Virus record (IMG/VR): IMGVR_UViG_3300044808_000010
Coordinates: 1-64,000 of that record
DNA: 64,000 bases
Reading direction: 5' to 3' (one strand)
From: a virus
Part shown: positions 1 through 64,000 of the stretch, piece by piece
Position numbering within the stretch: the stretch's first letter is position 1
How the letters are laid out: each line of letters opens with the position of its first letter
Translations under genes and position numbers: made by a program
The notes under the pieces: generated by a model
Told to the model about the DNA's origin: nothing
Databases searched by the model: none
Seen by the model: the letters and a program-made list of their open reading frames with translations, nothing else

Positions 1-2
1 CG

Positions 3-500
3 CGCATGGCAGAAGAGGCCGACATACAGGCGGGGCATCGCGTGTTAGAGCCAAGCGCGGGAACCGGCAATCTAATCATTGCGATCAAGGAATTGGGCTT
101 TAACGGTAACATTCATCTTGATGCAATCGAGATCAATTACGACCTATGCAAAAAGCTGCGCGGCTACGGCATCGAAGTTGATCAGCAAGACTTTCTCGAA
201 GTCGAAAAGCCGTACTGCCCTGACGCGCCGGACGGATGGGATCGGATCGTGATGAATCCCCCGTTTGTCAATGGCGCGGATATCAAACACATACAGCACG
301 CGCAAACCCTTCTGAAGCCTGGGGGCCGACTCGTGGCGCTTTGTGCCAACGGGCCGCGCCAGCGCGCCGCCTTGCAGCCAATAGCCGACATTTGGGAGGA
401 CTTGCCAGCCGGATCATTCAAAGAGCAGGGAACCAATGTCAGCGTGGCATTACTGGTTATCAATGCGCCGGAAGCGCCAGCAGAAGGGCAGCTATTCTGA
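3..500 (+). CDS. SAM-dependent DNA adenine-type methyltransferase (5' end outside window)
   Basis: This is a class I methyltransferase that would transfer a methyl group from S-adenosylmethionine, probably to DNA. Counting from the Met at position 6, motif I (EPSAGTG) is at residues 15-21 and the catalytic NPPF is at 84-87, the arrangement of N6-adenine or N4-cytosine enzymes. The frame is open to the left edge, and the Met sits just before motif I, where family members usually have a longer N-terminus. The true start is therefore probably upstream of the window. The stop overlaps the start of the next gene (TGATG). The protein may modify phage DNA against restriction. The target base is not decidable from sequence. 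Confidence 0.85.
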   Translation, partial: RMAEEADIQAGHRVLEPSAGTGNLIIAIKELGFNGNIHLDAIEINYDLCKKLRGYGIEVDQQDFLEVEKPYCPDAPDGWDRIVMNPPFVNGADIKHIQHAQTLLKPGGRLVALCANGPRQRAALQPIADIWEDLPAGSFKEQGTNVSVALLVINAPEAPAEGQLF

Positions 501-949
501 TGGACACAACTCACCAGGACGAAATAGAGCGCCTCGGCTACGAACTGGACGAGATAAACGCCGCGCTTGGCTCTGGCTACTCATGGACACCTGCCGCCTT
601 GGATCGCATAGACCTGCGACTTGATACCATGTTCGAGCGCGTTTTGGGACACTCCCAGGTCTTAGGATTCAGGATCGCAGAACTGAATAACGCTTCCGCG
701 CAGTTGCGGAGAGAGTTGAGAGCCAAACCGTCACCCGCATCATTTTTGCATTTGAAGGCACCAACGACAGGCCATGATCATAACGCGCCTACCTTGTGCG
801 GACGAGACGATCCCGGCCTGTACGCCTACGCTTCCGCCACCAGCCCGGAATACGTTGATAAACTGCGCGAAGAATCCAAGACGGAGCCTTATCCTTTGTG
901 CCCTGATTGTGACGCCGCTTACATCCGAGGGGAGGCCGCTGATGCTTAG
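500..949 (+). CDS. hypothetical early protein with C-terminal Cys pair
   Basis: I do not recognise a family for this 149-residue protein. The start at 500 overlaps the upstream stop by one base, so translation is probably coupled. The N-terminal half is acidic and looks helical. The C-terminal half carries a CPDC motif in the context of a possible metal site, with an earlier Cys near the middle. The small Cys-containing design matches several other early proteins here. A longer open frame extends upstream but runs over the methyltransferase gene and is not needed. Confidence 0.6.
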   Translation: MDTTHQDEIERLGYELDEINAALGSGYSWTPAALDRIDLRLDTMFERVLGHSQVLGFRIAELNNASAQLRRELRAKPSPASFLHLKAPTTGHDHNAPTLCGRDDPGLYAYASATSPEYVDKLREESKTEPYPLCPDCDAAYIRGEAADA

Positions 950-1070
950 ATACCCGCCCCCGCCGCCGCCCGTTGAGAAAGACGAGTCCCGCTGGCACCT
1001 ATTGGCCGGGGGATTGGTGCTGATGGTTCTCTCGCTCGGCGCGTTCGTCCTGTTTTTGCTGGCAGAATAA
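942..1070 (+). CDS. small single-pass membrane protein
   Basis: This 42-residue protein starts at ATG 942 inside the last codons of the preceding gene, with GGGGAGG just upstream as ribosome-binding site. It has a run of Pro (residues 5-10), a charged stretch, and then one clear membrane helix of about 20 residues rich in Leu, Val and Gly near the C-terminus. No family is recognised. Phages often encode such peptides for membrane or lysis-control roles, but nothing here shows which. A palindromic repeat follows two bases after its stop codon. Confidence 0.6.
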   Translation: MLRYPPPPPPVEKDESRWHLLAGGLVLMVLSLGAFVLFLLAE

Positions 1071-1072
1071 AT

Positions 1073-1087
1073 TCCCCCACTGGGGGA
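1073..1087 (+). repeat. dispersed palindrome copy 1 (TCCCCCACTGGGGGA)
   Basis: Non-coding copy, beginning two bases after the TAA that ends the small membrane protein. It is a 13-base-core variant with ACT at the centre. Flanks (AAAT before, CAAAT after) match the extended element. Confidence 0.9.
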
Positions 1088-1099
1088 CAAATAAAACTC

Positions 1100-1128
1100 T
1101 TTCAATTTTGTCACTTACCTGTTAGGAT
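1100..1128 (+). promoter_or_regulatory. weak candidate sigma70-type promoter
   Basis: TTTCAA (1100-1105) and TAGGAT (1123-1128) are separated by 17 bases in the gap ahead of the gene at 1161. The -35 match is poor, so this is only a possibility. Confidence 0.25.
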
Positions 1129-1160
1129 GCGAATCCGCAGCGCGGGAAGGGAAATTGCCA

Positions 1161-1457
1161 ATGAAACGAGATGCCAGCATCCGATTAACGGACAAAGACA
1201 AACAAGCGGCTAAGGCTGCGACTTTGGGCGATGCGCACGGCGTAATTCAGCGCGACGGTACGCTTTGAATTATCCTGACGGTAGTGCGGTCGCACTACGG
1301 CGATAATCCGAAGAACCTGAGCGACAGGGAGAAAATCTACCGCGCCGGAAACGGAGTCGCAAACTGGCTTGGGTTTGATAGTTGGTTTGACATCCCACTC
1401 ATGCAAAGCCCCGAACGAATAACAGAATTCAGGCAGATAATTGAGACCGCACAATGA
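1161..1457 (+). pseudogene. small gene interrupted by one in-frame TGA
   Basis: An ATG at 1161 with GGGAAGGGAAA upstream opens a 35-codon frame that stops at TGA 1266-1268. The same frame then continues without interruption to 1457. The second part looks clearly protein-like (a Tyr-Gly-Asp-Asn stretch, Lys/Glu-rich helix, Trp-Leu-Gly-Phe) and ends overlapping the next ATG at 1454, as its neighbours do. The pair would make one protein of about 98 residues. Alternatives are two separate genes (the second from GTG 1284, with no good ribosome site), a base error in the assembly, or true decay. TGA is used as a normal stop throughout the window, so a changed genetic code is unlikely. Confidence 0.5.
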
Positions 1458-2173
1458 CGCTCAAAGTATTGTACTTCGACGTGGAAACGATCCCTGACTA
1501 CTCGCGCTCTGACCTGTGGCAGCAAGGGATAGTCGCGCCGGACCCGCCCGTAACAGCCACGCCGGAAGAGGCTGCGTTTCTCGCCCAGCAATACCAAAAG
1601 CGTCAAATGAAGCGTATGGCCTTGCAACCGGAAGCGTGCCAGATCGTCGGCCTTAACGTGATCCTTGGCGATGGCGAACCGAAATCAGGATGGGCGGGCG
1701 AGATAAACCCAGCGACAGGTCAAGCATTTTCGGAATCTGATCTGCTTACCCTCTTTTGGTCATGGGCCGCGCAATGCCCGCGCCTGATCGGCTTCAACTG
1801 TCTTCGCTTCGATATCCCGGTAATCCTGACGCGCAGCGCCTTGCTTGGCGTGATGCCGACCGTGAATTTCTTTGATGAAAAACCGTGGAGTGATCGGGTG
1901 GTGGATTTGCTGCGTCGCCGCTTCAAGGACGCCTCCCGCGATTCCTACATGAGCTTGAAAGCGCTGCGGCGCGTGCTGCAACTGCCAATCCCGGAAAAGT
2001 ACGCAGAGGTCATGGATAACACCGGAGCAGACGTGGAGTCGCTTTACTTGCAATTTCTGGCGGGCGACCAGGAGGCGCTGCGGTTGCTGAAATTATATGG
2101 CGAATTGGATGTGCTCTCCACAAAACTTTTGGCCCAGCTATGGAGTGGGTATTTCTTTGGGAGGATTGAGTGA
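1454..2173 (+). CDS. DEDD-family 3'-5' exonuclease
   Basis: The 239-residue protein is a ribonuclease-H-fold exonuclease of the type found in DNA polymerase proofreading domains, here free-standing. Exo I is YFDVET (residues 7-12, metal ligands D9 and E11). Exo II lies in IGFNCLRFDIPV. A third acidic site appears near the C-terminus in YGELDV. It would remove nucleotides from 3' ends during phage replication, recombination or host DNA breakdown. The gene starts on the last bases of the preceding frame and its stop overlaps the next start region, so it sits in an early operon with the helicase at 2928. Confidence 0.85.
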   Translation: MTLKVLYFDVETIPDYSRSDLWQQGIVAPDPPVTATPEEAAFLAQQYQKRQMKRMALQPEACQIVGLNVILGDGEPKSGWAGEINPATGQAFSESDLLTLFWSWAAQCPRLIGFNCLRFDIPVILTRSALLGVMPTVNFFDEKPWSDRVVDLLRRRFKDASRDSYMSLKALRRVLQLPIPEKYAEVMDNTGADVESLYLQFLAGDQEALRLLKLYGELDVLSTKLLAQLWSGYFFGRIE

Positions 2174-2919
2174 TGCGACCTTTAACAAAAAAAGACGCTC
2201 GCCGGGTGCTGGAAATCGTTGACGCGGGCCTGACTAATGGTTTGGGTGTTCCTAAGCCCGGCAAGATGTGCGTAGAGGCCGCTATTTGCTTTGCGCTGGA
2301 ACTTCCCCACGGTGATGAACCTGAATGCGTAGCGTCTTGCATTCGTCGCTATAAAATTCGGATCAACGATTCCAAATGGTCATCTAACGCCGCGCGCGCT
2401 GAAGGCATGAGGCGCGCGGCAATCGCCCAACTTGGGAGTGTTGATATAGATCAAGTCGCGTGGGCTCGCTACGTTGCCGAACAGGTGATCCGGCAAATCC
2501 TCCCTATCCCGCTACGTGCCCTCGCGCTTCGACAAAAAGACAAAGTAAAAGCCGAGCGACTTATCGAAGCCGCTCTGCGATGTGAAAAGGAAGGCACGCG
2601 AGAGGCGGCATTAGAAGGGCGTGCTGCTGCTGCTTATGCTGCTGCTGCTGATGCTGCTGCTGATGCTGCTGCTGATGCTGCTTATGCTGCTGCTTATGCT
2701 GCTGCTGCTTATGCTGCTGCTTATGCTGCTGCTGATGCTGCTGCTGATGCTGCTGCTGATGCTGCTTATGCTGCTGCTTATGCTGCTGCTGATGCGAAGG
2801 CGAAAGAGCGCGACCGCGTTCTATCCATCGCCGCTGAAATCTGCGTTCAGGCTTGCGTGAAATTCAAAACCCAAGGCAGTAAGTGGCTTGACCTCGCGCC
2901 AATGCCCGCAAAACAGTAG
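2173..2919 (+). CDS. Ala-repeat protein resembling putative immunity (Imm5-like) proteins
   Basis: The N-terminal ~140 residues resemble a family annotated as putative immunity protein in phages and plasmids (family memory, not searched). Typical parts are an MCVEAA segment, PHGDEP, and a SKWSSNAAR stretch. From about residue 151 the chain becomes a tract of Ala-Ala-(Ala)-Tyr/Asp repeats, about 57 codons, and then ends in a charged helix. ATG 2173 is preferred over GTG 2170 because GGGAGG at 2159-2164 is well spaced. Function is unknown. The helical repeat may form a solenoid or stalk. The near absence of synonymous codon change suggests recent growth by slippage. Confidence 0.6.
   Translation: MRPLTKKDARRVLEIVDAGLTNGLGVPKPGKMCVEAAICFALELPHGDEPECVASCIRRYKIRINDSKWSSNAARAEGMRRAAIAQLGSVDIDQVAWARYVAEQVIRQILPIPLRALALRQKDKVKAERLIEAALRCEKEGTREAALEGRAAAAYAAAADAAADAAADAAYAAAYAAAAYAAAYAAADAAADAAADAAYAAAYAAADAKAKERDRVLSIAAEICVQACVKFKTQGSKWLDLAPMPAKQ
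2623..2793 (+). repeat. GCT/GAT/TAT microsatellite encoding Ala-Tyr/Asp repeats
   Basis: About 57 codons are almost only GCT, interrupted every three or four codons by GAT or TAT. No other Ala codon is used within the tract, while GCG and GCC are common just outside. Any change in repeat number keeps the frame. Confidence 0.9.
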
Positions 2920-2927
2920 GAACCCGC

Positions 2928-5300
2928 GTGCGCCTCGTAAAAAACGCAGACCGTTTTATGTTCCATTGCGAATACTCCGAAAGGTTTATCGCAAAGCAGG
3001 CGGGCTGCGCCTGGGCGCCGCAAGAACGGATCTGGTTTACCCAAAATCCAAGGGTCGCATTGAAGCTCGCCGCCTACGCCAGTGATGAGTTGAGACAAGA
3101 ACTCATGGGCAGCGCGCAAGGTCTTCCCGATCCTGATAAGGCAACGCTCGAACTAAAAGATGGCGTGTGGCAATACTTTTCACCCGCGGCCTTGAACGCT
3201 TATCCCAAGGACGCCGGATTCAAAGTTTCAAAGCATCCATTCTTTCATTGGATCACGGAGGACGTTTCTGCGGCGCTAAAGCTCTACTTGGCGGCCTCTG
3301 AGTCTATTCCAGATGGCTTTGTATGCCCTGTCGAGGCGCAGGCTGTCCTGGCGGCTGAAAGAGCGCGGCGGGCGGCGGCGATAGTGGGTTCGCGCTCGAT
3401 CACGGCGGCCGCTGACGCCCTGCCTGAGTACGCGGTGCCGGACCCGGCCAAGGGGTTCGAACTCTTGCCTTGCCAAGTCGCCGCGGTGCTGTACGCCAAA
3501 GATAAAGACGTCGTGATCTTCGGAGATGAAATGCGGATCGGCAAGTCCCCGGAAAGTATTTGCTGGGCGAACTGCCACCGTGATGTGAAGCGCGTCCTCA
3601 TCATTGCGAAGAAGACGATCAAGTTGAACTGGCTGCGCGAATGGCAGCGGTGGTCAACCCTCGGCCTGACCGTTGGCGTGGCGTGGGGACTCTCTGATTG
3701 GCCGGACACGGACGTTGTAATTGCGAACGCTCAAATCCTCGGACATCCGAAAGATAAGATGATCGTTCCGGTTCTGCTGAAGTCCGGCAAGCAGAAAATG
3801 AAGAAGACCAAAAAGGGGGACGTTCCGGCCACGAAGAAAGTCTATCGCATGCGGCCAGAGATTCTGGCGGTTCCGTGGGACATGGTGATTGTTGACGAAT
3901 GCCACGATTTTAAGACTATTGACACGGCCAGGCACCAATATCTCAACGCGCTGCAGCCGCCGAAGCGCGCACTCTTAACCGGCACGCTGAGCCCAAACGG
4001 TCGCGCAATGGAAATCTGGCCGGCGCTAAACTGGATTGATTCTGAGGCGTTCCCGGAGAAAGACCGATTCAAATTTGCTCTGAAATTCGCCGGCGCTAAG
4101 CGTGGTCCCTTTGGGTGGGATATCTCCGGCGCTACCAATCTTGATGAACTGCAATTCATTCTGAGAAGTAAGTACATGGTGAGACGCTTATTTTCAGAAG
4201 TTTATTCTGAATTCCCGAAGCGTCGGCGCCAACTCATTGAGTTTCCCTGCCCGGATGATGGGTTCATTAACGAGCAGGACCGGCTTTGGAAGCGCTACAC
4301 CGACATCGGGACTAAAGTGCGCGAGGCAGTCGGTGATTCTGAAGTTACTGTTGACGTCACCGAGCATCACGAAGACGTGCGCGAACTCAGGAGCGACCGA
4401 CTGGCTTGCTTCGAAGATATGTCGCGGATCCGCCACGAAGACGCCATAAAACGAATTCCTTTTATCGTGGAGCACTTGAAAGAAGTTCTCGAAGAAACTC
4501 CGAAGGCGGTCTGCTTTGCGTGGCATAACGATGTTGTCGAAGCAATCGCCGCCGAATTTCCCGGGTGTGTCGTAATTTACGGCAAGACGCCGGGAAATAA
4601 GCGCGTCGCCATGCAGGACAGATTCAACGCCATGCCGACCGGCCTTGCGATTCTCGGCATTGCTATCTGCGAGGGACTGGACATGAGTTCGGCGTCTGTT
4701 GGCGTGATGGCAGAGTGTTCATGGGTGCCGAAAGATATCAACCAGGCAGAGGCGCGGCTTGAGAATCCATTCAAAAACGAATCCTCGCTGATTCAATACT
4801 GTGCGTTTCAAGGCTCACTCGACGCTCACATGGCAAACATGGTGGTCGATAAGGAAGAAATCAATTTCAGCGCCTTGGATAAAGAATTAGTCGCCATGGC
4901 GGAGTTTCGCGCTGTCTCCCCCATGGGGGAGGAAATTGAGTTGCCGGAGAAGCGCGAGGCGACCGGGCCTGAAGTCGCAGAGGTGGCCAGCGATTCATTA
5001 GGAAATTTGCTGGTGGCCAACGAAAACCCCAATAAAAACCCCGGACCAGTTTCCGGCAATGGCCAAACGCTTTCCGAGGCGGATTGTCAGGCGATCCACG
5101 CCGCAGTAAGAACGATAGCCGCCCGATGCGATGGCGCACTGGCGCACGATTCGGTAGGTTTCAATGGTGTTGACACAAGGTTCGGACACAGCCTTGCGGT
5201 TTGTGAACGATTGACGTCGCTACAGGCTCAAGCGGCCTTGAAGATGCTGCGCAAGTATTCGGCGCAGTTGAATGGACAGTTAGAGAGGTTCTATGCCTGA
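2928..5300 (+). CDS. SNF2-like superfamily 2 DNA helicase/translocase
   Basis: This 790-residue protein is an ATP-driven DNA translocase. Motif I is GDEMRIGKS (residues 199-207), close to the SNF2 form DEMGLGKT. Motif II is VDECH (322-326). Motif III is LTGTLSPNG near 348. The C-terminal RecA lobe follows to about residue 640. The N-terminal ~120 residues resemble the region ahead of the helicase core in phage SMARCAL1-type proteins. A variable tail after residue 660 begins with a dispersed palindrome copy (SPMGEE). The start is GTG 2928 with AGGAA just upstream. It probably remodels replication forks or recombination intermediates with the nearby nucleases. Confidence 0.85.
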   Translation: MRLVKNADRFMFHCEYSERFIAKQAGCAWAPQERIWFTQNPRVALKLAAYASDELRQELMGSAQGLPDPDKATLELKDGVWQYFSPAALNAYPKDAGFKVSKHPFFHWITEDVSAALKLYLAASESIPDGFVCPVEAQAVLAAERARRAAAIVGSRSITAAADALPEYAVPDPAKGFELLPCQVAAVLYAKDKDVVIFGDEMRIGKSPESICWANCHRDVKRVLIIAKKTIKLNWLREWQRWSTLGLTVGVAWGLSDWPDTDVVIANAQILGHPKDKMIVPVLLKSGKQKMKKTKKGDVPATKKVYRMRPEILAVPWDMVIVDECHDFKTIDTARHQYLNALQPPKRALLTGTLSPNGRAMEIWPALNWIDSEAFPEKDRFKFALKFAGAKRGPFGWDISGATNLDELQFILRSKYMVRRLFSEVYSEFPKRRRQLIEFPCPDDGFINEQDRLWKRYTDIGTKVREAVGDSEVTVDVTEHHEDVRELRSDRLACFEDMSRIRHEDAIKRIPFIVEHLKEVLEETPKAVCFAWHNDVVEAIAAEFPGCVVIYGKTPGNKRVAMQDRFNAMPTGLAILGIAICEGLDMSSASVGVMAECSWVPKDINQAEARLENPFKNESSLIQYCAFQGSLDAHMANMVVDKEEINFSALDKELVAMAEFRAVSPMGEEIELPEKREATGPEVAEVASDSLGNLLVANENPNKNPGPVSGNGQTLSEADCQAIHAAVRTIAARCDGALAHDSVGFNGVDTRFGHSLAVCERLTSLQAQAALKMLRKYSAQLNGQLERFYA
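4917..4930 (+). repeat. dispersed palindrome copy 2
   Basis: TCCCCCATGGGGGA in frame in the helicase gene, encoding S-P-M-G-E from residue 664, at the boundary between helicase core and C-terminal tail. Confidence 0.95.
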
Positions 5301-5490
5301 CTATGATTTTCTCGCAGACGCGAAAGGGCTTTACTGCCAAGGTGAGGGGAAACCGGGCGAGGCTCAAGCCGCCGCCCAAATCTCTATCGCGATCAGCCTA
5401 CAACGTATTGCAGACGCGCTGGAAACCCTGAGCAGGGCAGTAGAACCCTTTGGCGATCAGACTTATCTGAGAACGCACGATGACATTTGA
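5293..5490 (+). CDS. hypothetical small early protein
   Basis: This 65-residue protein overlaps the helicase gene end by 8 bases and the next gene by 11, which is the typical packing here. The middle (AQAAAQISIAISLQRIADALETL) is an amphipathic helix, probably a coiled coil. No family is recognised. Confidence 0.55.
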   Translation: MPDYDFLADAKGLYCQGEGKPGEAQAAAQISIAISLQRIADALETLSRAVEPFGDQTYLRTHDDI

Positions 5491-6271
5491 CTTGCTCCAA
5501 CACTTCTCCATCACCTTCGATGAGTCCCGCCATCTTTACGCCCGCAACGGCGAGAAGATCGACGGAGTAACGAGTGTGATCCCTTATCTTGAAGGCAACG
5601 ACTTCCTCGATAAGAATCCAGGCGTAATGGAGCGAGCAGGCGAGCGCGGACATCGCGTGGCAAAGTTTATTGAACTCGCAGAAGACGCGCTCAGCGTCAA
5701 GCAGATCGTGTCCTTGCCGCCAAATAGCGCCCCGGCTCAATGGGCGCGATGGCTCCAAGATGACCCAGCGTGCGAAGGCTACCTACGCTTCAAAAGAGAT
5801 ACAGGTTTCACCGCACGAAAATTCCCCCATGGGGGACAAATCGCCTCTGAGCTTTTCGTCTACCATCCAACGCTGGGCTACGCTGGCCGCCTCGACATTG
5901 CGGGCGAACTTCCGCTAACGAAGATGAAGGGGCCGGGCCTGATCGAAGTCAAAGCCAGCGCGGAAATTCCAAAGACGGTCGGATGGCAAGCCGCCGCCTA
6001 CCTCGAAGCCTTCAACAAGAATGCGCATCTGTACGAACTGCCCAAACTGAAGTGGCGCGCGTGCCTGCATCTCAACCCGGCGAAATACCGATGCGGGTAC
6101 AGGCTCGAACCACTTACTGATCCGAACGACTTCTCGAGCTTTGCGTGCCTGCTGGGAGCGCACAGGCTGGCGCGAAGATTAAGTCTCAGCATTGAATTCA
6201 AACCCATTGCCGATAACGGCGTCTCAGATGAGGCGGCAAATGCGGCAACGCCATCGGAGGTATTCGCGTGA
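5480..6271 (+). CDS. PD-(D/E)XK superfamily nuclease
   Basis: A 263-residue nuclease of the phage exonuclease/RecB-like type. The catalytic set is visible as GYAGRLD (D139) followed by LIEVKAS (E156, K158), and then a helix with VGWQAAAYLEAF, where the Gln is the usual extra motif. It would degrade or process double-stranded DNA ends for recombination or repair. A palindrome copy encoding F-P-H-G-G-Q begins at residue 115, directly before the first catalytic strand, where relatives normally have a short loop. Start ATG 5480 overlaps the preceding small gene. Confidence 0.82.
   Translation: MTFDLLQHFSITFDESRHLYARNGEKIDGVTSVIPYLEGNDFLDKNPGVMERAGERGHRVAKFIELAEDALSVKQIVSLPPNSAPAQWARWLQDDPACEGYLRFKRDTGFTARKFPHGGQIASELFVYHPTLGYAGRLDIAGELPLTKMKGPGLIEVKASAEIPKTVGWQAAAYLEAFNKNAHLYELPKLKWRACLHLNPAKYRCGYRLEPLTDPNDFSSFACLLGAHRLARRLSLSIEFKPIADNGVSDEAANAATPSEVFA
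5823..5836 (+). repeat. dispersed palindrome copy 3
   Basis: TCCCCCATGGGGGA within the nuclease gene, read one frame over from most copies so that it encodes F-P-H-G-G. Flanks GAAAAT and CAAAT match the full element. Confidence 0.95.
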
Positions 6272-6468
6272 GCACCCCAAAGTTCAAGTTAGGCGGCTAC
6301 CCGCTCAGCAAAAAGGCGAAGGCTCGCAAGGTAAAAGTTAGAGTTGAGACGCTCCGACTCGCCCTGCGCGCTCTTGAAGATGTTCACAACCACGCCATCA
6401 GTTATTCCGAAGAACTCCTAAAAGACGCGATGGTTACAATGCTTGAAGAACTCAGAGGGAAATTATGA
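6268..6468 (+). CDS. hypothetical small early protein
   Basis: A 66-residue basic-then-acidic protein begins at GTG 6268, overlapping the nuclease stop (GTGA), with CGGAGG seven bases upstream. It looks mainly alpha-helical. No family is recognised. Its end overlaps the next ATG in the same ATGA manner, so it is coupled within the operon. Confidence 0.6.
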   Translation: MSTPKFKLGGYPLSKKAKARKVKVRVETLRLALRALEDVHNHAISYSEELLKDAMVTMLEELRGKL

Positions 6469-7289
6469 CACCTGAAACCGAAACGCGCCCTATCCCATCC
6501 GAAGTAACCGCGCTGGCGCAGACTGCTCCGCATTTCTTAGAGCAAGTGCGCGTCATCGAATCCGGCGAAGACATGCAGCTTGCCATGGCAGAGCTAAAGC
6601 AAATCAAAGCTAGTCTCGCCACTTTCAAGCCCGCACGCGATGAGTTTTTGCGCCCTGCGCGTGAAGCGCTCAAAGCCTATGAGAAACGCTTCGACGATGC
6701 CGCTGCGCCGATCATCACGAAACTGAATCTCGCAAAGAGCCAGTGGGAAACGGGCATTCTCACTTACAACCGCGCTGAGCAAGCCCGCGCCGCCGAAGAG
6801 AATCGCCGCCGGGAAGAAGAAGTCCAGAAGCAACAGGCTCAGATGCGTGCTCAAGCTGCCGCTGAGGCCGCGCGCGCTGCCGCTCAGGCTGCGGAGAAGC
6901 GCCGGAAGGCCGAAGAGGCTGCTAACGCCGGAAAGGCTGCGCAGGCGGCGAAACTGGCGTCACAGGCGGACAGCATCGAGGCGGCTGCGGAAACGAAGGT
7001 GGCGGTGCTGGAGACGACCGCCGCCAGCATTACCGCGCCGAGTGTTGAAGCCGACGTACCAAAGTCCGAGGCGGGCGGGTTTCGTAAGACCTATGGCGCC
7101 CATGTCGAGGATTTCGAGGCGCTGGTCTGCGCGATCGCAAAAGGCATTGAGAGCGGGAGCGGGTTTCCCTCAATCACGTTGCTGAAGATCGACCAGGCGA
7201 ACTTGAATCGACAAGCCACGGCGCTGAAAGAACACATGAACATCCCCGGAGTGAAACTTGACGTAAAAGTGGGCGTCGTTTCGCGGTAG
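6465..7289 (+). CDS. coiled-coil protein, recombination-region type
   Basis: This 274-residue protein has an N-terminal helical domain (residues 1-105), a long Ala/Glu/Arg/Lys-rich coiled coil (about 105-185), and a C-terminal globular part. The C-terminal part ends NRQATALKEHMNIPGVKL, a signature I associate with phage proteins encoded beside single-strand annealing or exonuclease genes. Its place after the PD-(D/E)XK nuclease fits that role, but no catalytic residues are visible. It closes the first early operon; a promoter starts just after its stop. Confidence 0.6.
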   Translation: MTPETETRPIPSEVTALAQTAPHFLEQVRVIESGEDMQLAMAELKQIKASLATFKPARDEFLRPAREALKAYEKRFDDAAAPIITKLNLAKSQWETGILTYNRAEQARAAEENRRREEEVQKQQAQMRAQAAAEAARAAAQAAEKRRKAEEAANAGKAAQAAKLASQADSIEAAAETKVAVLETTAASITAPSVEADVPKSEAGGFRKTYGAHVEDFEALVCAIAKGIESGSGFPSITLLKIDQANLNRQATALKEHMNIPGVKLDVKVGVVSR

Positions 7290-7318
7290 TTGCAACGATG
7301 AGTATTTCAACGTATAGT
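7290..7318 (+). promoter_or_regulatory. sigma70-type promoter for the HNH gene leader
   Basis: TTGCAA (7290-7295) and TATAGT (7313-7318) are separated by exactly 17 bases, a strong match for this class. The predicted start, about 7325, coincides with the left arm of the inverted repeat at 7326. Confidence 0.6.
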
Positions 7319-7325
7319 CCTTCTT

Positions 7326-7434
7326 GCGAAGATCATGTTGCGGGGCTTTTTTGTGATTGGCCTGCATCTAACAATTTGAGCTTCGAAGGGCGAATCCCTC
7401 CGATTTCCGGTCTATCACCCCGCATGATCTTCGC
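7326..7434 (+). ncRNA. structured leader RNA candidate bounded by a 17-bp inverted repeat
   Basis: The left arm GCGAAGATCATG-TTG-CGGGG (7326-7345) pairs with CCCCGCATGATCTTCGC (7418-7434), perfect except for a three-base bulge. It encloses about 72 bases with a small inner hairpin (AGGG-CGAAT-CCCT). A promoter ends just upstream and the HNH gene begins 40 bases downstream. The closed long-stem form suggests a folded 5' leader or an independent small RNA. No known riboswitch class is recognised. Confidence 0.5.
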
Positions 7435-7474
7435 AGACGTGCAGGTAAGACTTGAAGCGGAGGGGTTTTGCTTT

Positions 7475-8116
7475 ATGAAGTATCCACCTATTCAAATTGG
7501 TGACACCTTTGATCGTTATACAGTGATAGCGTCTGCCGGGCGTCTTCCGAATAAAACACCACTCTGGCTTTGCCGTTGCACTTGTGGCACCGAACGCGAG
7601 ATCCAGGACGGCAACCTTAAACGCGGACTGGCCCGATCCTGCGGCTGCTTAAAATCGGCTTTAATTTCCGCTGCCAACAGCGCGCACGGAGAGTCAACGC
7701 CACCAACGCCGGAATACGACACATGGCACGGCATGATTCGACGTTGCCGATCCACTCGCGGCAACAGTGCTGCAAATTACAAAGAGAGGGGAATTCAAGT
7801 TTGTGAACGATGGTTGAGTTCCTATGAAGCCTTTTTATCCGACATGGGGCGGCGACCTTCTTCAGAACACTCCATTGACCGTATAGACAACGACGGCAAC
7901 TACGAACCAGAGAACTGTCGATGGGCGACCAGACGGGAACAGGGACGAAATCGTAGAACCAATCGGCTGATCACTATCAACGGAGAAACTCGATGTTTGA
8001 CTGAGTGGTCTGAGATGTCCGGGATTGATGTCAGCACTCTCTGGCGTCGCTTGTCCTATGGATGGGCCGAGGCGCGATTGCTCGACCCGCTGGTTCGTGG
8101 CAGGAGACGCCGCTAA
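7475..8116 (+). CDS. HNH/AP2-type homing endonuclease-like protein
   Basis: The 213-residue product matches a common free-standing phage family of HNH proteins. The nuclease part is HSIDRIDNDGNYEPENCRW, where His, Asp and Asn form the metal-binding core. It is preceded by a Cys-rich N-terminal region (LCRCTCG, SCGCL) and followed by a basic, helix-turn-helix-like C-terminus that would contact DNA. The start is taken at ATG 7475, with GGAGGGG about nine bases upstream. The longer frame from 7298 would run through the inverted repeat and has no ribosome site. Such genes usually spread as selfish elements. It has its own promoter and structured leader. Confidence 0.75.
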   Translation: MKYPPIQIGDTFDRYTVIASAGRLPNKTPLWLCRCTCGTEREIQDGNLKRGLARSCGCLKSALISAANSAHGESTPPTPEYDTWHGMIRRCRSTRGNSAANYKERGIQVCERWLSSYEAFLSDMGRRPSSEHSIDRIDNDGNYEPENCRWATRREQGRNRRTNRLITINGETRCLTEWSEMSGIDVSTLWRRLSYGWAEARLLDPLVRGRRRR

Positions 8117-8263
8117 GTGACGCACCTTCCCTATTCGTATGTTCGCGCAATGGTCTTCCGTCCTACGGTTGGCTTCGATGGGCGCTGCGAGTGCTACGAC
8201 TGCACCGGCCCGAGCGGATGGCGCAGATTTGTCAACGCGATCCTGAGCATCGTTTTCAACTGA
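8117..8263 (+). CDS. small Cys-containing protein
   Basis: A 48-residue frame starts at GTG 8117, immediately after the HNH stop, with AGGAG ten bases upstream. It has a compact CECYDC motif in the middle and a hydrophobic C-terminal end. It is one of several mini-proteins with paired Cys in this region. No family is recognised. The spacing and lack of gap support it being real. Confidence 0.45.
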   Translation: MTHLPYSYVRAMVFRPTVGFDGRCECYDCTGPSGWRRFVNAILSIVFN

Positions 8264-8273
8264 AGGAGCCTGA

Positions 8274-8642
8274 ATGAAATCTCCTTGTTTTCTCGCGCTG
8301 GAATCTGGCGATGTAGTTATCTCAACGCGCCCGGGCGAGGCACTCGGTATTCGCTACGACCTTGGGACCGTAGGGTTGATCCGCTGCGATAAGACTACTG
8401 ACGGCGACTTGCATCGCCACGTTCAATTCACGCGCTCGTTAGTCTTGGATTTCAGTTTCTTCAACGCGCAGAACTGGGAAGTGTTAAGACACTGTGCTCA
8501 ATGCCGCTCAGCCACGATCCTCTCTCAGTTGAAGATGTGCGATGTGTGCTGGCGCCAGGATTACTGTCCAGAGTGTTTAGGGAATCATGACTGCCACGTG
8601 CCGGCCATCGGCGTAAGCCGTGAGCCGCGGCGCGGCGGATGA
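8274..8642 (+). CDS. hypothetical protein with Cys-rich C-terminal zinc site
   Basis: A 122-residue protein with an excellent ribosome site (GAAGGAGCC) before ATG 8274. The N-terminal 70 residues look like a small beta barrel. The C-terminal part contains CAQC, CDVC and CPEC pairs plus His, enough for two zinc ions in a ring-like arrangement. The order resembles eukaryote-like RING or B-box ligands, but the similarity is only in the spacing. Function is unknown. Confidence 0.6.
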   Translation: MKSPCFLALESGDVVISTRPGEALGIRYDLGTVGLIRCDKTTDGDLHRHVQFTRSLVLDFSFFNAQNWEVLRHCAQCRSATILSQLKMCDVCWRQDYCPECLGNHDCHVPAIGVSREPRRGG

Positions 8643-8655
8643 AAGGATTTTAGTT

Positions 8656-8718
8656 ATGAGTGAACCAAACACTTCTCCCGCCGACCGGAATCAACCGCAC
8701 ACCAAAGCGCGGGACTGA
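8656..8718 (+). CDS. possible 20-residue peptide
   Basis: ATG 8656 has AAAGGA nine bases upstream and opens a 20-codon hydrophilic frame. It fills the gap between neighbours exactly, but so short a frame could be chance or a leader peptide. Confidence 0.25.
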   Translation: MSEPNTSPADRNQPHTKARD

Positions 8719-8719
8719 A

Positions 8720-8815
8720 ATGTCCATAAGCCCAAACCTCGTAATTGCGAGGGTGAAAGCCGAAGGCGTGACACGCTGGAGAGACAGCGAATTTGAAATT
8801 GAGGTGAGCAAATGA
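8720..8815 (+). CDS. small hypothetical protein
   Basis: A 31-residue frame begins one base after the preceding stop and ends ATGA-overlapped with the next gene, the usual junction here. The sequence (VKAEGVTRWRDSEFEIEV) is amphipathic. No family is recognised. Confidence 0.4.
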   Translation: MSISPNLVIARVKAEGVTRWRDSEFEIEVSK

Positions 8816-9651
8816 AACCAGAGCAGGAACTACCGGAGCGAATAGACGAGATAAGGAAGCGACGGGCGAAGGTGCCCGAGCCGCCGTGGTTCGTCTCGTT
8901 TGACGACGCAAAGGAACGCGGGCCACACCGCGATTCAGGGTTGGCGCTCGTTGATACTGGCCGCGAAAGCGATTGGCCCATTGCCCGACTTTGCGAATGG
9001 CCGCAAGCCGAGTTCATTGCTCACGCCCCTACCGACATAGATACCCTGTTCGCTGCCCTTGAAGAAGCGCAAGAAAGAATTGCCACCTTGCGAGAAACCG
9101 CAGATCGGGCAACGGCACGCGCTGACTTGGCTGCGGTAGCGCCTCGCTGCGGCGTGTCGAATCCTGGTGGAGTGCCTTGCACGAAAGAGAAAGGCCACAG
9201 CGCCAAGGGTAACGTTACCCACGATCAGGAATCATACGGCCCACTACCTCAACCTGCGGAGGGGGATGGCGAAGTGTTCTATCCCGGCATCGTGGATCAG
9301 AAAACCCTTTCCGCGTGCTTGGAAACCGCAGAACAGATCGTCCGCAATCCACAGCCTGATCGCATCGAGCGATTCAAACGAACGAAGGCAAAGCTAGTCG
9401 CACAAATCAAAGCGCATCCATTATCGTTTGATGAATGGAACGCTGGCCGCGCTCTTACTCCACCTCTACCTACACAGTCTGCGGAGTCGGATGATTATGT
9501 CGCGTGGTGTACTTATACCTACAACGAAGAGGGCGGAATCCAAACCATTGTGACGTGCGATTCGGACGCGAAAGGAGCATTCAAAGTCTATCGAGCCATA
9601 CCCGTATCTGAACCGTCTGCGGAGGCTCAACCAGAGGAAGGTGAGAAGTGA
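8812..9651 (+). CDS. Ead/Ea22-like phage protein
   Basis: A 279-residue protein whose middle contains AHAPTDIDTLFAALEEAQE followed by a short coiled coil, the hallmark of the Ead/Ea22-like family of temperate phage early genes. The biochemical function of that family is not known. Downstream are a CGVSNPGGVPC Cys pair and a C-terminal domain with a YVAWCTYTYNE strand. The gene overlaps the preceding stop by four bases and its own stop overlaps the next GTG. Family assignment rests on this motif only. Confidence 0.6.
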   Translation: MKPEQELPERIDEIRKRRAKVPEPPWFVSFDDAKERGPHRDSGLALVDTGRESDWPIARLCEWPQAEFIAHAPTDIDTLFAALEEAQERIATLRETADRATARADLAAVAPRCGVSNPGGVPCTKEKGHSAKGNVTHDQESYGPLPQPAEGDGEVFYPGIVDQKTLSACLETAEQIVRNPQPDRIERFKRTKAKLVAQIKAHPLSFDEWNAGRALTPPLPTQSAESDDYVAWCTYTYNEEGGIQTIVTCDSDAKGAFKVYRAIPVSEPSAEAQPEEGEK

Positions 9652-10127
9652 AATCAGATTCAGGTGAGCGACCAACAATGAAAGCGGCGCGGCGTGTAGC
9701 AGAGGAACTATTCGGCAACTTAGGCATGGACGCCACGCTTGGCGATGTTCGTATTATCGCTCGAATCATCGACGAAGAGATGTCACCTCCCGATGAAGCG
9801 TTAGGAGCAGATGAAGTAGCGCGAGAGGCAGGAAGGCGAGCGGCAGCGAAGATCGCAAACGTTCTAAACATTCAACATCCCGAGATTGATTGGCCGTTTC
9901 AAACGATCACGATAGTCGTCGCTGACGAGATCGCCCCCGCTATCCGTGAAGCAGAACAACGAACACGGGTAGAGGTACTTAATGAAGCAATCGCCCTGGT
10001 CGAGAATTTGAGAATAGACCCGGCCTTTAGCGGCCATTGGCAGAACGGATTCCAGATGGCGAAGTCAAAAGCCGTCGCAGCGTTTAGAAGCGACCTTAAA
10101 ATCAACCCCGTTAAAGAGAGGCTGTAA
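9648..10127 (+). CDS. hypothetical helical early protein
   Basis: A 159-residue, mostly helical protein begins at GTG 9648 (overlapping the upstream TGA) or possibly ATG 9678. It has an acidic surface and an Ala/Arg/Glu-rich middle, with no Cys or recognisable motif. It sits among early genes of unknown role. Confidence 0.55.
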   Translation: MKSDSGERPTMKAARRVAEELFGNLGMDATLGDVRIIARIIDEEMSPPDEALGADEVAREAGRRAAAKIANVLNIQHPEIDWPFQTITIVVADEIAPAIREAEQRTRVEVLNEAIALVENLRIDPAFSGHWQNGFQMAKSKAVAAFRSDLKINPVKERL

Positions 10128-10150
10128 CCAATCAGCCAGAAAGGTAAAGT

Positions 10151-10756
10151 ATGCCGAGAGCAGAAGTTCAGATTTCACCCTTAGTCACCATCGTTATCGA
10201 CGCGCCGGAGGGCTCCAGCGGCGCTGAAACCCAGAAGACGCTTATCGAAGGAATTGCCTTCTGGCAAAGCCTTCCCACGGCCTGCCCAATGCCCGGATGC
10301 GGCGCGCCGCTCCATTTCACCGCGCGCCATCCGCAGAACTTTCATTACTACGGTCTGCGCTGTGAAGGGCCAAAACCACACGAAGCAAACTTAGGAGAGC
10401 GCAAAGACGGAACCAGCCTCTATGCCAAGGATGATGGCTGGAAAGACGCCTATGGCGGCGACCAGGAAGGCGGCGGTTCCGCGCCGGCGCAGGCTACGCA
10501 GTCCGCCCCCGCGCAAAATTCCCCCAGTGGGGGACAAGCGCCGCAAGGTGGCATCGCGCCGCCGACGATTGCGACCATCATGCGCACCGCCGCTGGCAAG
10601 ACGCCGCCGATGTCCGATGCTAATGCAGTGCTGGCGTTTATCCGCGAGTGCGCCAAGCAGGATCCGGCACTGTCCGGCGCAGCGAACGTGCAGGAGATTA
10701 AACAACTGACCGAGGCGCAGGGCCAGGCGGTCATTACGAACCTGAGCTATTTGTAA
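10151..10756 (+). CDS. hypothetical two-domain protein with palindrome-encoded linker
   Basis: A 201-residue protein. The N-terminal ~95 residues contain CPMPGCGAPL and a later Cys, forming a likely zinc-binding fold. A Gly/Ala/Pro/Gln-rich disordered linker (about 100-140) carries palindrome copy 4 (S-P-S-G-G-Q from residue 124). The C-terminal 50 residues are helical. No family is recognised. The placement of the repeat in the disordered linker fits the pattern seen elsewhere. Confidence 0.6.
   Translation: MPRAEVQISPLVTIVIDAPEGSSGAETQKTLIEGIAFWQSLPTACPMPGCGAPLHFTARHPQNFHYYGLRCEGPKPHEANLGERKDGTSLYAKDDGWKDAYGGDQEGGGSAPAQATQSAPAQNSPSGGQAPQGGIAPPTIATIMRTAAGKTPPMSDANAVLAFIRECAKQDPALSGAANVQEIKQLTEAQGQAVITNLSYL
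10520..10534 (+). repeat. dispersed palindrome copy 4 (AGT centre)
   Basis: TCCCCCAGTGGGGGA within a disordered linker, encoding S-P-S-G-G. Flanks AAAAT and CAAG match the extended element. Confidence 0.95.
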
Positions 10757-10763
10757 GCCTTGT

Positions 10764-10829
10764 GGCCGTGGCGCGAAAGCGCGTGAGGGAGCCAGATTCT
10801 TTCTCCCTCGCTACCGAAAGGACGCGGCC
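10764..10829 (+). ncRNA. cloverleaf-like structured RNA candidate
   Basis: An outer stem GGCCGT/GCGGCC (10764-10769 with 10824-10829) encloses three hairpins. They are GCGC-GAAA-GCGC (10771-10782), GAGGGAG/CTCCCTC with an 11-base loop (10785-10809), and CC-GAAA-GG (10814-10821). Two loops are GNRA tetraloops. There is no T-loop, so it is not a tRNA. It lies in the 5' leader of the gene at 10858. I could not match it to a known riboswitch or ribozyme. Confidence 0.5.
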
Positions 10830-10857
10830 ATCAATTTCTCATTTTGGAGGTTCACTC

Positions 10858-11136
10858 ATGGCTCGAAACTTTAGAGATGTAATCGCACAAATCTTACCGC
10901 TTATTCCGGTCGATACGTCGGATGAAAACGACGACTTCACCGAACTCCGCAACGATTTAATACGGATAACAAGCGACTGGTACAAAGGTGCAGAGATAGA
11001 CGGCGCACCGCTCTGGATGGGCGCAGCGTCAATCCTCGAACAGTGGCTTGAAGACCCGCAGCCGGACTGGCAAGAATGGAAGTGGCAGGTGCTTTCTATC
11101 TTCACGGGCGTTCCGTTTACAGCGGGAGGCGAGTGA
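10858..11136 (+). CDS. hypothetical acidic early protein
   Basis: A 92-residue acidic, Trp-rich protein begins at ATG 10858 with GGAGG eight bases upstream. The longer frame from 10762 is rejected because it would translate the structured RNA. Its leader contains the cloverleaf-like fold, so its expression may be controlled by that RNA. No family is recognised. Confidence 0.6.
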   Translation: MARNFRDVIAQILPLIPVDTSDENDDFTELRNDLIRITSDWYKGAEIDGAPLWMGAASILEQWLEDPQPDWQEWKWQVLSIFTGVPFTAGGE

Positions 11137-11456
11137 TGCCCGACCGTCTGCCCTGTCCGCCGCAGTCGAAGTCAATCAGCCAGCGCAGGGCTGCGCAACG
11201 GCGCGAGAAAGCGCCAGAGCCGTTTCTGTTCCCGGAACGCATTCTCGCCTCGCCTGAACTGTTGGAATTTGCGGCGCGCCACGGCTACGAAGGGGAAGAG
11301 TTGAAGCATTCGATTGAGTCCATGCGTATCAAGCGCCTCAGAGACAACAAGCAATACCGGGACGAGCGAGAGTTAGCGCTGGACATCCAGTACTGGATTA
11401 TGAACTGCGCGTCGAATCGAGATAAGCATGCAAATGCGAATGGAGGACAATGGTGA
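11136..11456 (+). CDS. hypothetical basic early protein
   Basis: A 106-residue basic protein starts at ATG 11136, overlapping the previous TGA, with GGGAGGCG upstream. It has an Arg/Gln-rich N-terminus and a helical C-terminus. The charge suggests nucleic-acid binding, but there is no recognised motif. Confidence 0.55.
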   Translation: MPDRLPCPPQSKSISQRRAAQRREKAPEPFLFPERILASPELLEFAARHGYEGEELKHSIESMRIKRLRDNKQYRDERELALDIQYWIMNCASNRDKHANANGGQW

Positions 11457-11950
11457 GATACGCAGCCGATACATCGGTCAGCAGTGAGCGGAGTCAGGCA
11501 GAGATTAAATCTACCCTGCAACGCTACGGTGCCAGCAAGTACGCCTTCTTCGAAGAGGATTCACGGTCGGCGATTATGTTCGAACTTGAAGATCGGCGGC
11601 TGCGCTTCGACTTGCCGCTTCCGAGTCGGACGGAGGACGAGTTCATTTTTCGCTACCGCATGGGCGAGAAGACCAGCAACGTCTTTCCGATTGACCAGCA
11701 GCACAAGAAGTGGGAGCAAGCCTGTCGCCAGCGTTGGCGCGCGCTCGCTTTGGCGATCAAGGCCAAACTTGAAGCCGTGGAAAGCGGGATCACCACCTTC
11801 GAAGATGAGTTTCTGGCGCACATTGTCATGCCGAACGGGATGACCATCGGCCAGCACATCACGCCGCAAATTCCAGACCTTTGCGCGACCGGGCGATTGC
11901 CGCAGTTAATGCCGGGGAAGCACGTTAAGCAAAAACAACTAACGAGTTGA
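11450..11950 (+). CDS. conserved-type phage early protein of unknown function
   Basis: A 166-residue protein begins at ATG 11450 (or GTG 11453), with TGGAGG upstream. It alternates beta strands in the first half (YAFFEEDSRSAIMFELEDRRLRF) with a long helix and an APNG-like turn in the second. I recall similar proteins upstream of replication genes in phages, but no function is established from sequence. It directly precedes the DnaB-type helicase gene. Confidence 0.55.
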   Translation: MVRYAADTSVSSERSQAEIKSTLQRYGASKYAFFEEDSRSAIMFELEDRRLRFDLPLPSRTEDEFIFRYRMGEKTSNVFPIDQQHKKWEQACRQRWRALALAIKAKLEAVESGITTFEDEFLAHIVMPNGMTIGQHITPQIPDLCATGRLPQLMPGKHVKQKQLTS

Positions 11951-11985
11951 TTGTTGAGAGGCCGCTATGTTAGAAACGCGCCCCC

Positions 11986-13392
11986 ATGTCACACGAAACC
12001 TTATTCGAGCGCCCGCTACCATCATCACCGGAAACCGAGCGGGCGATCCTTGGCGCGATCATCCTCGACAATCGACTGATTGACGAAGCTGTTTCACTGG
12101 TAAGAATCGAAGACTTTTACGTTCCATCGCACCGGAGAATCTTTATCGCAATGCTGGCCCTCCACGAACGACACATCGAAATCAACCCTATCCTGATCGC
12201 CGAAGAGTTGCGGCGCGACCAGGCGCTTGAAGGCGTGGGCGGAGTGTCGTTCCTGACGAACCTGACCTATGGGCTCCCGCACGTCTCTGGAATTAAGAAT
12301 TATGCCCGCGTGGTACGTGGTAAAGCCGACCTACGCTGGACGATCAAGGAGTGCGCCAAAATCACGAATCAGGCGCTTGAGGAAGAAGATGAGCCGCAAG
12401 TAATCCTCGCCTCGGCCGCCGAACGCTTCTCCGCCATGCGGGAGAAGAATACGAATGGTTTCACAGGCGGGCAACTAGCAGACGTTGGGCGCCAAGTCGA
12501 AGATCACCTGTACGTGGTTCAGGCTGGCGTGAATCCAACCATCCCCACCGGAATTGAGCGCCTCGACGCTTTGACCGGCGGCGGGATTTCACCGGGGCAG
12601 ATGTGGGGAATTGGAGCTTTGAGTAGTCGCGGGAAAACTGCTTTTTTGCTTCAGATGCTTATGCACATGGCTGGGCGCAGGGAACTTGGCGTTACGCCGG
12701 GAATCGTTTTGTTCTCACTTGAGATGACGTCGCTGCTTCTCGGCCTTCGAGTTCTGGCCGGCGCGGCGAGCTTTCCGATTAACCATATCAAGGTCGGCAT
12801 GCCCCAGGGTGAAGTGGATTTACTGCTGAAGAAGGCAAAAGAGGCATTCGATCTGCCGATGTGGGTGTACACGGACTGCCGCTCAGTCTCCGACATTCAT
12901 GCGCGAATCAAGATGTTGAAGCGAAAGCACCCAATTCAAGTAGTGGGAGTTGATTACTACGGGCTTCTGCGCGGGCGCAATGATAATAATCGGTACGAGA
13001 ACAGAACGCAGGAATTGAAGTACATCGCGTCTTATCTGCAGCAGGAAATCGCTATTTCAGAAGAAGTCGGGTTGATTGTCCCAGCGCAATTCAACCGATC
13101 GGGCTGGGGCGCTGCGGAGTTGGGACCAGGAAACATTGATGGCGGCGAGGCGTTCCACCAGGCATGCGACATGTTCGCAGTGCTGAATACTGAGAAATCA
13201 AAGAAGGTTGGCGCCGTAACCGCCCCGGCAAGTTTTGCGATTCACAAGCAAAGGAATGGGCCAACCGCGACCGGGAAAGACGCGATCCTGCTGGATTTCA
13301 ACAAAGACCGAATGATGTTCTTTCCGCGGCTGGAAGATTCTGGCGAAGAAGTTCCAGACGAACCGACTGAAAATATGAAGGATTACTTATGA
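11986..13392 (+). CDS. dnaB: DnaB-type replicative DNA helicase
   Basis: This 468-residue ring helicase would unwind DNA at the fork. The N-terminal domain (about 12-150) has the DnaB form PSSPETERAILGAIILDN. A short linker leads to a RecA-like domain with Walker A GALSSRGKT (210-218), a Walker B-type VVGVDYYGLL near 310-320 and an arginine/Gln-rich motif (VPAQFNRSG) further on. The length is normal for the family. No primase or loader is seen beside it. Its stop overlaps the next ATG by four bases. Confidence 0.92.
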   Translation: MSHETLFERPLPSSPETERAILGAIILDNRLIDEAVSLVRIEDFYVPSHRRIFIAMLALHERHIEINPILIAEELRRDQALEGVGGVSFLTNLTYGLPHVSGIKNYARVVRGKADLRWTIKECAKITNQALEEEDEPQVILASAAERFSAMREKNTNGFTGGQLADVGRQVEDHLYVVQAGVNPTIPTGIERLDALTGGGISPGQMWGIGALSSRGKTAFLLQMLMHMAGRRELGVTPGIVLFSLEMTSLLLGLRVLAGAASFPINHIKVGMPQGEVDLLLKKAKEAFDLPMWVYTDCRSVSDIHARIKMLKRKHPIQVVGVDYYGLLRGRNDNNRYENRTQELKYIASYLQQEIAISEEVGLIVPAQFNRSGWGAAELGPGNIDGGEAFHQACDMFAVLNTEKSKKVGAVTAPASFAIHKQRNGPTATGKDAILLDFNKDRMMFFPRLEDSGEEVPDEPTENMKDYL

Positions 13393-14282
13393 GTTTACCA
13401 AAAGTAGAAGATGCGTTTGAAGTGTGGGTTTCACGGGAAGAAGCGCGGTTCGGTCGCGTTGCGATAAAGCCAATGTGGGATTGGTTAAGCAAAGCCTTTC
13501 TTGCTGGCGCAGAGTACGGCGCAGCGGCGGGCGAGCAGATGCTTTGCGATAGACCCTACGGCCACGAAGGGGAATGCGCCTCAGATCGTCCGGGGGAATC
13601 TGCAAAGGGGGGCAGAGCAGATTCTCCCGTGGAGTGCGGCCAGCGCTGGAATTTCTCTGGTATCGGGTGCCGTTTTGAGGCGGGACATAAAGGCGGGCAT
13701 TCGTGGGAGCCGCCGGAGTGCGGCATTCGAGGTTGCGTGTTCGCCTTCGGGCATCGGGGCGAATGCTCGCCCGATCTCCAGCCCCCAACCTCCCCCGTGG
13801 GGGACAGATCGCCCGTCTGCGCAGTCATCTCGGTTCCCGGCGGGCTTCCCTGTACGTTTGCACGGCATCACGCCAGCGCGCATTCGTGGGCGATGAGCCG
13901 CGACTACAAAGTGTCGGCGACAGGCGCAAAGAGTATTCCATCACTTGAGGCGGGAACTTGGGACAATACGCGCTCAAATCCCGACATGGCGCATTCGGCA
14001 GAAGGCTTCGCGCCGCCTTGCGTCACGTCTGACACCGTAGTTCTAACCGACAAAGGCTGGAGTGCCGTCAAAAACATTTGCAAACCGCCGCTCGGCGTCG
14101 TTCCGCAACACATCTGGCGCGAAGCGCGCGCGCGCGACCTCGCCAGAGCGATCCACGAGTATTGCGAGAGCGGAGCAAGGATTCAGCGCCCGTCGGTGCC
14201 ACCTGCCACGGCATCACCGAGCAATGTTTACCCGGTTGGCGACTGGATTCGCGAGTTAGGAGAACTATGGGAGACGCTGTGA
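13389..14282 (+). CDS. Cys/His-module protein with intein block A-like segment
   Basis: A 297-residue protein with at least four Cys-His units, such as CDRPYGHEGEC, CRFEAGHKGGH, CVFAFGHRGEC and CTFARHHASAH, probably small zinc-binding knuckles. Palindrome copy 5 (S-P-V-G-D) separates the third and fourth. Residues 211-230 (CVTSDTVVLTDKGWSAVKNI) look like the first motif of an intein, but no later intein blocks follow. The last 60 residues are helical and resemble an early phage region (PLGVVPQHIWREARA). Function is unknown. Confidence 0.6.
   Translation: MSLPKVEDAFEVWVSREEARFGRVAIKPMWDWLSKAFLAGAEYGAAAGEQMLCDRPYGHEGECASDRPGESAKGGRADSPVECGQRWNFSGIGCRFEAGHKGGHSWEPPECGIRGCVFAFGHRGECSPDLQPPTSPVGDRSPVCAVISVPGGLPCTFARHHASAHSWAMSRDYKVSATGAKSIPSLEAGTWDNTRSNPDMAHSAEGFAPPCVTSDTVVLTDKGWSAVKNICKPPLGVVPQHIWREARARDLARAIHEYCESGARIQRPSVPPATASPSNVYPVGDWIRELGELWETL
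13791..13804 (+). repeat. dispersed palindrome copy 5 (GT centre)
   Basis: TCCCCCGTGGGGGA encodes S-P-V-G-D from residue 135 of the Cys/His-module protein, between modules. Confidence 0.85.
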
Positions 14283-14737
14283 AACCATCGCCGGGGACAG
14301 AAATGGATGATACTGCCGCTGCGCCACACTTGAGGCAGGCTGAGCGAGACGACCCCCAGCAAGGGCATGGGAACACCCCCGCCTCTAGCGGCGCGTCTCA
14401 GGGCGATTTTAGCCCAAACTCAGATTCCGCCAGTTCGCATCTCGCCACAGAAGGCGATCTCGACGCCCTCGCGCCCGAAAATTCCCCCATGGGGGACTCC
14501 GATGGCATGTCGTGCGACAAGTGTAGCAACCCGGCTGAATTATTGCTCTTGCTCGACGACCTGCCGCCTCGCTGCTTCAACTGCTGCCTAATCGCCGCGA
14601 TGAAGCGTCCCTGCTCGATCTGCGGCCAGCACATCACCGAGGCGATAACCCGCGCCTTGGACCAACAAGGTAAACCCAATACCATAGGCGTCTGCGCACA
14701 GTGCTTTATGAAAGCTGTGGCGGCGCAGAGGAATTGA
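14267..14737 (+). CDS. hypothetical protein with disordered N-terminus and zinc-ribbon C-terminus
   Basis: A 156-residue protein starting at ATG 14267 (TAGGAG upstream). Residues 1-80 are disordered and rich in Pro, Ser, Asp and Gln, and include palindrome copy 6 (S-P-M-G-D from 73). The C-terminal half has CDKC, CFNCC, CSIC and CAQC pairs for one or two zinc ions. The repeat falls exactly between the two halves. No family is recognised. Confidence 0.6.
   Translation: MGDAVKPSPGTEMDDTAAAPHLRQAERDDPQQGHGNTPASSGASQGDFSPNSDSASSHLATEGDLDALAPENSPMGDSDGMSCDKCSNPAELLLLLDDLPPRCFNCCLIAAMKRPCSICGQHITEAITRALDQQGKPNTIGVCAQCFMKAVAAQRN
14483..14496 (+). repeat. dispersed palindrome copy 6
   Basis: TCCCCCATGGGGGA encoding S-P-M-G-D at the boundary between disordered and zinc-binding parts. 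GAAAAT precedes it, as in several other copies. Confidence 0.95.
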
Positions 14738-14738
14738 A

Positions 14739-14939
14739 ATGGATAATCCGTTTTGCTGTCGATGCAAGGAAGACTTTGACGTAGCCACGGAACCCGCTTC
14801 GTGGCGCATGGGCATGATGCGGCTGCTGAGTAAAGCCCCAAAGCGCATCCGGGATCGCTTTCGCGAGTGGCTGGATCACGCCACGGGAAAGTATCTCTGC
14901 GGAAACTGCTACTTTGACTTAACTGACGATGAATACTGA
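14739..14939 (+). CDS. small zinc-ribbon protein
   Basis: A 66-residue protein with a CCRC pair near the N-terminus and a CGNC pair near the C-terminus, separated by a basic helix. This is a typical treble-clef or ribbon layout for one zinc ion. It lies one base after the preceding stop. Role unknown. Confidence 0.55.
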   Translation: MDNPFCCRCKEDFDVATEPASWRMGMMRLLSKAPKRIRDRFREWLDHATGKYLCGNCYFDLTDDEY

Positions 14940-15156
14940 CGCTCTCACCCGCATGGAAGACTGGCTGGGCAAGGCGCACCGCGCTGTCATCACCAGGTAT
15001 CCAACTGTCTACTTTGGGACCGAGACAGAAGAAAAATACGCCGCCGGGGAGAAACTTGACGCCGCGCTGTACGCCCACTTCTATGAGGGAAGCATTTCAC
15101 TTGAAGAGTTGTTGGTGGTTTGGAGAGTTTATTATCGCAGCGCGATACCGTTCTAA
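14929..15156 (+). CDS. small helical hypothetical protein
   Basis: A 75-residue protein, acidic then hydrophobic, overlapping its upstream neighbour by 11 bases. Predicted helices include WRVYYRSAIPF at the end. No family is recognised. The frame ends just before a strong ribosome site (AAAGGAGG) for the next gene. Confidence 0.5.
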   Translation: MNTDALTRMEDWLGKAHRAVITRYPTVYFGTETEEKYAAGEKLDAALYAHFYEGSISLEELLVVWRVYYRSAIPF

Positions 15157-15167
15157 AGGAGGTTCTG

Positions 15168-15446
15168 ATGGGCGCATTTTGTCGAGGCTGTCATTGTCCG
15201 ATCATCTGGGCGCGGCACATCAAAACGGAGAAACCAGCGCCGCTCGTTTACGCGAAGGATGACGAGGTTGCCAACATCTTCGCGGCACCCGTTCCGCCAG
15301 ATATGAGCGAGTGGAAGTATCGGATCGCCACCGCCGAAGACCTTGAGGGCGGAATCAAGCCGCTGTTTCTCAATCACTTCAGCAATTGTCCTGCGCGTCA
15401 GAAATTCAAAACCGAGAAAGCAGAGAAAGCCGGAGCGCCAGTATGA
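15168..15446 (+). CDS. small zinc-binding phage protein
   Basis: A 92-residue protein begins at ATG 15168 with a near-perfect AAAGGAGG site. It opens with CRGCHCPIIWARHIKTEKPAPL, a pattern often seen in phage proteins that bind one zinc and begin with a short knuckle. A final Cys (NCPAR) may complete the site. Role unknown. Confidence 0.6.
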   Translation: MGAFCRGCHCPIIWARHIKTEKPAPLVYAKDDEVANIFAAPVPPDMSEWKYRIATAEDLEGGIKPLFLNHFSNCPARQKFKTEKAEKAGAPV

Positions 15447-15649
15447 GCACACAAATCGAATACGATGACGACATATTCGATGACGAAGAAGATGGGCACT
15501 CTTGTCCGTCATGCGGCGGTGATGGCATCGTTGAATACTTGGACGCGCCCGACAGTTGGGGCGAAGACTGCCCGAGCGAAGAAAATCATCTCGTAACCTG
15601 CCCCAACTGCAAAGGATCGGGATTGAGGAAGGATTGCGATTCGCAATGA
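15443..15649 (+). CDS. DnaJ-type zinc-finger mini-protein
   Basis: A 68-residue acidic protein with CPSCGGDG and CPNCKGSG, the CxxCxGxG units of the DnaJ zinc domain. Two units give one zinc ion. There is no J-domain. It overlaps both neighbours by four bases. It may bind proteins or nucleic acid, but nothing else can be said. Confidence 0.6.
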   Translation: MSTQIEYDDDIFDDEEDGHSCPSCGGDGIVEYLDAPDSWGEDCPSEENHLVTCPNCKGSGLRKDCDSQ

Positions 15650-15903
15650 ACCTAACCACCAAAATCTTAACCAGTGTTTCCAGCGTAGAGCCTTGCACTT
15701 TTTCTGAGATGTTGCAGGGCATGGGCGCTGACGCCCCGGAGCGTGACGACAAGGCGGCGTGGCGCGAACTTTTTCAAGCCCTTGAGTCGCTGGAAAAGAT
15801 GGAACTCGTCACCATTGAGCGCGCTAACGGGCGGATCGATACCCTGATGCTCACGTCGGTCGGTGCCGAACTCGCCCGCGAGGCGCTGAAGGAGAATAGA
15901 TAA
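15646..15903 (+). CDS. small winged-helix-like protein
   Basis: An 85-residue protein with the layout of a helix-rich wing (ILTSVSSVEPCTFSEMLQGM, then a second helix, then ERANGRIDTLMLT as a hairpin). It is a plausible DNA-binding regulator, but the assignment comes only from the pattern. It is coupled to its neighbours by overlaps. Confidence 0.45.
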   Translation: MNLTTKILTSVSSVEPCTFSEMLQGMGADAPERDDKAAWRELFQALESLEKMELVTIERANGRIDTLMLTSVGAELAREALKENR

Positions 15904-16280
15904 TGGGTATCATGCCTGACGACGCGTATCTGCGAGACTTGCGCGATCCGTTTCATCCGCTACACCTGAAACGTAACGGCAGTGGGAGTTGCACAACGCG
16001 ATATGACTGCTGCGAGCTTTTCGGTTGCGTCTTTGGTCACACGGAAGGCTGCTACGATCATCGCAACCAAGAAACCATGAACTATGGGGCTGCGATCTTT
16101 CGCTCCAAGCAAGGGCAACCGAACGCTCCAACAGTAATGAAACTCGAGTGCTTCAACAAAGAAGAGGCGGCCAAGGCGGAGGCGTACATGAAAAGAAAAC
16201 ATCCAGACGTGCCATTTTTTGCAACGTGGCTTACATGGCCGCATTTGTCCCCCATGGGGGAGAAAGGAGCGCCTGCATGA
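15903..16280 (+). CDS. hypothetical Cys-rich protein with palindrome-encoded tail
   Basis: A 125-residue protein. Residues 30-55 contain a dense Cys/His group (CTTRYDCCELFGCVFGH). A second domain follows. Palindrome copy 7 encodes S-P-M-G-E from residue 116, only ten residues before the end. The tail may therefore be added sequence. No family is recognised. Confidence 0.55.
   Translation: MGIMPDDAYLRDLRDPFHPLHLKRNGSGSCTTRYDCCELFGCVFGHTEGCYDHRNQETMNYGAAIFRSKQGQPNAPTVMKLECFNKEEAAKAEAYMKRKHPDVPFFATWLTWPHLSPMGEKGAPA
16248..16261 (+). repeat. dispersed palindrome copy 7
   Basis: TCCCCCATGGGGGA near the C-terminal end of the host gene. The flanks (TTTG before, GAAAG after) show that this copy is inverted relative to most early-gene copies. 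Confidence 0.95.
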
Positions 16281-17251
16281 CGCCTGAAGCCTTAACTGAT
16301 ACCGCGCTCTCAATGGACGAACAAAGCGAACTCGCTGATTGTGAGGCTCGCGTTGAACGCGGGCTTGAAACGGCGCTAGACTGCGTTGAGGCACTTCGCA
16401 CAATTCATAAGAAGCGCCTCTTCCGGCAAACTCACGCCACCTTTGAACTCTACTTCGAAGAACGCTGGGGACGAAAAAAGAGCCAGATGTATCGCCTGCT
16501 CGCCGCCGCCGACGTGCGTGAGAACGTTCCTCAAATTGAAACTGAACGACAGGCGCGAGAGTTGGTTGGCCTCGCTCCGGAGATCCAGCAGGCCGCCTAC
16601 ACTATCGCGGAACTCGTGGCCCCAAAAGACGCCGAAGATAAGCCAATCATCACGGCATCGCTTTTGAAGAACTGCGTAGAAGGCGTGCAGGAAGAAGTGC
16701 GCGACGTGCTCCAGGGACACATGACGGACGAACACGGCGATCCCCGGCCTTTGTCTCAATTAACACCGCTGATGCAATCCAATGTAGTCGAGCGCCTGCG
16801 AGAGAAAACGCTGCGCCAGGCTGAGAAAATCCGCACCAGCATGGATCAAAGAGCCGCCCGGGCGCACGCCGCCGGCCAGCAAAAGGATGTCCCCGCCCAG
16901 CCCGCGTCAATCTTCTTGATGTACCTGATCCGCGAACTGACGCGCGCGATCGAGTACGTCAAAGAAGAAAAGGGGAGTCTGCATCCGCGCTACTTCGCGC
17001 CCTACCATCTGGCAAAGAGCGCAATTGGTGAAGCGCTGGAAGGTAGCGAGGTGTCGTTACTGCCGGACAAGGTAAGCATTGAAGGGGAATGCGAAAGGTG
17101 CGGCCACGGCGAGACGGTGCGCGATACCGTGCTGACCGCGCAGCATGAGGGCCACGTCAAGAGTTTACGGATTAAGCTCTGCGACTTCTGCGTTTCGATC
17201 TACGAAAAAGTAATAGACCTTACGCCGAATGGAGAGGTGGTGGCGCGGTGA
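16277..17251 (+). CDS. ParB/DUF3102-like DNA-binding protein with zinc site
   Basis: A 324-residue protein starting at ATG 16277. Residues about 45-80 (a HATFELYFEERWGRKKSQMYRL stretch split by a turn) resemble the helix-turn-helix part of phage ParB-like or DUF3102-like proteins. A long helical middle follows, then CERCG and CDFC near the C-terminus as a zinc ribbon. It probably binds phage DNA as a regulator or organiser. Family naming is from memory and is uncertain. Confidence 0.55.
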   Translation: MTPEALTDTALSMDEQSELADCEARVERGLETALDCVEALRTIHKKRLFRQTHATFELYFEERWGRKKSQMYRLLAAADVRENVPQIETERQARELVGLAPEIQQAAYTIAELVAPKDAEDKPIITASLLKNCVEGVQEEVRDVLQGHMTDEHGDPRPLSQLTPLMQSNVVERLREKTLRQAEKIRTSMDQRAARAHAAGQQKDVPAQPASIFLMYLIRELTRAIEYVKEEKGSLHPRYFAPYHLAKSAIGEALEGSEVSLLPDKVSIEGECERCGHGETVRDTVLTAQHEGHVKSLRIKLCDFCVSIYEKVIDLTPNGEVVAR

Positions 17252-17493
17252 AGACAGTTTTCAGCGAGTGGAAAGGCTACCGCCAGCAGGTGATGCCGCC
17301 AGCCTGCTCGCCCGTACAGGAGCAGGAAACCAAGCGAGCCTTCTACGCTGGCGCGGCCTGCATGTTCTATCTCATTACTGGCATTCCTCTGAGCGATGGC
17401 GACGAGGTGGCTGACGCGGACATAGCGGCGATGGCTCGTGTGAAATCTGAAATTGACGACTACTATCAACGAATGAAAGAAGGGAAAGAATAG
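17248..17493 (+). CDS. hypothetical small early protein
   Basis: An 81-residue protein starting at GTG 17248 (overlapping the preceding stop). It has a central helix (AFYAGAACMFYLI) and an acidic end. No family is recognised. Confidence 0.55.
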   Translation: MKTVFSEWKGYRQQVMPPACSPVQEQETKRAFYAGAACMFYLITGIPLSDGDEVADADIAAMARVKSEIDDYYQRMKEGKE

Positions 17494-17495
17494 CC

Positions 17496-17846
17496 ATGCA
17501 AAACGAACAAGCAACCACTGAAAACTTTGCGCTCACGCCCAGACAGCGACCGCTACCGAGCCGCTGGTTTCGCCGCGCTCTCTATTGGCTGTTTCCGCCG
17601 AACTATGATAAGTGGCCCGATACAATGGAAGGACGTCACGTTGTCTCGATAACTACTGACATCTTTCTTGGGTGGCGGGATCGCCTGCGAATTCTATGCG
17701 GCGGAGTGCTGCGCCTTGATACGATCACACGCTCCACAGGCGAGTCAACGGAAGCCCAACCTTACGGCCCGATGGACAGCACGTCGGCAATAGAAATCCG
17801 ACCGCCGTTCATTACTAAACGTCCCCCAGTGGGGGAGGTGCGATGA
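17496..17846 (+). CDS. hypothetical early protein with palindrome at its C-terminus
   Basis: A 116-residue basic protein with an aromatic, Pro-rich first half (WFRRALYWLFPPNYDKW) that might touch a membrane. It ends R-P-P-V-G-E-V-R, where P-P-V-G-E comes from palindrome copy 8, so the last seven residues derive largely from the repeat. No family is recognised. Confidence 0.5.
   Translation: MQNEQATTENFALTPRQRPLPSRWFRRALYWLFPPNYDKWPDTMEGRHVVSITTDIFLGWRDRLRILCGGVLRLDTITRSTGESTEAQPYGPMDSTSAIEIRPPFITKRPPVGEVR
17822..17836 (+). repeat. dispersed palindrome copy 8 (AGT centre)
   Basis: TCCCCCAGTGGGGGA ten bases before the end of its gene, read in a third frame as P-P-V-G-E. Confidence 0.95.
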
Positions 17847-18049
17847 AACCCATAGAAATCTACAGCGGCCTCGACCGCCTCCCCGCCGAGTATCTGGCGC
17901 GCAATCAATCCGAGCCTGAGCGCATCGCTAAGATCAAAGCCGAAGCGCAGGCCCGTCGCGCAGCCAAGAACGCGCGCCGCGCCCAGCGAATGCTCGGTAA
18001 ACCATTCCAAGTGGATTTACGAAAGGTGAAAGCCGATGGAGAAGTTTAG
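17843..18049 (+). CDS. small basic helical protein
   Basis: A 68-residue protein with an Arg/Ala/Lys-rich helix in the middle (ARRAAKNARRAQRM), possibly binding nucleic acid. It overlaps both neighbours. No family is recognised. Confidence 0.5.
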   Translation: MKPIEIYSGLDRLPAEYLARNQSEPERIAKIKAEAQARRAAKNARRAQRMLGKPFQVDLRKVKADGEV

Positions 18050-18215
18050 GTATTATGTCGTCGTGGAACATGGCGGAACGTTTCACGGCAAAGCGGTCAC
18101 GCTCGACTGTGAACTGGATACCCATGAACTCATTCTGGCGGTCGCCGAACAGATCAAGACCAAGGAACTGTGGGACGGGAAAGTCACCGTCATTAGCTGG
18201 AGGTTGATATCGTGA
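18036..18215 (+). CDS. small hypothetical protein
   Basis: A 59-residue frame from ATG 18036 overlaps the preceding gene by 14 bases and the resolvase start by four (GTGA). It reads as beta-beta-alpha-beta (FRYYVVVEHGG, DTHELILAVAEQIK, KVTVISWRL), a compact protein-like pattern. No family is recognised. Confidence 0.55.
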   Translation: MEKFRYYVVVEHGGTFHGKAVTLDCELDTHELILAVAEQIKTKELWDGKVTVISWRLIS

Positions 18216-18661
18216 TTATTCTGGGCATCGACCCAGGCGCGAGCGGTGCGATTGCCTCTTTCCAGCCCGGCGAGCCACAACCCGTCGAGACAATTAAACT
18301 GACCGCCACAGAACGCGACATTGCTGACTTCCTTGGGATACGAGTCTTCGCCCACGCTTTTGCTTACCTTGAGCGCGTCCACGCCTTCCCGAAACAGGGA
18401 GTCTCGGGTGTTTTCACCTTCGGGCAATCCTATGGATTCCTGCGTGGGCTTCTGGTGGGCCTCGAATTACCGTTTGAAGAGGTTACGCCGCAGCGCTGGC
18501 AGAAGGCCATGGGCTGCATGAGTAAAGGCGACAAAAACGTCACCAAGGCACGCGCACAGCAACTTTTCCCTGAGATCAAAATCACTCACGCCATTGCTGA
18601 TGCAATCCTGATAGCTGAGTACGGCAGACGCCTCCGCGCTGGCGAACTCCACAAAAACTAA
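18212..18661 (+). CDS. RuvC-like Holliday junction resolvase
   Basis: This 149-residue nuclease of the RNase H fold would cut branched DNA during phage recombination or before packaging. The first strand carries IDPGASG (D7). A second acidic residue is E54 in AYLERVHAFP, and the last is D130 in HAIADAILIAEY. The order and length fit phage RuvC-like enzymes. It is the last early gene and meets the late transcript head to head, with the terminator between. Confidence 0.85.
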   Translation: MIILGIDPGASGAIASFQPGEPQPVETIKLTATERDIADFLGIRVFAHAFAYLERVHAFPKQGVSGVFTFGQSYGFLRGLLVGLELPFEEVTPQRWQKAMGCMSKGDKNVTKARAQQLFPEIKITHAIADAILIAEYGRRLRAGELHKN

Positions 18662-18664
18662 AAA

Positions 18665-18692
18665 GGCGCTACAGCCCATAAGCCGTAGCGCC
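18665..18692 (-). terminator. intrinsic terminator of the late transcript
   Basis: On the - strand, GGCGCTAC (18692-18685) pairs perfectly with GTAGCGCC (18672-18665) around a 12-base loop, followed by CTTTTTAGTTTTT. This ends the late operon coming from the right. No T-run follows on the + strand, so early transcripts may read through. Confidence 0.8.
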
Positions 18693-18718
18693 CACCACGC
18701 CATCCGTGGATTTCAGGA

Positions 18719-19021
18719 TTAGAAAGTCTCTACCTCAAGATAAATCTTGTCCGCAGCGCCTACCGCGAAGATTCGCAACTGCCCTAAATCAACATTCCGA
18801 AACGTGGCGTTCTCGCCCTGCGTCAATTGCTTGCCCTGCGCTAACCCTGTCAGCGCTGTAGGGCGCACTGCAATTGCAATTGGTCCCGCCGTCTCGCACC
18901 TTACTTCGACGCGGCGCCCGTTCGGGAAGAAGCCAGCGGCAGACGCCAGCGATGCAGCCGTCTGGTCGCCGTCCGCCAGATCGTAGACTTGCCCTAAATG
19001 GCTGGTGTTTGAAAGTGCCAT
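18719..19021 (-). CDS. hypothetical late protein, last gene of the late operon
   Basis: A 100-residue, beta-rich protein without a signal peptide. It follows the fibre-like secreted protein and ends 27 bases before the terminator hairpin. Its composition (Thr, Gly, Ala, Val) is like small virion decoration proteins, but no family is recognised. Confidence 0.55.
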   Translation of the reverse strand: MALSNTSHLGQVYDLADGDQTAASLASAAGFFPNGRRVEVRCETAGPIAIAVRPTALTGLAQGKQLTQGENATFRNVDLGQLRIFAVGAADKIYLEVETF

Positions 19022-19026
19022 AAGGT

Positions 19027-19614
19027 TTACTGCGCGGCCGGTTGAATCATCTGAAAGTTAGTGCCGTCGTAAATCGCCAGTACTACGCTTCCCGCCTTAA
19101 TGAAGTTATCGCCGGGGTCGGTGGACACGCCTCGCTTGAGCGCCTTCGCGCCAAGCCCATTCACGTTAATCGAGCAAGCGCCTGTGTTCGCGGTAGCGGC
19201 AGTGAACGCGATGTACATTCCGGTTGTGTAGGCCGCTGGCGCTGGTGCCAGCGTGATGACGTAGGTATCGTTGCTTCCCGCATCGGCGGCAAAGTTAAGC
19301 GCGCCCTGCACTGTCGCATTGCCTGTCACCAGCGCGGTACTCGAAAAAGTCGAAGCGCCCGTGGTCGCCAGCGTTCCCGCGATGGTAGTGTTTCCACTCG
19401 CCTCGGTAACGATGACCTTGTTAGTGCCGATTGTCGTCGAGGTGCCGTCAGAGCAGATGACGGTGGTGGAGATCGCGCCGGAGCCGCTGGACTTCGGGAC
19501 GCAGTTGGCCGTCACCGAGCCCCGAACCCCGCCAGCATAAGTATTCTGCGCAACCGAAGTGCCGGCCGCGAAGGCCAGCACCAGGAGCGCCATCAAGAAG
19601 TGAAGTCGTTTCAT
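19027..19614 (-). CDS. secreted tail-fibre-domain protein with Sec signal peptide
   Basis: A 195-residue protein starting at the ATG at 19614. A longer frame to 19722 would translate a palindrome and overlap the neighbour. Residues 1-22 are a clean signal peptide (MKRLHFLMALLVLAFAAGTSVA). The C-terminal ~90 residues (a block with NDTYVITLAPAPAAY, TANTGA, LGAKALKRG and DGTNFQM) repeat a domain in the 465-residue protein at 20827 and are typical of phage tail fibres. A signal peptide on a virion-type protein is unusual. Confidence 0.7.
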   Translation of the reverse strand: MKRLHFLMALLVLAFAAGTSVAQNTYAGGVRGSVTANCVPKSSGSGAISTTVICSDGTSTTIGTNKVIVTEASGNTTIAGTLATTGASTFSSTALVTGNATVQGALNFAADAGSNDTYVITLAPAPAAYTTGMYIAFTAATANTGACSINVNGLGAKALKRGVSTDPGDNFIKAGSVVLAIYDGTNFQMIQPAAQ

Positions 19615-19632
19615 TGAGTCTCCCAAAAACTG

Positions 19633-19646
19633 TCCCCCATGGGGGA
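19633..19646 (-). repeat. dispersed palindrome copy 9
   Basis: Non-coding copy five bases after the stop of the gene at 19652 and 18 bases before the next start. Flanks are in the sense orientation TTTTC before and CAGT after. Confidence 0.95.
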
Positions 19647-19651
19647 GAAAA

Positions 19652-20158
19652 TTAGAGGCCGGTCGCGTGAACCGCGTACATGATCTTAAACCGCAGAGGC
19701 GATCCTGTGCCGCCGTATTCACCGTCGCCGGTGTTATGCAGCACCAAAGCCTTGTTCGCGGTCAGTAGCGCATCCTTGATTGGAACGCACTGGATCATCT
19801 TGTCGGCGGTGGCGTCTAGGAACCCCGTCGCCTCGATGGTGTCGGAGACAGCCGCGCCGGATCCGTTCTCCACTTTGACGGCCATGTTGTCAGCCGACTC
19901 GGTGTAGGCCGCTGCATAGTCGTAAATCAGCACCATACCGAGAAACTGCAGCACCTTGCCCGCGCCGGGGGCTGGAACGAGTTCCTTGGGCGTAGCGCGC
20001 AGGGCCAGCATCTCCGTGATCGAGATCGATCCTTCGATGCTCGCGTAGGGCGAATCCTCAATGTCGGTTGATCCGACCGAGGCAAACCGTGGATTGCGCC
20101 CTCGCGTAACCGTTCCGGCGTTAATACCGCCGCTCATTGTTCTTGTAACTTCAGCCAT
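19652..20158 (-). CDS. putative small virion structural protein
   Basis: A 168-residue, beta-rich, acidic protein resembling phage head-decoration or tail-accessory proteins in composition. It has many Gly/Ala/Thr turns and the strands KVLQFLGMVLIYDYAAAY and KIMYAVHATG. It is preceded by its own candidate promoter, so it may be made in larger amounts than its neighbours. Identification is only by type and position. Confidence 0.5.
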   Translation of the reverse strand: MAEVTRTMSGGINAGTVTRGRNPRFASVGSTDIEDSPYASIEGSISITEMLALRATPKELVPAPGAGKVLQFLGMVLIYDYAAAYTESADNMAVKVENGSGAAVSDTIEATGFLDATADKMIQCVPIKDALLTANKALVLHNTGDGEYGGTGSPLRFKIMYAVHATGL

Positions 20159-20183
20159 TTAGTGTGTCCTCCAGACCCGTCAA

Positions 20184-20211
20184 GATATACAGGAAGTTTT
20201 CAGCAATGCAA
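20184..20211 (-). promoter_or_regulatory. sigma70-type promoter, late strand
   Basis: On the - strand TTGCAT (20211-20206) and TATATC (20189-20184) are 16 bases apart, about 25 bases upstream of the ATG at 20158. Confidence 0.4.
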
Positions 20212-20232
20212 CCTTTTTGCGGAAGCGCGAAC

Positions 20233-20712
20233 TTATTTCGGTTCGGGATCGTGCTCTGCGCTTTCGGGCTCCAGCGACTTTTCTTGTTGGATAGCCACCA
20301 TCTTTACATCGTCAGGAGGCCGCGAATTAGCCGCTTCCGCCTCCGCTTTCCGCATGACAAAGGCCATGCCGCCTGCCGTCTCCCGTTCCGCTGCTCCTAC
20401 CTTTGGATTCGGATCAACCATCCGGGCTTCCATGAGTTCCAGTAATTGCGTCCGTTCCGCTGGCGTCAGCGTTTCATCTACCAGTTTGGCGAGCAGGTCG
20501 TCGGCTATGTGAAATTCCGCGCTGGGGTGGGTCAGGTCTTTCGCCATCTTAGCCTGGACCACCGCCCAAAATGGCTCTATTTTCGTCTCCGTCTTGGCCG
20601 CGCTGTCCTCCAGCTTTCTCACTCGCCCATATAACGCAACAACACCCGCCAGTAGTGCGCTAGCGAATACTGTGAGCAGGGAGATGAGAATGGTTTTGAT
20701 GGTCGGGTTCAT
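20233..20712 (-). CDS. membrane-anchored coiled-coil protein (spanin- or holin-accessory-like)
   Basis: A 159-residue protein with one N-terminal membrane helix (ILISLLTVFASALLAGVVALY), an alpha-helical middle and a charged C-terminus. The layout, inner-membrane anchor plus long soluble coil, is like inner-membrane spanins but also like other phage membrane proteins. No outer lipoprotein partner lies beside it. The family is not determined. Confidence 0.5.
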   Translation of the reverse strand: MNPTIKTILISLLTVFASALLAGVVALYGRVRKLEDSAAKTETKIEPFWAVVQAKMAKDLTHPSAEFHIADDLLAKLVDETLTPAERTQLLELMEARMVDPNPKVGAAERETAGGMAFVMRKAEAEAANSRPPDDVKMVAIQQEKSLEPESAEHDPEPK

Positions 20713-20729
20713 GCACCATTCTCACGCTT

Positions 20730-20822
20730 TCAATTCAGTTGCGCCTTGCGCGGGTTCCACGGATTGCCGAAGATGATGGCTATCCAGATACCAGCGAGGA
20801 TGTAGGCGAGGGGTTTGCACAT
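20730..20822 (-). CDS. 30-residue membrane peptide
   Basis: ATG at 20822 with AAGGTGACGAG upstream opens a frame of 30 residues with one hydrophobic helix (LAYILAGIWIAIIFG) and a basic end. It fills the gap between neighbours exactly. Role unknown. Confidence 0.4.
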   Translation of the reverse strand: MCKPLAYILAGIWIAIIFGNPWNPRKAQLN

Positions 20823-20826
20823 CTCG

Positions 20827-22224
20827 TCACCTTGCGCGACGGGCGGAGATAGTCCCGTAAGCTGTCATCGTGCTGATCGCGAAGGATGCTTTACCAACTA
20901 GATAGATCGTGGTCGTGGCTGCGAGTGAAATACGCTGGTAAGGGATGTTCTCAGCAAGTAGTGAACCGAGCACTGTACCAGAAAGATTACCACCGCTAGA
21001 TGACGTGAACGTGCCCTCACCACCAAGTGTATTGTCTGTCGAGCTTGCGCCTTGCTGTACGAAAGACGTAGTGGTTGTGGCAGCGGGGATATAATCTACG
21101 ATGCCGTAAACATCCCAATCTCCAGCAGTAAGACTAACGCTCGTGATGGTCTTGGCAGTTCCCGTGCTGAGACTTGTGGCGCTGCCGCTGGCGAGCGAGG
21201 CCGTGAGAAACTCTCCGATGAACCCGGCGGGAGCGTTGCTGTTGGTGGCTGTCCCGGCTAATATCGCCCCCTCACTAGAGTCTATGGATATTCCGCCGTT
21301 AAGAATTATCTTGATTCCATCAATGATGCCCTCAGGCAGAAACATTATGTCGCCGCCTAAAACGCTTATATGATCACCCGACCAATCGATCGCCGCCGTT
21401 CCCGGCCCTCCCGCGCCGTCATCTAACATCAGTTGGCGCGTGTTGAAATTTGCTGATTGAAGATCGCCGTTGTCGCGGATGATCACTTCCGAGTTGTCTG
21501 AAATATGACTAGCAACTAAATTAGTCCCATCACTCTTAGGAACTACATTTGCCCCTGCGGAGTTGGTAATCCCCGACGCTGGCGCATTCCCCAGCGTGCT
21601 CTGAATCTGAAAATTCGATCCCGTCGCAATCACACCATCAACCCACTGCCCGGCGCGAATATCATTGTCGGCAAGCGCGGTAGTGATCCCACCCGCTACT
21701 TTTACAATCGTCAGCGCGCCCAGCGTATTGAAGTTCACCGTCGCCGCGCCCGTATTTGCCGTGTTGGCTCTGAAGCGCAGATGCGTGCCGACCACGTAAG
21801 CAGCGGGTACAGGAGCCAAGTTGCAAGCGTAGGTATCATTCGCTCCGGCGTCAGAGCAGAACAGCGGCGTGCTCATGTCTGTTGCGGTTGCGGCGCGCGG
21901 CACTCCAGTTGTCGTGGTATTCGCTAACGGCCCTGTCGGCAATGTTCCCAGCGCAAACTCATTTGAGAGGCCGCTATTGGCTGTTTCAGTGATGTAGGTG
22001 GCGTCTGTCGCGCCGCTGGCCGCCGAGGCGTCTATCTGCGTGCAAGTGCTGGTGGCGCTGCCCTGGTAGACCTTATGCGTGGTGGCGTTGCTGTAAAGTT
22101 TCCCCGGCGCACAGACCGTTGGTGGATTTGCGGAAGTGAAAATGATCCTTTGGCTCTGCGTCCCCTGCCCGAACGTCGAGGCGGCAGAGAGTAAGAAAGC
22201 GAGAATTGTGATAATGCGTTTCAT
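20827..22224 (-). CDS. tail-fibre-like protein with Sec signal peptide
   Basis: A 465-residue protein. Residues 1-20 form a signal peptide (MKRIITILAFLLSAASTFGQ). A beta-rich body follows. A block around residues 120-210 matches the C-terminal domain of the 195-residue protein at 19027. The end (YLVGKASFAISTMTAYG, then a basic ISARRAR) is the typical tip of phage fibres. It probably binds the host surface, but export before assembly would be odd for a virion part. Confidence 0.7.
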   Translation of the reverse strand: MKRIITILAFLLSAASTFGQGTQSQRIIFTSANPPTVCAPGKLYSNATTHKVYQGSATSTCTQIDASAASGATDATYITETANSGLSNEFALGTLPTGPLANTTTTGVPRAATATDMSTPLFCSDAGANDTYACNLAPVPAAYVVGTHLRFRANTANTGAATVNFNTLGALTIVKVAGGITTALADNDIRAGQWVDGVIATGSNFQIQSTLGNAPASGITNSAGANVVPKSDGTNLVASHISDNSEVIIRDNGDLQSANFNTRQLMLDDGAGGPGTAAIDWSGDHISVLGGDIMFLPEGIIDGIKIILNGGISIDSSEGAILAGTATNSNAPAGFIGEFLTASLASGSATSLSTGTAKTITSVSLTAGDWDVYGIVDYIPAATTTTSFVQQGASSTDNTLGGEGTFTSSSGGNLSGTVLGSLLAENIPYQRISLAATTTIYLVGKASFAISTMTAYGTISARRAR

Positions 22225-22234
22225 GGTTTACCTC

Positions 22235-24487
22235 TTATGGAGCGCTACGACTGATTTCCACCCAAATGCCCTCTTGTTCAAGAAGCGTAATGCTCTTGCG
22301 GTTGGCCGACGTGAATGTTCCAGTTAGCGCAAAGTGGCCACCGTTGTTGATTGTCATATTGGCGTCGCCACAGAGAATTGTAAGCAACTGCCCTAATACC
22401 CCATTGGTTAAATTCGTGATGGTTGTAGGCACTGCAAAGTTTGCGGAGACAAAGGCACGGCCCTTCACGGAAGGTGTTGCGCTATCTGCCAATTCTGCTA
22501 AATAAGTAAGGGACACAGAACTTGTAGTTCGAACGCCCCCAATCGTATCCCCATAGAGAGGGGTGTTATCCAGTTCTCCCGCGTTGTTCATGGTCGGCCC
22601 CTGACCAGCGACATTTAGGACTACGGGGCCATTGAAAACATCGCCGTTGAACGAGACGTAAGGGTCAACGGCAACGAGCGGGGGGACTGGCGTAGTATTG
22701 TAGATACCAAGAATCGTCGCAGAGATGTTGTTTCCGCTTAGATAAACGTAGGTGTTGGCGGTGCCAGCAATAGCAATCCCGTACTTATAGTTAATTGCTG
22801 CCTGCGTTTTCTGAACGATGTTATGTGAAATATAGAGGTGGTTTGGCTGATCTTCGCCGGGATAGTAGGAAAGGAACGTGCCAAGTCCTGTCCCGCTGTC
22901 GATGCCGGAAGCGTAATTCCCCTGAACGGACGCTGTGCCCAATACCCGAATACACGTTACGTTATTTCCCGCAACGCTGTTGACAAAAACATTATTAGCG
23001 ATGAGGACGCCAAAGTCTTGGGTGTTGTCGGCGTAGAGAAAATTCCTGGTTATAACATCCACGCCATAAGCTCCGGATGCGGTTGATCCGTAACCGAGTT
23101 GAGTAAATACATTGTTCGCCACCACCGCAGACGAAATACTGTGAGTGGCGTCGTAATTAGATTCCCCTAATCCGATCCCTTTGTAGGCTATTCGCTTAAA
23201 AGAATTATTCACTACACGAATATTGTCGCCCAACACTGCGATGGCGAAATTGACATCTTCAAAACTACAGCCATCAATGAGTGTCCCGTCTCCGTCATAG
23301 GTATTGGTGTCAAAGCACCCCGTGGCGTTTGCGCTCAGCACGTTCTTGAAATTGCTATTGAGCACTCGCATGTTTTTGTATGCGCCGAGCACCATAACAG
23401 TCTCGCCTGTTGAACCATTGAACTCCACACGTTCAATGGTGAAATTGTCATTTCGAGTGATGATCATGGAGCGGTTACAGGTCAGTCCGCCAAAGGTACA
23501 GGTGCCCATCGTGGTCGTACCCGTAATGGTCAGGTCGCGAATGGAGTTATTGCTATCCGTAGTCACGTTGGAAGCAGACCGAAATGAAACGGTTCCACCG
23601 ACACCCACCCATCCACCATTAGCCTGCCGAGCAGCGTCAGTCATCACCGTGCCATCAATAATTGTTTTCCCGATACCCGCGCCGCGCAACTCCACGTTGC
23701 TTCTACCGTAGACGCCAACATTGCTGCTTAGCTTGTAGGTTCCCGGCGGGAAAAAAATTACCTTGTTTCCGGCTATCGAATTTATAGCCGCCTGAATTGC
23801 GGGGGCGTCGTCAGCAACCCCGTCTCCCACTGCGCCGTAAGCGGGATCTTTTACATTCAGAACTCCAAGCGGCGAGTTGATACGCGGATCATTGTCTCCC
23901 ACCGCAATCGGATTCACACTTGATGCTGGCGCAACGCTTAGTTTTGCTTTTCCTTTAAATACATCTGAGGCGTCTGCCACTGGCAGGACTTGATTGATGA
24001 GCGTCTGGACTTGCACCGTGTCAGGGAAGCCGGGGCGCGGCGGGGCGGGAGCCGTAGTGTTCCACGTCACCAACTGCGCAATCGTCATCGTCGCGCCATA
24101 GGCTGTAGGCCAGACGATGTTCCCTGCGTTCACGCCGGACAAAAGCGTGTCCCGCTTAGTTGCGCCGGAATAGAAAATGAAGATGTAGCGGCTGGTGTTC
24201 GGGCGTCCGTCGATGTTTGAAGGCAGCGTGAAGCTCGGAACCGTGAGCGTTGTTCCGTTCAACGTACAGGTGATTGACTTGTAGAAATTAGCGCCACCAA
24301 CCGGACTCGCGGCAACCCAAACGCCTGTGGAATCCAGAAAACCTTGGGTCACATAAACGCGCAGCGTAACAGTCCCAGTGTAGCGCCAAGCGAACTGCGG
24401 CTGGAAACTGGAAAGCGTAACGTCCGTCGCCCACGCTGGCGCGCAGAGCATCAAGAGAAAGACAATTGAGAGAAGAATCCGCTTCAA
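22235..24487 (-). CDS. pectate-lyase-type beta-helix tail spike with signal peptide
   Basis: A 750-residue protein. Residues 1-20 are a Sec signal (MKRILLSIVFLLMLCAPAWA). An N-terminal adapter follows, then the start of a right-handed beta-helix at VKDPAYGAVGDGVADDAPAI, the classic entry of pectate-lyase-superfamily spikes. Parallel beta coils run through residue ~640 (NNSF, ANNVF and similar repeats). It probably cuts or binds host polysaccharide. Catalytic acids could not be assigned. It is the largest of three consecutive genes coding MKR-type signal peptides. Confidence 0.8.
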   Translation of the reverse strand: MKRILLSIVFLLMLCAPAWATDVTLSSFQPQFAWRYTGTVTLRVYVTQGFLDSTGVWVAASPVGGANFYKSITCTLNGTTLTVPSFTLPSNIDGRPNTSRYIFIFYSGATKRDTLLSGVNAGNIVWPTAYGATMTIAQLVTWNTTAPAPPRPGFPDTVQVQTLINQVLPVADASDVFKGKAKLSVAPASSVNPIAVGDNDPRINSPLGVLNVKDPAYGAVGDGVADDAPAIQAAINSIAGNKVIFFPPGTYKLSSNVGVYGRSNVELRGAGIGKTIIDGTVMTDAARQANGGWVGVGGTVSFRSASNVTTDSNNSIRDLTITGTTTMGTCTFGGLTCNRSMIITRNDNFTIERVEFNGSTGETVMVLGAYKNMRVLNSNFKNVLSANATGCFDTNTYDGDGTLIDGCSFEDVNFAIAVLGDNIRVVNNSFKRIAYKGIGLGESNYDATHSISSAVVANNVFTQLGYGSTASGAYGVDVITRNFLYADNTQDFGVLIANNVFVNSVAGNNVTCIRVLGTASVQGNYASGIDSGTGLGTFLSYYPGEDQPNHLYISHNIVQKTQAAINYKYGIAIAGTANTYVYLSGNNISATILGIYNTTPVPPLVAVDPYVSFNGDVFNGPVVLNVAGQGPTMNNAGELDNTPLYGDTIGGVRTTSSVSLTYLAELADSATPSVKGRAFVSANFAVPTTITNLTNGVLGQLLTILCGDANMTINNGGHFALTGTFTSANRKSITLLEQEGIWVEISRSAP

Positions 24488-25107
24488 GGTTTTTTACCTC
24501 CACCCATCATTGCGCCGAACGCCGGGCCGCCAAGGAACGCACCACCCGCCGCCATTCCACCGCTGATTAGCGCTGGCAAGATTGTCTCTGTCCACGGCTT
24601 CGGCGTGGTAGATATTCGAGCCCCTGTACTGTACTGGGAAGCGTTTTGGGAACTTCCCAACAACGTAGATTTTCGCGCCCAGTCCGCCTGCATCAATCCC
24701 ATCGAGTTTCCTGTCCGCTGGTACAAGTCCTCACCGGACAGCGCGCCCTGGTACGCATTCGCATCGTTCTCCGCATTCACGTTCCCAAGGTAATCTCGCG
24801 TCATTGCCAACGCAGTAGGACTCGCATACGCCGCGCCCAGTCCCGCCGCTCCGGTCGGCACCGCAGTCTGCTCCATCGCCCTGCGCCGCTGCGCTTCCGG
24901 CCCGTAGTTGATTCCAATGAGTCCCGGCGGTGGAGCGCGATAGTCGCCAGCCTCTTTCCAGTCAAAATAGGCTTTGCGCTCTTTTTCAAGCTGCGACTCA
25001 GCCGCAGACGGAACTTCCGCCTTCGCCGCGGCGGCTTCATACCGCGCACGATCCGCAGCGTCGCGTTCCTTCATTTGTTGCGCCAGAGCGCGATTTCCCT
25101 TCGCCAA
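24484..25107 (-). CDS. putative virion-internal or tail-accessory protein
   Basis: A 207-residue protein: charged helical N-terminus, Gly/Ala-rich middle, and a C-terminus LISGGMAAGGAFLGGPAFGAMMGGGKK that looks like a glycine-zipper membrane-active segment. Such tails are common in ejected or pore-forming virion proteins. No family is recognised. Confidence 0.5.
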   Translation of the reverse strand: MAKGNRALAQQMKERDAADRARYEAAAAKAEVPSAAESQLEKERKAYFDWKEAGDYRAPPPGLIGINYGPEAQRRRAMEQTAVPTGAAGLGAAYASPTALAMTRDYLGNVNAENDANAYQGALSGEDLYQRTGNSMGLMQADWARKSTLLGSSQNASQYSTGARISTTPKPWTETILPALISGGMAAGGAFLGGPAFGAMMGGGKKP

Positions 25108-25147
25108 TGCTTTTTACCTTTCAGACTGCGGATATCTTTAGTAAACT

Positions 25148-25738
25148 ATGCCAATGAACCCTATCTGTGGTAATTGCGACAACCCCAAACGCAAAGTCGG
25201 ACGCGGCTTCCGCTGCGACACCTGCGCCGCGCCTCCCGCTCCGCCTGACTTTAGCCAAGAGGCCATTCGGCGGTTCTGGTCGAAGGTTGACAAGACACCC
25301 GGCCAAGGCCCGCAGGGGGAGTGTTGGGAGTGGGCGGCGGGCCGTGACAGAGATGGCTACGGACAGTTTGCAGGCAAGAAGTGGGCGTTGCGTGCGCATC
25401 GCTATTCTTGGCTGCTTGCCCATCCCGGAGAAGTTCTCACCACCGCAGACCACGCCGCGCATACTTGCGATAATCCGCCTTGCGTGCGCTCGGATCATCT
25501 GTTCAAAACGACCACACAGGGTAATAATCAAGACAAAATGGAAAAGGGACGCCATCGCGGAGAGAGCCCTGGCGAGGATCATCATAACGCTAAGATCACC
25601 GAAGACGACGTAAGGGAGATTCGCCGTCGCTACGCCGCCGGAGGCGTAAGCCAGTCGGCTCTCGGTGCTGAATACGGGCTGTGTCAGTCTCATATTAAAG
25701 ATATCGTGAACTTCCAACGCTGGAAGCATGTCGCCTAG
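25148..25738 (+). CDS. free-standing HNH homing endonuclease, antisense to the late genes
   Basis: A 196-residue HNH protein. An N-terminal zinc ribbon (CGNCDNPKRKVGRGFRCDTC) is followed by CWEWAAGRDRDGYGQF, and the catalytic region has HRYSWLLAHPGE, HTCDNPPCVRSDHLF and NNQDKMEKGR, typical of phage HNH homing enzymes. The C-terminus holds a helix-turn-helix (ITEDDVREIRRRYAAGGVSQ). It is on the opposite strand to its neighbours, fitting a 40-base gap on one side and overlapping the tail gene end by four bases on the other, which suggests insertion as a mobile gene. Confidence 0.85.
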   Translation: MPMNPICGNCDNPKRKVGRGFRCDTCAAPPAPPDFSQEAIRRFWSKVDKTPGQGPQGECWEWAAGRDRDGYGQFAGKKWALRAHRYSWLLAHPGEVLTTADHAAHTCDNPPCVRSDHLFKTTTQGNNQDKMEKGRHRGESPGEDHHNAKITEDDVREIRRRYAAGGVSQSALGAEYGLCQSHIKDIVNFQRWKHVA

Positions 25739-27495
25739 ACCTGGCTCTCTACTTGTTTCTCATTGTGAGAAAGTGGCGTCACGCGCCCCATTCCAGCGAA
25801 GTAATTGTACTCAGGCTTGCGCATTTGAATCTTTATGACAGCCGATCTCTGCGTCACGAGTCGAATTGATACAATCTTATCCAGCCGTAGCGCAATCTTT
25901 TTCTCGCCGCCATGCTCCGCAACTACCACCGGATCGCCTATCTTTAACCGCGAAACAGGAGTCCCAATCGGGTCGCCAAAGTACGTTAAGAGCCGGTGCG
26001 TTTCAGTGCATTTCAGCGTACCGCCAAGTTCCGTCCTGACACGATAAATCTTGTCAACATGCCCTTCCTTGATGTTTTCAATCTCGCCAATGACCAGAAG
26101 ATCGCCTTGAACCGACAACAATCTATGCTTTCCAGCGATCAGTTCTTGCGCCATGACGGAGAAGATTCGCAGATTCTCGTCAACGCAATACACCGGCATC
26201 CTCGCGGCTACACAGCGCTCGCCACCTTCACCCGGATTCGGCGGTTCAAATCCACTGCCGCCAGTCCCCGCACCGCCTTGCGATGAGCCTGCTGGCGCGG
26301 CGTCCTGCACCTGGGCGCCTTTATCGTCGTCGGCATGATGCGCGTAACTTCCCGCCGTCGGTGAGAGGCTTACGAGGTCAATCAGCATGCCGTGCGCGGC
26401 ATCTGTACCAGTCAGCGCGGCGTCCCATCCAATCCTGAGCCACTGCTTGTCTGTAGTATTTCCCTGAATGTACGTCGGTGGGATTTGAATCGTCAGCGTG
26501 TACTGACGCCACGCCGCGTCCACGCCGTCAATCGGGAAAGAGTCGAGTTCACCTTGCTGCGAATACGTGATTGCCTTCTGCTGCGTGGCGTCAGTGTCAG
26601 GGTAGTTACCGACCGTTTCTTGAATGTCGCCTTGGTCAAAATACTGCGTTACCGTGCTCTGCCGCGACAGCAGGACGTAGACGCCGCCTTTCTTTCGATA
26701 AATATCTGATTGAATAAAACCGGCAAAGCGCGGCCACGTCAGTCGCACGTACACCGAACCCGAAACAAAGCTGGCATTGCTGGGCGCGTTCGCCACCGTG
26801 ACGACGGCGCTTTTGACCGTCTTCCCGTAATCGCTGGTCATCACGACCAGATACTCAGTCGAAGTAGTGGCGGCCGGCAGTCCTACCACTTCGGCCGTTA
26901 CGGTGAATCCGTTTCCGTTGAGGAAGTCTCGTTGACCAAGAGTGTTGTCCCAAATTCCGGCATACAGCCGCCCGGGCACAACGACATTCGCTGAACGCTT
27001 GGCCGCAATCAATCCAACAGAAAAGATGCGCCCAGGAAAGGCGACGTTGAATGGAAGCGGGAAGTCCAGCGTTCGCGTCGAGCCCATCATGGCGTAACCA
27101 ATTGAGCGCTTCCAGTAGGGATCCATCGTTGGCGTATCTGAGCGCGCGGCGTCTGGTAACGCAGTCGAGGCCGCCACCAACGCGCCGGAGTAAACCGAGT
27201 CTTCCAGAAGCTGCTGGCCGACTGAAGGCGCAGGGTGTGTGTAGACTTGATAGCATTCATATCGAGCGTCATCCGCAACCGTGATGGCGCGCATGAAGTT
27301 ATTCCACGAATAGCTGAAGTCGCCATCGCGAACGTAGTTATGAATGGCTGGCGCGCCGACGCCGGGAATGTTTTTGACAGTGCGATCGAGAAGGGTTTGC
27401 TGCGCCTGTAGCGTCGCAATCAGCGTCGCTTGCTGATTAACCAACACGCGTAGTCCGCGCACGCTGTCTTGAAGTGTGTCGAGATTGACAGTCAC
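25735..27495 (-). CDS. tail protein with C-terminal intein-like Hint domain
   Basis: A 586-residue protein. Residues 1-50 form a helical, probably trimerising start. Residues 55-400 are beta-rich domains like a phage baseplate or fibre protein. After a Gly/Ser/Pro linker (400-427) a Hint domain of about 151 residues begins at C428 and ends at H577-N578, followed by only eight residues. Block A (C, then MPVYC), a B-block-like TETHRL with Thr and His, GDPVVVAEHGG, and the end YNYFAG...SHN are all present. Cys1, His in block B and terminal His-Asn could support autocleavage. The residue after Asn is Glu, so splicing is unlikely. Confidence 0.75.
   Translation of the reverse strand: MTVNLDTLQDSVRGLRVLVNQQATLIATLQAQQTLLDRTVKNIPGVGAPAIHNYVRDGDFSYSWNNFMRAITVADDARYECYQVYTHPAPSVGQQLLEDSVYSGALVAASTALPDAARSDTPTMDPYWKRSIGYAMMGSTRTLDFPLPFNVAFPGRIFSVGLIAAKRSANVVVPGRLYAGIWDNTLGQRDFLNGNGFTVTAEVVGLPAATTSTEYLVVMTSDYGKTVKSAVVTVANAPSNASFVSGSVYVRLTWPRFAGFIQSDIYRKKGGVYVLLSRQSTVTQYFDQGDIQETVGNYPDTDATQQKAITYSQQGELDSFPIDGVDAAWRQYTLTIQIPPTYIQGNTTDKQWLRIGWDAALTGTDAAHGMLIDLVSLSPTAGSYAHHADDDKGAQVQDAAPAGSSQGGAGTGGSGFEPPNPGEGGERCVAARMPVYCVDENLRIFSVMAQELIAGKHRLLSVQGDLLVIGEIENIKEGHVDKIYRVRTELGGTLKCTETHRLLTYFGDPIGTPVSRLKIGDPVVVAEHGGEKKIALRLDKIVSIRLVTQRSAVIKIQMRKPEYNYFAGMGRVTPLSHNEKQVESQV
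25762..26214 (-). other. Hint (intein-like) domain in the tail protein
   Basis: Residues 428-578 run from C428 to N578. The +1 residue is Glu and the C-terminal extein is only eight residues, as in bacterial intein-like (BIL) domains rather than true inteins. Confidence 0.65.
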
Positions 27496-30272
27496 GAGGT
27501 AATTCCTGAAGAAACGCCATCTACGGTGCCCATGATGGTTGCGCCCAGCGATTGCACGTTTCCAGTAGTGGTCGGAATCGTTACGCCCAGCGCGTACGCA
27601 TACGCCTCGCGCACTCGCACCCGCTTTGGCCGGGCAACATTTGACTTCGCGTACCGCGGGCTCCGCAGATAAATTCTCTTGGCAATCAAAAAGAACGCTT
27701 CAGAAACCGTCGTCGAGGCATTCAGGGCCGCCGCGCTCGCCAAAGGAACAGTCGGATCGGGATTGCAAAGCGTCACGCTCGTTGCAGTCGGCACGGTCTT
27801 AATCCTCGCCAGCAACGGCACGCCCGCCGCACCGGCGCCCATGATCAGTACATACGATCCGATGTCCGCCTGGGTAAAGAATCCCGCCGTGGATGTTGAA
27901 AGCGTGTTGGCGGCACTCGTTATCGCGCCATGATCGTCTTTCACGGGCCGGAAGTTGCGGTGAATCGACACATAGGCAATCCCGGACGCCGAGTCATACT
28001 GAATGTTATCCGCCACTTCCCAAATTGTCTTGGTGCGCCCTGTAACCGGCCCTTTCATCCAGTGCGAAATCGCCGTCGTGTTCGACCCGCTCCCGACATT
28101 GAAACTGTAAAGCGTGTGCGCGCCACTCCCATTCAGCGTGATCTTCATCTGCTTCTGCGACTGCACCGCCGACAAGGCCGCTCCTGCCGCGAAGTCAGAG
28201 TAAGGAATCACTGGCGACCAGCCGCCCTGCTTGAAACAGAATCCATAGCCCTGCGAACCATTCGAAACTGTCAATTGATTCGTGTTTGGATGGAATTCCA
28301 AAACCGTATCGTCAGGCTCCCAATCCTTGATGGATTCTGCAATCGGCGCGGCAAACGTGCTGTCCGGCTGACCCAGTGCATTCAAGGTAACGAGTTCGCC
28401 GCGAGCCGACATCAGGAACAAGACGCCATACGCCATGCACCAGGCGTGCGGATGCGCAATTCCAATGTCCGGCCACAGCGTTGTCAGAATGCACGCTGGG
28501 CCTTCCGAGCCGCCAACATATTGAACCTGATGAATGCTGTCCCGACAGCCAACGTACAGGTAAGAGTCCGATTGGCGCCCTAACAATCCAACAATCGGTT
28601 CCGGCAGATACAGAAGGTCAGTGGGCCGAAACGACTCAGGAAAGTTCTGCAGCGATTGCGCGATGCATGTACCTGGCCCCGAACTTGTCGGATCTGCCGT
28701 GGCGTCGGCGTAACACCCGCCCACCAAAGTCACGTTATTCAGCGCCGCGCAATGCGTTCCCGCCGGCGGCGGATAGTCGTCAATCCAAGCATACTCTGAG
28801 GTCAGATCGCCATCCTGCCATTCAATTTCAATAGCTCTGAGCGTTCCAGTAACGTCGGTGATCGTCACCGTCGTCGCCGTATTGGCCGCCACCGTCGCGC
28901 TCATTACAACGTCCGTGGCGTTCGTCACTGTAGCGATGGTGCGCGTCTGATAAGCCAGTGGGCCCGAACCGCCAGACAAGACAATCTGCTTCCCAACGTC
29001 TGCCTGCGTCCATGCCGCTGTGGCAGAGGTCAGCAACGTGGTTCCGTTCGTCACGCCATCCGCAATTGTTCGAGCATTCGTCAGCGGCACCATGGCGTTG
29101 ACTACCGCGGTGTTCCCAGAAGACGACCATGTGGCCGGGGCGGTCATCGTGACTTCGGTGGCGCTCACATACGCCTGAATCGTCGTTGTCAGCGATCCAC
29201 CGCCGGAGAGCACGATCTGCTTCCCTATGTCCGAGGCGGTGAAGACCGCCGTGGCGGAGGTCAATGTCCGGGTGGAGTTCGTTACGGCGTCGGTGACGGT
29301 GCGCGTGAAATAGGTTTCCGGAACTTGCAGTGCGCCGGCGACGGGGCCGCGCTGGTATGGCCCAATCCCGCCAAAGCCCTTCTGAGTCATAAAGAAGACC
29401 CAGTGCGAGCCGCCTGACTGCATTGTCGGCACCACTACTACAACAGTCTGTCCTGAAGCCGAGAAGACGTCAGAACTCGGAGACGCTATTGACTTCGCGC
29501 CCGTGGTTGCTCTGATTGCAGCAATCTTGATTGCCAGCGCTGGCGAGTTCAATAGGCCGGAGAAGCCTGGGCTGGGCGTAGTCTTGACGAATACCTGCGG
29601 CGCGCTGGGTTGCGTCAGTCCGGCAGCGTATGGGCCAGAACCGGATGCGGTGTAGCTGCCATTTCGCGACAGCAGAATCTTCATCGTCGAAGACGCTATC
29701 GCGCCAGTTATCTTTGAGCCGTTGTAGAGGACTTGCCCTGCGCCGATATAGAACAGCGTGGACGCGATCGAGCCGAAGATGGAGCCCGCGCCATTCACCC
29801 GCGTGCCAAAAACATAGGCGAGATTTCCGGTGAAGGTTGCGCCGGAGTTCATGGGCTGCGTAAAGCCGGAATTGAGCCAGAGCGTCCCGCTTCCCGCGCT
29901 CACATATTTGAAGAAACCTATCTGGTCGATACCATTGACGCTCGACCCGATAAGTTGGATTGACTTCCCGTCATCGCTAGGCGCGAAAGGATTTCCTGCA
30001 TCGGTAAGAGTGTTTGCCGCGGCGGTGATTGAGCCGACCGTGCGCGAGGTGCCGGAAACGTAGTCAAGGAGCGCACCATAGCTGTTCTTGACCTGCATCA
30101 TCACCCTGCCGCCTTGGGCGAGAAAGGTTAATCCCTTGAACCCTTTTTTCTGGCTTCCGAGACAGAGGATGTTGCGTGATCCGAAGGCGAGGGCGTCAGA
30201 CGGGCCAAGCCCATCCGGCGTGTCGATGTAGTCTGCCGTGAGGCTGACGTCGGCTAGAGTTTGAAGGTCCAT
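27492..30272 (-). CDS. large tail or fibre-associated virion protein with repeated modules
   Basis: A 926-residue protein with no signal peptide. It holds at least four copies of a ~60-residue beta module, clearest around the pattern LTSATAVFTASDIGKQIVLSG followed by a strand ending in VTM. There are further beta-propeller-like regions (FYIGAGQVLYNGS, DSYLYVGCRDSIHQV). It lies between the Hint-containing protein and a zinc-finger protein, in the tail part of the operon. It probably forms a long structural piece of the tail or adsorption apparatus. The exact part is unknown. Confidence 0.6.
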   Translation of the reverse strand: MDLQTLADVSLTADYIDTPDGLGPSDALAFGSRNILCLGSQKKGFKGLTFLAQGGRVMMQVKNSYGALLDYVSGTSRTVGSITAAANTLTDAGNPFAPSDDGKSIQLIGSSVNGIDQIGFFKYVSAGSGTLWLNSGFTQPMNSGATFTGNLAYVFGTRVNGAGSIFGSIASTLFYIGAGQVLYNGSKITGAIASSTMKILLSRNGSYTASGSGPYAAGLTQPSAPQVFVKTTPSPGFSGLLNSPALAIKIAAIRATTGAKSIASPSSDVFSASGQTVVVVVPTMQSGGSHWVFFMTQKGFGGIGPYQRGPVAGALQVPETYFTRTVTDAVTNSTRTLTSATAVFTASDIGKQIVLSGGGSLTTTIQAYVSATEVTMTAPATWSSSGNTAVVNAMVPLTNARTIADGVTNGTTLLTSATAAWTQADVGKQIVLSGGSGPLAYQTRTIATVTNATDVVMSATVAANTATTVTITDVTGTLRAIEIEWQDGDLTSEYAWIDDYPPPAGTHCAALNNVTLVGGCYADATADPTSSGPGTCIAQSLQNFPESFRPTDLLYLPEPIVGLLGRQSDSYLYVGCRDSIHQVQYVGGSEGPACILTTLWPDIGIAHPHAWCMAYGVLFLMSARGELVTLNALGQPDSTFAAPIAESIKDWEPDDTVLEFHPNTNQLTVSNGSQGYGFCFKQGGWSPVIPYSDFAAGAALSAVQSQKQMKITLNGSGAHTLYSFNVGSGSNTTAISHWMKGPVTGRTKTIWEVADNIQYDSASGIAYVSIHRNFRPVKDDHGAITSAANTLSTSTAGFFTQADIGSYVLIMGAGAAGVPLLARIKTVPTATSVTLCNPDPTVPLASAAALNASTTVSEAFFLIAKRIYLRSPRYAKSNVARPKRVRVREAYAYALGVTIPTTTGNVQSLGATIMGTVDGVSSGITS

Positions 30273-30275
30273 GTC

Positions 30276-30998
30276 TCACGTTTGTAGTACGCGCTGGGCG
30301 GTCAGTCCCACAGACTTTAGTGCCGCCACGGCGTCTTCTGGTGACTTCCCACGCACGATTTCGTCAGCCTGAAGGCGCGCTTGATGACGCCGCAGCGTTT
30401 GACCGTCAAGGGGCCGCGCGTTCATTGCGCCACAGTTCGAACAAACCAAAACGCTCATAATCCTGCCGTGCTTCTTAGACCAGACCGAACGATGAATTCT
30501 CTCTGTTGTCACCAGATTAGGATTCGCCTCGATCGCTCGTTCGCACTTTGCGCCGCATCGAGCATCATCGTCGCGCCAAACCGCTTGGTGAAGCGCTTTG
30601 TATTCCTTTTTCAGCGCAGTCTCGCTTTTAGGCAATACGGTTAGCGCCTGTTCAAACTCACCCATAGTCGCCAGCGCTTCGGCCAGCAGCTTTGCGTAGT
30701 GATCGAACATGCGCCTTAATTCTTTGCGCTCTTCCTTCGTGTGCTGTTGATGTAATTCAAGCTCTACCGCCTTCAATCCTTCAAGCCAATCCACCGCGAC
30801 GCGGCGCGCCTGGGCGACCTGCGCCAAGTGAACGTCGAGTTGAATGTGAGGTGAGGACTCGGCCAAGCGCGCTTGCTCGCGAATGGACTCTTCAACTTTC
30901 TCAGGGGTTAGCTCAAGGTGGCGTCCGGCATCACCGATCTGAAACTCACTTCCATCGACCGCCTTGAATTTGAAGGTTTTTGGCTTTTCGTCTTTCAT
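30276..30998 (-). CDS. hypothetical protein with coiled coil and zinc site
   Basis: A 240-residue protein. The first 150 residues are helical and charged. CGAKC and CSNCGAMNAR in the C-terminal half form a likely zinc-binding site. A final helix ends the chain. No family is recognised; it may be an assembly factor for the neighbouring tail proteins. Confidence 0.5.
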   Translation of the reverse strand: MKDEKPKTFKFKAVDGSEFQIGDAGRHLELTPEKVEESIREQARLAESSPHIQLDVHLAQVAQARRVAVDWLEGLKAVELELHQQHTKEERKELRRMFDHYAKLLAEALATMGEFEQALTVLPKSETALKKEYKALHQAVWRDDDARCGAKCERAIEANPNLVTTERIHRSVWSKKHGRIMSVLVCSNCGAMNARPLDGQTLRRHQARLQADEIVRGKSPEDAVAALKSVGLTAQRVLQT

Positions 30999-31975
30999 GC
31001 CATCCTCATAATGAAGGCCAAGGAATAAAATACAGGCTCGTTATTTGCCGTGCTGTGCGCTGAGATCGCATGGTCATTCGGCTGCGTTACCGCGTGACTC
31101 AGAACCGCCGAGGGACCGCCGCTCGTTACGGCATTATTCGTAACGCCGTGAGCATCTACCGAGCCGCCGCTGGCTGTGGGGACTCCGGCGGGCCATGCGA
31201 CTGAACCTTGATTGGAAACTGTGTGAGACAGCGTTGCGCTGGGATTACCGCTTGTTACTGCGGGATTGTTGACAGTATGAGTCAGCGCTGCGCCCGGCCC
31301 GGCAGTTGTTCCTGAAGCTACCCCGCTCGTATTGTTGGCCGTCGATCCACTGAACGTCCCCGCTAACGTATTTGTTGCACCTGTCGTGCCCGCCATTGAA
31401 GCGCTTGTCGCCGTAGATCCAGCACTTGCTCGCGTTGGAATTGTGGAGGCCAACGTGCCCGCTGGATGGACGTGATTAGGAACATCTGTGTAGGTATGCG
31501 TGTGGCTTGCGTGGTTATCGACTGAGACGTTGGTAGTAACGCTATGCGTATGCGCGGCGTGATCGGATACAGCGATCCCGGAGATCGTGGGAACACCCGC
31601 AGGCCATGCAATTGTCGGCTGATTGAACGAGTGATTCGCTACCACGACATTCGATGTAACGCTGTGCGTATGTGAAGCGTGATCGGCGACAGCCGCGCCA
31701 ACATGAACCAAATTGGAGTGATTATCATGGGTATGCGTGGCGCTCCCGCCTGTCACGCCTGGGTCAATTCCCGCCGCTGCGCCTTTCGGAAACTTACTGC
31801 GAAGGTCTGGCGTGCCATTTGTGCCGTCACACAATTGCCAGTTGCTAGGAATGTTTACCAGCAACCCGCTAAACATGATGATCCCGCCGATAGGAATAGC
31901 GCCCGGCCACGCCTCGATATTGACGTGCTCTTTGCCGGTCGCGGTTTCGACTAAAACTGTACGGGGACTCGTCAT
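30995..31975 (-). CDS. tail-collar fibre protein with His-rich repeats
   Basis: A 326-residue protein. Residues ~25-70 are a phage collar domain start (AIPIGGIIMFSGLLVNIPSNWQLCDG, split across two strands, then TPDLRSKFPKG). The last residues (NNEPVFYSLAFIMRM) are the usual collar end. Between them lies a long insertion with units such as DHASHTHSVT, rich in His, Thr and Asn, that could chelate metal along a fibre as in long tail-fibre tips. It probably binds the host surface. Confidence 0.75.
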   Translation of the reverse strand: MTSPRTVLVETATGKEHVNIEAWPGAIPIGGIIMFSGLLVNIPSNWQLCDGTNGTPDLRSKFPKGAAAGIDPGVTGGSATHTHDNHSNLVHVGAAVADHASHTHSVTSNVVVANHSFNQPTIAWPAGVPTISGIAVSDHAAHTHSVTTNVSVDNHASHTHTYTDVPNHVHPAGTLASTIPTRASAGSTATSASMAGTTGATNTLAGTFSGSTANNTSGVASGTTAGPGAALTHTVNNPAVTSGNPSATLSHTVSNQGSVAWPAGVPTASGGSVDAHGVTNNAVTSGGPSAVLSHAVTQPNDHAISAHSTANNEPVFYSLAFIMRMA

Positions 31976-32553
31976 CGTTTTGTCTGTGGGCGCATCCGCA
32001 GAAGATACTGACTGCCGAATGCCTGGAATTGACCTTCAAGTGATAGCGGGAGCGTCGTGTCAGCGCTATCCTCGCCAATCACCGGAACAAATGGCCCGCT
32101 GAAAAGTATCGCCCCAATGTCGGCGTCCAGCGCGCCGTCCACGTTGCGAGTGTGCAAAACTGAGCCACTGAGTGCCCCGCAAATGAACATGCCATCAGTG
32201 GGGCGACTCATCCTGAGTTGACCGATTTCACTCAGCAGATGAAACGGAGTGCCAAGATCGTCCGGGTCTTTTCGGAACTCGGTAACATGGAAGAAATCTC
32301 GCAGCCATCTATCCGGCGCGGCTTCATTTGCGGCGAGGTCGGCAGTTCCCGCCGTAACCGTGGCGCTGAAGAACGTAGTGGGCTTCAGCAGATCGCGCCG
32401 CAGCGGATCGTTGGCTATCGTCCGGGCAAACTCTTCGCAGATGGTCGGAATGTGCCCGGCAATATCAGGAATGGAGAAGCCGACCGCAGCCTCAGAGGCA
32501 GAGGTCAAAAGATCTCTGATCCCCTGGGCTGCGCCTGCCAATGACAAGGCCAC
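31972..32553 (-). CDS. putative head-tail or tail structural protein
   Basis: A 193-residue protein beginning at GTG 32553 with GAGGAC upstream. Helical N-terminus, beta C-terminus (LQLRMSRP and similar). It lies between the Lys-rich protein and the collar fibre, where head-tail connectors or tail tube genes are often found. No family is recognised. Confidence 0.5.
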   Translation of the reverse strand: MALSLAGAAQGIRDLLTSASEAAVGFSIPDIAGHIPTICEEFARTIANDPLRRDLLKPTTFFSATVTAGTADLAANEAAPDRWLRDFFHVTEFRKDPDDLGTPFHLLSEIGQLRMSRPTDGMFICGALSGSVLHTRNVDGALDADIGAILFSGPFVPVIGEDSADTTLPLSLEGQFQAFGSQYLLRMRPQTKR

Positions 32554-32556
32554 GGG

Positions 32557-32973
32557 TTAGTCCTCTTCTCGGCGCGCCGTGATCGGGCTCCACGTACCTT
32601 CAATTGCTCCGATGTTCAAGTCGAAGTTCGTGCGGTTGCGCGCCAATAGACCGACAAAGGTTTCATCCTTCGCCATCCCGTCGCCAACTACCTGAACGTC
32701 GCTCTGGAGTTCCAGAAAGCGATTGGAGCCCGCCAACTGAACCAGCGTGCCCTTCACGAGTCTGCGGCCGGCCGGGACAGATGCCAGTTCAGCGTCAGAC
32801 ATTGGCGCTTCCGTCTCCGTGGTTTGTACGCCTGCGTCGCCAACAGGGAGCGTGCCCGTCTCATCCCCATTCACAACGCTTTTGTCCCCCATGGGGGAAC
32901 TTTTCGGTGCCGCCTTTTTCGCGGTTTTCTTGGCGGCCTTTTTCGGCGCGGCCTTCTTTGCTGATTTCTTCAT
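32557..32973 (-). CDS. Lys/Ala-rich (histone H1-like) tailed small virion-type protein
   Basis: A 138-residue protein starting at ATG 32973, GGGAGG upstream (the longer frame to 32994 is not supported). Residues 2-24 are a Lys/Ala/Pro tail like histone H1 C-terminal tails (KKAAPKKAAKKTAKKA). Palindrome copy 10 (S-P-M-G-D from residue 26) joins the tail to an acidic linker and a beta C-terminal domain. The basic tail may bind DNA or RNA inside the head, but this is inferred. Confidence 0.6.
   Translation of the reverse strand: MKKSAKKAAPKKAAKKTAKKAAPKSSPMGDKSVVNGDETGTLPVGDAGVQTTETEAPMSDAELASVPAGRRLVKGTLVQLAGSNRFLELQSDVQVVGDGMAKDETFVGLLARNRTNFDLNIGAIEGTWSPITARREED
32885..32898 (-). repeat. dispersed palindrome copy 10
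   Basis: In the - strand gene, sense TCCCCCATGGGGGA encoding S-P-M-G-D directly after the Lys/Ala tail. GAAAAGT precedes and CAAAAG follows. Confidence 0.95.
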
Positions 32974-32974
32974 T

Positions 32975-33649
32975 TTAGCCTCCCTGTCGAACAAACGTGT
33001 CTTGCGGTGGAATAACAGCTTCGAGGTTTTTGATGCCCATCAAATCCCGCTGAAACAACCCGCTGAAAGTTGTAAACAGATTCGAGTCCAGCGGGTCTTT
33101 CATCAACATCATTATCGCGCCGCGAGCGATGCGCGGTTCATCAATCGCCGGTGCCTGGCATGCAGATGTGATCGCCAAGTCGCTCGGCACGAATATTTGC
33201 GCGGAATTCCCGGTAAAATACAAGCGCAACTCTTCATCTATGTGATAGCGCCCGCCAAAGATTGACGCTGAGCCATAGCGCCCGTCCGGGTTATCTAATA
33301 ACTTGTTTATTTCGTCAATGCTCTGAACCTTAATGCCGCGACGAAAACTATCGCCAGAGGTCTTCTTGATTTCAATGAACCCGATGCGTCCAGGATGCGC
33401 TGGAATGTAGGCTCCATTTGCGACCGCCGCCACTGCGCCGTATTGCGAGCGATAACCGTCTCCAATGGTTTCCTGTCGCGTCCGAACGACTTCAAAGTCA
33501 GCGTAAAGAATGGCGTCAGTAATGTGATCCGGGGAATACTTTTGTTGGTCGGTTAGAGTCGCCGCCACGTAGGACATGTCATCCGGCCCGGCATTCAGGA
33601 TTGCCGGGATGATCTTCTGTACACGAGCTAGTGATGCGAGATTAGGCAT
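32975..33649 (-). CDS. putative structural protein (head-tail region)
   Basis: A 224-residue protein with the opening MPNLASLARVQKIIPAIL and mixed alpha/beta structure. It lies next to other connector-region genes. No family is recognised with confidence. It may be a head-tail adaptor or tail component. Confidence 0.45.
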   Translation of the reverse strand: MPNLASLARVQKIIPAILNAGPDDMSYVAATLTDQQKYSPDHITDAILYADFEVVRTRQETIGDGYRSQYGAVAAVANGAYIPAHPGRIGFIEIKKTSGDSFRRGIKVQSIDEINKLLDNPDGRYGSASIFGGRYHIDEELRLYFTGNSAQIFVPSDLAITSACQAPAIDEPRIARGAIMMLMKDPLDSNLFTTFSGLFQRDLMGIKNLEAVIPPQDTFVRQGG

Positions 33650-34372
33650 CTATCTTCGAATCCTCGGCGAACGTCGCCCACCATAGAACCTATCCATAGA
33701 GCCTTCCATCTGTGACCAGCCTTCTTCCTGCCCATGGAAGCGCCACATGTCCCATTCCTGCTCGTAGCCCTGCAAGATTTCTTGATTAATCTTCCCGATG
33801 TTCTGCACAAGTCCAGCGGTGAAGAAGTTCGGCGCTTTAATCATCAATCGCGGCAAGGAAAGAATCACAGCGCGGCGGGGGATCATGTACTTCAAAAGTC
33901 TAATTGGAAGTTCCAGATCGTCGTCCAACGTGCCGGGCTCATTTGAGTCCGGGTCGTGCCAGATTTTCAGGTGCGACCATGGGTCAAGTGCCGGATCCCA
34001 TGACAATCGCATCGTGGGCGGCTGACCGTAGAACGCAACGGCGAGATTGCCTTCATCCGCTTCGTTATCCAAGTCCGGAATGTCAACGATATCAACCTTC
34101 TCCCAGTCTTCCGGATTGTCGGTAACGCGCCGCTCAACGTATAGCGCGGCGGTAAAGCCATCCTGATTGACCTGAAACTCGCGTGAGGGCACGTCTATCT
34201 CAAAGAAACGGCCGGTAAGCAGGCGCCCCATCGCCGGGCCTGCCTGGTGCTGGTAGAAGCCCCAGCTTTCCATGCACGCCATCGTGGCCGCCTGTTCGTC
34301 AAAGAGTTCCCGAGAAGGATTTCCCAGGAACTCCAAGAGGATACCGCCCGTTTCTGAGAGTAGAGTGGTCAT
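33650..34372 (-). CDS. putative virion protein, connector region
   Basis: A 240-residue acidic protein with beta strands and a Trp-rich C-terminus (EWDMWRFHGQEEGWSQM). It directly follows the gene at 33649 and abuts the 383-residue gene at 34372. Composition and place suggest a structural role. Family unknown. Confidence 0.45.
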   Translation of the reverse strand: MTTLLSETGGILLEFLGNPSRELFDEQAATMACMESWGFYQHQAGPAMGRLLTGRFFEIDVPSREFQVNQDGFTAALYVERRVTDNPEDWEKVDIVDIPDLDNEADEGNLAVAFYGQPPTMRLSWDPALDPWSHLKIWHDPDSNEPGTLDDDLELPIRLLKYMIPRRAVILSLPRLMIKAPNFFTAGLVQNIGKINQEILQGYEQEWDMWRFHGQEEGWSQMEGSMDRFYGGRRSPRIRR

Positions 34373-35523
34373 TACGCTTCAGGCAATTTCTCCACTGGCG
34401 CAGAGTTCTTCACGCCCAGTTCTGCCAGTTTGGACTCCCAATAAGCGTCGCGCTGATCAAGCAACGCATTAAGCTCTTCCGTGGTGACGCCCTGCTTGGC
34501 TGCCGTCTGGTTCGCCGTGGCGATCTTGTCGGCAATCAGTTCGAAGCCCTTCATGTAGACTTCGTTCTGCTCGGTCAGCCTCGAGGCCGCCTCGCTCGCT
34601 GACTGCATATCAATTGGCACGCGCCCCGTGTTCGCCATCGCTACGATATCCAGCGGCAGCGTCCCGCCCGTGAACCGCTCGTCCGGCAGGTCGTAATACT
34701 GCTTGCCCGGCTTGCCATCCCGAAAGCGCCGAATCTCAGACTCCGTAGCGTTCAGGTGCGTATTGAAGAATCCCCACGCCCTGTCCGCCGCGGCGCGCAT
34801 CTGCAACACCATCTCCTTCGCGCCAGCAATCTGCTCAGCCGTTGCCTGGCGCGAGCCAGCCGTCTGCACAGCGTCCATGATGCGCTGGCCGGCAGGGCCG
34901 CCCTGACGCAAATACGGTCTTAACTGGTCGAGGAACGGGCCTCTGACTGTTTGGCCGAGCACCTCGCGCTCCAAATCCCATCCCAACTCTTCGATCTGCC
35001 GCTTGTCCCAGTTGCCGCGCGCGGCGGAGAACGGCATGAAGAGTGAATACATGCGCCGCACGTCCTCACGATCCGCGCCCTTCACCTTCTCGAACAAACA
35101 CATTCCCCGTGATTCGTTCTGGCGCATCAGGAGAAAAGCGCAGACTTTCGGAGGATTGATAAACCGCGTCAGCCGCGAACCAGCATTGCCTCGCAGTGCG
35201 TCCGGGGTTGACGTCGGCGCGGCGGGGATCATGTTCTCCATTCCGGCGCCAAAGCTCGGTCCCGACTGAATCATCGCGTCGCCGTGCATGATCGTTGCCG
35301 GAACCTCATACGGCCCCAATGAACGCGCTTCCGGGATGGTCAGGAGTTGGCGCGCGGGGACAAGATCGCCCGGCCACTCGCCGACAAACCGCGAGCCACC
35401 CATCAGCGCCAGGTTAATGTCCGGCCCCATCATGCAGCCGTAACGAATCAAGTGCCGGTCATCTTCCACTTGCCGCGCGGATGCGTCCTGCAGCGGCTCT
35501 GCATAAGCTAAATTTGCTGACAT
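34372..35523 (-). CDS. putative virion protein, connector region
   Basis: A 383-residue protein with a helical C-terminal half. It contains a conspicuous GGSRFVGEWPGD stretch in the N-terminal domain. It overlaps its neighbours by one base, so it is part of a coupled cluster with the proteins at 33650 and 35523. No homologous family is recognised. Confidence 0.45.
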   Translation of the reverse strand: MSANLAYAEPLQDASARQVEDDRHLIRYGCMMGPDINLALMGGSRFVGEWPGDLVPARQLLTIPEARSLGPYEVPATIMHGDAMIQSGPSFGAGMENMIPAAPTSTPDALRGNAGSRLTRFINPPKVCAFLLMRQNESRGMCLFEKVKGADREDVRRMYSLFMPFSAARGNWDKRQIEELGWDLEREVLGQTVRGPFLDQLRPYLRQGGPAGQRIMDAVQTAGSRQATAEQIAGAKEMVLQMRAAADRAWGFFNTHLNATESEIRRFRDGKPGKQYYDLPDERFTGGTLPLDIVAMANTGRVPIDMQSASEAASRLTEQNEVYMKGFELIADKIATANQTAAKQGVTTEELNALLDQRDAYWESKLAELGVKNSAPVEKLPEA

Positions 35524-36557
35524 CAGGCTATTCTCTCTTTCTTTTTCAAGTGTGGCGCTGCGTCCACGTTGTTCAAATAAGTGCGCGCTCCGCCGCCTAC
35601 TCCGCCGGTCGTCCCAGCGTCAGGTGACGAGAAGCGCCATTCTTCGCCGCGCATTGCATGACGCTTTGCGTCAATCCGCTCTTCCTTGGCTTTGCGGCGC
35701 TTTTCAGAGTCTTCATAGAACTTGTCAATCCCACGCTGCTCCTGACTGACGATGTGGCGCCGGTCGCGCTCAAATCTTCCCGCCCGGGCAAACATCAAAT
35801 CGCGTTCATCCGGCTCACGGTAGCACACACTGTCAACCAGTTCCCTGTGCTTTACCATTTCCTCGGTCGCTACAAACCCAATCGGCTGTGCGCCAGGATA
35901 CGGTGGCGCCAACGCTCCGCCTTCCGTGTACACCGGGACCGTCATCGGATACTCGGATTCTTCAAAATAAGAGAAAGGCTGAACGACGCGCCAGATTGCG
36001 GTGTAGCGGCCTTCCCGCGGGAACGGCCCCAACACGTCACAATGGCGCACCATGCCGAGTTCCGGATCTTCCCAGTCTTCGTACCGATCGCGCTCCCACT
36101 GCTCCGGCGTCCCAAACGGCATGAATATCTCGCCATTCGGTAAATGAATCTCCGGCGCGTACCACTGCTCCATGTAAAACCACTGCTCGCCAATCCACTC
36201 GATTGACTTCAACTCTTCTTCATAGAGCCAGCCTTCAGGAACAATGTCCGACGCGCGGTCGAGAACCTGAGTGTCCCAAGTCGTCACCCGCCCTGACTCG
36301 TCAGTCAACAGCGGGCGCTTCAACACGTGCCGAGTATGTCGGATCGCGTCAATACGCTCGTCAATGTAGAGAAGTCTTTCTTTACCGCGGCGGAATTGAG
36401 TTCGCGTCTGACCCCAGACAAACCGAAGGTTCGGCTCCCCTCTGTAGTTCAGGCCGCCAATTTGGGTGAGTTCTTCAATGTAACGCGGATTGATAGAGGG
36501 CTCGCGGGAATTTCGCCAACTCTCAGGGCGATTCGGATGGACCAGCGTGAAACTCAT
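35523..36557 (-). CDS. putative virion protein, connector region
   Basis: A 344-residue protein. The middle is rich in aromatic residues (EQWFYMEQWYAPEI) and the C-terminal 90 residues form a highly charged helix ending in a Gly/Ala-rich tail. It may be an internal or connector protein. The start ATG is at 36557. Family unknown. Confidence 0.45.
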   Translation of the reverse strand: MSFTLVHPNRPESWRNSREPSINPRYIEELTQIGGLNYRGEPNLRFVWGQTRTQFRRGKERLLYIDERIDAIRHTRHVLKRPLLTDESGRVTTWDTQVLDRASDIVPEGWLYEEELKSIEWIGEQWFYMEQWYAPEIHLPNGEIFMPFGTPEQWERDRYEDWEDPELGMVRHCDVLGPFPREGRYTAIWRVVQPFSYFEESEYPMTVPVYTEGGALAPPYPGAQPIGFVATEEMVKHRELVDSVCYREPDERDLMFARAGRFERDRRHIVSQEQRGIDKFYEDSEKRRKAKEERIDAKRHAMRGEEWRFSSPDAGTTGGVGGGARTYLNNVDAAPHLKKKERIA

Positions 36558-36573
36558 GGACGCCTTCTGAGAC

Positions 36574-36603
36574 GTGAGCGCCGCTTCAATGAACGGCGCT
36601 CAC
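36574..36603 (-). other. intercistronic hairpin (10-bp perfect stem)
   Basis: GTGAGCGCCG (36574-36583) pairs with CGGCGCTCAC (36594-36603) around a 10-base loop, between the 102-residue and 344-residue genes. No T-run follows on either strand, so it looks like an mRNA-processing, stabilising or translation element rather than a terminator. Confidence 0.6.
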
Positions 36604-36610
36604 ACATGCC

Positions 36611-36919
36611 TCAATTCTTGCCGCCAATAGCGACCACGTAAAACGAGGTGCCGGCAGACAGCGAGGCAAGTACCGTAGTAAATGTTCCGCCATTGCTGCC
36701 ATAGCCCGTCGTTGCGGTCGCCGTGGTGTCTACGGTGCCATCCGCCTTCAGAATGACCACCTCCTTGCAATACTGCAAAAGAGTGTCCACTGAGCCGGAT
36801 GTGTCACCGTTTAATTTCGTAACCTGAATGATCTTCGCGCGGCGGTAACGATCAACAAAGAACCCGTCACGGCCGCTGGATCGCGTTAGAACTAATGGAA
36901 TTGGAGCGCTTAACGCCAT
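36611..36919 (-). CDS. small putative virion protein
   Basis: A 102-residue beta-rich protein, with Gly/Ser/Thr-rich strands near the end (TGYGSNGGTFTTVLASLSAG). Small beta proteins of this kind near the capsid gene often decorate the head or close the portal. No family is recognised. Confidence 0.5.
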   Translation of the reverse strand: MALSAPIPLVLTRSSGRDGFFVDRYRRAKIIQVTKLNGDTSGSVDTLLQYCKEVVILKADGTVDTTATATTGYGSNGGTFTTVLASLSAGTSFYVVAIGGKN

Positions 36920-36934
36920 GATGCTTTCCTTTCC

Positions 36935-36973
36935 CCGCGCTGCCAGGGAACTTTGTTGCTTCCGTCAGCGCGG
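36935..36973 (-). other. intercistronic hairpin (8-bp stem)
   Basis: CCGCGCTG (36935-36942) pairs with CAGCGCGG (36966-36973), loop of 23 bases containing GGAA/TTCC. It lies just upstream of the 102-residue gene. No T-run. Confidence 0.5.
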
Positions 36974-36987
36974 TGAGTCTCGGAGTC

Positions 36988-37293
36988 TTAGTCCGTGGTC
37001 TTCTTTTTCTTGTCGATGGTCTTCCCATCGTCCAGGTCGTGCTGCTGCACCGTGCCGGACTTGCCAGTGTCGTTCTCGACCTGCTTGGCCTGCTCCGTCC
37101 GCTCTTCCGTCGCCGAACCCTGAATCCCGTGCGGTGGCCGCAAGTGCGGATTCAAGAGTTCATCGCTGGCGTCGCTCGTGTCGGCGCGGTTCGGGTCCTT
37201 CCCCGGATTCTTCCGGTCATCTGCCGTGTTCGTCGCCGTGTCGTTCGGCGATCCTGCCACGCCTCCCGGCGGCGCTGATCCTAATTTTGTCAT
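36988..37293 (-). CDS. disordered acidic/Lys-tailed small protein
   Basis: A 101-residue hydrophilic protein rich in Asp, Lys, Pro, Thr and Gly, almost free of hydrophobic residues and therefore probably disordered. It begins at ATG 37293 with GGGAGG upstream and ends in KTIDKKKKTTD. It lies near the capsid gene, so a scaffold or head-interior role is possible. Nothing firm can be said. Confidence 0.55.
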   Translation of the reverse strand: MTKLGSAPPGGVAGSPNDTATNTADDRKNPGKDPNRADTSDASDELLNPHLRPPHGIQGSATEERTEQAKQVENDTGKSGTVQQHDLDDGKTIDKKKKTTD

Positions 37294-37313
37294 GGTTGAT
37301 TCCTCCCTGTTTT

Positions 37314-37994
37314 CTAAGCTACTAACTGCAAAAGTTTCGTCCGTTGCGACTGATGGGGGCAAATCTTGTCCGGCGTTCGCGCGCGGCCTGAATTGCAATT
37401 GTAACAGGCCAGTTGCAGATCGTCAGGAAACCCGGCGTCGGCGATTTCTTTGTATTTCAACGCGCCTGTAAGACCCCTGTTCTGCCTGCGACGCTCCCCG
37501 CCATCGTTGTTCTTGTGGTCTATCGTCAGGAACTCCCGCGTGGTTTCACCGCAACAATAACAGGCATTACCGTAGTGCTGAAAAACCGCGTCCCGAAACG
37601 GCGCTGCCTTTAACCTCTGCCGCTCGTTCCTGATGCGCTGCGCCTCACGCGAAGCGTCTGTTTTTGGCGTAGCCAAGCGTCGTTCCTCGCGTTTCGCATC
37701 TCGGCATTTCTTGCAATGACTTTGGCGTTTGTCGGTCGCGGTGGCCGTGTAATAGAACTCTCCGACCGGCTTCACTTCCAAGCACTTTCGACACCGTTTC
37801 ACCAGCGCCGGACGTGCGATAACACTGCCTGGCGCACGCGGCTTATAGTCGTAATTCTCTTTATGCCAGTGGGCAAGATAAGCAGAGCGACAAGTTGTGC
37901 ATGTGCGTCTGAAAAACCCCTTCTTGTGCTCTTCGTATTCAGCCGGACACGCCCCACACTCTTTGCATTTTCTGTCAAGGATCTGTGTTGTCAT
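37314..37994 (-). CDS. zinc-rich HNH endonuclease-like protein
   Basis: A 226-residue protein. Three Cys pairs are arranged as modules at the N-terminus (CKECGAC, CTTC, CRKC/CKKC). The C-terminal half shows CYCCG, a FLTIDHKNNDGGERR stretch with the HNH-type Asp-His, and CYNCNSGRA, typical for phage HNH nucleases with a treble-clef. It may be another mobile nuclease or a packaging partner. Unlike the 25148 HNH gene it is codirectional with the late operon. Confidence 0.65.
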   Translation of the reverse strand: MTTQILDRKCKECGACPAEYEEHKKGFFRRTCTTCRSAYLAHWHKENYDYKPRAPGSVIARPALVKRCRKCLEVKPVGEFYYTATATDKRQSHCKKCRDAKREERRLATPKTDASREAQRIRNERQRLKAAPFRDAVFQHYGNACYCCGETTREFLTIDHKNNDGGERRRQNRGLTGALKYKEIADAGFPDDLQLACYNCNSGRARTPDKICPHQSQRTKLLQLVA

Positions 37995-38023
37995 TTCAAC
38001 CTCCGCAGTTGAGTCCGAAAGTT

Positions 38024-38083
38024 TTACGGCGGAAGACTGGTCGGAAGCCGGTCTTTTCAGGTGTACAGCCCTATCCGCCGTAA
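38024..38083 (-). other. nested inverted repeats downstream of the capsid gene
   Basis: TTACGGCGGA (38024-38033) pairs with TCCGCCGTAA (38074-38083). Inside is an 8-bp hairpin AAGACTGG/CCGGTCTT with a GU pair and a 7-base loop. It starts 19 bases after the MCP stop. No T-run. It could process or stabilise the capsid mRNA. Confidence 0.6.
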
Positions 38084-38101
38084 TTGCTACAATAACACAG
38101 C

Positions 38102-39349
38102 TTACGCGCTATTCCCTAACGCTAAGTTGGTCGTTGTGAGCCCGTCGATACGGGTTCCCAGTCCAACGACATCTTTCACGCCGGTATTGAAGAAGCCTTC
38201 CCAGTAGACCGCACGGCCACTCGCATGAAGCTGGCCGGATGCAGCGTTAATCATGTGAAAGATCGAGTTGCCTTCCTTCACCATCTGAATCTTCTGCATG
38301 CGATACAGGTGGATCGCCTTGGGGTCGATTTCCCACACCATGTCGCGCTGGACGTGCTTATTGAAGCGGAAGGGCACGCCGGCATAGTCGGTCTGTCCGT
38401 CGAGGAAGCCAGCGTCGAATCCGTTGCCGCTGACCTGCTTCATATCGAAGCCGATAGCGACGTAGGCAGACCACTGGGACGAGACGTACAGCTTGTTCTT
38501 GCCGCCGCGACGCTTTCCAGTCTTCAGCGCGCGCGCTGAGTGCATTTTCTCAAGGAGCCCTTGAGTCAGTACGCCGGAAGCAGTAACGGTGGTGGGGACG
38601 GTGCCGCGGTAGATCGTGCGGTCAGCGAGCCCTTGCCAAGCGCCGGAGGTCGCAACGTGATACATCAGGCCGCGAGGCGCTGCGCCGTAAGATCCGCGGA
38701 GGTAGATGCGATCATTGGTGGTGGCGTCGTTGGCGATGGAATCGACGGTAAACGTCTGGCCGGCGTAATCGACGGTCAGGATGGTGCTCCAGGCTACGCC
38801 GCCGCCTTGATGCAGGGTTCCGCCGGAAGTGCGGAATTCGATCTGCATGCCCACTTCCAACATCTGACAGCCATACAGATTGGATGTGGTGTTGCAGGTG
38901 ATGGTGAGGCTGGAGACGCCGGATGCGCGGGCGCGTTCGCCGGTGCCGTCGCCCCAGAGATAGAAGTCAATGGAGTTGCGAAGGTTCTCGAGCTTGTTGT
39001 CGAGTTCGCCAGTAACGAGATCAGTGATGGTGGTGGCGGTTTGGTTTTCCGCCAGGACGTGATTCGAGAACAGGGCAGTTGCGGTGACGCCTACGAACGG
39101 GACCGTCATCTTGACCAGCGGCGACACACCCGGATTCGGGTAGTCTTGCAGTTCGGCCGTACCCCACGCCTCCGAGACGTTATTCAGCGGGCGAATGACC
39201 AGCGAGGTGCCACGGGAATTGAGTTCCTGGTAGTCCTTGCCTTCTTCGATCTCCGAATAAAAGTCATCGACGTTGTAGGTAAGGTTCTCTACGCCGCCAT
39301 CGTAATGCTCACGCACAGCCGCCTCGACGTTAGCGAGTAATACGGACAT
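38102..39349 (-). CDS. major capsid protein, HK97-like
   Basis: This 415-residue protein forms the head shell. Evidence is its place next to the scaffold, the length, and strings seen in HK97-fold capsid proteins of long-genome phages: an N-terminal arm, a spine helix region with LVTGELDNKLENLRNSIDF, IRPLNNVSEAWGTAEL, and a C-terminal strand with the GQLHASGRAVYWEGFF loop. There is no palindrome copy in it. A promoter upstream of the scaffold gene gives it its own transcription unit. Confidence 0.8.
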   Translation of the reverse strand: MSVLLANVEAAVREHYDGGVENLTYNVDDFYSEIEEGKDYQELNSRGTSLVIRPLNNVSEAWGTAELQDYPNPGVSPLVKMTVPFVGVTATALFSNHVLAENQTATTITDLVTGELDNKLENLRNSIDFYLWGDGTGERARASGVSSLTITCNTTSNLYGCQMLEVGMQIEFRTSGGTLHQGGGVAWSTILTVDYAGQTFTVDSIANDATTNDRIYLRGSYGAAPRGLMYHVATSGAWQGLADRTIYRGTVPTTVTASGVLTQGLLEKMHSARALKTGKRRGGKNKLYVSSQWSAYVAIGFDMKQVSGNGFDAGFLDGQTDYAGVPFRFNKHVQRDMVWEIDPKAIHLYRMQKIQMVKEGNSIFHMINAASGQLHASGRAVYWEGFFNTGVKDVVGLGTRIDGLTTTNLALGNSA

Positions 39350-39378
39350 GGCTTTCTCCTTTTAGAACGGAAGAAAAC

Positions 39379-40752
39379 TCAGCGTGTCCCGGTTTTGCCT
39401 TCGACGGTGGCGAGAAATCGCTTGTTGCGCTCTTCCACGCTCAACGGCTCTTGATCCTGGGCCTGTTGAGTTGGAGTTTCGCGCTCGCGAGCAAGTGCGC
39501 CATCGGCTAGAGGTTCGGGTCGCCGAGTCTGTGCATTGTCAGCGGCAGGCTGGTTGTACGTCTTTAGGTAGGCGGTGATGAGAGGCTGCTTGCGCAGAAG
39601 TATCTCAGTGGTTTTGGCTCGCAACTTGGACGCGGCTTTCAAGACCGCCCAGTTGTAGCCATCCCCTTTATCCGTTTGATTCGAAACCATGGCGTCAATC
39701 GACTGCATCAGCGGATCGCGCGACAAGTCGAGAGAGGCTTCCAGAATCGCTTCCTTGATGACGTTCACCTTCATTTTGGCGACGTCTTCAGGATCACCTT
39801 TGACGGGCAACAAGTTGAACCGCTTAAACACGGATTCACGAGCTTCGTTGAACTTTTGACCTAAATCTTCGACATCTGCCTTGATCTGGTCTGCTTTCTT
39901 CGAAGCCGCTGTTTCTTCCTGGGACTTGCGCAGTTCGGCAATCTCATCGTCGCGTTTCTTATCCGCGGCGGTTTGCGCCTCGCGTCGCGCTATCTCTTCA
40001 GGCGGCAGCTTTTTCGATGCCACTTCCTGAATTTCGTCCAAGTCGAGTTCCCCATCCTTAACCAGTTGCGCCACCATCTTGAGCTTTTCGCCTGACCAGT
40101 CCGGCCCCATCGCGGTCTTGATAACCGATTCGAGCAATTCCGGGTTCTCGTCAATTGCGCCATAAAACACGTTGGTATTCAGCATGCTCCGAAACTGAGG
40201 ATTCGTTTTACCGATGTCCTCAAGGAACTGCTTAATCTCCGGCGCGTCCGGGCGCTGCGGCGAACTCAAAGCCACCGTGCGAAGAGTGTCGAGACGCTTT
40301 ACTGCCTCTATCCCGCCCAGTTCGTCAATTGCTTCCGCGTATGGCTGAAACTTCTTTGCCACGGCGGCGGCATACGAGCGAACCCCTTTCGGGCTGTTCG
40401 GGAATTTCTTGTCCAGTTCTTCACGGCTGAGAAGTTCAAGGTCTTCGTCGTCAGCCTCAGCATCCTCTTCGGCTTTCGCGTCAGGGGCCTTGGCTTCAGG
40501 CTCGTCCTTCTTCTCGGCGTCCGGCTTTTCATCCGGCTTGGGCTCTGGCGTTTTGGATTCTGGTTCTTTGGTAGGTTCTTCGACTTTAGGCTCTGGCTCG
40601 GTTTTGCCTTCCAATATCTTCAGAAAGCCTTCGTTGCGAGCGCCTACAGGGTCAACTCCCGTGCCTCCAGCCGGCGTATCGTCCGTCTGGGCTGCGGTAG
40701 CAACGGCGGGCTCCGCTACTCCTGGTTGTCCGTCTGTGATTTCTTCTGACAT
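39379..40752 (-). CDS. scaffolding-type protein
   Basis: This 457-residue protein sits directly upstream of the capsid gene and is acidic and helical, with an Asp/Glu/Lys/Pro-rich disordered region around residues 50-110. This is the classical design of scaffolding proteins that line the procapsid and are then removed. A short motif near the start (NEGFLKILEGKT) is repeated near the end (NKRFLATVEGKT), suggesting two similar capsid- or portal-binding contacts. No protease gene is seen beside it. Confidence 0.75.
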   Translation of the reverse strand: MSEEITDGQPGVAEPAVATAAQTDDTPAGGTGVDPVGARNEGFLKILEGKTEPEPKVEEPTKEPESKTPEPKPDEKPDAEKKDEPEAKAPDAKAEEDAEADDEDLELLSREELDKKFPNSPKGVRSYAAAVAKKFQPYAEAIDELGGIEAVKRLDTLRTVALSSPQRPDAPEIKQFLEDIGKTNPQFRSMLNTNVFYGAIDENPELLESVIKTAMGPDWSGEKLKMVAQLVKDGELDLDEIQEVASKKLPPEEIARREAQTAADKKRDDEIAELRKSQEETAASKKADQIKADVEDLGQKFNEARESVFKRFNLLPVKGDPEDVAKMKVNVIKEAILEASLDLSRDPLMQSIDAMVSNQTDKGDGYNWAVLKAASKLRAKTTEILLRKQPLITAYLKTYNQPAADNAQTRRPEPLADGALARERETPTQQAQDQEPLSVEERNKRFLATVEGKTGTR

Positions 40753-40827
40753 AGTTTTCTGTTCTCGTTACGCCGCCACGCACGCGGAGAACTTCGGATT
40801 GCGCGGCGGGAATTGATACAAGCGAGA

Positions 40828-40856
40828 ATTGAACACAGCGCGTGTCACAATGTCAA
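40828..40856 (-). promoter_or_regulatory. promoter of the scaffold/capsid unit
   Basis: On the - strand a perfect TTGACA (40856-40851) and TTCAAT (40833-40828) are separated by 17 bases, within the 165-base gap upstream of the scaffold gene. It would boost transcription of the most abundant head proteins. Confidence 0.55.
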
Positions 40857-40898
40857 CTTAAAATTTGGCGGGGTTATCTGGCGGGTCGTTTTGGCGCG

Positions 40899-40912
40899 TC
40901 CCCCATGGGGGA
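40899..40912 (-). repeat. dispersed palindrome copy 11
   Basis: Non-coding copy. In the sense direction of the late genes it begins five bases after the stop of the KTSC gene and lies upstream of the scaffold promoter. Confidence 0.95.
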
Positions 40913-40917
40913 GATTT

Positions 40918-41151
40918 TCAGGAGATTTTCTTCGCTGGCGGGATGTCAGGATTGGTTTTGATGTAGTGGTGGTAAAAGGAGCCGACCGAGCCGCCTTCGC
41001 TGTGATTTGCGAGCATTCGGGCCGCCAGTTCGTCCGAAACGTCTGAATGCTCGTAAACATGCCCGCTCTTGAATTCGACGCGCAGAACGCCGCCTTCATG
41101 CGAAAACGCGGCGACATTCGACGACTTTGGGGTTTCAGTTCTAGGGATCAT
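40918..41151 (-). CDS. KTSC-domain protein
   Basis: A 77-residue protein of the KTSC type: a Ser near residue 11 (SSNVAAFSHEGG), LRVEFKSGHVYEHSDV, then a helix and HSEGGSVGSFYHHYI. The family is small, widespread in phages and bacteria, and often follows portal-region genes; its function is not known in general. It overlaps the portal gene end by four bases. Confidence 0.7.
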   Translation of the reverse strand: MIPRTETPKSSNVAAFSHEGGVLRVEFKSGHVYEHSDVSDELAARMLANHSEGGSVGSFYHHYIKTNPDIPPAKKIS

Positions 41152-43685
41152 CCCGCAAACTCCGGTATTTTACTATTCATTTCCTGTTCCGCCTGCGCCG
41201 CCAGTTTCATACGCTCCAAACGCTCCTGAAACTGCTGCTCATCCTTCTGCTTCGCCATCTGGAATTCCTGATCCGACATTTGTTTCTGCGACTCAGCCGC
41301 CAGCGTTTTATCTTTCTCCGCCGCCTTGGCCTGAAGTTCCTTATCTTTGTCAGCCGACTGCTGCGCTTCGATTTGCGCCTTCGCCGCGCCCATCGTCTGC
41401 GCTTTCTCCATATCCGCCTGCTTCACAATATCAGAAATCATCTGAATGCGTTTCGTCAGCACGGACAGCAATAACTGGTCAGGATGCTCCTTCGAATGCT
41501 GAGCTATGATCTCATTGCTGAAAAACTGCGCGGCGTACTGAATGTTTTCACTGTTCGGCAGTAACTCAACGCCTGGCAGCGTCAAAATCTGCTCAATGAC
41601 CTGCGGGTTCACTTCTGTTCCCGTCTCCGCCGTAATCACATATCCCTGACCGTTGCGCTCCATGTACTCGCAGGCGTCTTTGATCTTTCGCAGGATTTGC
41701 GTGTTGCGGCGCCGCTCGCGCTCAATGTTGTCCGGGTCGTAGTCAATCCGCGCAAACTGCGCGAACTGGACCCTGAGTTCAACCGGGATGTCAGGGTTCC
41801 ACAGAATGCCGGACTGGATCGCCGCCCCGAGGCGCTCTTCCTTCTCCTGATGCGTTACCGGAATATCTGAGCCCGCCACCGTCTGATAACTCAAATCTCG
41901 CTCAACATCGAGGTTGCGGAACGCCTCAATGTCCTGGTCTTCCCATGACTGATCGCGCTTGAACAAAACTCTGCGAATTTGCTCGTTCGACCAGTAGCGC
42001 TGAATGAAATTCAGGTGTTGCTTGGCGAATTGAATCAGCGCCGCACCTTTCGACTTCTGCGATGGAATCAGACTCGACAATCCCCTCTGAGCAAGTAGCT
42101 GCTGGCCGCCCAGCGTCCTATTGCTAGGGTCGCCTTGCCCAACTACCGCTCGCGGCGCGCGGCCGATTTCCTCGCCACCCTGCTTAACCAGCGTCTCCCA
42201 GAGAGCAAACAGATCGCTGGAAAGCCTCGAAGGTTGCAAGTCCTCCGTGTACCACTTGATCGGATGGTTTCGCGCCGCGCCTTTCTTCGTGTATGAAATC
42301 CCGCCGGCGCGATTCTTGAAATCCTTCTTGTCCAGAATGAATGGATCGATGATTCGATGCGGGACCGAAGCGTGAGTTCCGTACTCATAGAATAGCGTAA
42401 AGAAAGCATTCGCCGCTTCCTGAATGTCGTTCAACTCCTGCTGACCTTTACCCCAGAAAGACGCGCCATTCATTAGCCAGAGGCCGGAAACCAACACTTC
42501 GTTGTGGGATTCATTATCTACCCACAGAACCTTCTTCCCGCACATCACCAGATAGAGGCCGACAAACTTCTTCTTTCCAAACGCCTCCGCAATGGTCTGG
42601 CCCTTCTTAATTTCAAACGGGCATTTCTTCGAGACTTTGAAGTCTGCGGGAGCCTTCCAATTCGCTACGGCAGCGGGTGAAATCCACCAGATTGACTCCT
42701 GCAGCAAGTCATCGTCATTCGCGCCTTGCTTGCCCTTTGTGGCGTCTTTGACCGTGGCGATCGAGCCGGACTCCAAAGCGTGCCACCACTTCACCGGATC
42801 CGTCCACGTCTTCCCGTCGCTCGCCTCCAAGCCCTCAACTACATCGTCGCCGTAGAGTTCTCGGAGTTCGTAGCGCCTTCCGAGGCGGTTCATGTTGACG
42901 AACCTGGCGGGACGCAAATCCCCACCGCGGCAGTTCACTTCGTCAACGCGAAACAGGAATGACGGATAGACGCCAAAGAAGTTATCGACTTCGGGAGCCT
43001 CTTTGTACTCGCCCTGAATCTCGACTTCGGTTTTGTCCCCCATGGGGGAATCGACGTAGGCGGCCATCTTTCCGCAGGCGGGACACTTTTGCTTCTGGCC
43101 GAGGTCGGCACCCTTTTCGGTGGCGAGGTTGACGGCGGGACCGGACGCCCCACACTCAGCGCATGAATACTCCGGCTCGTTTGTCTCGATTTCGCTCTTC
43201 TGGACGGTCGGCACTTTCATGCTGGAGCGGGCTTTTCGGGCAGTGCAGCCGGACACGCCGAACCAGTTGAAAGAGCACTGGCAATAAAGCGCCATCTTGT
43301 ATTCTTCCATATCTGTCCAGAGCGTGTTGTAAACCTTTTCGAAAAGGGATTGGGCGACACGATCCCCGCCCATCTTCGCCGGGTCAGATGAGTCGGAAGA
43401 GATTTCAAGTTGAACGCGGGTGGAGAGCCAGTCGTTGCAGTGCGTCCAGATGACTTGACCGATGATCGGCCACTTCATCAGACCCTCGGAGGGGACTTCC
43501 TGGTAGGAGTTTAGGGACTTATCCCAAAAGCCGTGATAGTCGTTTTGTTCGCGACGGTGAAGCGTCACGCCAAGTGCGGTGCGATACTTTTCTCCGCCTT
43601 CGATGTCCTTCTCCCAACGCTGCGTGCGCACACGAAGCATCTCATCGAATTCCAGCGGCGTCTCTTCGTTGTCTTTAATGGGCAT
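41148..43685 (-). CDS. portal protein with zinc-ribbon insertion
   Basis: This 845-residue protein forms the dodecameric DNA channel through the capsid. The body is the phage portal type (RYELRELYGDD, WLMNGASFWGKGQQELNDIQEAANAF, a GGQQLLAQRGLSS stretch), with a long C-terminal helical region rich in Gln, Glu and Lys. An unusual zinc ribbon, CAECGASGP to CPACGKM, at about 174-207, is inserted near the N-terminus and followed directly by palindrome copy 12 (S-P-M-G-D from 213). The length suits a podovirus-like portal. Confidence 0.78.
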   Translation of the reverse strand: MPIKDNEETPLEFDEMLRVRTQRWEKDIEGGEKYRTALGVTLHRREQNDYHGFWDKSLNSYQEVPSEGLMKWPIIGQVIWTHCNDWLSTRVQLEISSDSSDPAKMGGDRVAQSLFEKVYNTLWTDMEEYKMALYCQCSFNWFGVSGCTARKARSSMKVPTVQKSEIETNEPEYSCAECGASGPAVNLATEKGADLGQKQKCPACGKMAAYVDSPMGDKTEVEIQGEYKEAPEVDNFFGVYPSFLFRVDEVNCRGGDLRPARFVNMNRLGRRYELRELYGDDVVEGLEASDGKTWTDPVKWWHALESGSIATVKDATKGKQGANDDDLLQESIWWISPAAVANWKAPADFKVSKKCPFEIKKGQTIAEAFGKKKFVGLYLVMCGKKVLWVDNESHNEVLVSGLWLMNGASFWGKGQQELNDIQEAANAFFTLFYEYGTHASVPHRIIDPFILDKKDFKNRAGGISYTKKGAARNHPIKWYTEDLQPSRLSSDLFALWETLVKQGGEEIGRAPRAVVGQGDPSNRTLGGQQLLAQRGLSSLIPSQKSKGAALIQFAKQHLNFIQRYWSNEQIRRVLFKRDQSWEDQDIEAFRNLDVERDLSYQTVAGSDIPVTHQEKEERLGAAIQSGILWNPDIPVELRVQFAQFARIDYDPDNIERERRRNTQILRKIKDACEYMERNGQGYVITAETGTEVNPQVIEQILTLPGVELLPNSENIQYAAQFFSNEIIAQHSKEHPDQLLLSVLTKRIQMISDIVKQADMEKAQTMGAAKAQIEAQQSADKDKELQAKAAEKDKTLAAESQKQMSDQEFQMAKQKDEQQFQERLERMKLAAQAEQEMNSKIPEFAG
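43036..43049 (-). repeat. dispersed palindrome copy 12
   Basis: In the portal gene, sense TCCCCCATGGGGGA encoding S-P-M-G-D just after the zinc ribbon. CGAT precedes and CAAAAC follows. Confidence 0.95.
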
Positions 43686-43836
43686 TTAGTCTTCGTACTG
43701 CGTAGCGAGAAACGACGTGTCGAACTCCATCTTCAAATTCAATCAGAATGGAATTCATTTTGCCGCGAGCCAGCACCTTGCACGGCTGGCCGTTACGCTC
43801 AGGAAGCCGACAGCGAAGCCGCCAGTAATGCGTCAA
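43675..43836 (-). CDS. small basic hypothetical protein
   Basis: A 53-residue basic protein starts at TTG 43836 (overlapping the preceding stop, TTGA) with GGGAGAG upstream, and ends 11 bases inside the portal gene. Its sequence has a beta-barrel-like run (CKVLARGKMNSILIEFEDGVRHVV) typical of small RNA- or DNA-binding folds. The exact overlaps on both sides support it as a real gene. Confidence 0.65.
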   Translation of the reverse strand: MTHYWRLRCRLPERNGQPCKVLARGKMNSILIEFEDGVRHVVSRYAVRRLNAH

Positions 43837-44300
43837 CTCGCTCTCCCTTCTAAATGCGCCACGTCTGCGGGATCAAGTGAATTTACGTAGTCGCCAGTAA
43901 GCGGCTCGCTCTTTTCCGCCAAGTCCATGTTTTGCCGCTTCATCGCGATATCGTGAACCAATTTGCGCCTGCGCCCAAGTTCGCCTTCATACGACACGTT
44001 CAGCGGATCGCTCACTTCTCGAAGTTCCGCTTCCATCTCTTCCAGCGTTTGCTCGCGCTCTTCCGGCGTATCGCCCAGCATTTGCGCATGGAGTTTCGCG
44101 TCCTGAGTGGTCGGCAGTTCGCGCCACGTCAGCGCGCCATCGGCCAGCGCGGTCGCCATCTCTTTCCAATCAATTGCGTGCTGCTTTTCAGAATCGCGCT
44201 CTGCCGCAAGGTGTCGCAGTTCTTCGCGGCGCACGAACTTGGCGTACATCGCGATACCGCCGACGAGAAGAATGATGATGGCAAGGTAAATGGGCGTCAT
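43833..44300 (-). CDS. membrane-anchored coiled-coil protein
   Basis: A 155-residue protein with one N-terminal membrane helix (IYLAIIILLVGGIAMYA) and a long charged coil. It lies between terminase and portal genes. No family is recognised. A membrane-anchored coil could be a spanin or a virion assembly factor, but its position argues against a lysis role. Confidence 0.55.
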   Translation of the reverse strand: MTPIYLAIIILLVGGIAMYAKFVRREELRHLAAERDSEKQHAIDWKEMATALADGALTWRELPTTQDAKLHAQMLGDTPEEREQTLEEMEAELREVSDPLNVSYEGELGRRRKLVHDIAMKRQNMDLAEKSEPLTGDYVNSLDPADVAHLEGRAS

Positions 44301-46468
44301 AGATAACCCTGTCTCCTTAGTCGCTCCTGATAATCCAGAAGCGCGCTTCCGGTCATACCAGATTTATCCTCATTTTCCAATCGTCTTCTGGCTTGATTCA
44401 TTGCCGCCATCCGCCCGCGATAGTCCCATCCTGTCAGTTTCTCGACTTCTTCCGGCGCAAATGCAGGGTTCAGCGCCTTCATTCTGTCAGCCAAATCTTC
44501 TGCTTCGGACTTCGTTCCAGTCAGCGCGCCCCAGACGATTGCCGCTGCCCGAGCGTCGTCAACGAGATCATCATCCTTCTTTTCCGGCCGCATCTGACCG
44601 ACAGGCTTTCCCGCTTCTTCTGGCGGGTAGTGATAGCCCTGAATCTGACGACGCAGATTCATCATACCCATAAAATCCGTTCCGGGCTCGACATAAGGCT
44701 CGCCGTTTTCCCTGAGCCTCAGTTCGCCCTGGCCGTCTTGAGTCACGATGATCATGCGCGTGTAGCCCATCACTCGCCGCGCCACGTTGCCATGCTGATC
44801 AAGAATTGGATCACGCAACGGATGCGGCTTGTCCTTGTGAATCACCGTGAGAAACTCGGTGATTTGAGCAATGCCGGATTCGTAGTCAGTCTTCCAGCCT
44901 TCAAATTCAAGCCCGTATTCTTCTGAGTAATTGACTCGCTCAGACTCAGCTTCATGGGAGTTCTGCCGCAGCGCCATTTTCCCGTCTTCATCGTCCGGCG
45001 CTTCAAACATGCGAACGTTATCGACAATCAGGCGGAACGTCGCTCCAATTGGCGCAAGCCATTCACGGAAGAAAAACACACAGTCAGAGAACCTTCGGTG
45101 ATCCGGCAGTCGCCAGCACCAGAGCCATGCGTTCCTGTGCTTCGCGGTCGCGCCACGGTCATTGAAGCACGCTATCTCGCACTGGCCTTGCGGTATTCGC
45201 GGCCGCCCATCCCCGTCGTCGGGAAAGAATATCCCTTCCCTGCCCATCGCGCGCCGCAACTCCGACATCGTGATGACAGTATGAATCTCGGAATACATCG
45301 GCCACACGCGCCCAGGCTGCGAGGCTTCCGGGTCCATGTCGATTTCCTGCGCAATCAACTCCTTCGACATCTTCGGCCCGATGTAGCCGAACGGCAGCGA
45401 GGCATACCAGCGCGCGTCTTTCCACGGATGGTCTTTCCAGTTCAGCGTGAAAACGTTCGCGCCCTCAGAGATCCAATCCTCGTAAAACTGATTGAATTTG
45501 CCCTTGACCGACGAAATCTCAATTACCGACTTCGACGTACCGCCCGCCACCGAATCCTTCTGCGCATACCCACCATCAGGCCATGCCGCAAACTCGTCCA
45601 TGATGACGACTGTAGCGCGCTGCTGGCGCCCAAAGTTCTTTACCGGCGCTTCCCCGGAAACTACAGAGCCGTTGTTCGGGTTCGCCAGCATCATTCCTGA
45701 CGAATGTTTACGCCAGTCAAAACTCTCCGGCATCATCCAGGCCGGCAGGAGCCTGAGTTGCATCCTGATCTTCTCGAATAACGTGTCAGGATTCCTCTGT
45801 GAATCAACCAGGTCGTCTTTACGGGAAGACAGAAGCGCGGTAAAGCCGGATACCACTAACCACTTCAGCGCCGACCAGTCGCACGCAATGACAGTTGCGC
45901 CCATGTCCCGCGACTTCGGAGCCACGCCGGAAGACCTCTGGATGAACACCATGTCTTCCAGCCACGCAATGAACTCTTTCTGGCGCTCAAACGGAGATAG
46001 CGGGACGGTAGCGAGCCCAGAGTCGGCGCGCGGGTCGAATCCCCAGGCGTAGTATTCGAACCAGTGGATCGCGCCCTCCGCCCCGTCAGCAATCTTCTCG
46101 AGTTCGCGCTTTCGGTTCTTAATCCCGTCAAGGTATTTCAGGCGCTTCTGCGCGACATCGGCGGCGCGGTTGAGTTGCCACGCAACGAGGTCTTTCTGAT
46201 ACTCGCGGGCTTCGCGCTCAGTTTCGTTGCGCGCTTTTTTGATTAGCGCGGCGATCTTCTTTTGTTCAGCGGGGATTGTTTGCCGGGCGGCAATACATTG
46301 GTGGAGGGCGGTAATGAGCGGGTCGGGAGCCTTCAGGACGGACTTGAGACGCCCGCGCGCGGCCATGACGGTCGCGCGCTCAGATTCGTCCATGTGCGGC
46401 CAAAGTTCGGCGAGATCGTCGTCAGACCACGACTCGATGCCGGGGCGGTTAGGCAGGCCCACTGTCAC
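44297..46468 (-). CDS. terminase large subunit
   Basis: This 723-residue motor protein packages DNA. The ATPase part has a Walker A-like KSRDMGAT (185-192) and Walker B IMDEF (289-293). The nuclease part lies in the C-terminal half, with acidic residues near LIVDNVRMFE and DDDLVDDAR. A 130-residue helical N-terminal extension is present. The start is GTG 46468, or possibly GTG 46462, which is better spaced from the GGAG site. It overlaps the small-subunit gene by 20 bases. Confidence 0.85.
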   Translation of the reverse strand: MTVGLPNRPGIESWSDDDLAELWPHMDESERATVMAARGRLKSVLKAPDPLITALHQCIAARQTIPAEQKKIAALIKKARNETEREAREYQKDLVAWQLNRAADVAQKRLKYLDGIKNRKRELEKIADGAEGAIHWFEYYAWGFDPRADSGLATVPLSPFERQKEFIAWLEDMVFIQRSSGVAPKSRDMGATVIACDWSALKWLVVSGFTALLSSRKDDLVDSQRNPDTLFEKIRMQLRLLPAWMMPESFDWRKHSSGMMLANPNNGSVVSGEAPVKNFGRQQRATVVIMDEFAAWPDGGYAQKDSVAGGTSKSVIEISSVKGKFNQFYEDWISEGANVFTLNWKDHPWKDARWYASLPFGYIGPKMSKELIAQEIDMDPEASQPGRVWPMYSEIHTVITMSELRRAMGREGIFFPDDGDGRPRIPQGQCEIACFNDRGATAKHRNAWLWCWRLPDHRRFSDCVFFFREWLAPIGATFRLIVDNVRMFEAPDDEDGKMALRQNSHEAESERVNYSEEYGLEFEGWKTDYESGIAQITEFLTVIHKDKPHPLRDPILDQHGNVARRVMGYTRMIIVTQDGQGELRLRENGEPYVEPGTDFMGMMNLRRQIQGYHYPPEEAGKPVGQMRPEKKDDDLVDDARAAAIVWGALTGTKSEAEDLADRMKALNPAFAPEEVEKLTGWDYRGRMAAMNQARRRLENEDKSGMTGSALLDYQERLRRQGYL

Positions 46469-46961
46469 TCTCCGGGAGTTCTAAGATTTTGTCCCCCAGT
46501 GGGGGAGACTTTTCCGCCGCTGCCCGCTTCGCCTCAGCACGCTGAATTGCCAACAAGGCTTTATCTTCCAACTCGTTCTTCGCCGCATCGGCTTCGTCTG
46601 GATTCACTGTATCATTCGCCTTCCCTTGCATCGTTTTCTTCATGGCAAGGATTTCCTTGGCGGTCTTCGCGAGGTCAGGCAGCGAGGCTTTCGACACTTT
46701 CCGATTAATGGCGTCAAAAATCAGGAACAGCGTCTTGTCCAGCTTCTCTTCGACGTTGCCTTTCCAGATCGTAACAAGTTCGCGCGTCGCTTCGTCAAGC
46801 TCTTCGACTTTCGCGCGCTTCAGCCAGTAGCGACAGGTTCCCGGCGATATCTTTACCTCTGTCGCCGCGCGGCGCAGGTTCCCTTCATGCTTTTTGTACG
46901 CCGCGAAAAACCTATCGCGGTCAGCCTGAGAGTGCTTGGGAATGAAGTTTTGGCCGGGCAT
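46449..46961 (-). CDS. terminase small subunit
   Basis: This 170-residue protein is placed directly before the large subunit. Residues 12-50 form a DNA-binding helix-turn-helix (DRDRFFAAYKKHEGNLRRAA, TCRYWLKRAK), and the rest is an oligomerising coil. It would recognise the packaging site. Near the C-terminus palindrome copy 13 encodes P-P-L-G-D (residues 153-157), leaving 13 residues. The start overlaps the stop of the giant gene upstream. Confidence 0.78.
   Translation of the reverse strand: MPGQNFIPKHSQADRDRFFAAYKKHEGNLRRAATEVKISPGTCRYWLKRAKVEELDEATRELVTIWKGNVEEKLDKTLFLIFDAINRKVSKASLPDLAKTAKEILAMKKTMQGKANDTVNPDEADAAKNELEDKALLAIQRAEAKRAAAEKSPPLGDKILELPESDSGPA
46492..46506 (-). repeat. dispersed palindrome copy 13 (ACT centre)
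   Basis: Sense TCCCCCACTGGGGGA near the C-terminus of the terminase small subunit, encoding S-P-P-L-G-D. GAAAAGTC precedes and CAAAAT follows. Confidence 0.95.
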
Positions 46962-49900
46962 TATTCGATGATCTTGTCGATGCGCTCTTTCAGGGCATCG
47001 CGCTTCTCTGCGGGGAGTTTCTTCAATCCGCGGCGCACCTTCTTCTTCAGCATCGGAATCAGTTCCTCTTTCTGCTCTGGCTTCGCCTGTTCGACCGCTT
47101 CAACCGCCGTCTCCAAGGGCAGGGGAATGAACGACGATTGCAGGGCGCTGAACTTACCCTTTTTGTGCAGTTCTTTCAAGTCGTCTTTCGCCAGTTTACC
47201 TTCTTCAATAAGACGCTCAATCTCGTCATCCTGGTCGTCTCCGGCGCGCTGGCGCTTAACGATTTCTTTCTTTAATTGCTGGCGCTCAGGATCAGCGGCT
47301 TTGGGAAACCCATTCGGGAACTTTTCATTGTAGTAATCGCGGATGACCTCTTCGGTTGCCGTATGATATTTACCTTCCTGAAGCCCCATCGAATTCACGA
47401 AAGACTCCCACCATGCATCGTCTGTATGGCCTTTCAGGCTAATCGGCATCGGCGACTTGACGAAGCTTTTGATTTGCTCGGCGGCATCAACCTTCTGGCC
47501 GCGATCATCGCGTCCGGTCAGCGCTGTAATGCCGGCCACAGAGACAGGCGAGAGACGGTGATAACTAAACCCGCGCGGGTCCGAAATCAAATGCACAATA
47601 TCGGCCGGGACGGTACGCACGCCGAACCAGCGCTTTTTATACATGATTCGAAACATGTTCTCCGGTTCCCAGTGATAGTCATCGTCCAGAAGTTTATTCA
47701 GGATGCGCGCTGACGTGTACTGGGTTATCGCCAAAAGCCCGAGCGCGGCCAATTGTTCGCGACCGTGATACTTCACCTGCTTGCCTTCCGGCGTTGCCAG
47801 TATCTCCGGCTTGATCGCCTGGGCGACAAATCTCGCGCGCGCCTCCAAAAAATCCGGTGCCAGCAGGAACACTCGTAGCGCGTCCTGATACGACGGATTG
47901 CGACCCATGTACTTATAGTTCAACTCGCCAAAGGCCGCGTTGGATTGCTCGGCCGTCATCTCCGCAATCTGGTCGGGGTTCAGGGTCTTGCCGTAACGCT
48001 TCGTATTTCGTTCGTAAGCGTGCAGCGCCATCGTCATCTTCAATTCGGGAATGAAGTCCCGGAAAAGGTAATCCTGATAAGGCTGGAAAATTCGACTGCC
48101 AAGAATGGGTATCTTGTTCGTCAGGTTTCCGCCCGTCAGCCCTTCGCTGAACTCTTCCATTCCGTCAAAGGTCGCTACTTGAAGGCCGCGCTTAATCAGC
48201 AGACTTTGCGTCGGATCGTCGAAATTCAACTTAATTCGATTCAACGGATTGACCTTGTGTCCGAGCGCGTGAATTCCTTCTTGAACCTGGTGGAATCCCG
48301 AGAGCGAAAACATAGTGCCCTTAATGGTCGTTTGGGCGGTTTTGACGCCGCGCGCAATTGTCGGCAGCGTATCCTTCCCCGAAAACCATGAGCGCCCCAA
48401 CACGTTCTTCAAATGTCCATACGCTTCCGGGTGAACCAGCATGTCGCCCTTCATAAAAATAGGCGTCTTGTTCTCTCCCTTCGTGTTCATCAACCACTTC
48501 CAGCCGCGCAAGGCAGGGTGATCGACAACGCGGTAGTCAGAAAGGTCAAGCGGTTCTTCCTGCATCGCCTTTCGGGCGACCGCCGTAGGCATGCTGGGCT
48601 GCTTCGTATGAGGGCGAATCACATACTGTTCGGGCGGTTCTTCGCCTTCGGGCACAGCCGCGCCACTTCCGGAGATTTCTACTAATGGTCGTCCGTCGCT
48701 GGCCTTAGAACCATGCAAACTCAGAATGAATTGCCGCGAGAAGATCGCCCGGTCGAGGCTCTGATTGTAAATGGAAAGCAGCGTCCCAATGTCCTTCGAT
48801 AGCGGTTTGCGGCCTATCTGCTCGCCTTCGAAGAAACTGTCAAAGATGCGCTGCTTGGCAAACCGAAAGTTGGGCTCCAACAATCCTCTTTGTACATCTG
48901 CCATCAGATTCTTTGTAACTTCGTTCGAGCGCGACCATGCCTGGTTGACGTAGTTCTCAACGACGCCATTCAGAATCCCGGCCGCGTGCGCTTCCTGCCA
49001 GCGCGACTCGTAATACGACGAGATATTATTCGCCACCGTCTTCTCTTCGTCGGTCAATCTCTGCGCCTCTTCATATCCCATGCGAAGCCGGAGTTTTGAC
49101 GCTGCCGCCCGTTGCGCTAAGACAGTGAGGTCGCCGCCAGCCTGAATGTAGTTTGTGATGGCCTCGCGCCGGAGTTTGCTCGGAATCTGCTTCTTAATCT
49201 GCTTCGCGAACTGGCGCGTTTCGTGATCGCTCCGTTGCGCCGCGTACAGGAAGTCGCCAAGGTCTTTCTTGTACTCCGTCACCTCGGGGCGGGTCAGCAC
49301 GGCCTCGCCAATGGCTTTCATGCGCGCCAGACTGTTTACTACCCAGTCCTTGCCTTGTGAGGCTTTGTCGGCGGCGTCCAGCGCAGAGGCGGTCAGGTTG
49401 CGCATGCCTTTGCCCTTCGGGAGTTTTGCGATGGCCTCGGACAATTGCTCTATCGTGCTCGCAGCCGGAACGTCGCCTTTGGCCGCAGCGCCGGGACCAA
49501 AACTGAGTCTCTCCCCCATGGGGGAATTTTCGGCATTGCCCTTAAACTTGGCCTGAGCCTCGTTGGCTGTGCCTTCCTCAATGGTGTAACCCTGCTTCTC
49601 TAATACCTGTTTGTAGCGCTCAAAAGCATGTAGTGGCACCCCGGCCATCGCCTCGCCGTGACGCTGAGTTTTGGTTATCTCTAGCAATTTAGCGGCGACC
49701 ACGGCATCATCACCGAAAAACTCCATGAAGTCCCCGAGACGATAGCCTTTGATTGTTTTCTTGGCGACAGCAGCGGGAGCCTCTTCTACCGCCGGAGTTG
49801 CTGTGGCTCCCGTTTTCGCTTTTGCAGCGAAGCGAGGAATGCGTATACCGCGCTCGGTTTGCTCTGCGGCGTCAAAGTCAAATCGTTTATCTAATCCCTG

Positions 49901-52900
49901 AATCTTTTTAAGCGCGTCAACCTGCCGTTGCGTTTTCGCGATGACTGCCTTTACCGATCCAACGTATGAAGAGTCAACACGATACTCAGTGCCGCCGCCC
50001 ATCTCTTTAACGATACCAAGCATCGGCTTTTCACCTGTACGCTCAAATCCATTAACCAGTCGAGGGTCGAACTCCAGAACCACTCCGCGCCCGCCCTGTC
50101 CCAACGCAAGATCAAGGTTGTCGCTTACGTCAATGGAGTGCGAGCGTGCGTTCCATCTCTCAAGTCGGGGTATTAACTTGCGAGCATTATCCAGAGACGT
50201 TTCGTGGTAAACCGACTCCACGTCTTCGGGCAGAATCTCTTTAAGGTTCTTTTGCCATACGGCACGCGAGCGCGTGTCGGGAATGCCACTAATCTTCTGC
50301 CCCTGCTCCCATCGTGGATCGTCAGGGCCAATCGTTTTCTCTGCTCTCAGGAAAGCATCAGCGTGCCCCTGACGAGTATGAGGCTTCTCAATCTGGGGTG
50401 CAGGCGCACGACCGAGCGCGTCTCGTGTCGGCTCTGAAGTAGAGGGCACTACCTTCTCAGGCCGCGATGAAGCCGCTTCTTCGTTGGCGATTCTGCTCAC
50501 TTGGTCGATCAGTCTTTCGCCTATTTCATCCGCCGCGCCCATCCGATCTCCGTATCGGGTCTTATCCTCGATTCGTTGCGCCCTCAAGTCCTCAATCGTC
50601 GTCAACAACTTTGCTGCCCACGGCTCGTTAGAGTCTCTAAGCGTTGGCTCAATTTCATTCGCGATGTCGTCAGCGGTCGCAATACGATAGTTATCTGAGC
50701 CTTCATCATATTGCCGCATTACATCACGTAGATACGCGCGTTCGCCTCCATCCGCGCTCTCAAGAGGCGCGCCTTTCCCGCCTTCAAGTTCTCGTAAGAG
50801 TTTCAGTTTGTCAGGGCTGGGAGTTTCGCCTATCAGCGAGCCTTGGCGCGCGTAGTCATCTACCGTCATGCCCTTTTCGCGCAATCGAGCAAGCGTTTCC
50901 AAGGCCGCTGCCTTCTCCGGGTTCTTAGCCCGTTGGCGCGCCTGTTCTTCCTCAATCAATTTCGCGCGCTGATCTGGCTGCCTGGGCGGTGGAGCAGTTT
51001 CCTGCTCTAGCCCTTCGGAGACGAAGCCAAGTTGTTGCGCCGGGCTTTCAGAAGGACCTTGGCGAGATGGTTCCGGCGCGGATCGGGCTTGCTCTCCTTC
51101 GGCAATGATGTGGCTGACGTCTTGCTCGCTGACGCCGTACTCTTTGGCGACTTCGCGGAAGGCTGTAATGTCTGATTCATTGGCTTCTCCATTGATTACT
51201 TTGTCGTAAGTTTTGCCTGCTTCCGGATGCTCCATCAAGGAAATCAGGTTGTCATAACTCGCCATTTCGTCGGGGAACTCTTTGCGATATTCCGCGTCGA
51301 AATCAACGTCTTTTTCAGTTGACCATGACTTAAAAACGCCGCGATGATCGTTTTCCACGGCCTCAAGAAACTTGTTCGGGTCAACGTCAAAACTCAGCCC
51401 TCCGGTTCCTTCAGCTTTGCTGACCGTTACCCAGTCCCCGCGGTAGCCCTCTACGGCCATCTCCATTGCGAGTTGCTCGACTTTAGTGCCGGAGCGGTTG
51501 TTTACCAGCCCGGTCGTGCCAGTCTCGGTATTTGTCAGGCGCGAGAGGTTGCCTTTGTTGCCGGCGTCGCGATCCATCTTAATACCGCCCGCGGCACGAA
51601 CGGCCTGAGATAGCGACATCGTTTGCGTGTCTACGGCGCGAGAGCGCGGCTTGTACGGCTTGACGGTGGTGACGACAGGCTCGCCTGCGGCTGTCGCTTT
51701 TTTGATTTCCGCATGAGTTAGAGTTTTAGGCGCGGTGGTCGTCTCAACTTCTTTAGGTGGCGTCGCAACGGCTTTTTCCTGCCCCTTGAAGCGACCTTCC
51801 AGCATTTTGACGATATAAAATTTTCCGCCAGCGACCATTTCTTCCTTGCCAGTATACTCAGCCAAGTCGCCCTTGAAATAAGTCGTCGGCTTCTGAGTAG
51901 GCGCGCCTTCCGCCTCGACTTCTTTTTCGATTTGCGCGCGTTCTCCTGGCGTTGGCTCCAGCGAAGTCGTCTCGCCTTTTCCGGCCTTAACGGGCTTGCT
52001 CAAGCGCTCTTCGAATCTCTTCGTGAACTCGTCGTCCAACAGCCGATCAATTTCTGCGCGCGCTACCGCTTCGCCACTTGGTAGAGTTTCGGCTTGTGCT
52101 TCTTTGACGACTTGGGTTTCTTGGGCGCGTCGTTCAGCATCGCCGACATCACGTGGATGGGCAATTTCCCTTGGTTCGGGTATTCGCGCTCCCACCTCGC
52201 CGCGATCTCCGGGTGATTCGCCCACAGAAACCGCCTCTGCGCTTCGCTCTTGAACGGCATCGCTTCCCTCCGTTTTGAGTTTTTCAATCTCTGAAATTAT
52301 GCTGGCTTGCGTCTCCGGCGACATGCGCTCAAATCCGGCGCTGTCACGCAACTTTTCCAGTCCGGTAACTCGCTCCGTGTTCGGGCGCTGCGCAAACTCT
52401 TCCAGCGGACGAATTACCTGCGAATGCTCCGGCGACTCGACTTCGAGTTTCCCACTCTGGATATCCTTCAAGTCCCCAATCTTCGCCTCGCGTACCGCTT
52501 CGCCTTCACGGACTCTGACCGGGCCGCCCAGCGCCGCAAAGGCTCCCATCGGAAGCGCCTGTCCCAACGCAGTTCCCGGCTTTTGTCCAGACGCAATGCC
52601 CTGCGCGGTCGGAATTGCCGTCCAGACAAGAAACTGCCCAGCGCGACCGATCGACGCCGTGGCGCCCATGCCAAAGTGATACAGCAAACCGGTGGCTCCG
52701 CCTTTCACCAGACCGGTTACGCCTTCTTCCGGTTTCGACGATAGCGCGCCCCACAGTGGCAGATTCAGCGCGCCCAGCGCCTTGCCGCCGATTATCAGCT
52801 TCGGAAGTTCGACGACCATCCCGCCAGCGCCGCGAAGGACGCCTTGACCAATTTCATCCACTATCCCTTCCGGCGCGCGCGAAGATTCGGCGATGTTCCT

Positions 52901-54748
52901 GTCCGTCTCGTCGGCGACAGAGCGCAAATAGCTTGACGCTTTTCCTTGCGCCTTGGGATACGCCATCTGAATTAACTGGGCAATCGGATTGGCCGGATCG
53001 CGACCTTCCAATTCCATGTAACGCGCTGCCTGGCGCAGCGTCTCGGCCAACGCCGCCGCCGTACCTTCGCCAACGGGTTGCAAGGTGTCCCGAATTGCCA
53101 CTTTCCATGCAGGCATGCCCTCAATGGCCTTTTCACGCTCAAGCACGGAAGCATGGGGCGCGGCCGGAACACTGATATCAATCCCTCGCGCCTTTAGTCT
53201 CTTTTCCAGCGATGGATCGCCTGGCATCACAGTGCGATTCTTTTCTTCAGCGATGATGCGCTGTTGCTCCGCCGCGCGACGACTGGCCGACCTGTCCACC
53301 GGGATCATTGGATTGCCGCCAAAGCCCGGCTCCGCTGGCAAATTCGCTCTCTCAGCATAAACAGGCTTCTTCACCAGCATGTCGTCGCTGATGCCAGCGC
53401 GCTTGCGCATGATCGCCTGATAGTCCGGCGACTCGACGATCTGCTCTCCGCGCGCCTTCCGAACCTCATCGTCCGCCGCGGCGTGAACCGCCATCAGCGC
53501 AATCTGCCTTTGCTTGCTGGCCGGCAGGCTTCCTATCGCCGCTAACGTCTGCGGTCCAAAGTGCCAGGCAATGTGCGCGGCGAGTTTGTCGGGAGCGTTT
53601 TTCGCCAGCGTGGCGGTCTGTTTTTGTAGCGCGGCCTCAGCACTTCGTCTTTGCTCGGCAGCAACAAGTTGCTGTCTTTGCTGCTGGATTTTCTTTGGCA
53701 GTTTTTCGACTTCATCTGGTGAGTACGGTGCCCGCAGCATCGCGTCATGCAGGCTCTTTGGTAAAACTTTTCCTTTTGTGGCCGGGTCATTCAAAAACTC
53801 AAGCCCGATATCTGCAATCCCTTTTGTCAAATCTTCGGGCGAGGCGTCAGGATTTTGCGCAAGAAATGTCTGAATCTTGACAAAGGTTTGCGCGTTCGCT
53901 TCATCTGCCAGCGCCGCATCAACTTTGCCGCCTTTCGTGTTTCGGCGCACAAAGTCAATGTAGGCTTGCTGCGCTTCCGGGCCTGCGTTGCCGATTTGAC
54001 CGAGCGCGCCTGCCCATTCCTTATCGAAAGGCTTGATCGGCTCGTCACCTGTCTCGGCGGCCGTGAACTCGTCCGTGGCGCGTGCCGGCTTGGGCGGCGG
54101 CTGATAAGTTGGCGCGGTCGGCAACGCTACCGCAGGGATGCTCGGCGGCACGTCCGGGACAGGCACGGCGGGCGTTGGTGCCGAATCGTAGGGCTGAACG
54201 CCGTATGTCGGAGCGACCGTCCCACCTTGAGGGCTGATCGTATCGCTAGAAGGCGGAATCGTATCGCCGGGAGCCTCACTTTCCCCCATGGGGGACACGC
54301 CCAGTATTTCATCCAGCGAGTCTCGCGAGACATTAACCCTGTCAGCCGGAAGCGCCATGTGCCACGGCTCGTCACTGGGAATATGAAGCCCGCGCTCGCT
54401 CGCGAACTTATTCAACAAAGAATGGAGTTTCCCTTTGTTGGCTGGCGAGCTTGACCAGTCGATCGCTCGTGCCTGCTGATGTGGACTGACTTTCACGTAC
54501 CCGTCATTTCCTTTCGTTGGGTAGCCGTGAGTGTGAAGATAGTTCTGGCGCTCAGCCGTGCGATACCCGCTTTTGATGTAGGCGTCAGGCACGCCATTCT
54601 CGCGAGCATAGTCCATAAACGCTCTGGCGTGAGCGCCCATGATGGGATTCCTTTCTTCGATTTCGATGAGTTTGCGGTCGGTGCTGGCCGCAGGAGTAAA
54701 CTTCGGCGGACTTAGAAGTCGGTCAATTTCTTCGCGGGATTGAGACAT
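46961..54748 (-). CDS. giant multidomain virion/polyvalent protein
   Basis: This 2595-residue protein holds several domains. Residues 30-150 form an M15 peptidase with SPHQQARAID (H90, D97) and EPWH (E127, H130). A Pro-rich linker follows, with palindrome copy 15 at residue 152. A hydrophobic stretch at ~685-745 might cross a membrane. An ADP-ribosyltransferase-like region (YHETSLDNARKLIPRL) lies near 1511. A MutS domain I lies at ~1660-1725 (YRLGDFMEFFGDD, MAGVPLHAFERY), with copy 14 at 1742. The C-terminal ~800 residues resemble large polyvalent-protein domains of phages (from memory). It is probably packaged and ejected; the enzymes may act on the cell wall and on host targets. Confidence 0.7.
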   Translation of the reverse strand: MSQSREEIDRLLSPPKFTPAASTDRKLIEIEERNPIMGAHARAFMDYARENGVPDAYIKSGYRTAERQNYLHTHGYPTKGNDGYVKVSPHQQARAIDWSSSPANKGKLHSLLNKFASERGLHIPSDEPWHMALPADRVNVSRDSLDEILGVSPMGESEAPGDTIPPSSDTISPQGGTVAPTYGVQPYDSAPTPAVPVPDVPPSIPAVALPTAPTYQPPPKPARATDEFTAAETGDEPIKPFDKEWAGALGQIGNAGPEAQQAYIDFVRRNTKGGKVDAALADEANAQTFVKIQTFLAQNPDASPEDLTKGIADIGLEFLNDPATKGKVLPKSLHDAMLRAPYSPDEVEKLPKKIQQQRQQLVAAEQRRSAEAALQKQTATLAKNAPDKLAAHIAWHFGPQTLAAIGSLPASKQRQIALMAVHAAADDEVRKARGEQIVESPDYQAIMRKRAGISDDMLVKKPVYAERANLPAEPGFGGNPMIPVDRSASRRAAEQQRIIAEEKNRTVMPGDPSLEKRLKARGIDISVPAAPHASVLEREKAIEGMPAWKVAIRDTLQPVGEGTAAALAETLRQAARYMELEGRDPANPIAQLIQMAYPKAQGKASSYLRSVADETDRNIAESSRAPEGIVDEIGQGVLRGAGGMVVELPKLIIGGKALGALNLPLWGALSSKPEEGVTGLVKGGATGLLYHFGMGATASIGRAGQFLVWTAIPTAQGIASGQKPGTALGQALPMGAFAALGGPVRVREGEAVREAKIGDLKDIQSGKLEVESPEHSQVIRPLEEFAQRPNTERVTGLEKLRDSAGFERMSPETQASIISEIEKLKTEGSDAVQERSAEAVSVGESPGDRGEVGARIPEPREIAHPRDVGDAERRAQETQVVKEAQAETLPSGEAVARAEIDRLLDDEFTKRFEERLSKPVKAGKGETTSLEPTPGERAQIEKEVEAEGAPTQKPTTYFKGDLAEYTGKEEMVAGGKFYIVKMLEGRFKGQEKAVATPPKEVETTTAPKTLTHAEIKKATAAGEPVVTTVKPYKPRSRAVDTQTMSLSQAVRAAGGIKMDRDAGNKGNLSRLTNTETGTTGLVNNRSGTKVEQLAMEMAVEGYRGDWVTVSKAEGTGGLSFDVDPNKFLEAVENDHRGVFKSWSTEKDVDFDAEYRKEFPDEMASYDNLISLMEHPEAGKTYDKVINGEANESDITAFREVAKEYGVSEQDVSHIIAEGEQARSAPEPSRQGPSESPAQQLGFVSEGLEQETAPPPRQPDQRAKLIEEEQARQRAKNPEKAAALETLARLREKGMTVDDYARQGSLIGETPSPDKLKLLRELEGGKGAPLESADGGERAYLRDVMRQYDEGSDNYRIATADDIANEIEPTLRDSNEPWAAKLLTTIEDLRAQRIEDKTRYGDRMGAADEIGERLIDQVSRIANEEAASSRPEKVVPSTSEPTRDALGRAPAPQIEKPHTRQGHADAFLRAEKTIGPDDPRWEQGQKISGIPDTRSRAVWQKNLKEILPEDVESVYHETSLDNARKLIPRLERWNARSHSIDVSDNLDLALGQGGRGVVLEFDPRLVNGFERTGEKPMLGIVKEMGGGTEYRVDSSYVGSVKAVIAKTQRQVDALKKIQGLDKRFDFDAAEQTERGIRIPRFAAKAKTGATATPAVEEAPAAVAKKTIKGYRLGDFMEFFGDDAVVAAKLLEITKTQRHGEAMAGVPLHAFERYKQVLEKQGYTIEEGTANEAQAKFKGNAENSPMGERLSFGPGAAAKGDVPAASTIEQLSEAIAKLPKGKGMRNLTASALDAADKASQGKDWVVNSLARMKAIGEAVLTRPEVTEYKKDLGDFLYAAQRSDHETRQFAKQIKKQIPSKLRREAITNYIQAGGDLTVLAQRAAASKLRLRMGYEEAQRLTDEEKTVANNISSYYESRWQEAHAAGILNGVVENYVNQAWSRSNEVTKNLMADVQRGLLEPNFRFAKQRIFDSFFEGEQIGRKPLSKDIGTLLSIYNQSLDRAIFSRQFILSLHGSKASDGRPLVEISGSGAAVPEGEEPPEQYVIRPHTKQPSMPTAVARKAMQEEPLDLSDYRVVDHPALRGWKWLMNTKGENKTPIFMKGDMLVHPEAYGHLKNVLGRSWFSGKDTLPTIARGVKTAQTTIKGTMFSLSGFHQVQEGIHALGHKVNPLNRIKLNFDDPTQSLLIKRGLQVATFDGMEEFSEGLTGGNLTNKIPILGSRIFQPYQDYLFRDFIPELKMTMALHAYERNTKRYGKTLNPDQIAEMTAEQSNAAFGELNYKYMGRNPSYQDALRVFLLAPDFLEARARFVAQAIKPEILATPEGKQVKYHGREQLAALGLLAITQYTSARILNKLLDDDYHWEPENMFRIMYKKRWFGVRTVPADIVHLISDPRGFSYHRLSPVSVAGITALTGRDDRGQKVDAAEQIKSFVKSPMPISLKGHTDDAWWESFVNSMGLQEGKYHTATEEVIRDYYNEKFPNGFPKAADPERQQLKKEIVKRQRAGDDQDDEIERLIEEGKLAKDDLKELHKKGKFSALQSSFIPLPLETAVEAVEQAKPEQKEELIPMLKKKVRRGLKKLPAEKRDALKERIDKIIE
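49512..49525 (-). repeat. dispersed palindrome copy 14
   Basis: Sense TCCCCCATGGGGGA in the giant gene, encoding S-P-M-G-E at residue 1742, directly after the MutS-like domain. GAAAAT precedes; GAGAC follows. Confidence 0.95.
54282..54295 (-). repeat. dispersed palindrome copy 15
   Basis: Encodes S-P-M-G-E at residue 152 of the giant protein, at the boundary of the M15 peptidase and Pro-rich linker. In the sense direction it reads G before and AAAG after, opposite to the main orientation. Confidence 0.95.
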
Positions 54749-54757
54749 TGCATCGTC

Positions 54758-56314
54758 TTACTTCTTGCGGCGCTTCACGGCGGCCTCGACTTCGGCTTGG
54801 GTTGGATGCGAACCGTCAGCATTCACGGAATTGGCGTAATACGCACGAAACTCGGCGTCGGTCATCGCGCGGAGACTTCCTGCGGTGATGCCTGACTTGG
54901 CTGTCTTCCCTGTTGGCGGGGTCGGCACGCCTACATTCACGCCGCCTTGCGGCGCTTTATCGACTTCCGCGAAGAGCGCGGTGGCAGCGGATCGCTTCTC
55001 GCGCGCTTCCTTCCTAAGTTTTTCAATATCAGCCGGATCAAGTCGCGCGCTAAATGGCTTTCCCTCTTCGGCTTTAATTGAACCTTCAATGCCGTCAGCG
55101 ACACTTTGCAACGCGTAAGCCTCCGCGCGCTTACCCTCAATCCCGGCATCATACTTCGATTTTCCAAGATTCAAGGACGCCTGCTCAACCTGTAATCGTG
55201 CGGCGTTTATCTGAGCGTTGAAAGTCTGAATCTGTTTCGAGAAGTCGAATTTCTCGCGACTGAATTCGTAATTCCGTTTGCTGCTCAGAGTTTCCCCTGT
55301 GTCCAAGTCACGCTTCTCGCCAACGCCTGTAACAGCCTTCTCGCCTTCCGGCGTTTCCACGTAAGCCCAGTTACCCTTCGGATCACGTTGCAACGTGTAT
55401 TTCAAATGCCCGTCAGGGTCTTCGATTTCGACGCGAGGCTGCCCCTTACCGCGTGCGGCGTTGTAGGCGGTCGGATCAATATTCAGTCCTGCTTCCTTGG
55501 CCTGGTTCAGCAATCGAGCATGCGTGGCGTCCCCTGGATCGATGTAGCCCAGCCGATCCAACTGCGCCAGCAAAATGCGCTGTGTGCTCGTCAGCGATTT
55601 CGTCTTCGCCGCGGTCTGGCGCTCTGTCAGATTCTTATAACCAAGATCGGTCAGATTTGACCGCCGCGTGATATTCGAGGCGGTGTTCGCGTACTTTTCC
55701 GCCCGAACAACATCTTCTTCCCGCTGCTGCACGTCATACATCTTCTTGATTGCGCCGGGGAGTTTAGGGCGAATCGCGCCGGAGACGGCGCCGCCGCCAA
55801 ATGCTCCAAGTTGGCGCGCGACATCTGCCCACGTGCCCCCTGCCGGAGCCTGCCCCATAGCGTAAGCGCCCATCTTGAGCGCGGCTTTGAAGCGGTTCTC
55901 CTTTTCTACGGGCGCATCCCGGGTCGCCTTCAATTGATTCAGAGCGCGGGAAAGTTCGGCTAATGCTGGATCGTCATAACCGGCTGGCTGCGGCGCTGGC
56001 GCGGAAGATCCGGCGGGCGCGACAGGCGTGTCCCCCATGGGGGAAGAAATCGGCGGACGTGGAAAGGCGCGAGGGTTTGGGGAAGCATCGCCGCCAACTG
56101 GCATGACTGCATAAGTATTACCCACAGGCACGACCGCCGTGGCCGCCACGGGCTCTTTCGGGGAAGGTAAACTCATCGCCACGTCTTGCTGACGCCGCTT
56201 TGGATCGTCTTCCCGCCTGCGTTGGACTGCGTAAACGCTCATTGACGTGGAAACTAGCATGAGACTTGCTTGCTGGGCAATGATTACGTTACAGTGCGCG
56301 CGATCGCAAGCCAT
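54758..56314 (-). CDS. putative virion-internal protein
   Basis: This 518-residue protein starts at ATG 56314 with AAAGGAGG well placed. It has a disordered, Pro/Ala-rich N-terminal region with palindrome copy 16 (S-P-M-G-D from 91), a Gly-rich segment (~150-180), and a helical C-terminal half with an EKFDFSKQIQTFNAQINAARLQ stretch split by a turn. It precedes the giant gene and resembles internal virion proteins by arrangement. No family is recognised. Confidence 0.5.
   Translation of the reverse strand: MACDRAHCNVIIAQQASLMLVSTSMSVYAVQRRREDDPKRRQQDVAMSLPSPKEPVAATAVVPVGNTYAVMPVGGDASPNPRAFPRPPISSPMGDTPVAPAGSSAPAPQPAGYDDPALAELSRALNQLKATRDAPVEKENRFKAALKMGAYAMGQAPAGGTWADVARQLGAFGGGAVSGAIRPKLPGAIKKMYDVQQREEDVVRAEKYANTASNITRRSNLTDLGYKNLTERQTAAKTKSLTSTQRILLAQLDRLGYIDPGDATHARLLNQAKEAGLNIDPTAYNAARGKGQPRVEIEDPDGHLKYTLQRDPKGNWAYVETPEGEKAVTGVGEKRDLDTGETLSSKRNYEFSREKFDFSKQIQTFNAQINAARLQVEQASLNLGKSKYDAGIEGKRAEAYALQSVADGIEGSIKAEEGKPFSARLDPADIEKLRKEAREKRSAATALFAEVDKAPQGGVNVGVPTPPTGKTAKSGITAGSLRAMTDAEFRAYYANSVNADGSHPTQAEVEAAVKRRKK
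56031..56044 (-). repeat. dispersed palindrome copy 16
   Basis: Sense TCCCCCATGGGGGA encoding S-P-M-G-D in the disordered N-terminal region of the 518-residue protein. Confidence 0.95.
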
Positions 56315-56339
56315 GCGATCCTCCTTTGGTTGGTGGTTA

Positions 56340-56375
56340 GCGGGGACGGTCTGACACAGCCGCCCCCGCCTTTTT
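56340..56375 (+). terminator. terminator-shaped hairpin abutting a start codon
   Basis: GCGGGGACGG (56340-56349) pairs with CCGCCCCCGC (56360-56369) with one mismatch and a 10-base loop, followed by CTTTTT that ends at the ATG at 56376. It lies between two divergent genes. It may stop transcripts before the + gene or act as an attenuator. Confidence 0.55.
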
Positions 56376-56990
56376 ATGAATCAAATCTGGCTTCGACACC
56401 AAAACGGCAATGGCAAAAAATTCGGAAATAACTGCGAGGTCTCAGATGACTCATTCCTCGATCGCTCAAGTTGCGTCGGCGACAACGCCGAAATCTTCAA
56501 CTCCCGTGTCGTCGATGGCTCCGTCATCTCCGACAACGCCCGCGTTTCAGGTGCTCTCATATCCGGTTCTAATGTACGGGATAACGCTTGTGTCATGGGT
56601 TATCCCATCGCCGAAATCTCCGGCTGCGACCTCAGCGGCAACACCCGCGTCTGGCAATCGCCAAGACTCCAAAACGTAACCCTTCGAGATGTCAGCGTGT
56701 TTGGCGACGCGGAACTTTATGGGCCGTGGGAGTTGAATGCGGCTGTGCGGATTCACGCCGGCGCCTGGTCGCAACCGCCGCGCTGGCGGCTAATCCAAGG
56801 CGAGAACATTCATGTCGTGATTTCAGAGTGCGTGGAAGATAGATTTCACGTTGGATGCTTTTGTGAACCGTACAGCGAGTGGGCGCGGCCGGGGTATCGT
56901 GAGCGGCTCGGCGCACGGGCGGGCTGGACGCCAGAGCAGATAGAAATCGGATTCGAGTGGTTCACGCGATGGCGCGCTAACCCTTCATAA
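56376..56990 (+). CDS. hexapeptide-repeat (left-handed beta-helix) protein
   Basis: A 204-residue protein on the + strand. Residues 20-115 contain many hexapeptide-like coils (SSCVGDNAEIF, VISDNARVSG, NVRDNACVMG, DVSVFGDAELYG), the left-handed beta-helix seen in acyltransferase-like folds but here without clear catalytic residues. The C-terminus is a Trp-rich domain. It starts directly after a T-run, with no ribosome site, so the true start or its regulation is uncertain. It ends overlapping a small gene on the other strand. Confidence 0.6.
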   Translation: MNQIWLRHQNGNGKKFGNNCEVSDDSFLDRSSCVGDNAEIFNSRVVDGSVISDNARVSGALISGSNVRDNACVMGYPIAEISGCDLSGNTRVWQSPRLQNVTLRDVSVFGDAELYGPWELNAAVRIHAGAWSQPPRWRLIQGENIHVVISECVEDRFHVGCFCEPYSEWARPGYRERLGARAGWTPEQIEIGFEWFTRWRANPS

Positions 56991-57141
56991 GCGAGACGAC
57001 GATGGGGCCGCCTATCAGCAGAAACGCCAGCAACCCCGCAAAGAAAGCGATGCGCCCCAACTCTGCGACCTTCGCGTTGCTCGATAGCGCATACACCAAA
57101 GCGCCAATCAAACAAATCAGCAATGGAAGAAAAATAGTCAT
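56977..57141 (-). CDS. small two-helix membrane protein
   Basis: A 54-residue protein starting at ATG 57141 with two membrane helices (FLPLLICLIGALVYAL and IAFFAGLLAFLLIGGPIVV) joined by a short polar loop (SSNAKVAELGR). This shape is common among phage membrane mini-proteins. The 3' end overlaps the + strand gene by 14 bases. A promoter candidate lies 24 bases upstream. Confidence 0.7.
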   Translation of the reverse strand: MTIFLPLLICLIGALVYALSSNAKVAELGRIAFFAGLLAFLLIGGPIVVSLMKG

Positions 57142-57164
57142 TTTCACAGCCCTCCCGTGCGCCC

Positions 57165-57193
57165 ACTGTAATTCACTCTATCGGTGACGGCAA
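57165..57193 (-). promoter_or_regulatory. candidate late-strand promoter
   Basis: TTGCCG (57193-57188) and TACAGT (57170-57165) are 17 bases apart on the - strand, upstream of the small membrane gene. Confidence 0.35.
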
Positions 57194-57215
57194 AGGAAAT
57201 TCTTTTAACAATGTC

Positions 57216-57563
57216 CTAGTCGCCGGTCAGCCGTTTCAGATTTCCACGCTCTCGCGCTACTTCCACTTGCTGCTCCAATAGCCGAATGGTGACGTCTCGT
57301 TGCTCCAGCTTCCGCTCGACGAGAATCGTATACCGATTCATCTCTCGCAACATCTCGCCCGCTGTCATGTTCGTTTTGAGTTGCAGATCGTCCCGCTGCG
57401 CTTCTGCCAGCCCTGCCTCTGCGTCCGTTTTATGAATCTCGGATGGTAGTTTTTTCTTACTAATGTGAACGGTCAGGTAGGTTGCAATAGCAGAAAACGT
57501 TGCAGCGATGCCTGCGATGATAGCGGTGGGCCACGTCAACACTGATACTGGAGGTGATTCCAT
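57216..57563 (-). CDS. membrane-anchored coiled-coil protein (spanin-like layout)
   Basis: A 115-residue protein with one N-terminal membrane helix (AIIAGIAATFSAIATYLTV) and a charged coiled coil to the C-terminus, the inner-membrane spanin layout. It lies at the left end of the lysis and small-membrane-protein block. An outer lipoprotein candidate is at 59016. Assignment is by shape only. Confidence 0.5.
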   Translation of the reverse strand: MESPPVSVLTWPTAIIAGIAATFSAIATYLTVHISKKKLPSEIHKTDAEAGLAEAQRDDLQLKTNMTAGEMLREMNRYTILVERKLEQRDVTIRLLEQQVEVARERGNLKRLTGD

Positions 57564-57566
57564 TTA

Positions 57567-58040
57567 TCATGAGGCTGCGAGTGTTTTCATGCGACGGTGA
57601 ATCTGCTCCAAGTCACCGTATTTCAGATCCTCGTGGGGTCGGCACAGTCGCTCGGTAAAGGGGCACACTACCGGGAATTCGCTCTGTCCCTGTTGCCGGT
57701 ACATCTGTTCAGCGTCCGAATAGGGGAACTGGTTGCCGCCGAACACTACCTCTGCTTGGGGAAGGCTGACGTCCACCGGCCCCTTCTTGTAGAACGCCGC
57801 CGAACTACAGGCTCCGCAGATAGCTTTGGCCGTGGCTTCGTTGGTGCAAATGGATTGCAACACAAGGCGAGTGCCATCAGGTGCCACGACGGTCGGCAGT
57901 CCGTGTGCGTGGCACCAGCGAGCAAACCGCAGATAGACTTGCCAGAACAGGAATCTCTGCCACCAGTTTAGGTGCTTCGTGTCCCTGGTCAGGTCAAAGG
58001 CTGCGTAGTTATTTTTTACCGTCTCGGCCAGTGCTGCCAT
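57567..58040 (-). CDS. hypothetical Cys-containing protein
   Basis: A 157-residue protein beginning at ATG 58040, chosen over the longer frame to 58109, which is not supported by a ribosome site and overlaps the next gene. It has a helical, aromatic N-terminus (WWQRFLFWQVYLRFARWCHAH split over two turns) and a C-terminal domain with CGAC and a CPFTERLC pair, a possible zinc site. Family unknown. Confidence 0.5.
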   Translation of the reverse strand: MAALAETVKNNYAAFDLTRDTKHLNWWQRFLFWQVYLRFARWCHAHGLPTVVAPDGTRLVLQSICTNEATAKAICGACSSAAFYKKGPVDVSLPQAEVVFGGNQFPYSDAEQMYRQQGQSEFPVVCPFTERLCRPHEDLKYGDLEQIHRRMKTLAAS

Positions 58041-58188
58041 CCGTCTTGTCCTTTGAGGGCTTCTTGCCCTTGTCGTCGGGGGCGGGCTGGCTGCGTCCTG
58101 GTCCACCAACGGTAGAACCGCCGCCCGGATCGACAGGGGGATCGGGTGGCGGGTTTTGCTGGCAGAGGATGGTGCTGATGAATTTCAT
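58009..58188 (-). CDS. small Pro/Lys-rich protein
   Basis: A 59-residue hydrophilic protein from ATG 58188, overlapping the next gene by 32 bases. Pro/Gly/Asp-rich (PPPDPPVDPGGGS) then Lys-rich. It is probably disordered. No family is recognised. Confidence 0.45.
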   Translation of the reverse strand: MKFISTILCQQNPPPDPPVDPGGGSTVGGPGRSQPAPDDKGKKPSKDKTDGSTGRDGKK

Positions 58189-58364
58189 GACGTGTTCTCC
58201 TTCTTAGGGCTTTCCATGTTCTCTTGAAATACGTTTGCGGCCGTCTCGATCCGTTCACGAATCAGGTCTGCGACTTCTTGCGCCACCATGAGCGTAACGC
58301 CCAGCCTCTCCATGATCGTATCGCGGATAATATCTGCTTCGCCTCGGCGGCCATCTTCTTCCAT
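58185..58364 (-). CDS. small helical protein
   Basis: A 59-residue frame ending at 58185, from ATG 58364 (the start is not certain). It contains MERLGVTLMVAQEVADLIRERIETAANV, an amphipathic helix. It overlaps a second frame at 58262-58450, so at least one of the two is likely real. Confidence 0.4.
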   Translation of the reverse strand: MEEDGRRGEADIIRDTIMERLGVTLMVAQEVADLIRERIETAANVFQENMESPKKENTS

Positions 58365-58450
58365 TCGGTTCTTTCTGCCCCGCTGTCCAGATACTCGAAA
58401 TACGTGTTTAGGCAAAACACTCCTACGATAAAGAGGATGAAGATTAGCAT
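58262..58450 (-). CDS. small membrane-anchored protein
   Basis: A 62-residue frame with an N-terminal membrane helix (LIFILFIVGVFCLNTYF) then a basic, Trp-rich helix. It fills the space to its upstream neighbour exactly. It overlaps the small helical protein at 58185 by 103 bases in another frame. Confidence 0.4.
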   Translation of the reverse strand: MLIFILFIVGVFCLNTYFEYLDSGAERTEWKKMAAEAKQILSAIRSWRGWALRSWWRKKSQT

Positions 58451-58699
58451 CTACTTGGACGCCCTGTGATCGTTACCAAACGGCATAGCCTGTGAAAGCG
58501 TAACCGGCTCATACGTGGGAGCGTCAGCCTTCCCATCCAACTCCCGCACGATCTCCACCGCTTCGTCTTCGGTGAAGCCGTCCAGCCCTATCTCGGTCGC
58601 TTGGCGCGACTCGCAGTGGACGCGCTCTACTACCGGAACGCCAGCACCTTCTCGCTGTTGCTCTACGGTTTCATACGATGTAATTGATTTAGTCGCCAT
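58451..58699 (-). CDS. small hypothetical protein
   Basis: An 82-residue acidic protein from ATG 58699, overlapping the upstream mini-zinc-protein by 11 bases. Contains GLDGFTEDEAVEIVRELDG and ends DAPTYEPVTLSQAMPFG. Predicted short helices only. Family unknown. Confidence 0.55.
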   Translation of the reverse strand: MATKSITSYETVEQQREGAGVPVVERVHCESRQATEIGLDGFTEDEAVEIVRELDGKADAPTYEPVTLSQAMPFGNDHRASK

Positions 58700-58811
58700 A
58701 CAAATACCCCGCACCGTGGCAGTTGGAACACATCGCCCACTCCCACAAGGTAGCAGTGAGCCAGTTACGGAAGCCGCCGCGTCCGTGACAGCGATGACAG
58801 AGCGTTCTCAT
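58689..58811 (-). CDS. 40-residue zinc-finger mini-protein
   Basis: The frame from ATG 58811 encodes CHRCHGRGG and CSNCHGAGY, paired CxxC units like those in DnaJ-type zinc fingers. It overlaps the next gene by 11 bases. The two paired units on 40 residues fit one zinc ion. Too short for a catalytic role. Confidence 0.6.
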   Translation of the reverse strand: MRTLCHRCHGRGGFRNWLTATLWEWAMCSNCHGAGYLYGD

Positions 58812-58812
58812 C

Positions 58813-59019
58813 TTACGCCTCAGTTTCCGCGATCAGGGCTTCCAGCTTCGCGGCGTCAGCGGCATTCAACTCCCGCGCCGCTGCCGTCAACTCCGCGTCC
58901 GTCATCCCCGTTTCGTTCTTGAGCGCGGCGTAGGCCCGCAGGGCGATGGGAACGATGTCGCCGCCAATCTTTATCGCGGCGTTGATGAGCGCCAGGATTG
59001 AGGTAATATTTTCGTTCAT
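58813..59019 (-). CDS. small helical protein of the lysis region
   Basis: A 68-residue protein with an N-terminal hydrophobic helix (ILALINAAIKIGGDIVPIALRAYAAL) and an acidic amphipathic helix. It could be membrane-active, but no family is recognised. It overlaps the lipoprotein gene end. Confidence 0.5.
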   Translation of the reverse strand: MNENITSILALINAAIKIGGDIVPIALRAYAALKNETGMTDAELTAAARELNAADAAKLEALIAETEA

Positions 59020-59471
59020 TTTTTCACCCCCGCTAATGCCACTTGGATGATTGCCACGGCTGAATCAAGTGCGGAAATAGCTGAATCGAAGGCAAGCGAC
59101 CCGTCCTTCGACTTAATGCCAAGCACGCCGGTCGCTTTCAACTCCTTCACCGCGTCTTCGACAACCTTTAGTTGGGCGATCAGGTCGGCTCTAACTCCCG
59201 GCGTGTCTGCCGTGGCCGCCTCTGCTTTGTCGATCAAGACTTTGTTGCCAGAGTTCACTTTCAGCAGCGCCTTGGCGATCTGGTTTGTGCGCGCCTTGTC
59301 GATTACCCCGTCATGGAACAGCGTGGTCGTGGTGTCCACTGCTGCGTCGGTGACGACCTGGATGCGATAGGCCGCTTTTCGCGCCTCGCGTATTTTGTCG
59401 CCGCCGCACGCTTGGGAAACAAGCGCGCAAAGAACGATAACGGGGATTAAGTAACGTCTGGTGTGCCTCAT
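59016..59471 (-). CDS. putative lipoprotein in the lysis region
   Basis: A 151-residue protein starting with MRHTRRYLIPVIVLCALVSQ and an Ala-Cys-Gly site, the shape of a lipoprotein signal peptide (cleavage before C22), though the lipobox is not perfect. The mature part is a charged helical domain. It may be an outer-membrane spanin or a superinfection-exclusion-type protein. Its position next to holin and endolysin favours lysis. Confidence 0.55.
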   Translation of the reverse strand: MRHTRRYLIPVIVLCALVSQACGGDKIREARKAAYRIQVVTDAAVDTTTTLFHDGVIDKARTNQIAKALLKVNSGNKVLIDKAEAATADTPGVRADLIAQLKVVEDAVKELKATGVLGIKSKDGSLAFDSAISALDSAVAIIQVALAGVKK

Positions 59472-59809
59472 GAGTTCTCCTTTGCGACTTCGGCCTTTGC
59501 CACTCTCTCAGCCACGTCGGTCTTGGTGTCCTGCGGGTGAACAGTTACGTCGGTCGCGATTACCTTGTCAAGCAACTCCTTGGAACTTCCCTGCGGCATC
59601 TTGAGTGCCAGCATGATCCGCTCCTTCACTTTGTACTTTTCAAACAGCGACCAGAACGCCATGACCACGCCGCCGATGATGGCCGCTACCGTGGACTCCC
59701 ACAGATCGTTGTCAACGATCCCTTTGCGAATGAAGTAGCCACCAACGAGCGCCAGCGCTAGGCGAACAAGGGACGTGATCCAGGCATTAACAATTGAAGT
59801 TGGGTTCAT
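59468..59809 (-). CDS. holin-like membrane protein
   Basis: A 113-residue protein with two membrane helices in the first half (VRLALALVGGYFIRKGIV and VAAIIGGVVMAFWSLF) and a long charged C-terminal tail. Position beside the endolysin gene and topology fit a holin that opens the inner membrane to release the enzyme. No specific holin family can be assigned. Confidence 0.6.
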   Translation of the reverse strand: MNPTSIVNAWITSLVRLALALVGGYFIRKGIVDNDLWESTVAAIIGGVVMAFWSLFEKYKVKERIMLALKMPQGSSKELLDKVIATDVTVHPQDTKTDVAERVAKAEVAKENS

Positions 59810-59871
59810 GCGTCTTTTCCTCCACCGCGAACGATGTCAGAAAGACCCACGGGTTGCAAGTGGAATCTATC

Positions 59872-60327
59872 TTAGTAGTGGGTGGCGAACTGAAAATGCA
59901 TGGGGTCTTTGCGCGATAAAAAGTCGCCACCATAGAAGAATCCAGCCGCGCGCCAGATATTTACAATGCTCTCTGGCATGCGCTTTTTCGATCCTAACGG
60001 ATACCGCGAGGCCAGCATGTCAATGGCGATTCCCCATGAGTGACAGGATGGATGGGACGCTTGGCCGCGAATCGGTCGGCGCGCGTAAATACCATTAAAC
60101 TCCAGAAATTGCCCAGCGAGGCCAGCCTTATGGATTTCTTCGAATGCATACACGAAGTTATCGACCAGCAACCGGTGACAGCGCGTCTTCGTCACCGGCT
60201 TGCCTTCGTACTTCAAAGGGTAGGGAAGCGCGAAACTGACAATGTTCCGCGCTTCAAACTTTGGATCGTCCAACGAGCCAAAGACTTTGACGATCTCGTC
60301 CCGACCGATAGGGGTGGCTTTCAACAT
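59872..60327 (-). CDS. endolysin, M15 (VanY-type) peptidase
   Basis: A 151-residue cell-wall peptidase. The zinc and catalytic signature is SHPSCHSWGIAIDM (His, Asp) and DPMHFQF (His) near the end, as in L-alanyl-D-glutamate or D,D-carboxypeptidases. A short N-terminal part leads to FNGIYARRPIRGQ. No signal peptide, so a holin would be needed, and one lies next door. It would cut peptidoglycan cross-links at lysis. Confidence 0.85.
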   Translation of the reverse strand: MLKATPIGRDEIVKVFGSLDDPKFEARNIVSFALPYPLKYEGKPVTKTRCHRLLVDNFVYAFEEIHKAGLAGQFLEFNGIYARRPIRGQASHPSCHSWGIAIDMLASRYPLGSKKRMPESIVNIWRAAGFFYGGDFLSRKDPMHFQFATHY

Positions 60328-60614
60328 TACTCGTCTTCGGTAGACTCGGGCTGGGCGAGTTCCTTGGCTTTGGCCTTCTCGGACCCGTGATCAATCCACG
60401 CCTCGATGCCGTCGCATTTGTAGTGCTCTTTGCCCTGCGCCTTCATCGTTTTCAGAAGATGCTCTTGGGCTTGTTTCACGCGCTGCGAGGCCGCGCCGCG
60501 CTCGCTATTGGCGGCGATCAAAGCGCCAGCCGCTTCGTCGATTTCCGGTATCCCTGGGTTTTCCATCTCCGGTAATCGCGGGTTTGGTTTCTTTGTTGCT
60601 CCTGCCGTAGCCAT
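60327..60614 (-). CDS. small hypothetical protein upstream of the endolysin
   Basis: A 95-residue hydrophilic helical protein starting at ATG 60614 (AAAGGA upstream; the upstream Met at 60671 lacks a site). It has a coiled-coil segment (SQRVKQAQEHLLKTMKAQ) and ends overlapping the endolysin start. Role unknown. Confidence 0.5.
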   Translation of the reverse strand: MATAGATKKPNPRLPEMENPGIPEIDEAAGALIAANSERGAASQRVKQAQEHLLKTMKAQGKEHYKCDGIEAWIDHGSEKAKAKELAQPESTEDE

Positions 60615-60673
60615 GGGTGTGTCCTTTCTGATTGTGTCTAACCATTTATCGGTGGGTTGAGTGAAATTCATTT

Positions 60674-60732
60674 GCGGCCATTGACGACCTGACGGCCGCT
60701 ATCAGGCGCTCTGCCATGAACGTGCGCCGTCA
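60674..60732. other. two small hairpins in the intergenic region
   Basis: GCGGCC (60674-60679) pairs with GGCCGC (60694-60699), and CGTGCG pairs with CGCACG around a 7-base loop near 60720-60738. Neither is followed by a T-run. They precede the tRNA-like segment. Confidence 0.35.
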
Positions 60733-60765
60733 CCGCACGGCCTGAGCTTCCGGCGATTTGCGCGC

Positions 60766-60790
60766 CGGGGCGGGATTCGAACCCGGCAGG
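60766..60790 (-). other. tRNA 3'-half-like segment (T-arm), possible att core
   Basis: On the - strand CGGGTTCGAATCCCG carries the universal T-arm motif (GTTCGAATC). The remaining cloverleaf is absent, so it is not a tRNA. Phages that integrate at tRNA genes often keep exactly such 3'-end copies in attP. No integrase is in the window. Confidence 0.35.
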
Positions 60791-60798
60791 CGGGCGCT

Positions 60799-61014
60799 TC
60801 ATGGCTCAGGCTCGTGCTCAACGAAATGTTTTTCCGCGTGCTCCACCAGCGCCCTGATCCTGTGACGCAAAGTCCACTCTGGCTCGCTTCCGGCGCGGCC
60901 ACTGGCGTCCAGTGATGCCTTTAGCATCTTCCAACCAGCGAGCGACATAGTCAGTTCCATGGTGAAATGAACGCCATCAGGATTAGTTAGCGCGAACTTA
61001 GCCGATAAACTCAC
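60799..61014 (-). CDS. small hypothetical protein
   Basis: A 71-residue protein starting at GTG 61014, overlapping the stop of the upstream gene (GTGA), with GGAGGGG just before. Mixed alpha/beta with a strand FALTNPDGVHFTMEL and acidic C-terminus. It ends next to the tRNA-like segment. No family is recognised. Confidence 0.5.
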   Translation of the reverse strand: MSLSAKFALTNPDGVHFTMELTMSLAGWKMLKASLDASGRAGSEPEWTLRHRIRALVEHAEKHFVEHEPEP

Positions 61015-61463
61015 AACCCCTCCAAATCTGGCTCCTGCGGTTTCCCGTCCTTGCTCCAAACCAGATTCATTTCCCCTGGCTTGAACTCCGGGCACGTATC
61101 CGCGTGCATTACACAGTGCTCGATCGCGGCGTCGTTCGACTTGTAAACCTTCCCGCCCAACGCTCGAATCTTTTTCACGATGTCGATGATCTCAAATCGC
61201 ATCCGAAACTGCTGCGGACGTTTCGCCGGGCCTTTTACGCGCCCTTTCCTGATTTTTGGGTCCTTGCGCCGCGCCAGAAGTTGATCAATTTGCGTCTGGC
61301 TGACCCGGCCTCTGCTGGGCTGCCGGGCAATCAACCCTTTTTTCATCAGTTGGTAAAACGTGATGTCGGTGTACTTCGTGATTTCCGACATCTCGTCCAG
61401 CGAGTACGTTTTTTCTGGCTCACTTTCCCCCATGGGGGACTTTTCGGGTTTCGGTTGCGTCAT
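61011..61463 (-). CDS. small helix-turn-helix protein with palindrome tag
   Basis: A 150-residue protein starting at ATG 61463. Right after eight residues palindrome copy 17 encodes S-P-M-G-E, then EKTYSLDEMSEITKYTDITF and a Lys/Arg-rich helix-turn-helix-like middle (KKGLIARQPSRGRVSQTQID). Possible regulator or terminase partner; being the first gene of the late strand supports a regulator. Family not recognised. Confidence 0.5.
   Translation of the reverse strand: MTQPKPEKSPMGESEPEKTYSLDEMSEITKYTDITFYQLMKKGLIARQPSRGRVSQTQIDQLLARRKDPKIRKGRVKGPAKRPQQFRMRFEIIDIVKKIRALGGKVYKSNDAAIEHCVMHADTCPEFKPGEMNLVWSKDGKPQEPDLEGL
61426..61439 (-). repeat. dispersed palindrome copy 17
   Basis: TCCCCCATGGGGGA very near the start of its gene (S-P-M-G-E at residue 9). 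The sense flanks (GAAAAG before, AAAG after) mix both forms of the extended element. Confidence 0.95.
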
Positions 61464-61495
61464 CGGCGCTGACGATAACAAAGCAAACCTCCCTC

Positions 61496-61524
61496 TTGCA
61501 ATACGTTTTTTACCACAGTAAGAT
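61496..61524 (+). promoter_or_regulatory. sigma70-type promoter, right + strand operon
   Basis: TTGCAA (61496-61501) and TAAGAT (61519-61524) are 17 bases apart. Same -35 and spacing as the promoter at 7290. It would drive the NinG and methyltransferase genes through a 216-base leader. Confidence 0.5.
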
Positions 61525-61580
61525 GGGCGCGCCGCCTGTGACGCCGAGCCGTAAAAAGCTCTTTCCATCGGAGTGACGAC

Positions 61581-61667
61581 ATGGCCTGCGCTGCTTTGGG
61601 GAAACCGGCGCTGGCAAGTCTGAAGCGCGAAATCATCCGAGCAGGCGGCGTAAACGGGCAGGTATGA
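61581..61667 (+). CDS. possible leader peptide
   Basis: A 28-residue frame in the leader between promoter and the NinG-like gene (MACAALGKPALASLKREI...). It may be chance. Its stop lies in the inverted-repeat region. Confidence 0.2.
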   Translation: MACAALGKPALASLKREIIRAGGVNGQV

Positions 61668-61737
61668 CAGGCGCTTTGAGGTAAGCACGCTCGAAAGGGC
61701 TACAGGCTGAATTGAGTGGCTTGGAGAGCCTGCCCGT
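61654..61737 (+). other. inverted repeat in the 5' leader of the NinG-like gene
   Basis: ACGGGCAGG (61654-61662) pairs with CCTGCCCGT (61729-61737). An alternative inner stem CAGGCT/AGCCTG lies near the right arm. The gene starts 9 bases after the second arm, so folding could control translation. Confidence 0.4.
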
Positions 61738-61746
61738 AAAACTTCC

Positions 61747-62196
61747 ATGAAACGCTCCGCCCCAATGAAACGGACGCCCATGAAGCGAACCCGGATGCGC
61801 TACAACGCGCCGGCCAGGGATTCGCGCCGCGATCTCGAGCGCATCTTGGACGCCCTGACGCGGAAAATCGTGCTCGCGCAGGAATTCAAGTGTTTTACCT
61901 GCGACGCCTTCGAAGGGCTCGACTGGGGACACCTCTTTACCCGGACGTGGCGCCCGACCAGGTGGGACGTGGCGCGGGACGGGAACAATCACGCCCAATG
62001 CTGGCCCTGCAACAGTCTGCATGAGGAAGAACCCCATCACTACACTGACAAGTTCATCGAAACCTTTGGCGAGCCAGCCTACGACGCTCTGGACGCCCGC
62101 GCCCACAGCCACCACAAATTCACCATCATCGAACTTCACGACATGATCGCCGAACGCGCGGCGCTACTGGAGAGGTTGCAAAATGGCTCAAATTGA
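61747..62196 (+). CDS. NinG/Rap-like HNH recombination nuclease
   Basis: A 149-residue protein with a very basic start (MKRSAPMKRTPMKRTRMR). The zinc and HNH part is CFTCDAFEGLDWGHLFTR, TRWD, NHAQCWPCNSLHEEEPHHYT, a pattern of phage NinG/Rap proteins that process recombination intermediates. It lacks a visible ribosome site and overlaps the methyltransferase start. Confidence 0.75.
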   Translation: MKRSAPMKRTPMKRTRMRYNAPARDSRRDLERILDALTRKIVLAQEFKCFTCDAFEGLDWGHLFTRTWRPTRWDVARDGNNHAQCWPCNSLHEEEPHHYTDKFIETFGEPAYDALDARAHSHHKFTIIELHDMIAERAALLERLQNGSN

Positions 62197-63712
62197 CGAA
62201 TGGCTTGGCTGCTACAAAGGCGGCTGGAAGGGTTTGATCTGCGACGAAGCGTTCGCGCACCCTGCCAAATACTCACGTAAACTCATTGAACACATCTATG
62301 AGCACGTCATCGCGGAAGGGTGGGCGCGCCCCGGCGATTCGGTCGTGGACCCGTTCGGCGGAGTTGCTTTGGGCGGGTTCGATGCCATGCGCCACGGTCT
62401 GAATTGGACAGGCTGCGAGTTGGAGGCAAAATTCGTCGGGCTCGGCAACCAAAACATAGATTTCTGGAATGAGCGATTTTCACGTCTCCCCCAGTGGGGG
62501 ACTGCGCGGTTGCTTCAGGGCGATTCGCGGAATCTGGCGAGCGTGATTCGTGAGGCGCAATGCTGCGTTTCGAGTCCGCCTTACATCGAAAGCCTCAAGC
62601 CTGAAACCGAAGAACAGACCGCGGCAAAGCAGCGCCGCATTGCTGAATCGAAGTCGCGTTACGACGGGCGAAAGTTAGAGCAGCCTTCGCCAGGCAAAGC
62701 GGGATTAGGCGGCGGCTACGGAATCACTGAGGGCAATTTGGGCGCGATGCCGCCGGGCGATCTATGCGTCACCTCGCCGCCTTACGTTGGTTCACTTGCT
62801 AACGCCAAAAACTACGCGGATCCGGAGAAGGCGCAGGCCGACAGCGAGCGTGAGTTCATGCAGCATCGAAGCTCAACCTACGCCGATCTTCGCTACGGGG
62901 AAACCGAAGGAAATTTAGGCGCAATGCCTGAAGGTCAACTTGCAATCACGTCGCCGCCTTACGCCGCGATTTCACCCGAAAAATCCAGCAAGAGCGTTGA
63001 CTACGAAAAGCAATACGCAACCTATCGCTCGCAAGGCGGCGGCGCATCCTTCGAGAAATTCGTCGCAACGCAGAAATTGCACTCAGGCGGCTATGGCAAT
63101 AGTGAGGGGCAGCTATCGGCAATGGAAGCGGCAGGATTCGCGGCGGCGGTGAGTAGCCCGCCGTGGGAGTCTGTCGAAGGCGCGAATGCAGGAAAAAAAC
63201 ATAAAGACCCTGCAGCAGTAGCAAAAAAGCGGTCAGCCGAGTATGCCAGCGGAAAACTTAAAGGCCACCAAGCGAGCGAGGCCGCTATCCTGGCGCAGTT
63301 CGAACGCGAAAACGAATACAACTACGGGAATTCAGAAGGCCAACTTGGAGTTGAGCGCGGCGAAACCTTTTGGTCAGCGTCCCGCACGATTCTCGAACAA
63401 CTCTACGAAGTGCTCGCGCCCGGCTCGCACGCGGTCTTCGTCGTTAAGGCATTCGTCAGGAATAAACAAATCGTGGACTTCCCCGGACAGTGGGCGCAAC
63501 TCTGTGAGGCGGTAGGATTCAAACTTCTGCACGATCATCACGCGCTTCTAACAGAGGAATACGGCGAACAGCATCGACTCGACGGCGGCTCCGACATCAC
63601 CACAGTCGCTCGGAAATCTTTCTTTCGCCGCCTCGCTGAATCAAAAGGCTCTCCAAGGATCGACTTCGAAAACGTGCTCTGCTTCGAACGTCCCTTCACA
63701 CCTGAAACCTAA
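62183..63712 (+). CDS. DNA methyltransferase with tandemly repeated SPPY modules
   Basis: A 509-residue protein. Motif I is DPFGG (56-60). Four catalytic-type motifs follow, SPPY at 131, 198 and 257 and SPPW at 325, each in a ~60-residue module beginning YGxTEGNLGAM or YGNSEGQL. A fifth partial module (YGNSEGQLGV) leads to the C-terminal core (LYEVLAPGSHAVFVVK). Normally one such motif is present. It is probably an N4-cytosine or N6-adenine DNA methyltransferase. The modules may give several target specificities, or some may be inactive. Palindrome copy 18 lies at L-P-Q-W-G-T (102). Confidence 0.75.
   Translation: MAQIDEWLGCYKGGWKGLICDEAFAHPAKYSRKLIEHIYEHVIAEGWARPGDSVVDPFGGVALGGFDAMRHGLNWTGCELEAKFVGLGNQNIDFWNERFSRLPQWGTARLLQGDSRNLASVIREAQCCVSSPPYIESLKPETEEQTAAKQRRIAESKSRYDGRKLEQPSPGKAGLGGGYGITEGNLGAMPPGDLCVTSPPYVGSLANAKNYADPEKAQADSEREFMQHRSSTYADLRYGETEGNLGAMPEGQLAITSPPYAAISPEKSSKSVDYEKQYATYRSQGGGASFEKFVATQKLHSGGYGNSEGQLSAMEAAGFAAAVSSPPWESVEGANAGKKHKDPAAVAKKRSAEYASGKLKGHQASEAAILAQFERENEYNYGNSEGQLGVERGETFWSASRTILEQLYEVLAPGSHAVFVVKAFVRNKQIVDFPGQWAQLCEAVGFKLLHDHHALLTEEYGEQHRLDGGSDITTVARKSFFRRLAESKGSPRIDFENVLCFERPFTPET
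62487..62501 (+). repeat. dispersed palindrome copy 18 (AGT centre)
   Basis: TCCCCCAGTGGGGGA in the methyltransferase, encoding L-P-Q-W-G-T. Related enzymes often have PxWGT here natively, so this copy may be coincidental or converted. Confidence 0.8.
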
Positions 63713-64000
63713 ACCGTGGGTCTTTCAAGTCGCTGCGCTGGGCGGTAATCAGGCGCATCAACTCCTGCGCTCGCGACTCTGACCGCGGGACCGTCTTGAT
63801 CGCCTGCCGCGATAACCAGTCCGCCTGGGTGTTCTGCTCGCGCCGTATCCACTGCAACCGAACCTCTGGTATCTCTTTCACCAGTTTCATCGCCTCACGA
63901 TAATACGGCACGTACAGCCCTCTCTTCGCTTTCCAGCGCCCTGAAAGTTGCTGAATCACCAGTTTTGAGTCGCCAAAGATGATCCCTTCTCCAATCCCTT
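63696..64000 (-). CDS. RNase HI-like protein (5' end outside window)
   Basis: Partial, 101 codons and open at the right edge. The frame FGDSKLVIQQLSGRWKAK followed by LQWIRREQNTQADWLSRQAI is the end of a plant/bacterial-type RNase HI (RVT_3) domain. The catalytic Asp of GDSKLV and the second Asp of QADWLS are visible. It would remove RNA from RNA-DNA hybrids. It is convergent with the methyltransferase and overlaps its end by 17 bases. Confidence 0.8.
   Translation of the reverse strand, partial: GIGEGIIFGDSKLVIQQLSGRWKAKRGLYVPYYREAMKLVKEIPEVRLQWIRREQNTQADWLSRQAIKTVPRSESRAQELMRLITAQRSDLKDPRFRFQV

Follow-up and report, generated by a model that had tools for sequence, protein, structure and literature searches.

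A Hint domain ending a phage tail-region protein, absent from a sister phage and recurring at the C-terminus of other phage proteins

The C-terminal region of a 586-aa protein from an uncultivated soil virus is a Hint domain, which is lacking at the same place in the homologous protein of a sister phage, and a similar C-terminal layout recurs on unrelated phage tail proteins; it is this with/without pair together with the recurrence that is new here. The domain could be a self-removing C-terminal module of the type A bacterial intein-like (BIL) sort, cutting at R427/C428, a reading that we consider about equally likely to be right or wrong. The window, i.e., the whole stretch of DNA analysed, comprises positions 1 to 64,000 of the 70,890-bp source record. 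A preliminary description had placed a tail protein ending in a Hint domain at 25735-27495; the coordinates proved correct, the strand, which had not been given, is minus, and the Hint end was borne out, while the word tail draws on the gene neighbourhood. The carrier protein comprises the following features:

25735..27495, minus strand: carrier protein ORF, 586 aa, GTG start
carrier residues about 5-41, minus strand: predicted N-terminal coiled coil (low-confidence model)
26215..26295, minus strand: Gly/Pro/Ser-rich linker, residues about 401-427 (PAGSSQGGAGTGGSGFEPPNPGEGGER), kept in the sister, whose protein stops five residues later
25762..26214, minus strand: Hint domain of 151 aa running from Cys1 (residue 428) to the terminal Asn (residue 578), lacking in the sister phage
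26212..26214, minus strand: Cys428, predicted N-terminal nucleophile, with the predicted cut at R427/C428, as expected from intein and BIL chemistry (PMC4031507)
25996..26007, minus strand: block B motif T497-E-T-H500 (TxxH), from the sequence
25762..25767, minus strand: block G His577-Asn578, from the sequence
25738..25761, minus strand: C-terminal tail EKQVESQV, eight residues with Glu at +1 and Lys at +2, then the stop

Motifs, HMM matches and an AlphaFold model agree that residues 428-578 are a real Hint domain. All residues named in the preliminary description are present (C428, T497-E-T-H500, GDPVVV at carrier residues 520-525, and H577-N578 followed by eight residues from Glu579), the block F position is occupied by Tyr (Y563 in PEYNYF) in contrast to the His of inteins, and no Cys follows residue 496. 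The HMM search proposed at that stage returned Hint-type matches: PF14890 (Intein_splicing) matched the C-terminal 171 aa with an E value of 4.3e-5, at 23.8 bits below its cut-off of 35.8, and NCBIfam TIGR01445 (intein_Nterm) reached 24.7 bits on the isolated region, just over its cut-off of 24.5, and 21.4 bits on the whole protein, whereas the Hint_2 family PF13403 did not match. The AlphaFold model (pLDDT 77.5, pTM 0.69) predicts a Hint fold, and each of its 50 top-ranking PDB matches is an intein, a Hedgehog Hint domain or a BIL domain, headed by the NpuDnaB intein (E 2.2e-7, TM 0.74 by target length). The model was built with 33 phage Hint sequences in the alignment, which may have favoured this fold; the evidence from motifs and HMMs is independent of that alignment.

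Residues 1-427 of the carrier matched no known family in family profile searches, a PDB search with the carrier profile gave nothing significant, and a whole-carrier AlphaFold model from two sequences (pLDDT 30) was not relied on. That the carrier is a tail protein is what we infer from the position of its gene, which sits within a block of structural genes and next to a convergent endonuclease gene:

20827-22224: tail fibre, structural block
22235-24487: tailspike, structural block
25148..25738, plus strand: HNH endonuclease gene, convergent to the carrier and overlapping its stop by four bases
30995-31975, minus strand: tail-collar/fibre protein gene, structural block
38102-39349: major head protein, structural block
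44297-46468: terminase large subunit, structural block

A partnership of HNH endonuclease and Hint by collaborative homing is unsupported, since the HNH gene is 71% identical between the window phage and the sister, which has no Hint; the HNH gene is therefore probably no part of a Hint device. As a separate difference between the two phages, the tail-collar/fibre gene at 30995-31975 has no counterpart in the sister, where its flanking genes adjoin.

The sister phage is the one relative in IMG/VR, a 72.8-kb contig that matches most structural and replication genes, and a search for further sister phages via the neighbouring 926-aa protein and the terminase returned only this known one. In this phage the carrier has a homologue with 68% identity over residues 3-427, which then reads GGPR-EFTIA-stop, so that homology ends exactly at Cys428 and the sister protein runs on for five residues beyond that point. 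DNA homology resumes in the last codons of the window ORF with both flanks of the Hint collinear, and the PF14890 profile matched nowhere in the sister record. Because the homologous protein stops where the Hint begins and the sister record is without a Hint, the domain is, judged from these two sequences, an optional C-terminal module, and a carrier cut at R427/C428 would match the Hint-less protein of the sister. With homology and collinearity to the sister on either side of the Hint, an assembly chimera is unlikely. The Hint segment is low in G+C (2nd percentile of the window, 6th percentile of structural-gene windows), which weakly points to a gain of the domain in a comparison of two genomes only and is no proof of recent acquisition.

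As to its classification, the type A BIL layout suggested in the preliminary description is supported by the length, Cys1, TxxH, His-Asn, the Glu at +1 and the predicted fold. Type A BILs are defined in PMC4031507 and PMC9185962; BIL domains span 130-155 aa (PMC9185962), and the type A members end in His-Asn without a nucleophile at +1, form an N-terminal thioester and cyclise the Asn, with mostly cleavage products and some splicing via attack by the freed amine (PMC4031507; PMC7664689). The window Hint has 151 aa, carries C428, T497ETH500 and a C-terminal H577-N578, is followed by Glu579 where Cys, Ser or Thr need not stand, and occupies a variable place in a non-conserved protein, being missing there from the 68% identical sister protein. 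It thus shares its Hint fold, Cys1, TxxH, His-Asn, size and the lack of a +1 nucleophile with type A BILs such as that of Clostridium thermocellum (PDB 2lwy), a structure matched both by the aligned phage Hint set described below (E 6.6e-10) and by the Hint model; it differs from them in having Tyr for the block F His and in its location at the extreme C-terminus of a phage tail-region protein, with eight residues after it.

With class 1 inteins the window Hint has the fold and blocks A, B and G in common, along with the PF14890 and TIGR01445 matches, but it lacks a Cys, Ser or Thr at +1 and an internal endonuclease domain, and it ends a non-conserved protein instead of sitting in a conserved site. 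A canonical splicing intein is disfavoured by Glu579 at +1, and the insertion site likewise speaks against a class 1 intein, as the domain ends a protein without known family where the sister stops. Cys428 at position 1 and the lack of a Cys after residue 496 that could serve as block F nucleophile speak against a class 3 intein. The Pretoxin HINT domain of polymorphic toxins (PF07591) belongs to the same Hint superfamily and matches 18 of 34 aligned domains, whereas the window member matches PF14890 and not PT-HINT; a toxin-releasing PT-HINT was rejected, because only EKQVESQV and no toxin domain follows.

Close relatives of the window Hint sequence were absent from IMG/VR, INPHARED and PLSDB, the best INPHARED match (E 2) being a DNA polymerase intein. 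A first probe, a hand-composed consensus sequence based on what is generally known of C-terminal Hint domains in phages, matched a gut phage tail-tip-like protein ending in ...GGGGATPPGGGY-C[Hint]LSHN-IKQQEQLQ, which like the window protein has eight residues after His-Asn. With a second probe, an alignment of three hand-written Hint sequences, 78 further loci were obtained (75 viral loci and three in bacterial genomes), out of which 50 distinct Hint domains were cut using Cys1 and His-Asn. A profile of these 50 other phage Hints scored 10.8 bits on the window Hint, against 6.5 bits for the best of 1000 shuffles, and ranked it first among 300 ORFs of the window phage and its sister (E 0.08). 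In a one-to-one comparison, hhalign related the window Hint to the phage set at 93% over 126 columns, while tblastn gave no confirmation of this kinship. The window Hint appears to be a distant relative of the phage Hint set, as far as sequence comparison can tell.

Among the 50 distinct Hints, 23 end their protein 2-18 residues after His-Asn (one of them cut by a contig end), mostly behind a Gly/Pro/Ser-rich linker. Twenty carriers were scanned, 19 of them of this C-terminal class and one (L058) with a 34-residue tail, and 12 of the 20 match PHROG tail families of different kinds:

L017, L037: match to lambda tail assembly protein I
L028, L041, L043, L087, L088 and, weakly, L064: match to tail fibre or J-like proteins
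L055, L072, L081, L093: match to other tail proteins

The residue at +1 is K, I, V, F or Y in 50 of 50 Hints and Cys, Ser or Thr in none, and Lys stands at +1 or +2 in all 49 that could be judged, a pattern that the Glu-Lys of the window protein fits; neither the +1 position nor the Lys served to delimit the domains, although the sequences in the probe themselves finish with HNIK. In the alignment, 49 of 50 phage Hints have the block F His where the window Hint has Tyr563. The conservation of this His, of Cys1 and of His-Asn is partly built in, by the motif patterns (including the block F region) with which the loci were picked and by the use of Cys1 and His-Asn in cutting. The Gly/Pro linker, Cys1, LSHN and a short tail in which Lys occupies +1 or +2 characterise the phage C-terminal Hints (e.g., MT835519.1, L017, L028, L072, L093) and are all present in the window Hint, which is about 20-30% identical to these domains in the alignment and is the only one among those compared that has Glu in the +1 position and Tyr in block F. 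Since the J protein of Caulobacter phage W2, related to one of the carriers, is without a Hint, presence and absence of the domain evidently vary there too. Other arrangements were also seen: three proteins (L075, L076, L080) have the Hint at the extreme N-terminus, with an MA-C start and a long C-terminal part after VHN-K, the reverse of the window layout, and two (L023, L068) have a second Cys-led Hint-like start after the first HN-K (GGGGGCVALESFVPL, GGGSVWVEAYMP), perhaps as tandem Hints. In Salmonella phages (H134-H138, e.g., MT074484.1 11177-11281), the Hint block B region matches on annotated head morphogenesis or minor capsid proteins, so Hint-like domains may occur on phage head proteins as well.

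For the window protein we propose that the last third of the carrier acts as a Hint autoprocessing domain, an optional module that a flexible linker joins to the C-terminus of the protein. With the aid of the TETH histidine, Cys428 would convert the R427-C428 peptide bond to a thioester, whose hydrolysis would let the Hint leave and a 427-residue protein remain, equivalent to the Hint-less protein of the sister; cyclisation of Asn578 may free the octapeptide too. That cleavage would prevail over splicing is expected from what is known of the chemistry of such domains; the activity of the domain, the dominance of cleavage on the N-terminal side and a role in assembly are presumed. Before its removal the Hint may guard folding or assembly, a checkpoint role that is plausible by analogy with the intramolecular chaperone auto-processing (ICA) domains of phage tailspikes, which help the trimer to fold and then cut themselves off (PMC3742443). 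The likeness is confined to the way of working, in which a phage tail protein would shed its own C-terminal domain, whereas fold and chemistry are unrelated to Hint and ICA requires trimerisation.

Self-removal is backed by the motifs, the HMM matches, the predicted fold, the sister pair with its collinear flanks, the recurring layout, the pattern of +1 and Lys residues and the W2 J protein without a Hint, which together bring this reading to roughly an even chance. Against it stand the Tyr at block F, which may weaken cleavage on the C-terminal side or signal decay, and the distant position of the domain within the phage set; moreover, mere removal would not explain why phages keep a Hint that the sister manages without. 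Tyr for the block F His, Glu at +1 and a divergent domain, together with the absence from the sister and the low G+C, would suit a remnant, inert or in decay, of a mini-intein or BIL which came to lie at the 3' end of the gene and persists there as a fused domain that does no harm. However, Cys1, TxxH, His-Asn and the reading frame are all intact and the same C-terminal layout is found on many phage proteins, and we regard such a remnant as doubtful, though worth serious consideration.

Alternatively, the R427 thioester might be captured by an amine or another nucleophile, either on a partner subunit or on the host surface, and the tail protein would be fixed covalently by its new C-terminus. 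Hedgehog Hint domains take this initial step too, on the way to transfer onto a nucleophile (PMC7664689, PMC7765530), and the presence of such domains on unrelated phage tail proteins suggests that they do more than get discarded; yet because the sister has the carrier homologue without a Hint, such a link is not essential to this phage group, which favours domain release over an essential cross-link, and both acceptor and partner gene are hypothetical, making capture unlikely. Type A BILs can also splice without a +1 nucleophile (PMC4031507), which would join R427 to E579 in a 435-aa protein, and the residue after the matching Arg of the sister is Glu too. This R|E junction amounts to one residue, which is unconvincing and weak evidence, the C-terminal flank of eight residues is otherwise unlike the EFTIA of the sister, and type A BILs give mainly cleavage products (PMC4031507); splicing thus appears very improbable. 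Finally, the fixed C-terminal place of the Hint behind a flexible linker would be in line with a structural or chaperone domain that stays attached without any cleavage, but the domain retains its catalytic motifs, and in the sister the protein is folded and assembled without a Hint, so we view permanent attachment as remote. Self-removal by cleavage at R427/C428 is hence the reading that we carry forward; if the domain is active, self-processing intein-fold domains would be at work in virion maturation.

It is well known that phage terminases, polymerases and reductases can carry inteins. Examples in a terminase and a reductase have been described in phiCbK (PMC3556154), and Hint domains occur in polymorphic toxins (PMC3482391), while a search of open-licence PubMed Central, a coverage outside which most subscription papers lie, found no study that deals with such domains on the tail proteins of phages. 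In a wider sense, C-terminal Hints could serve phages in general as a device by which the C-terminus of a tail protein is activated as a thioester and passed to a nucleophile of a partner or the host surface; we think this decidedly unlikely, but if true it would mean that part of the tail is fastened covalently, or that phage and host become covalently joined. With a natural pair of proteins, one carrying the domain and one without it, and with its repeated occurrence on unrelated tail proteins, the function of the Hint becomes directly testable, and related Hint domains are also present in genomes of named bacteria (Pyxidicoccus caerfyrddinensis, L092, and Sphingomonas glacialis, L093).

Elsewhere in the window, an ORF on the plus strand at 13389-14282, directly downstream of dnaB, contains CVTSDTVVLTDKGWSAVKNI, which resembles intein block A; no further Hint blocks follow it there in any frame, and it may be a remnant or a chance likeness. 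In addition, a 14-bp palindrome, TCCCCCATGGGGGA, has twelve exact copies across the genome, often within genes (read as SPMGE/SPMGD or FPHGG):

4919, 5825, 14485, 16250, 19635, 32887, 40901, 43038, 49514, 54284, 56033, 61428: copies of TCCCCCATGGGGGA

The form CCCCATGGG has 24 strand matches in the window against 0.34 expected and none in the loci of the sister phage, and the palindromes might serve a phage protein as sites in the manner of operators or stoperators.
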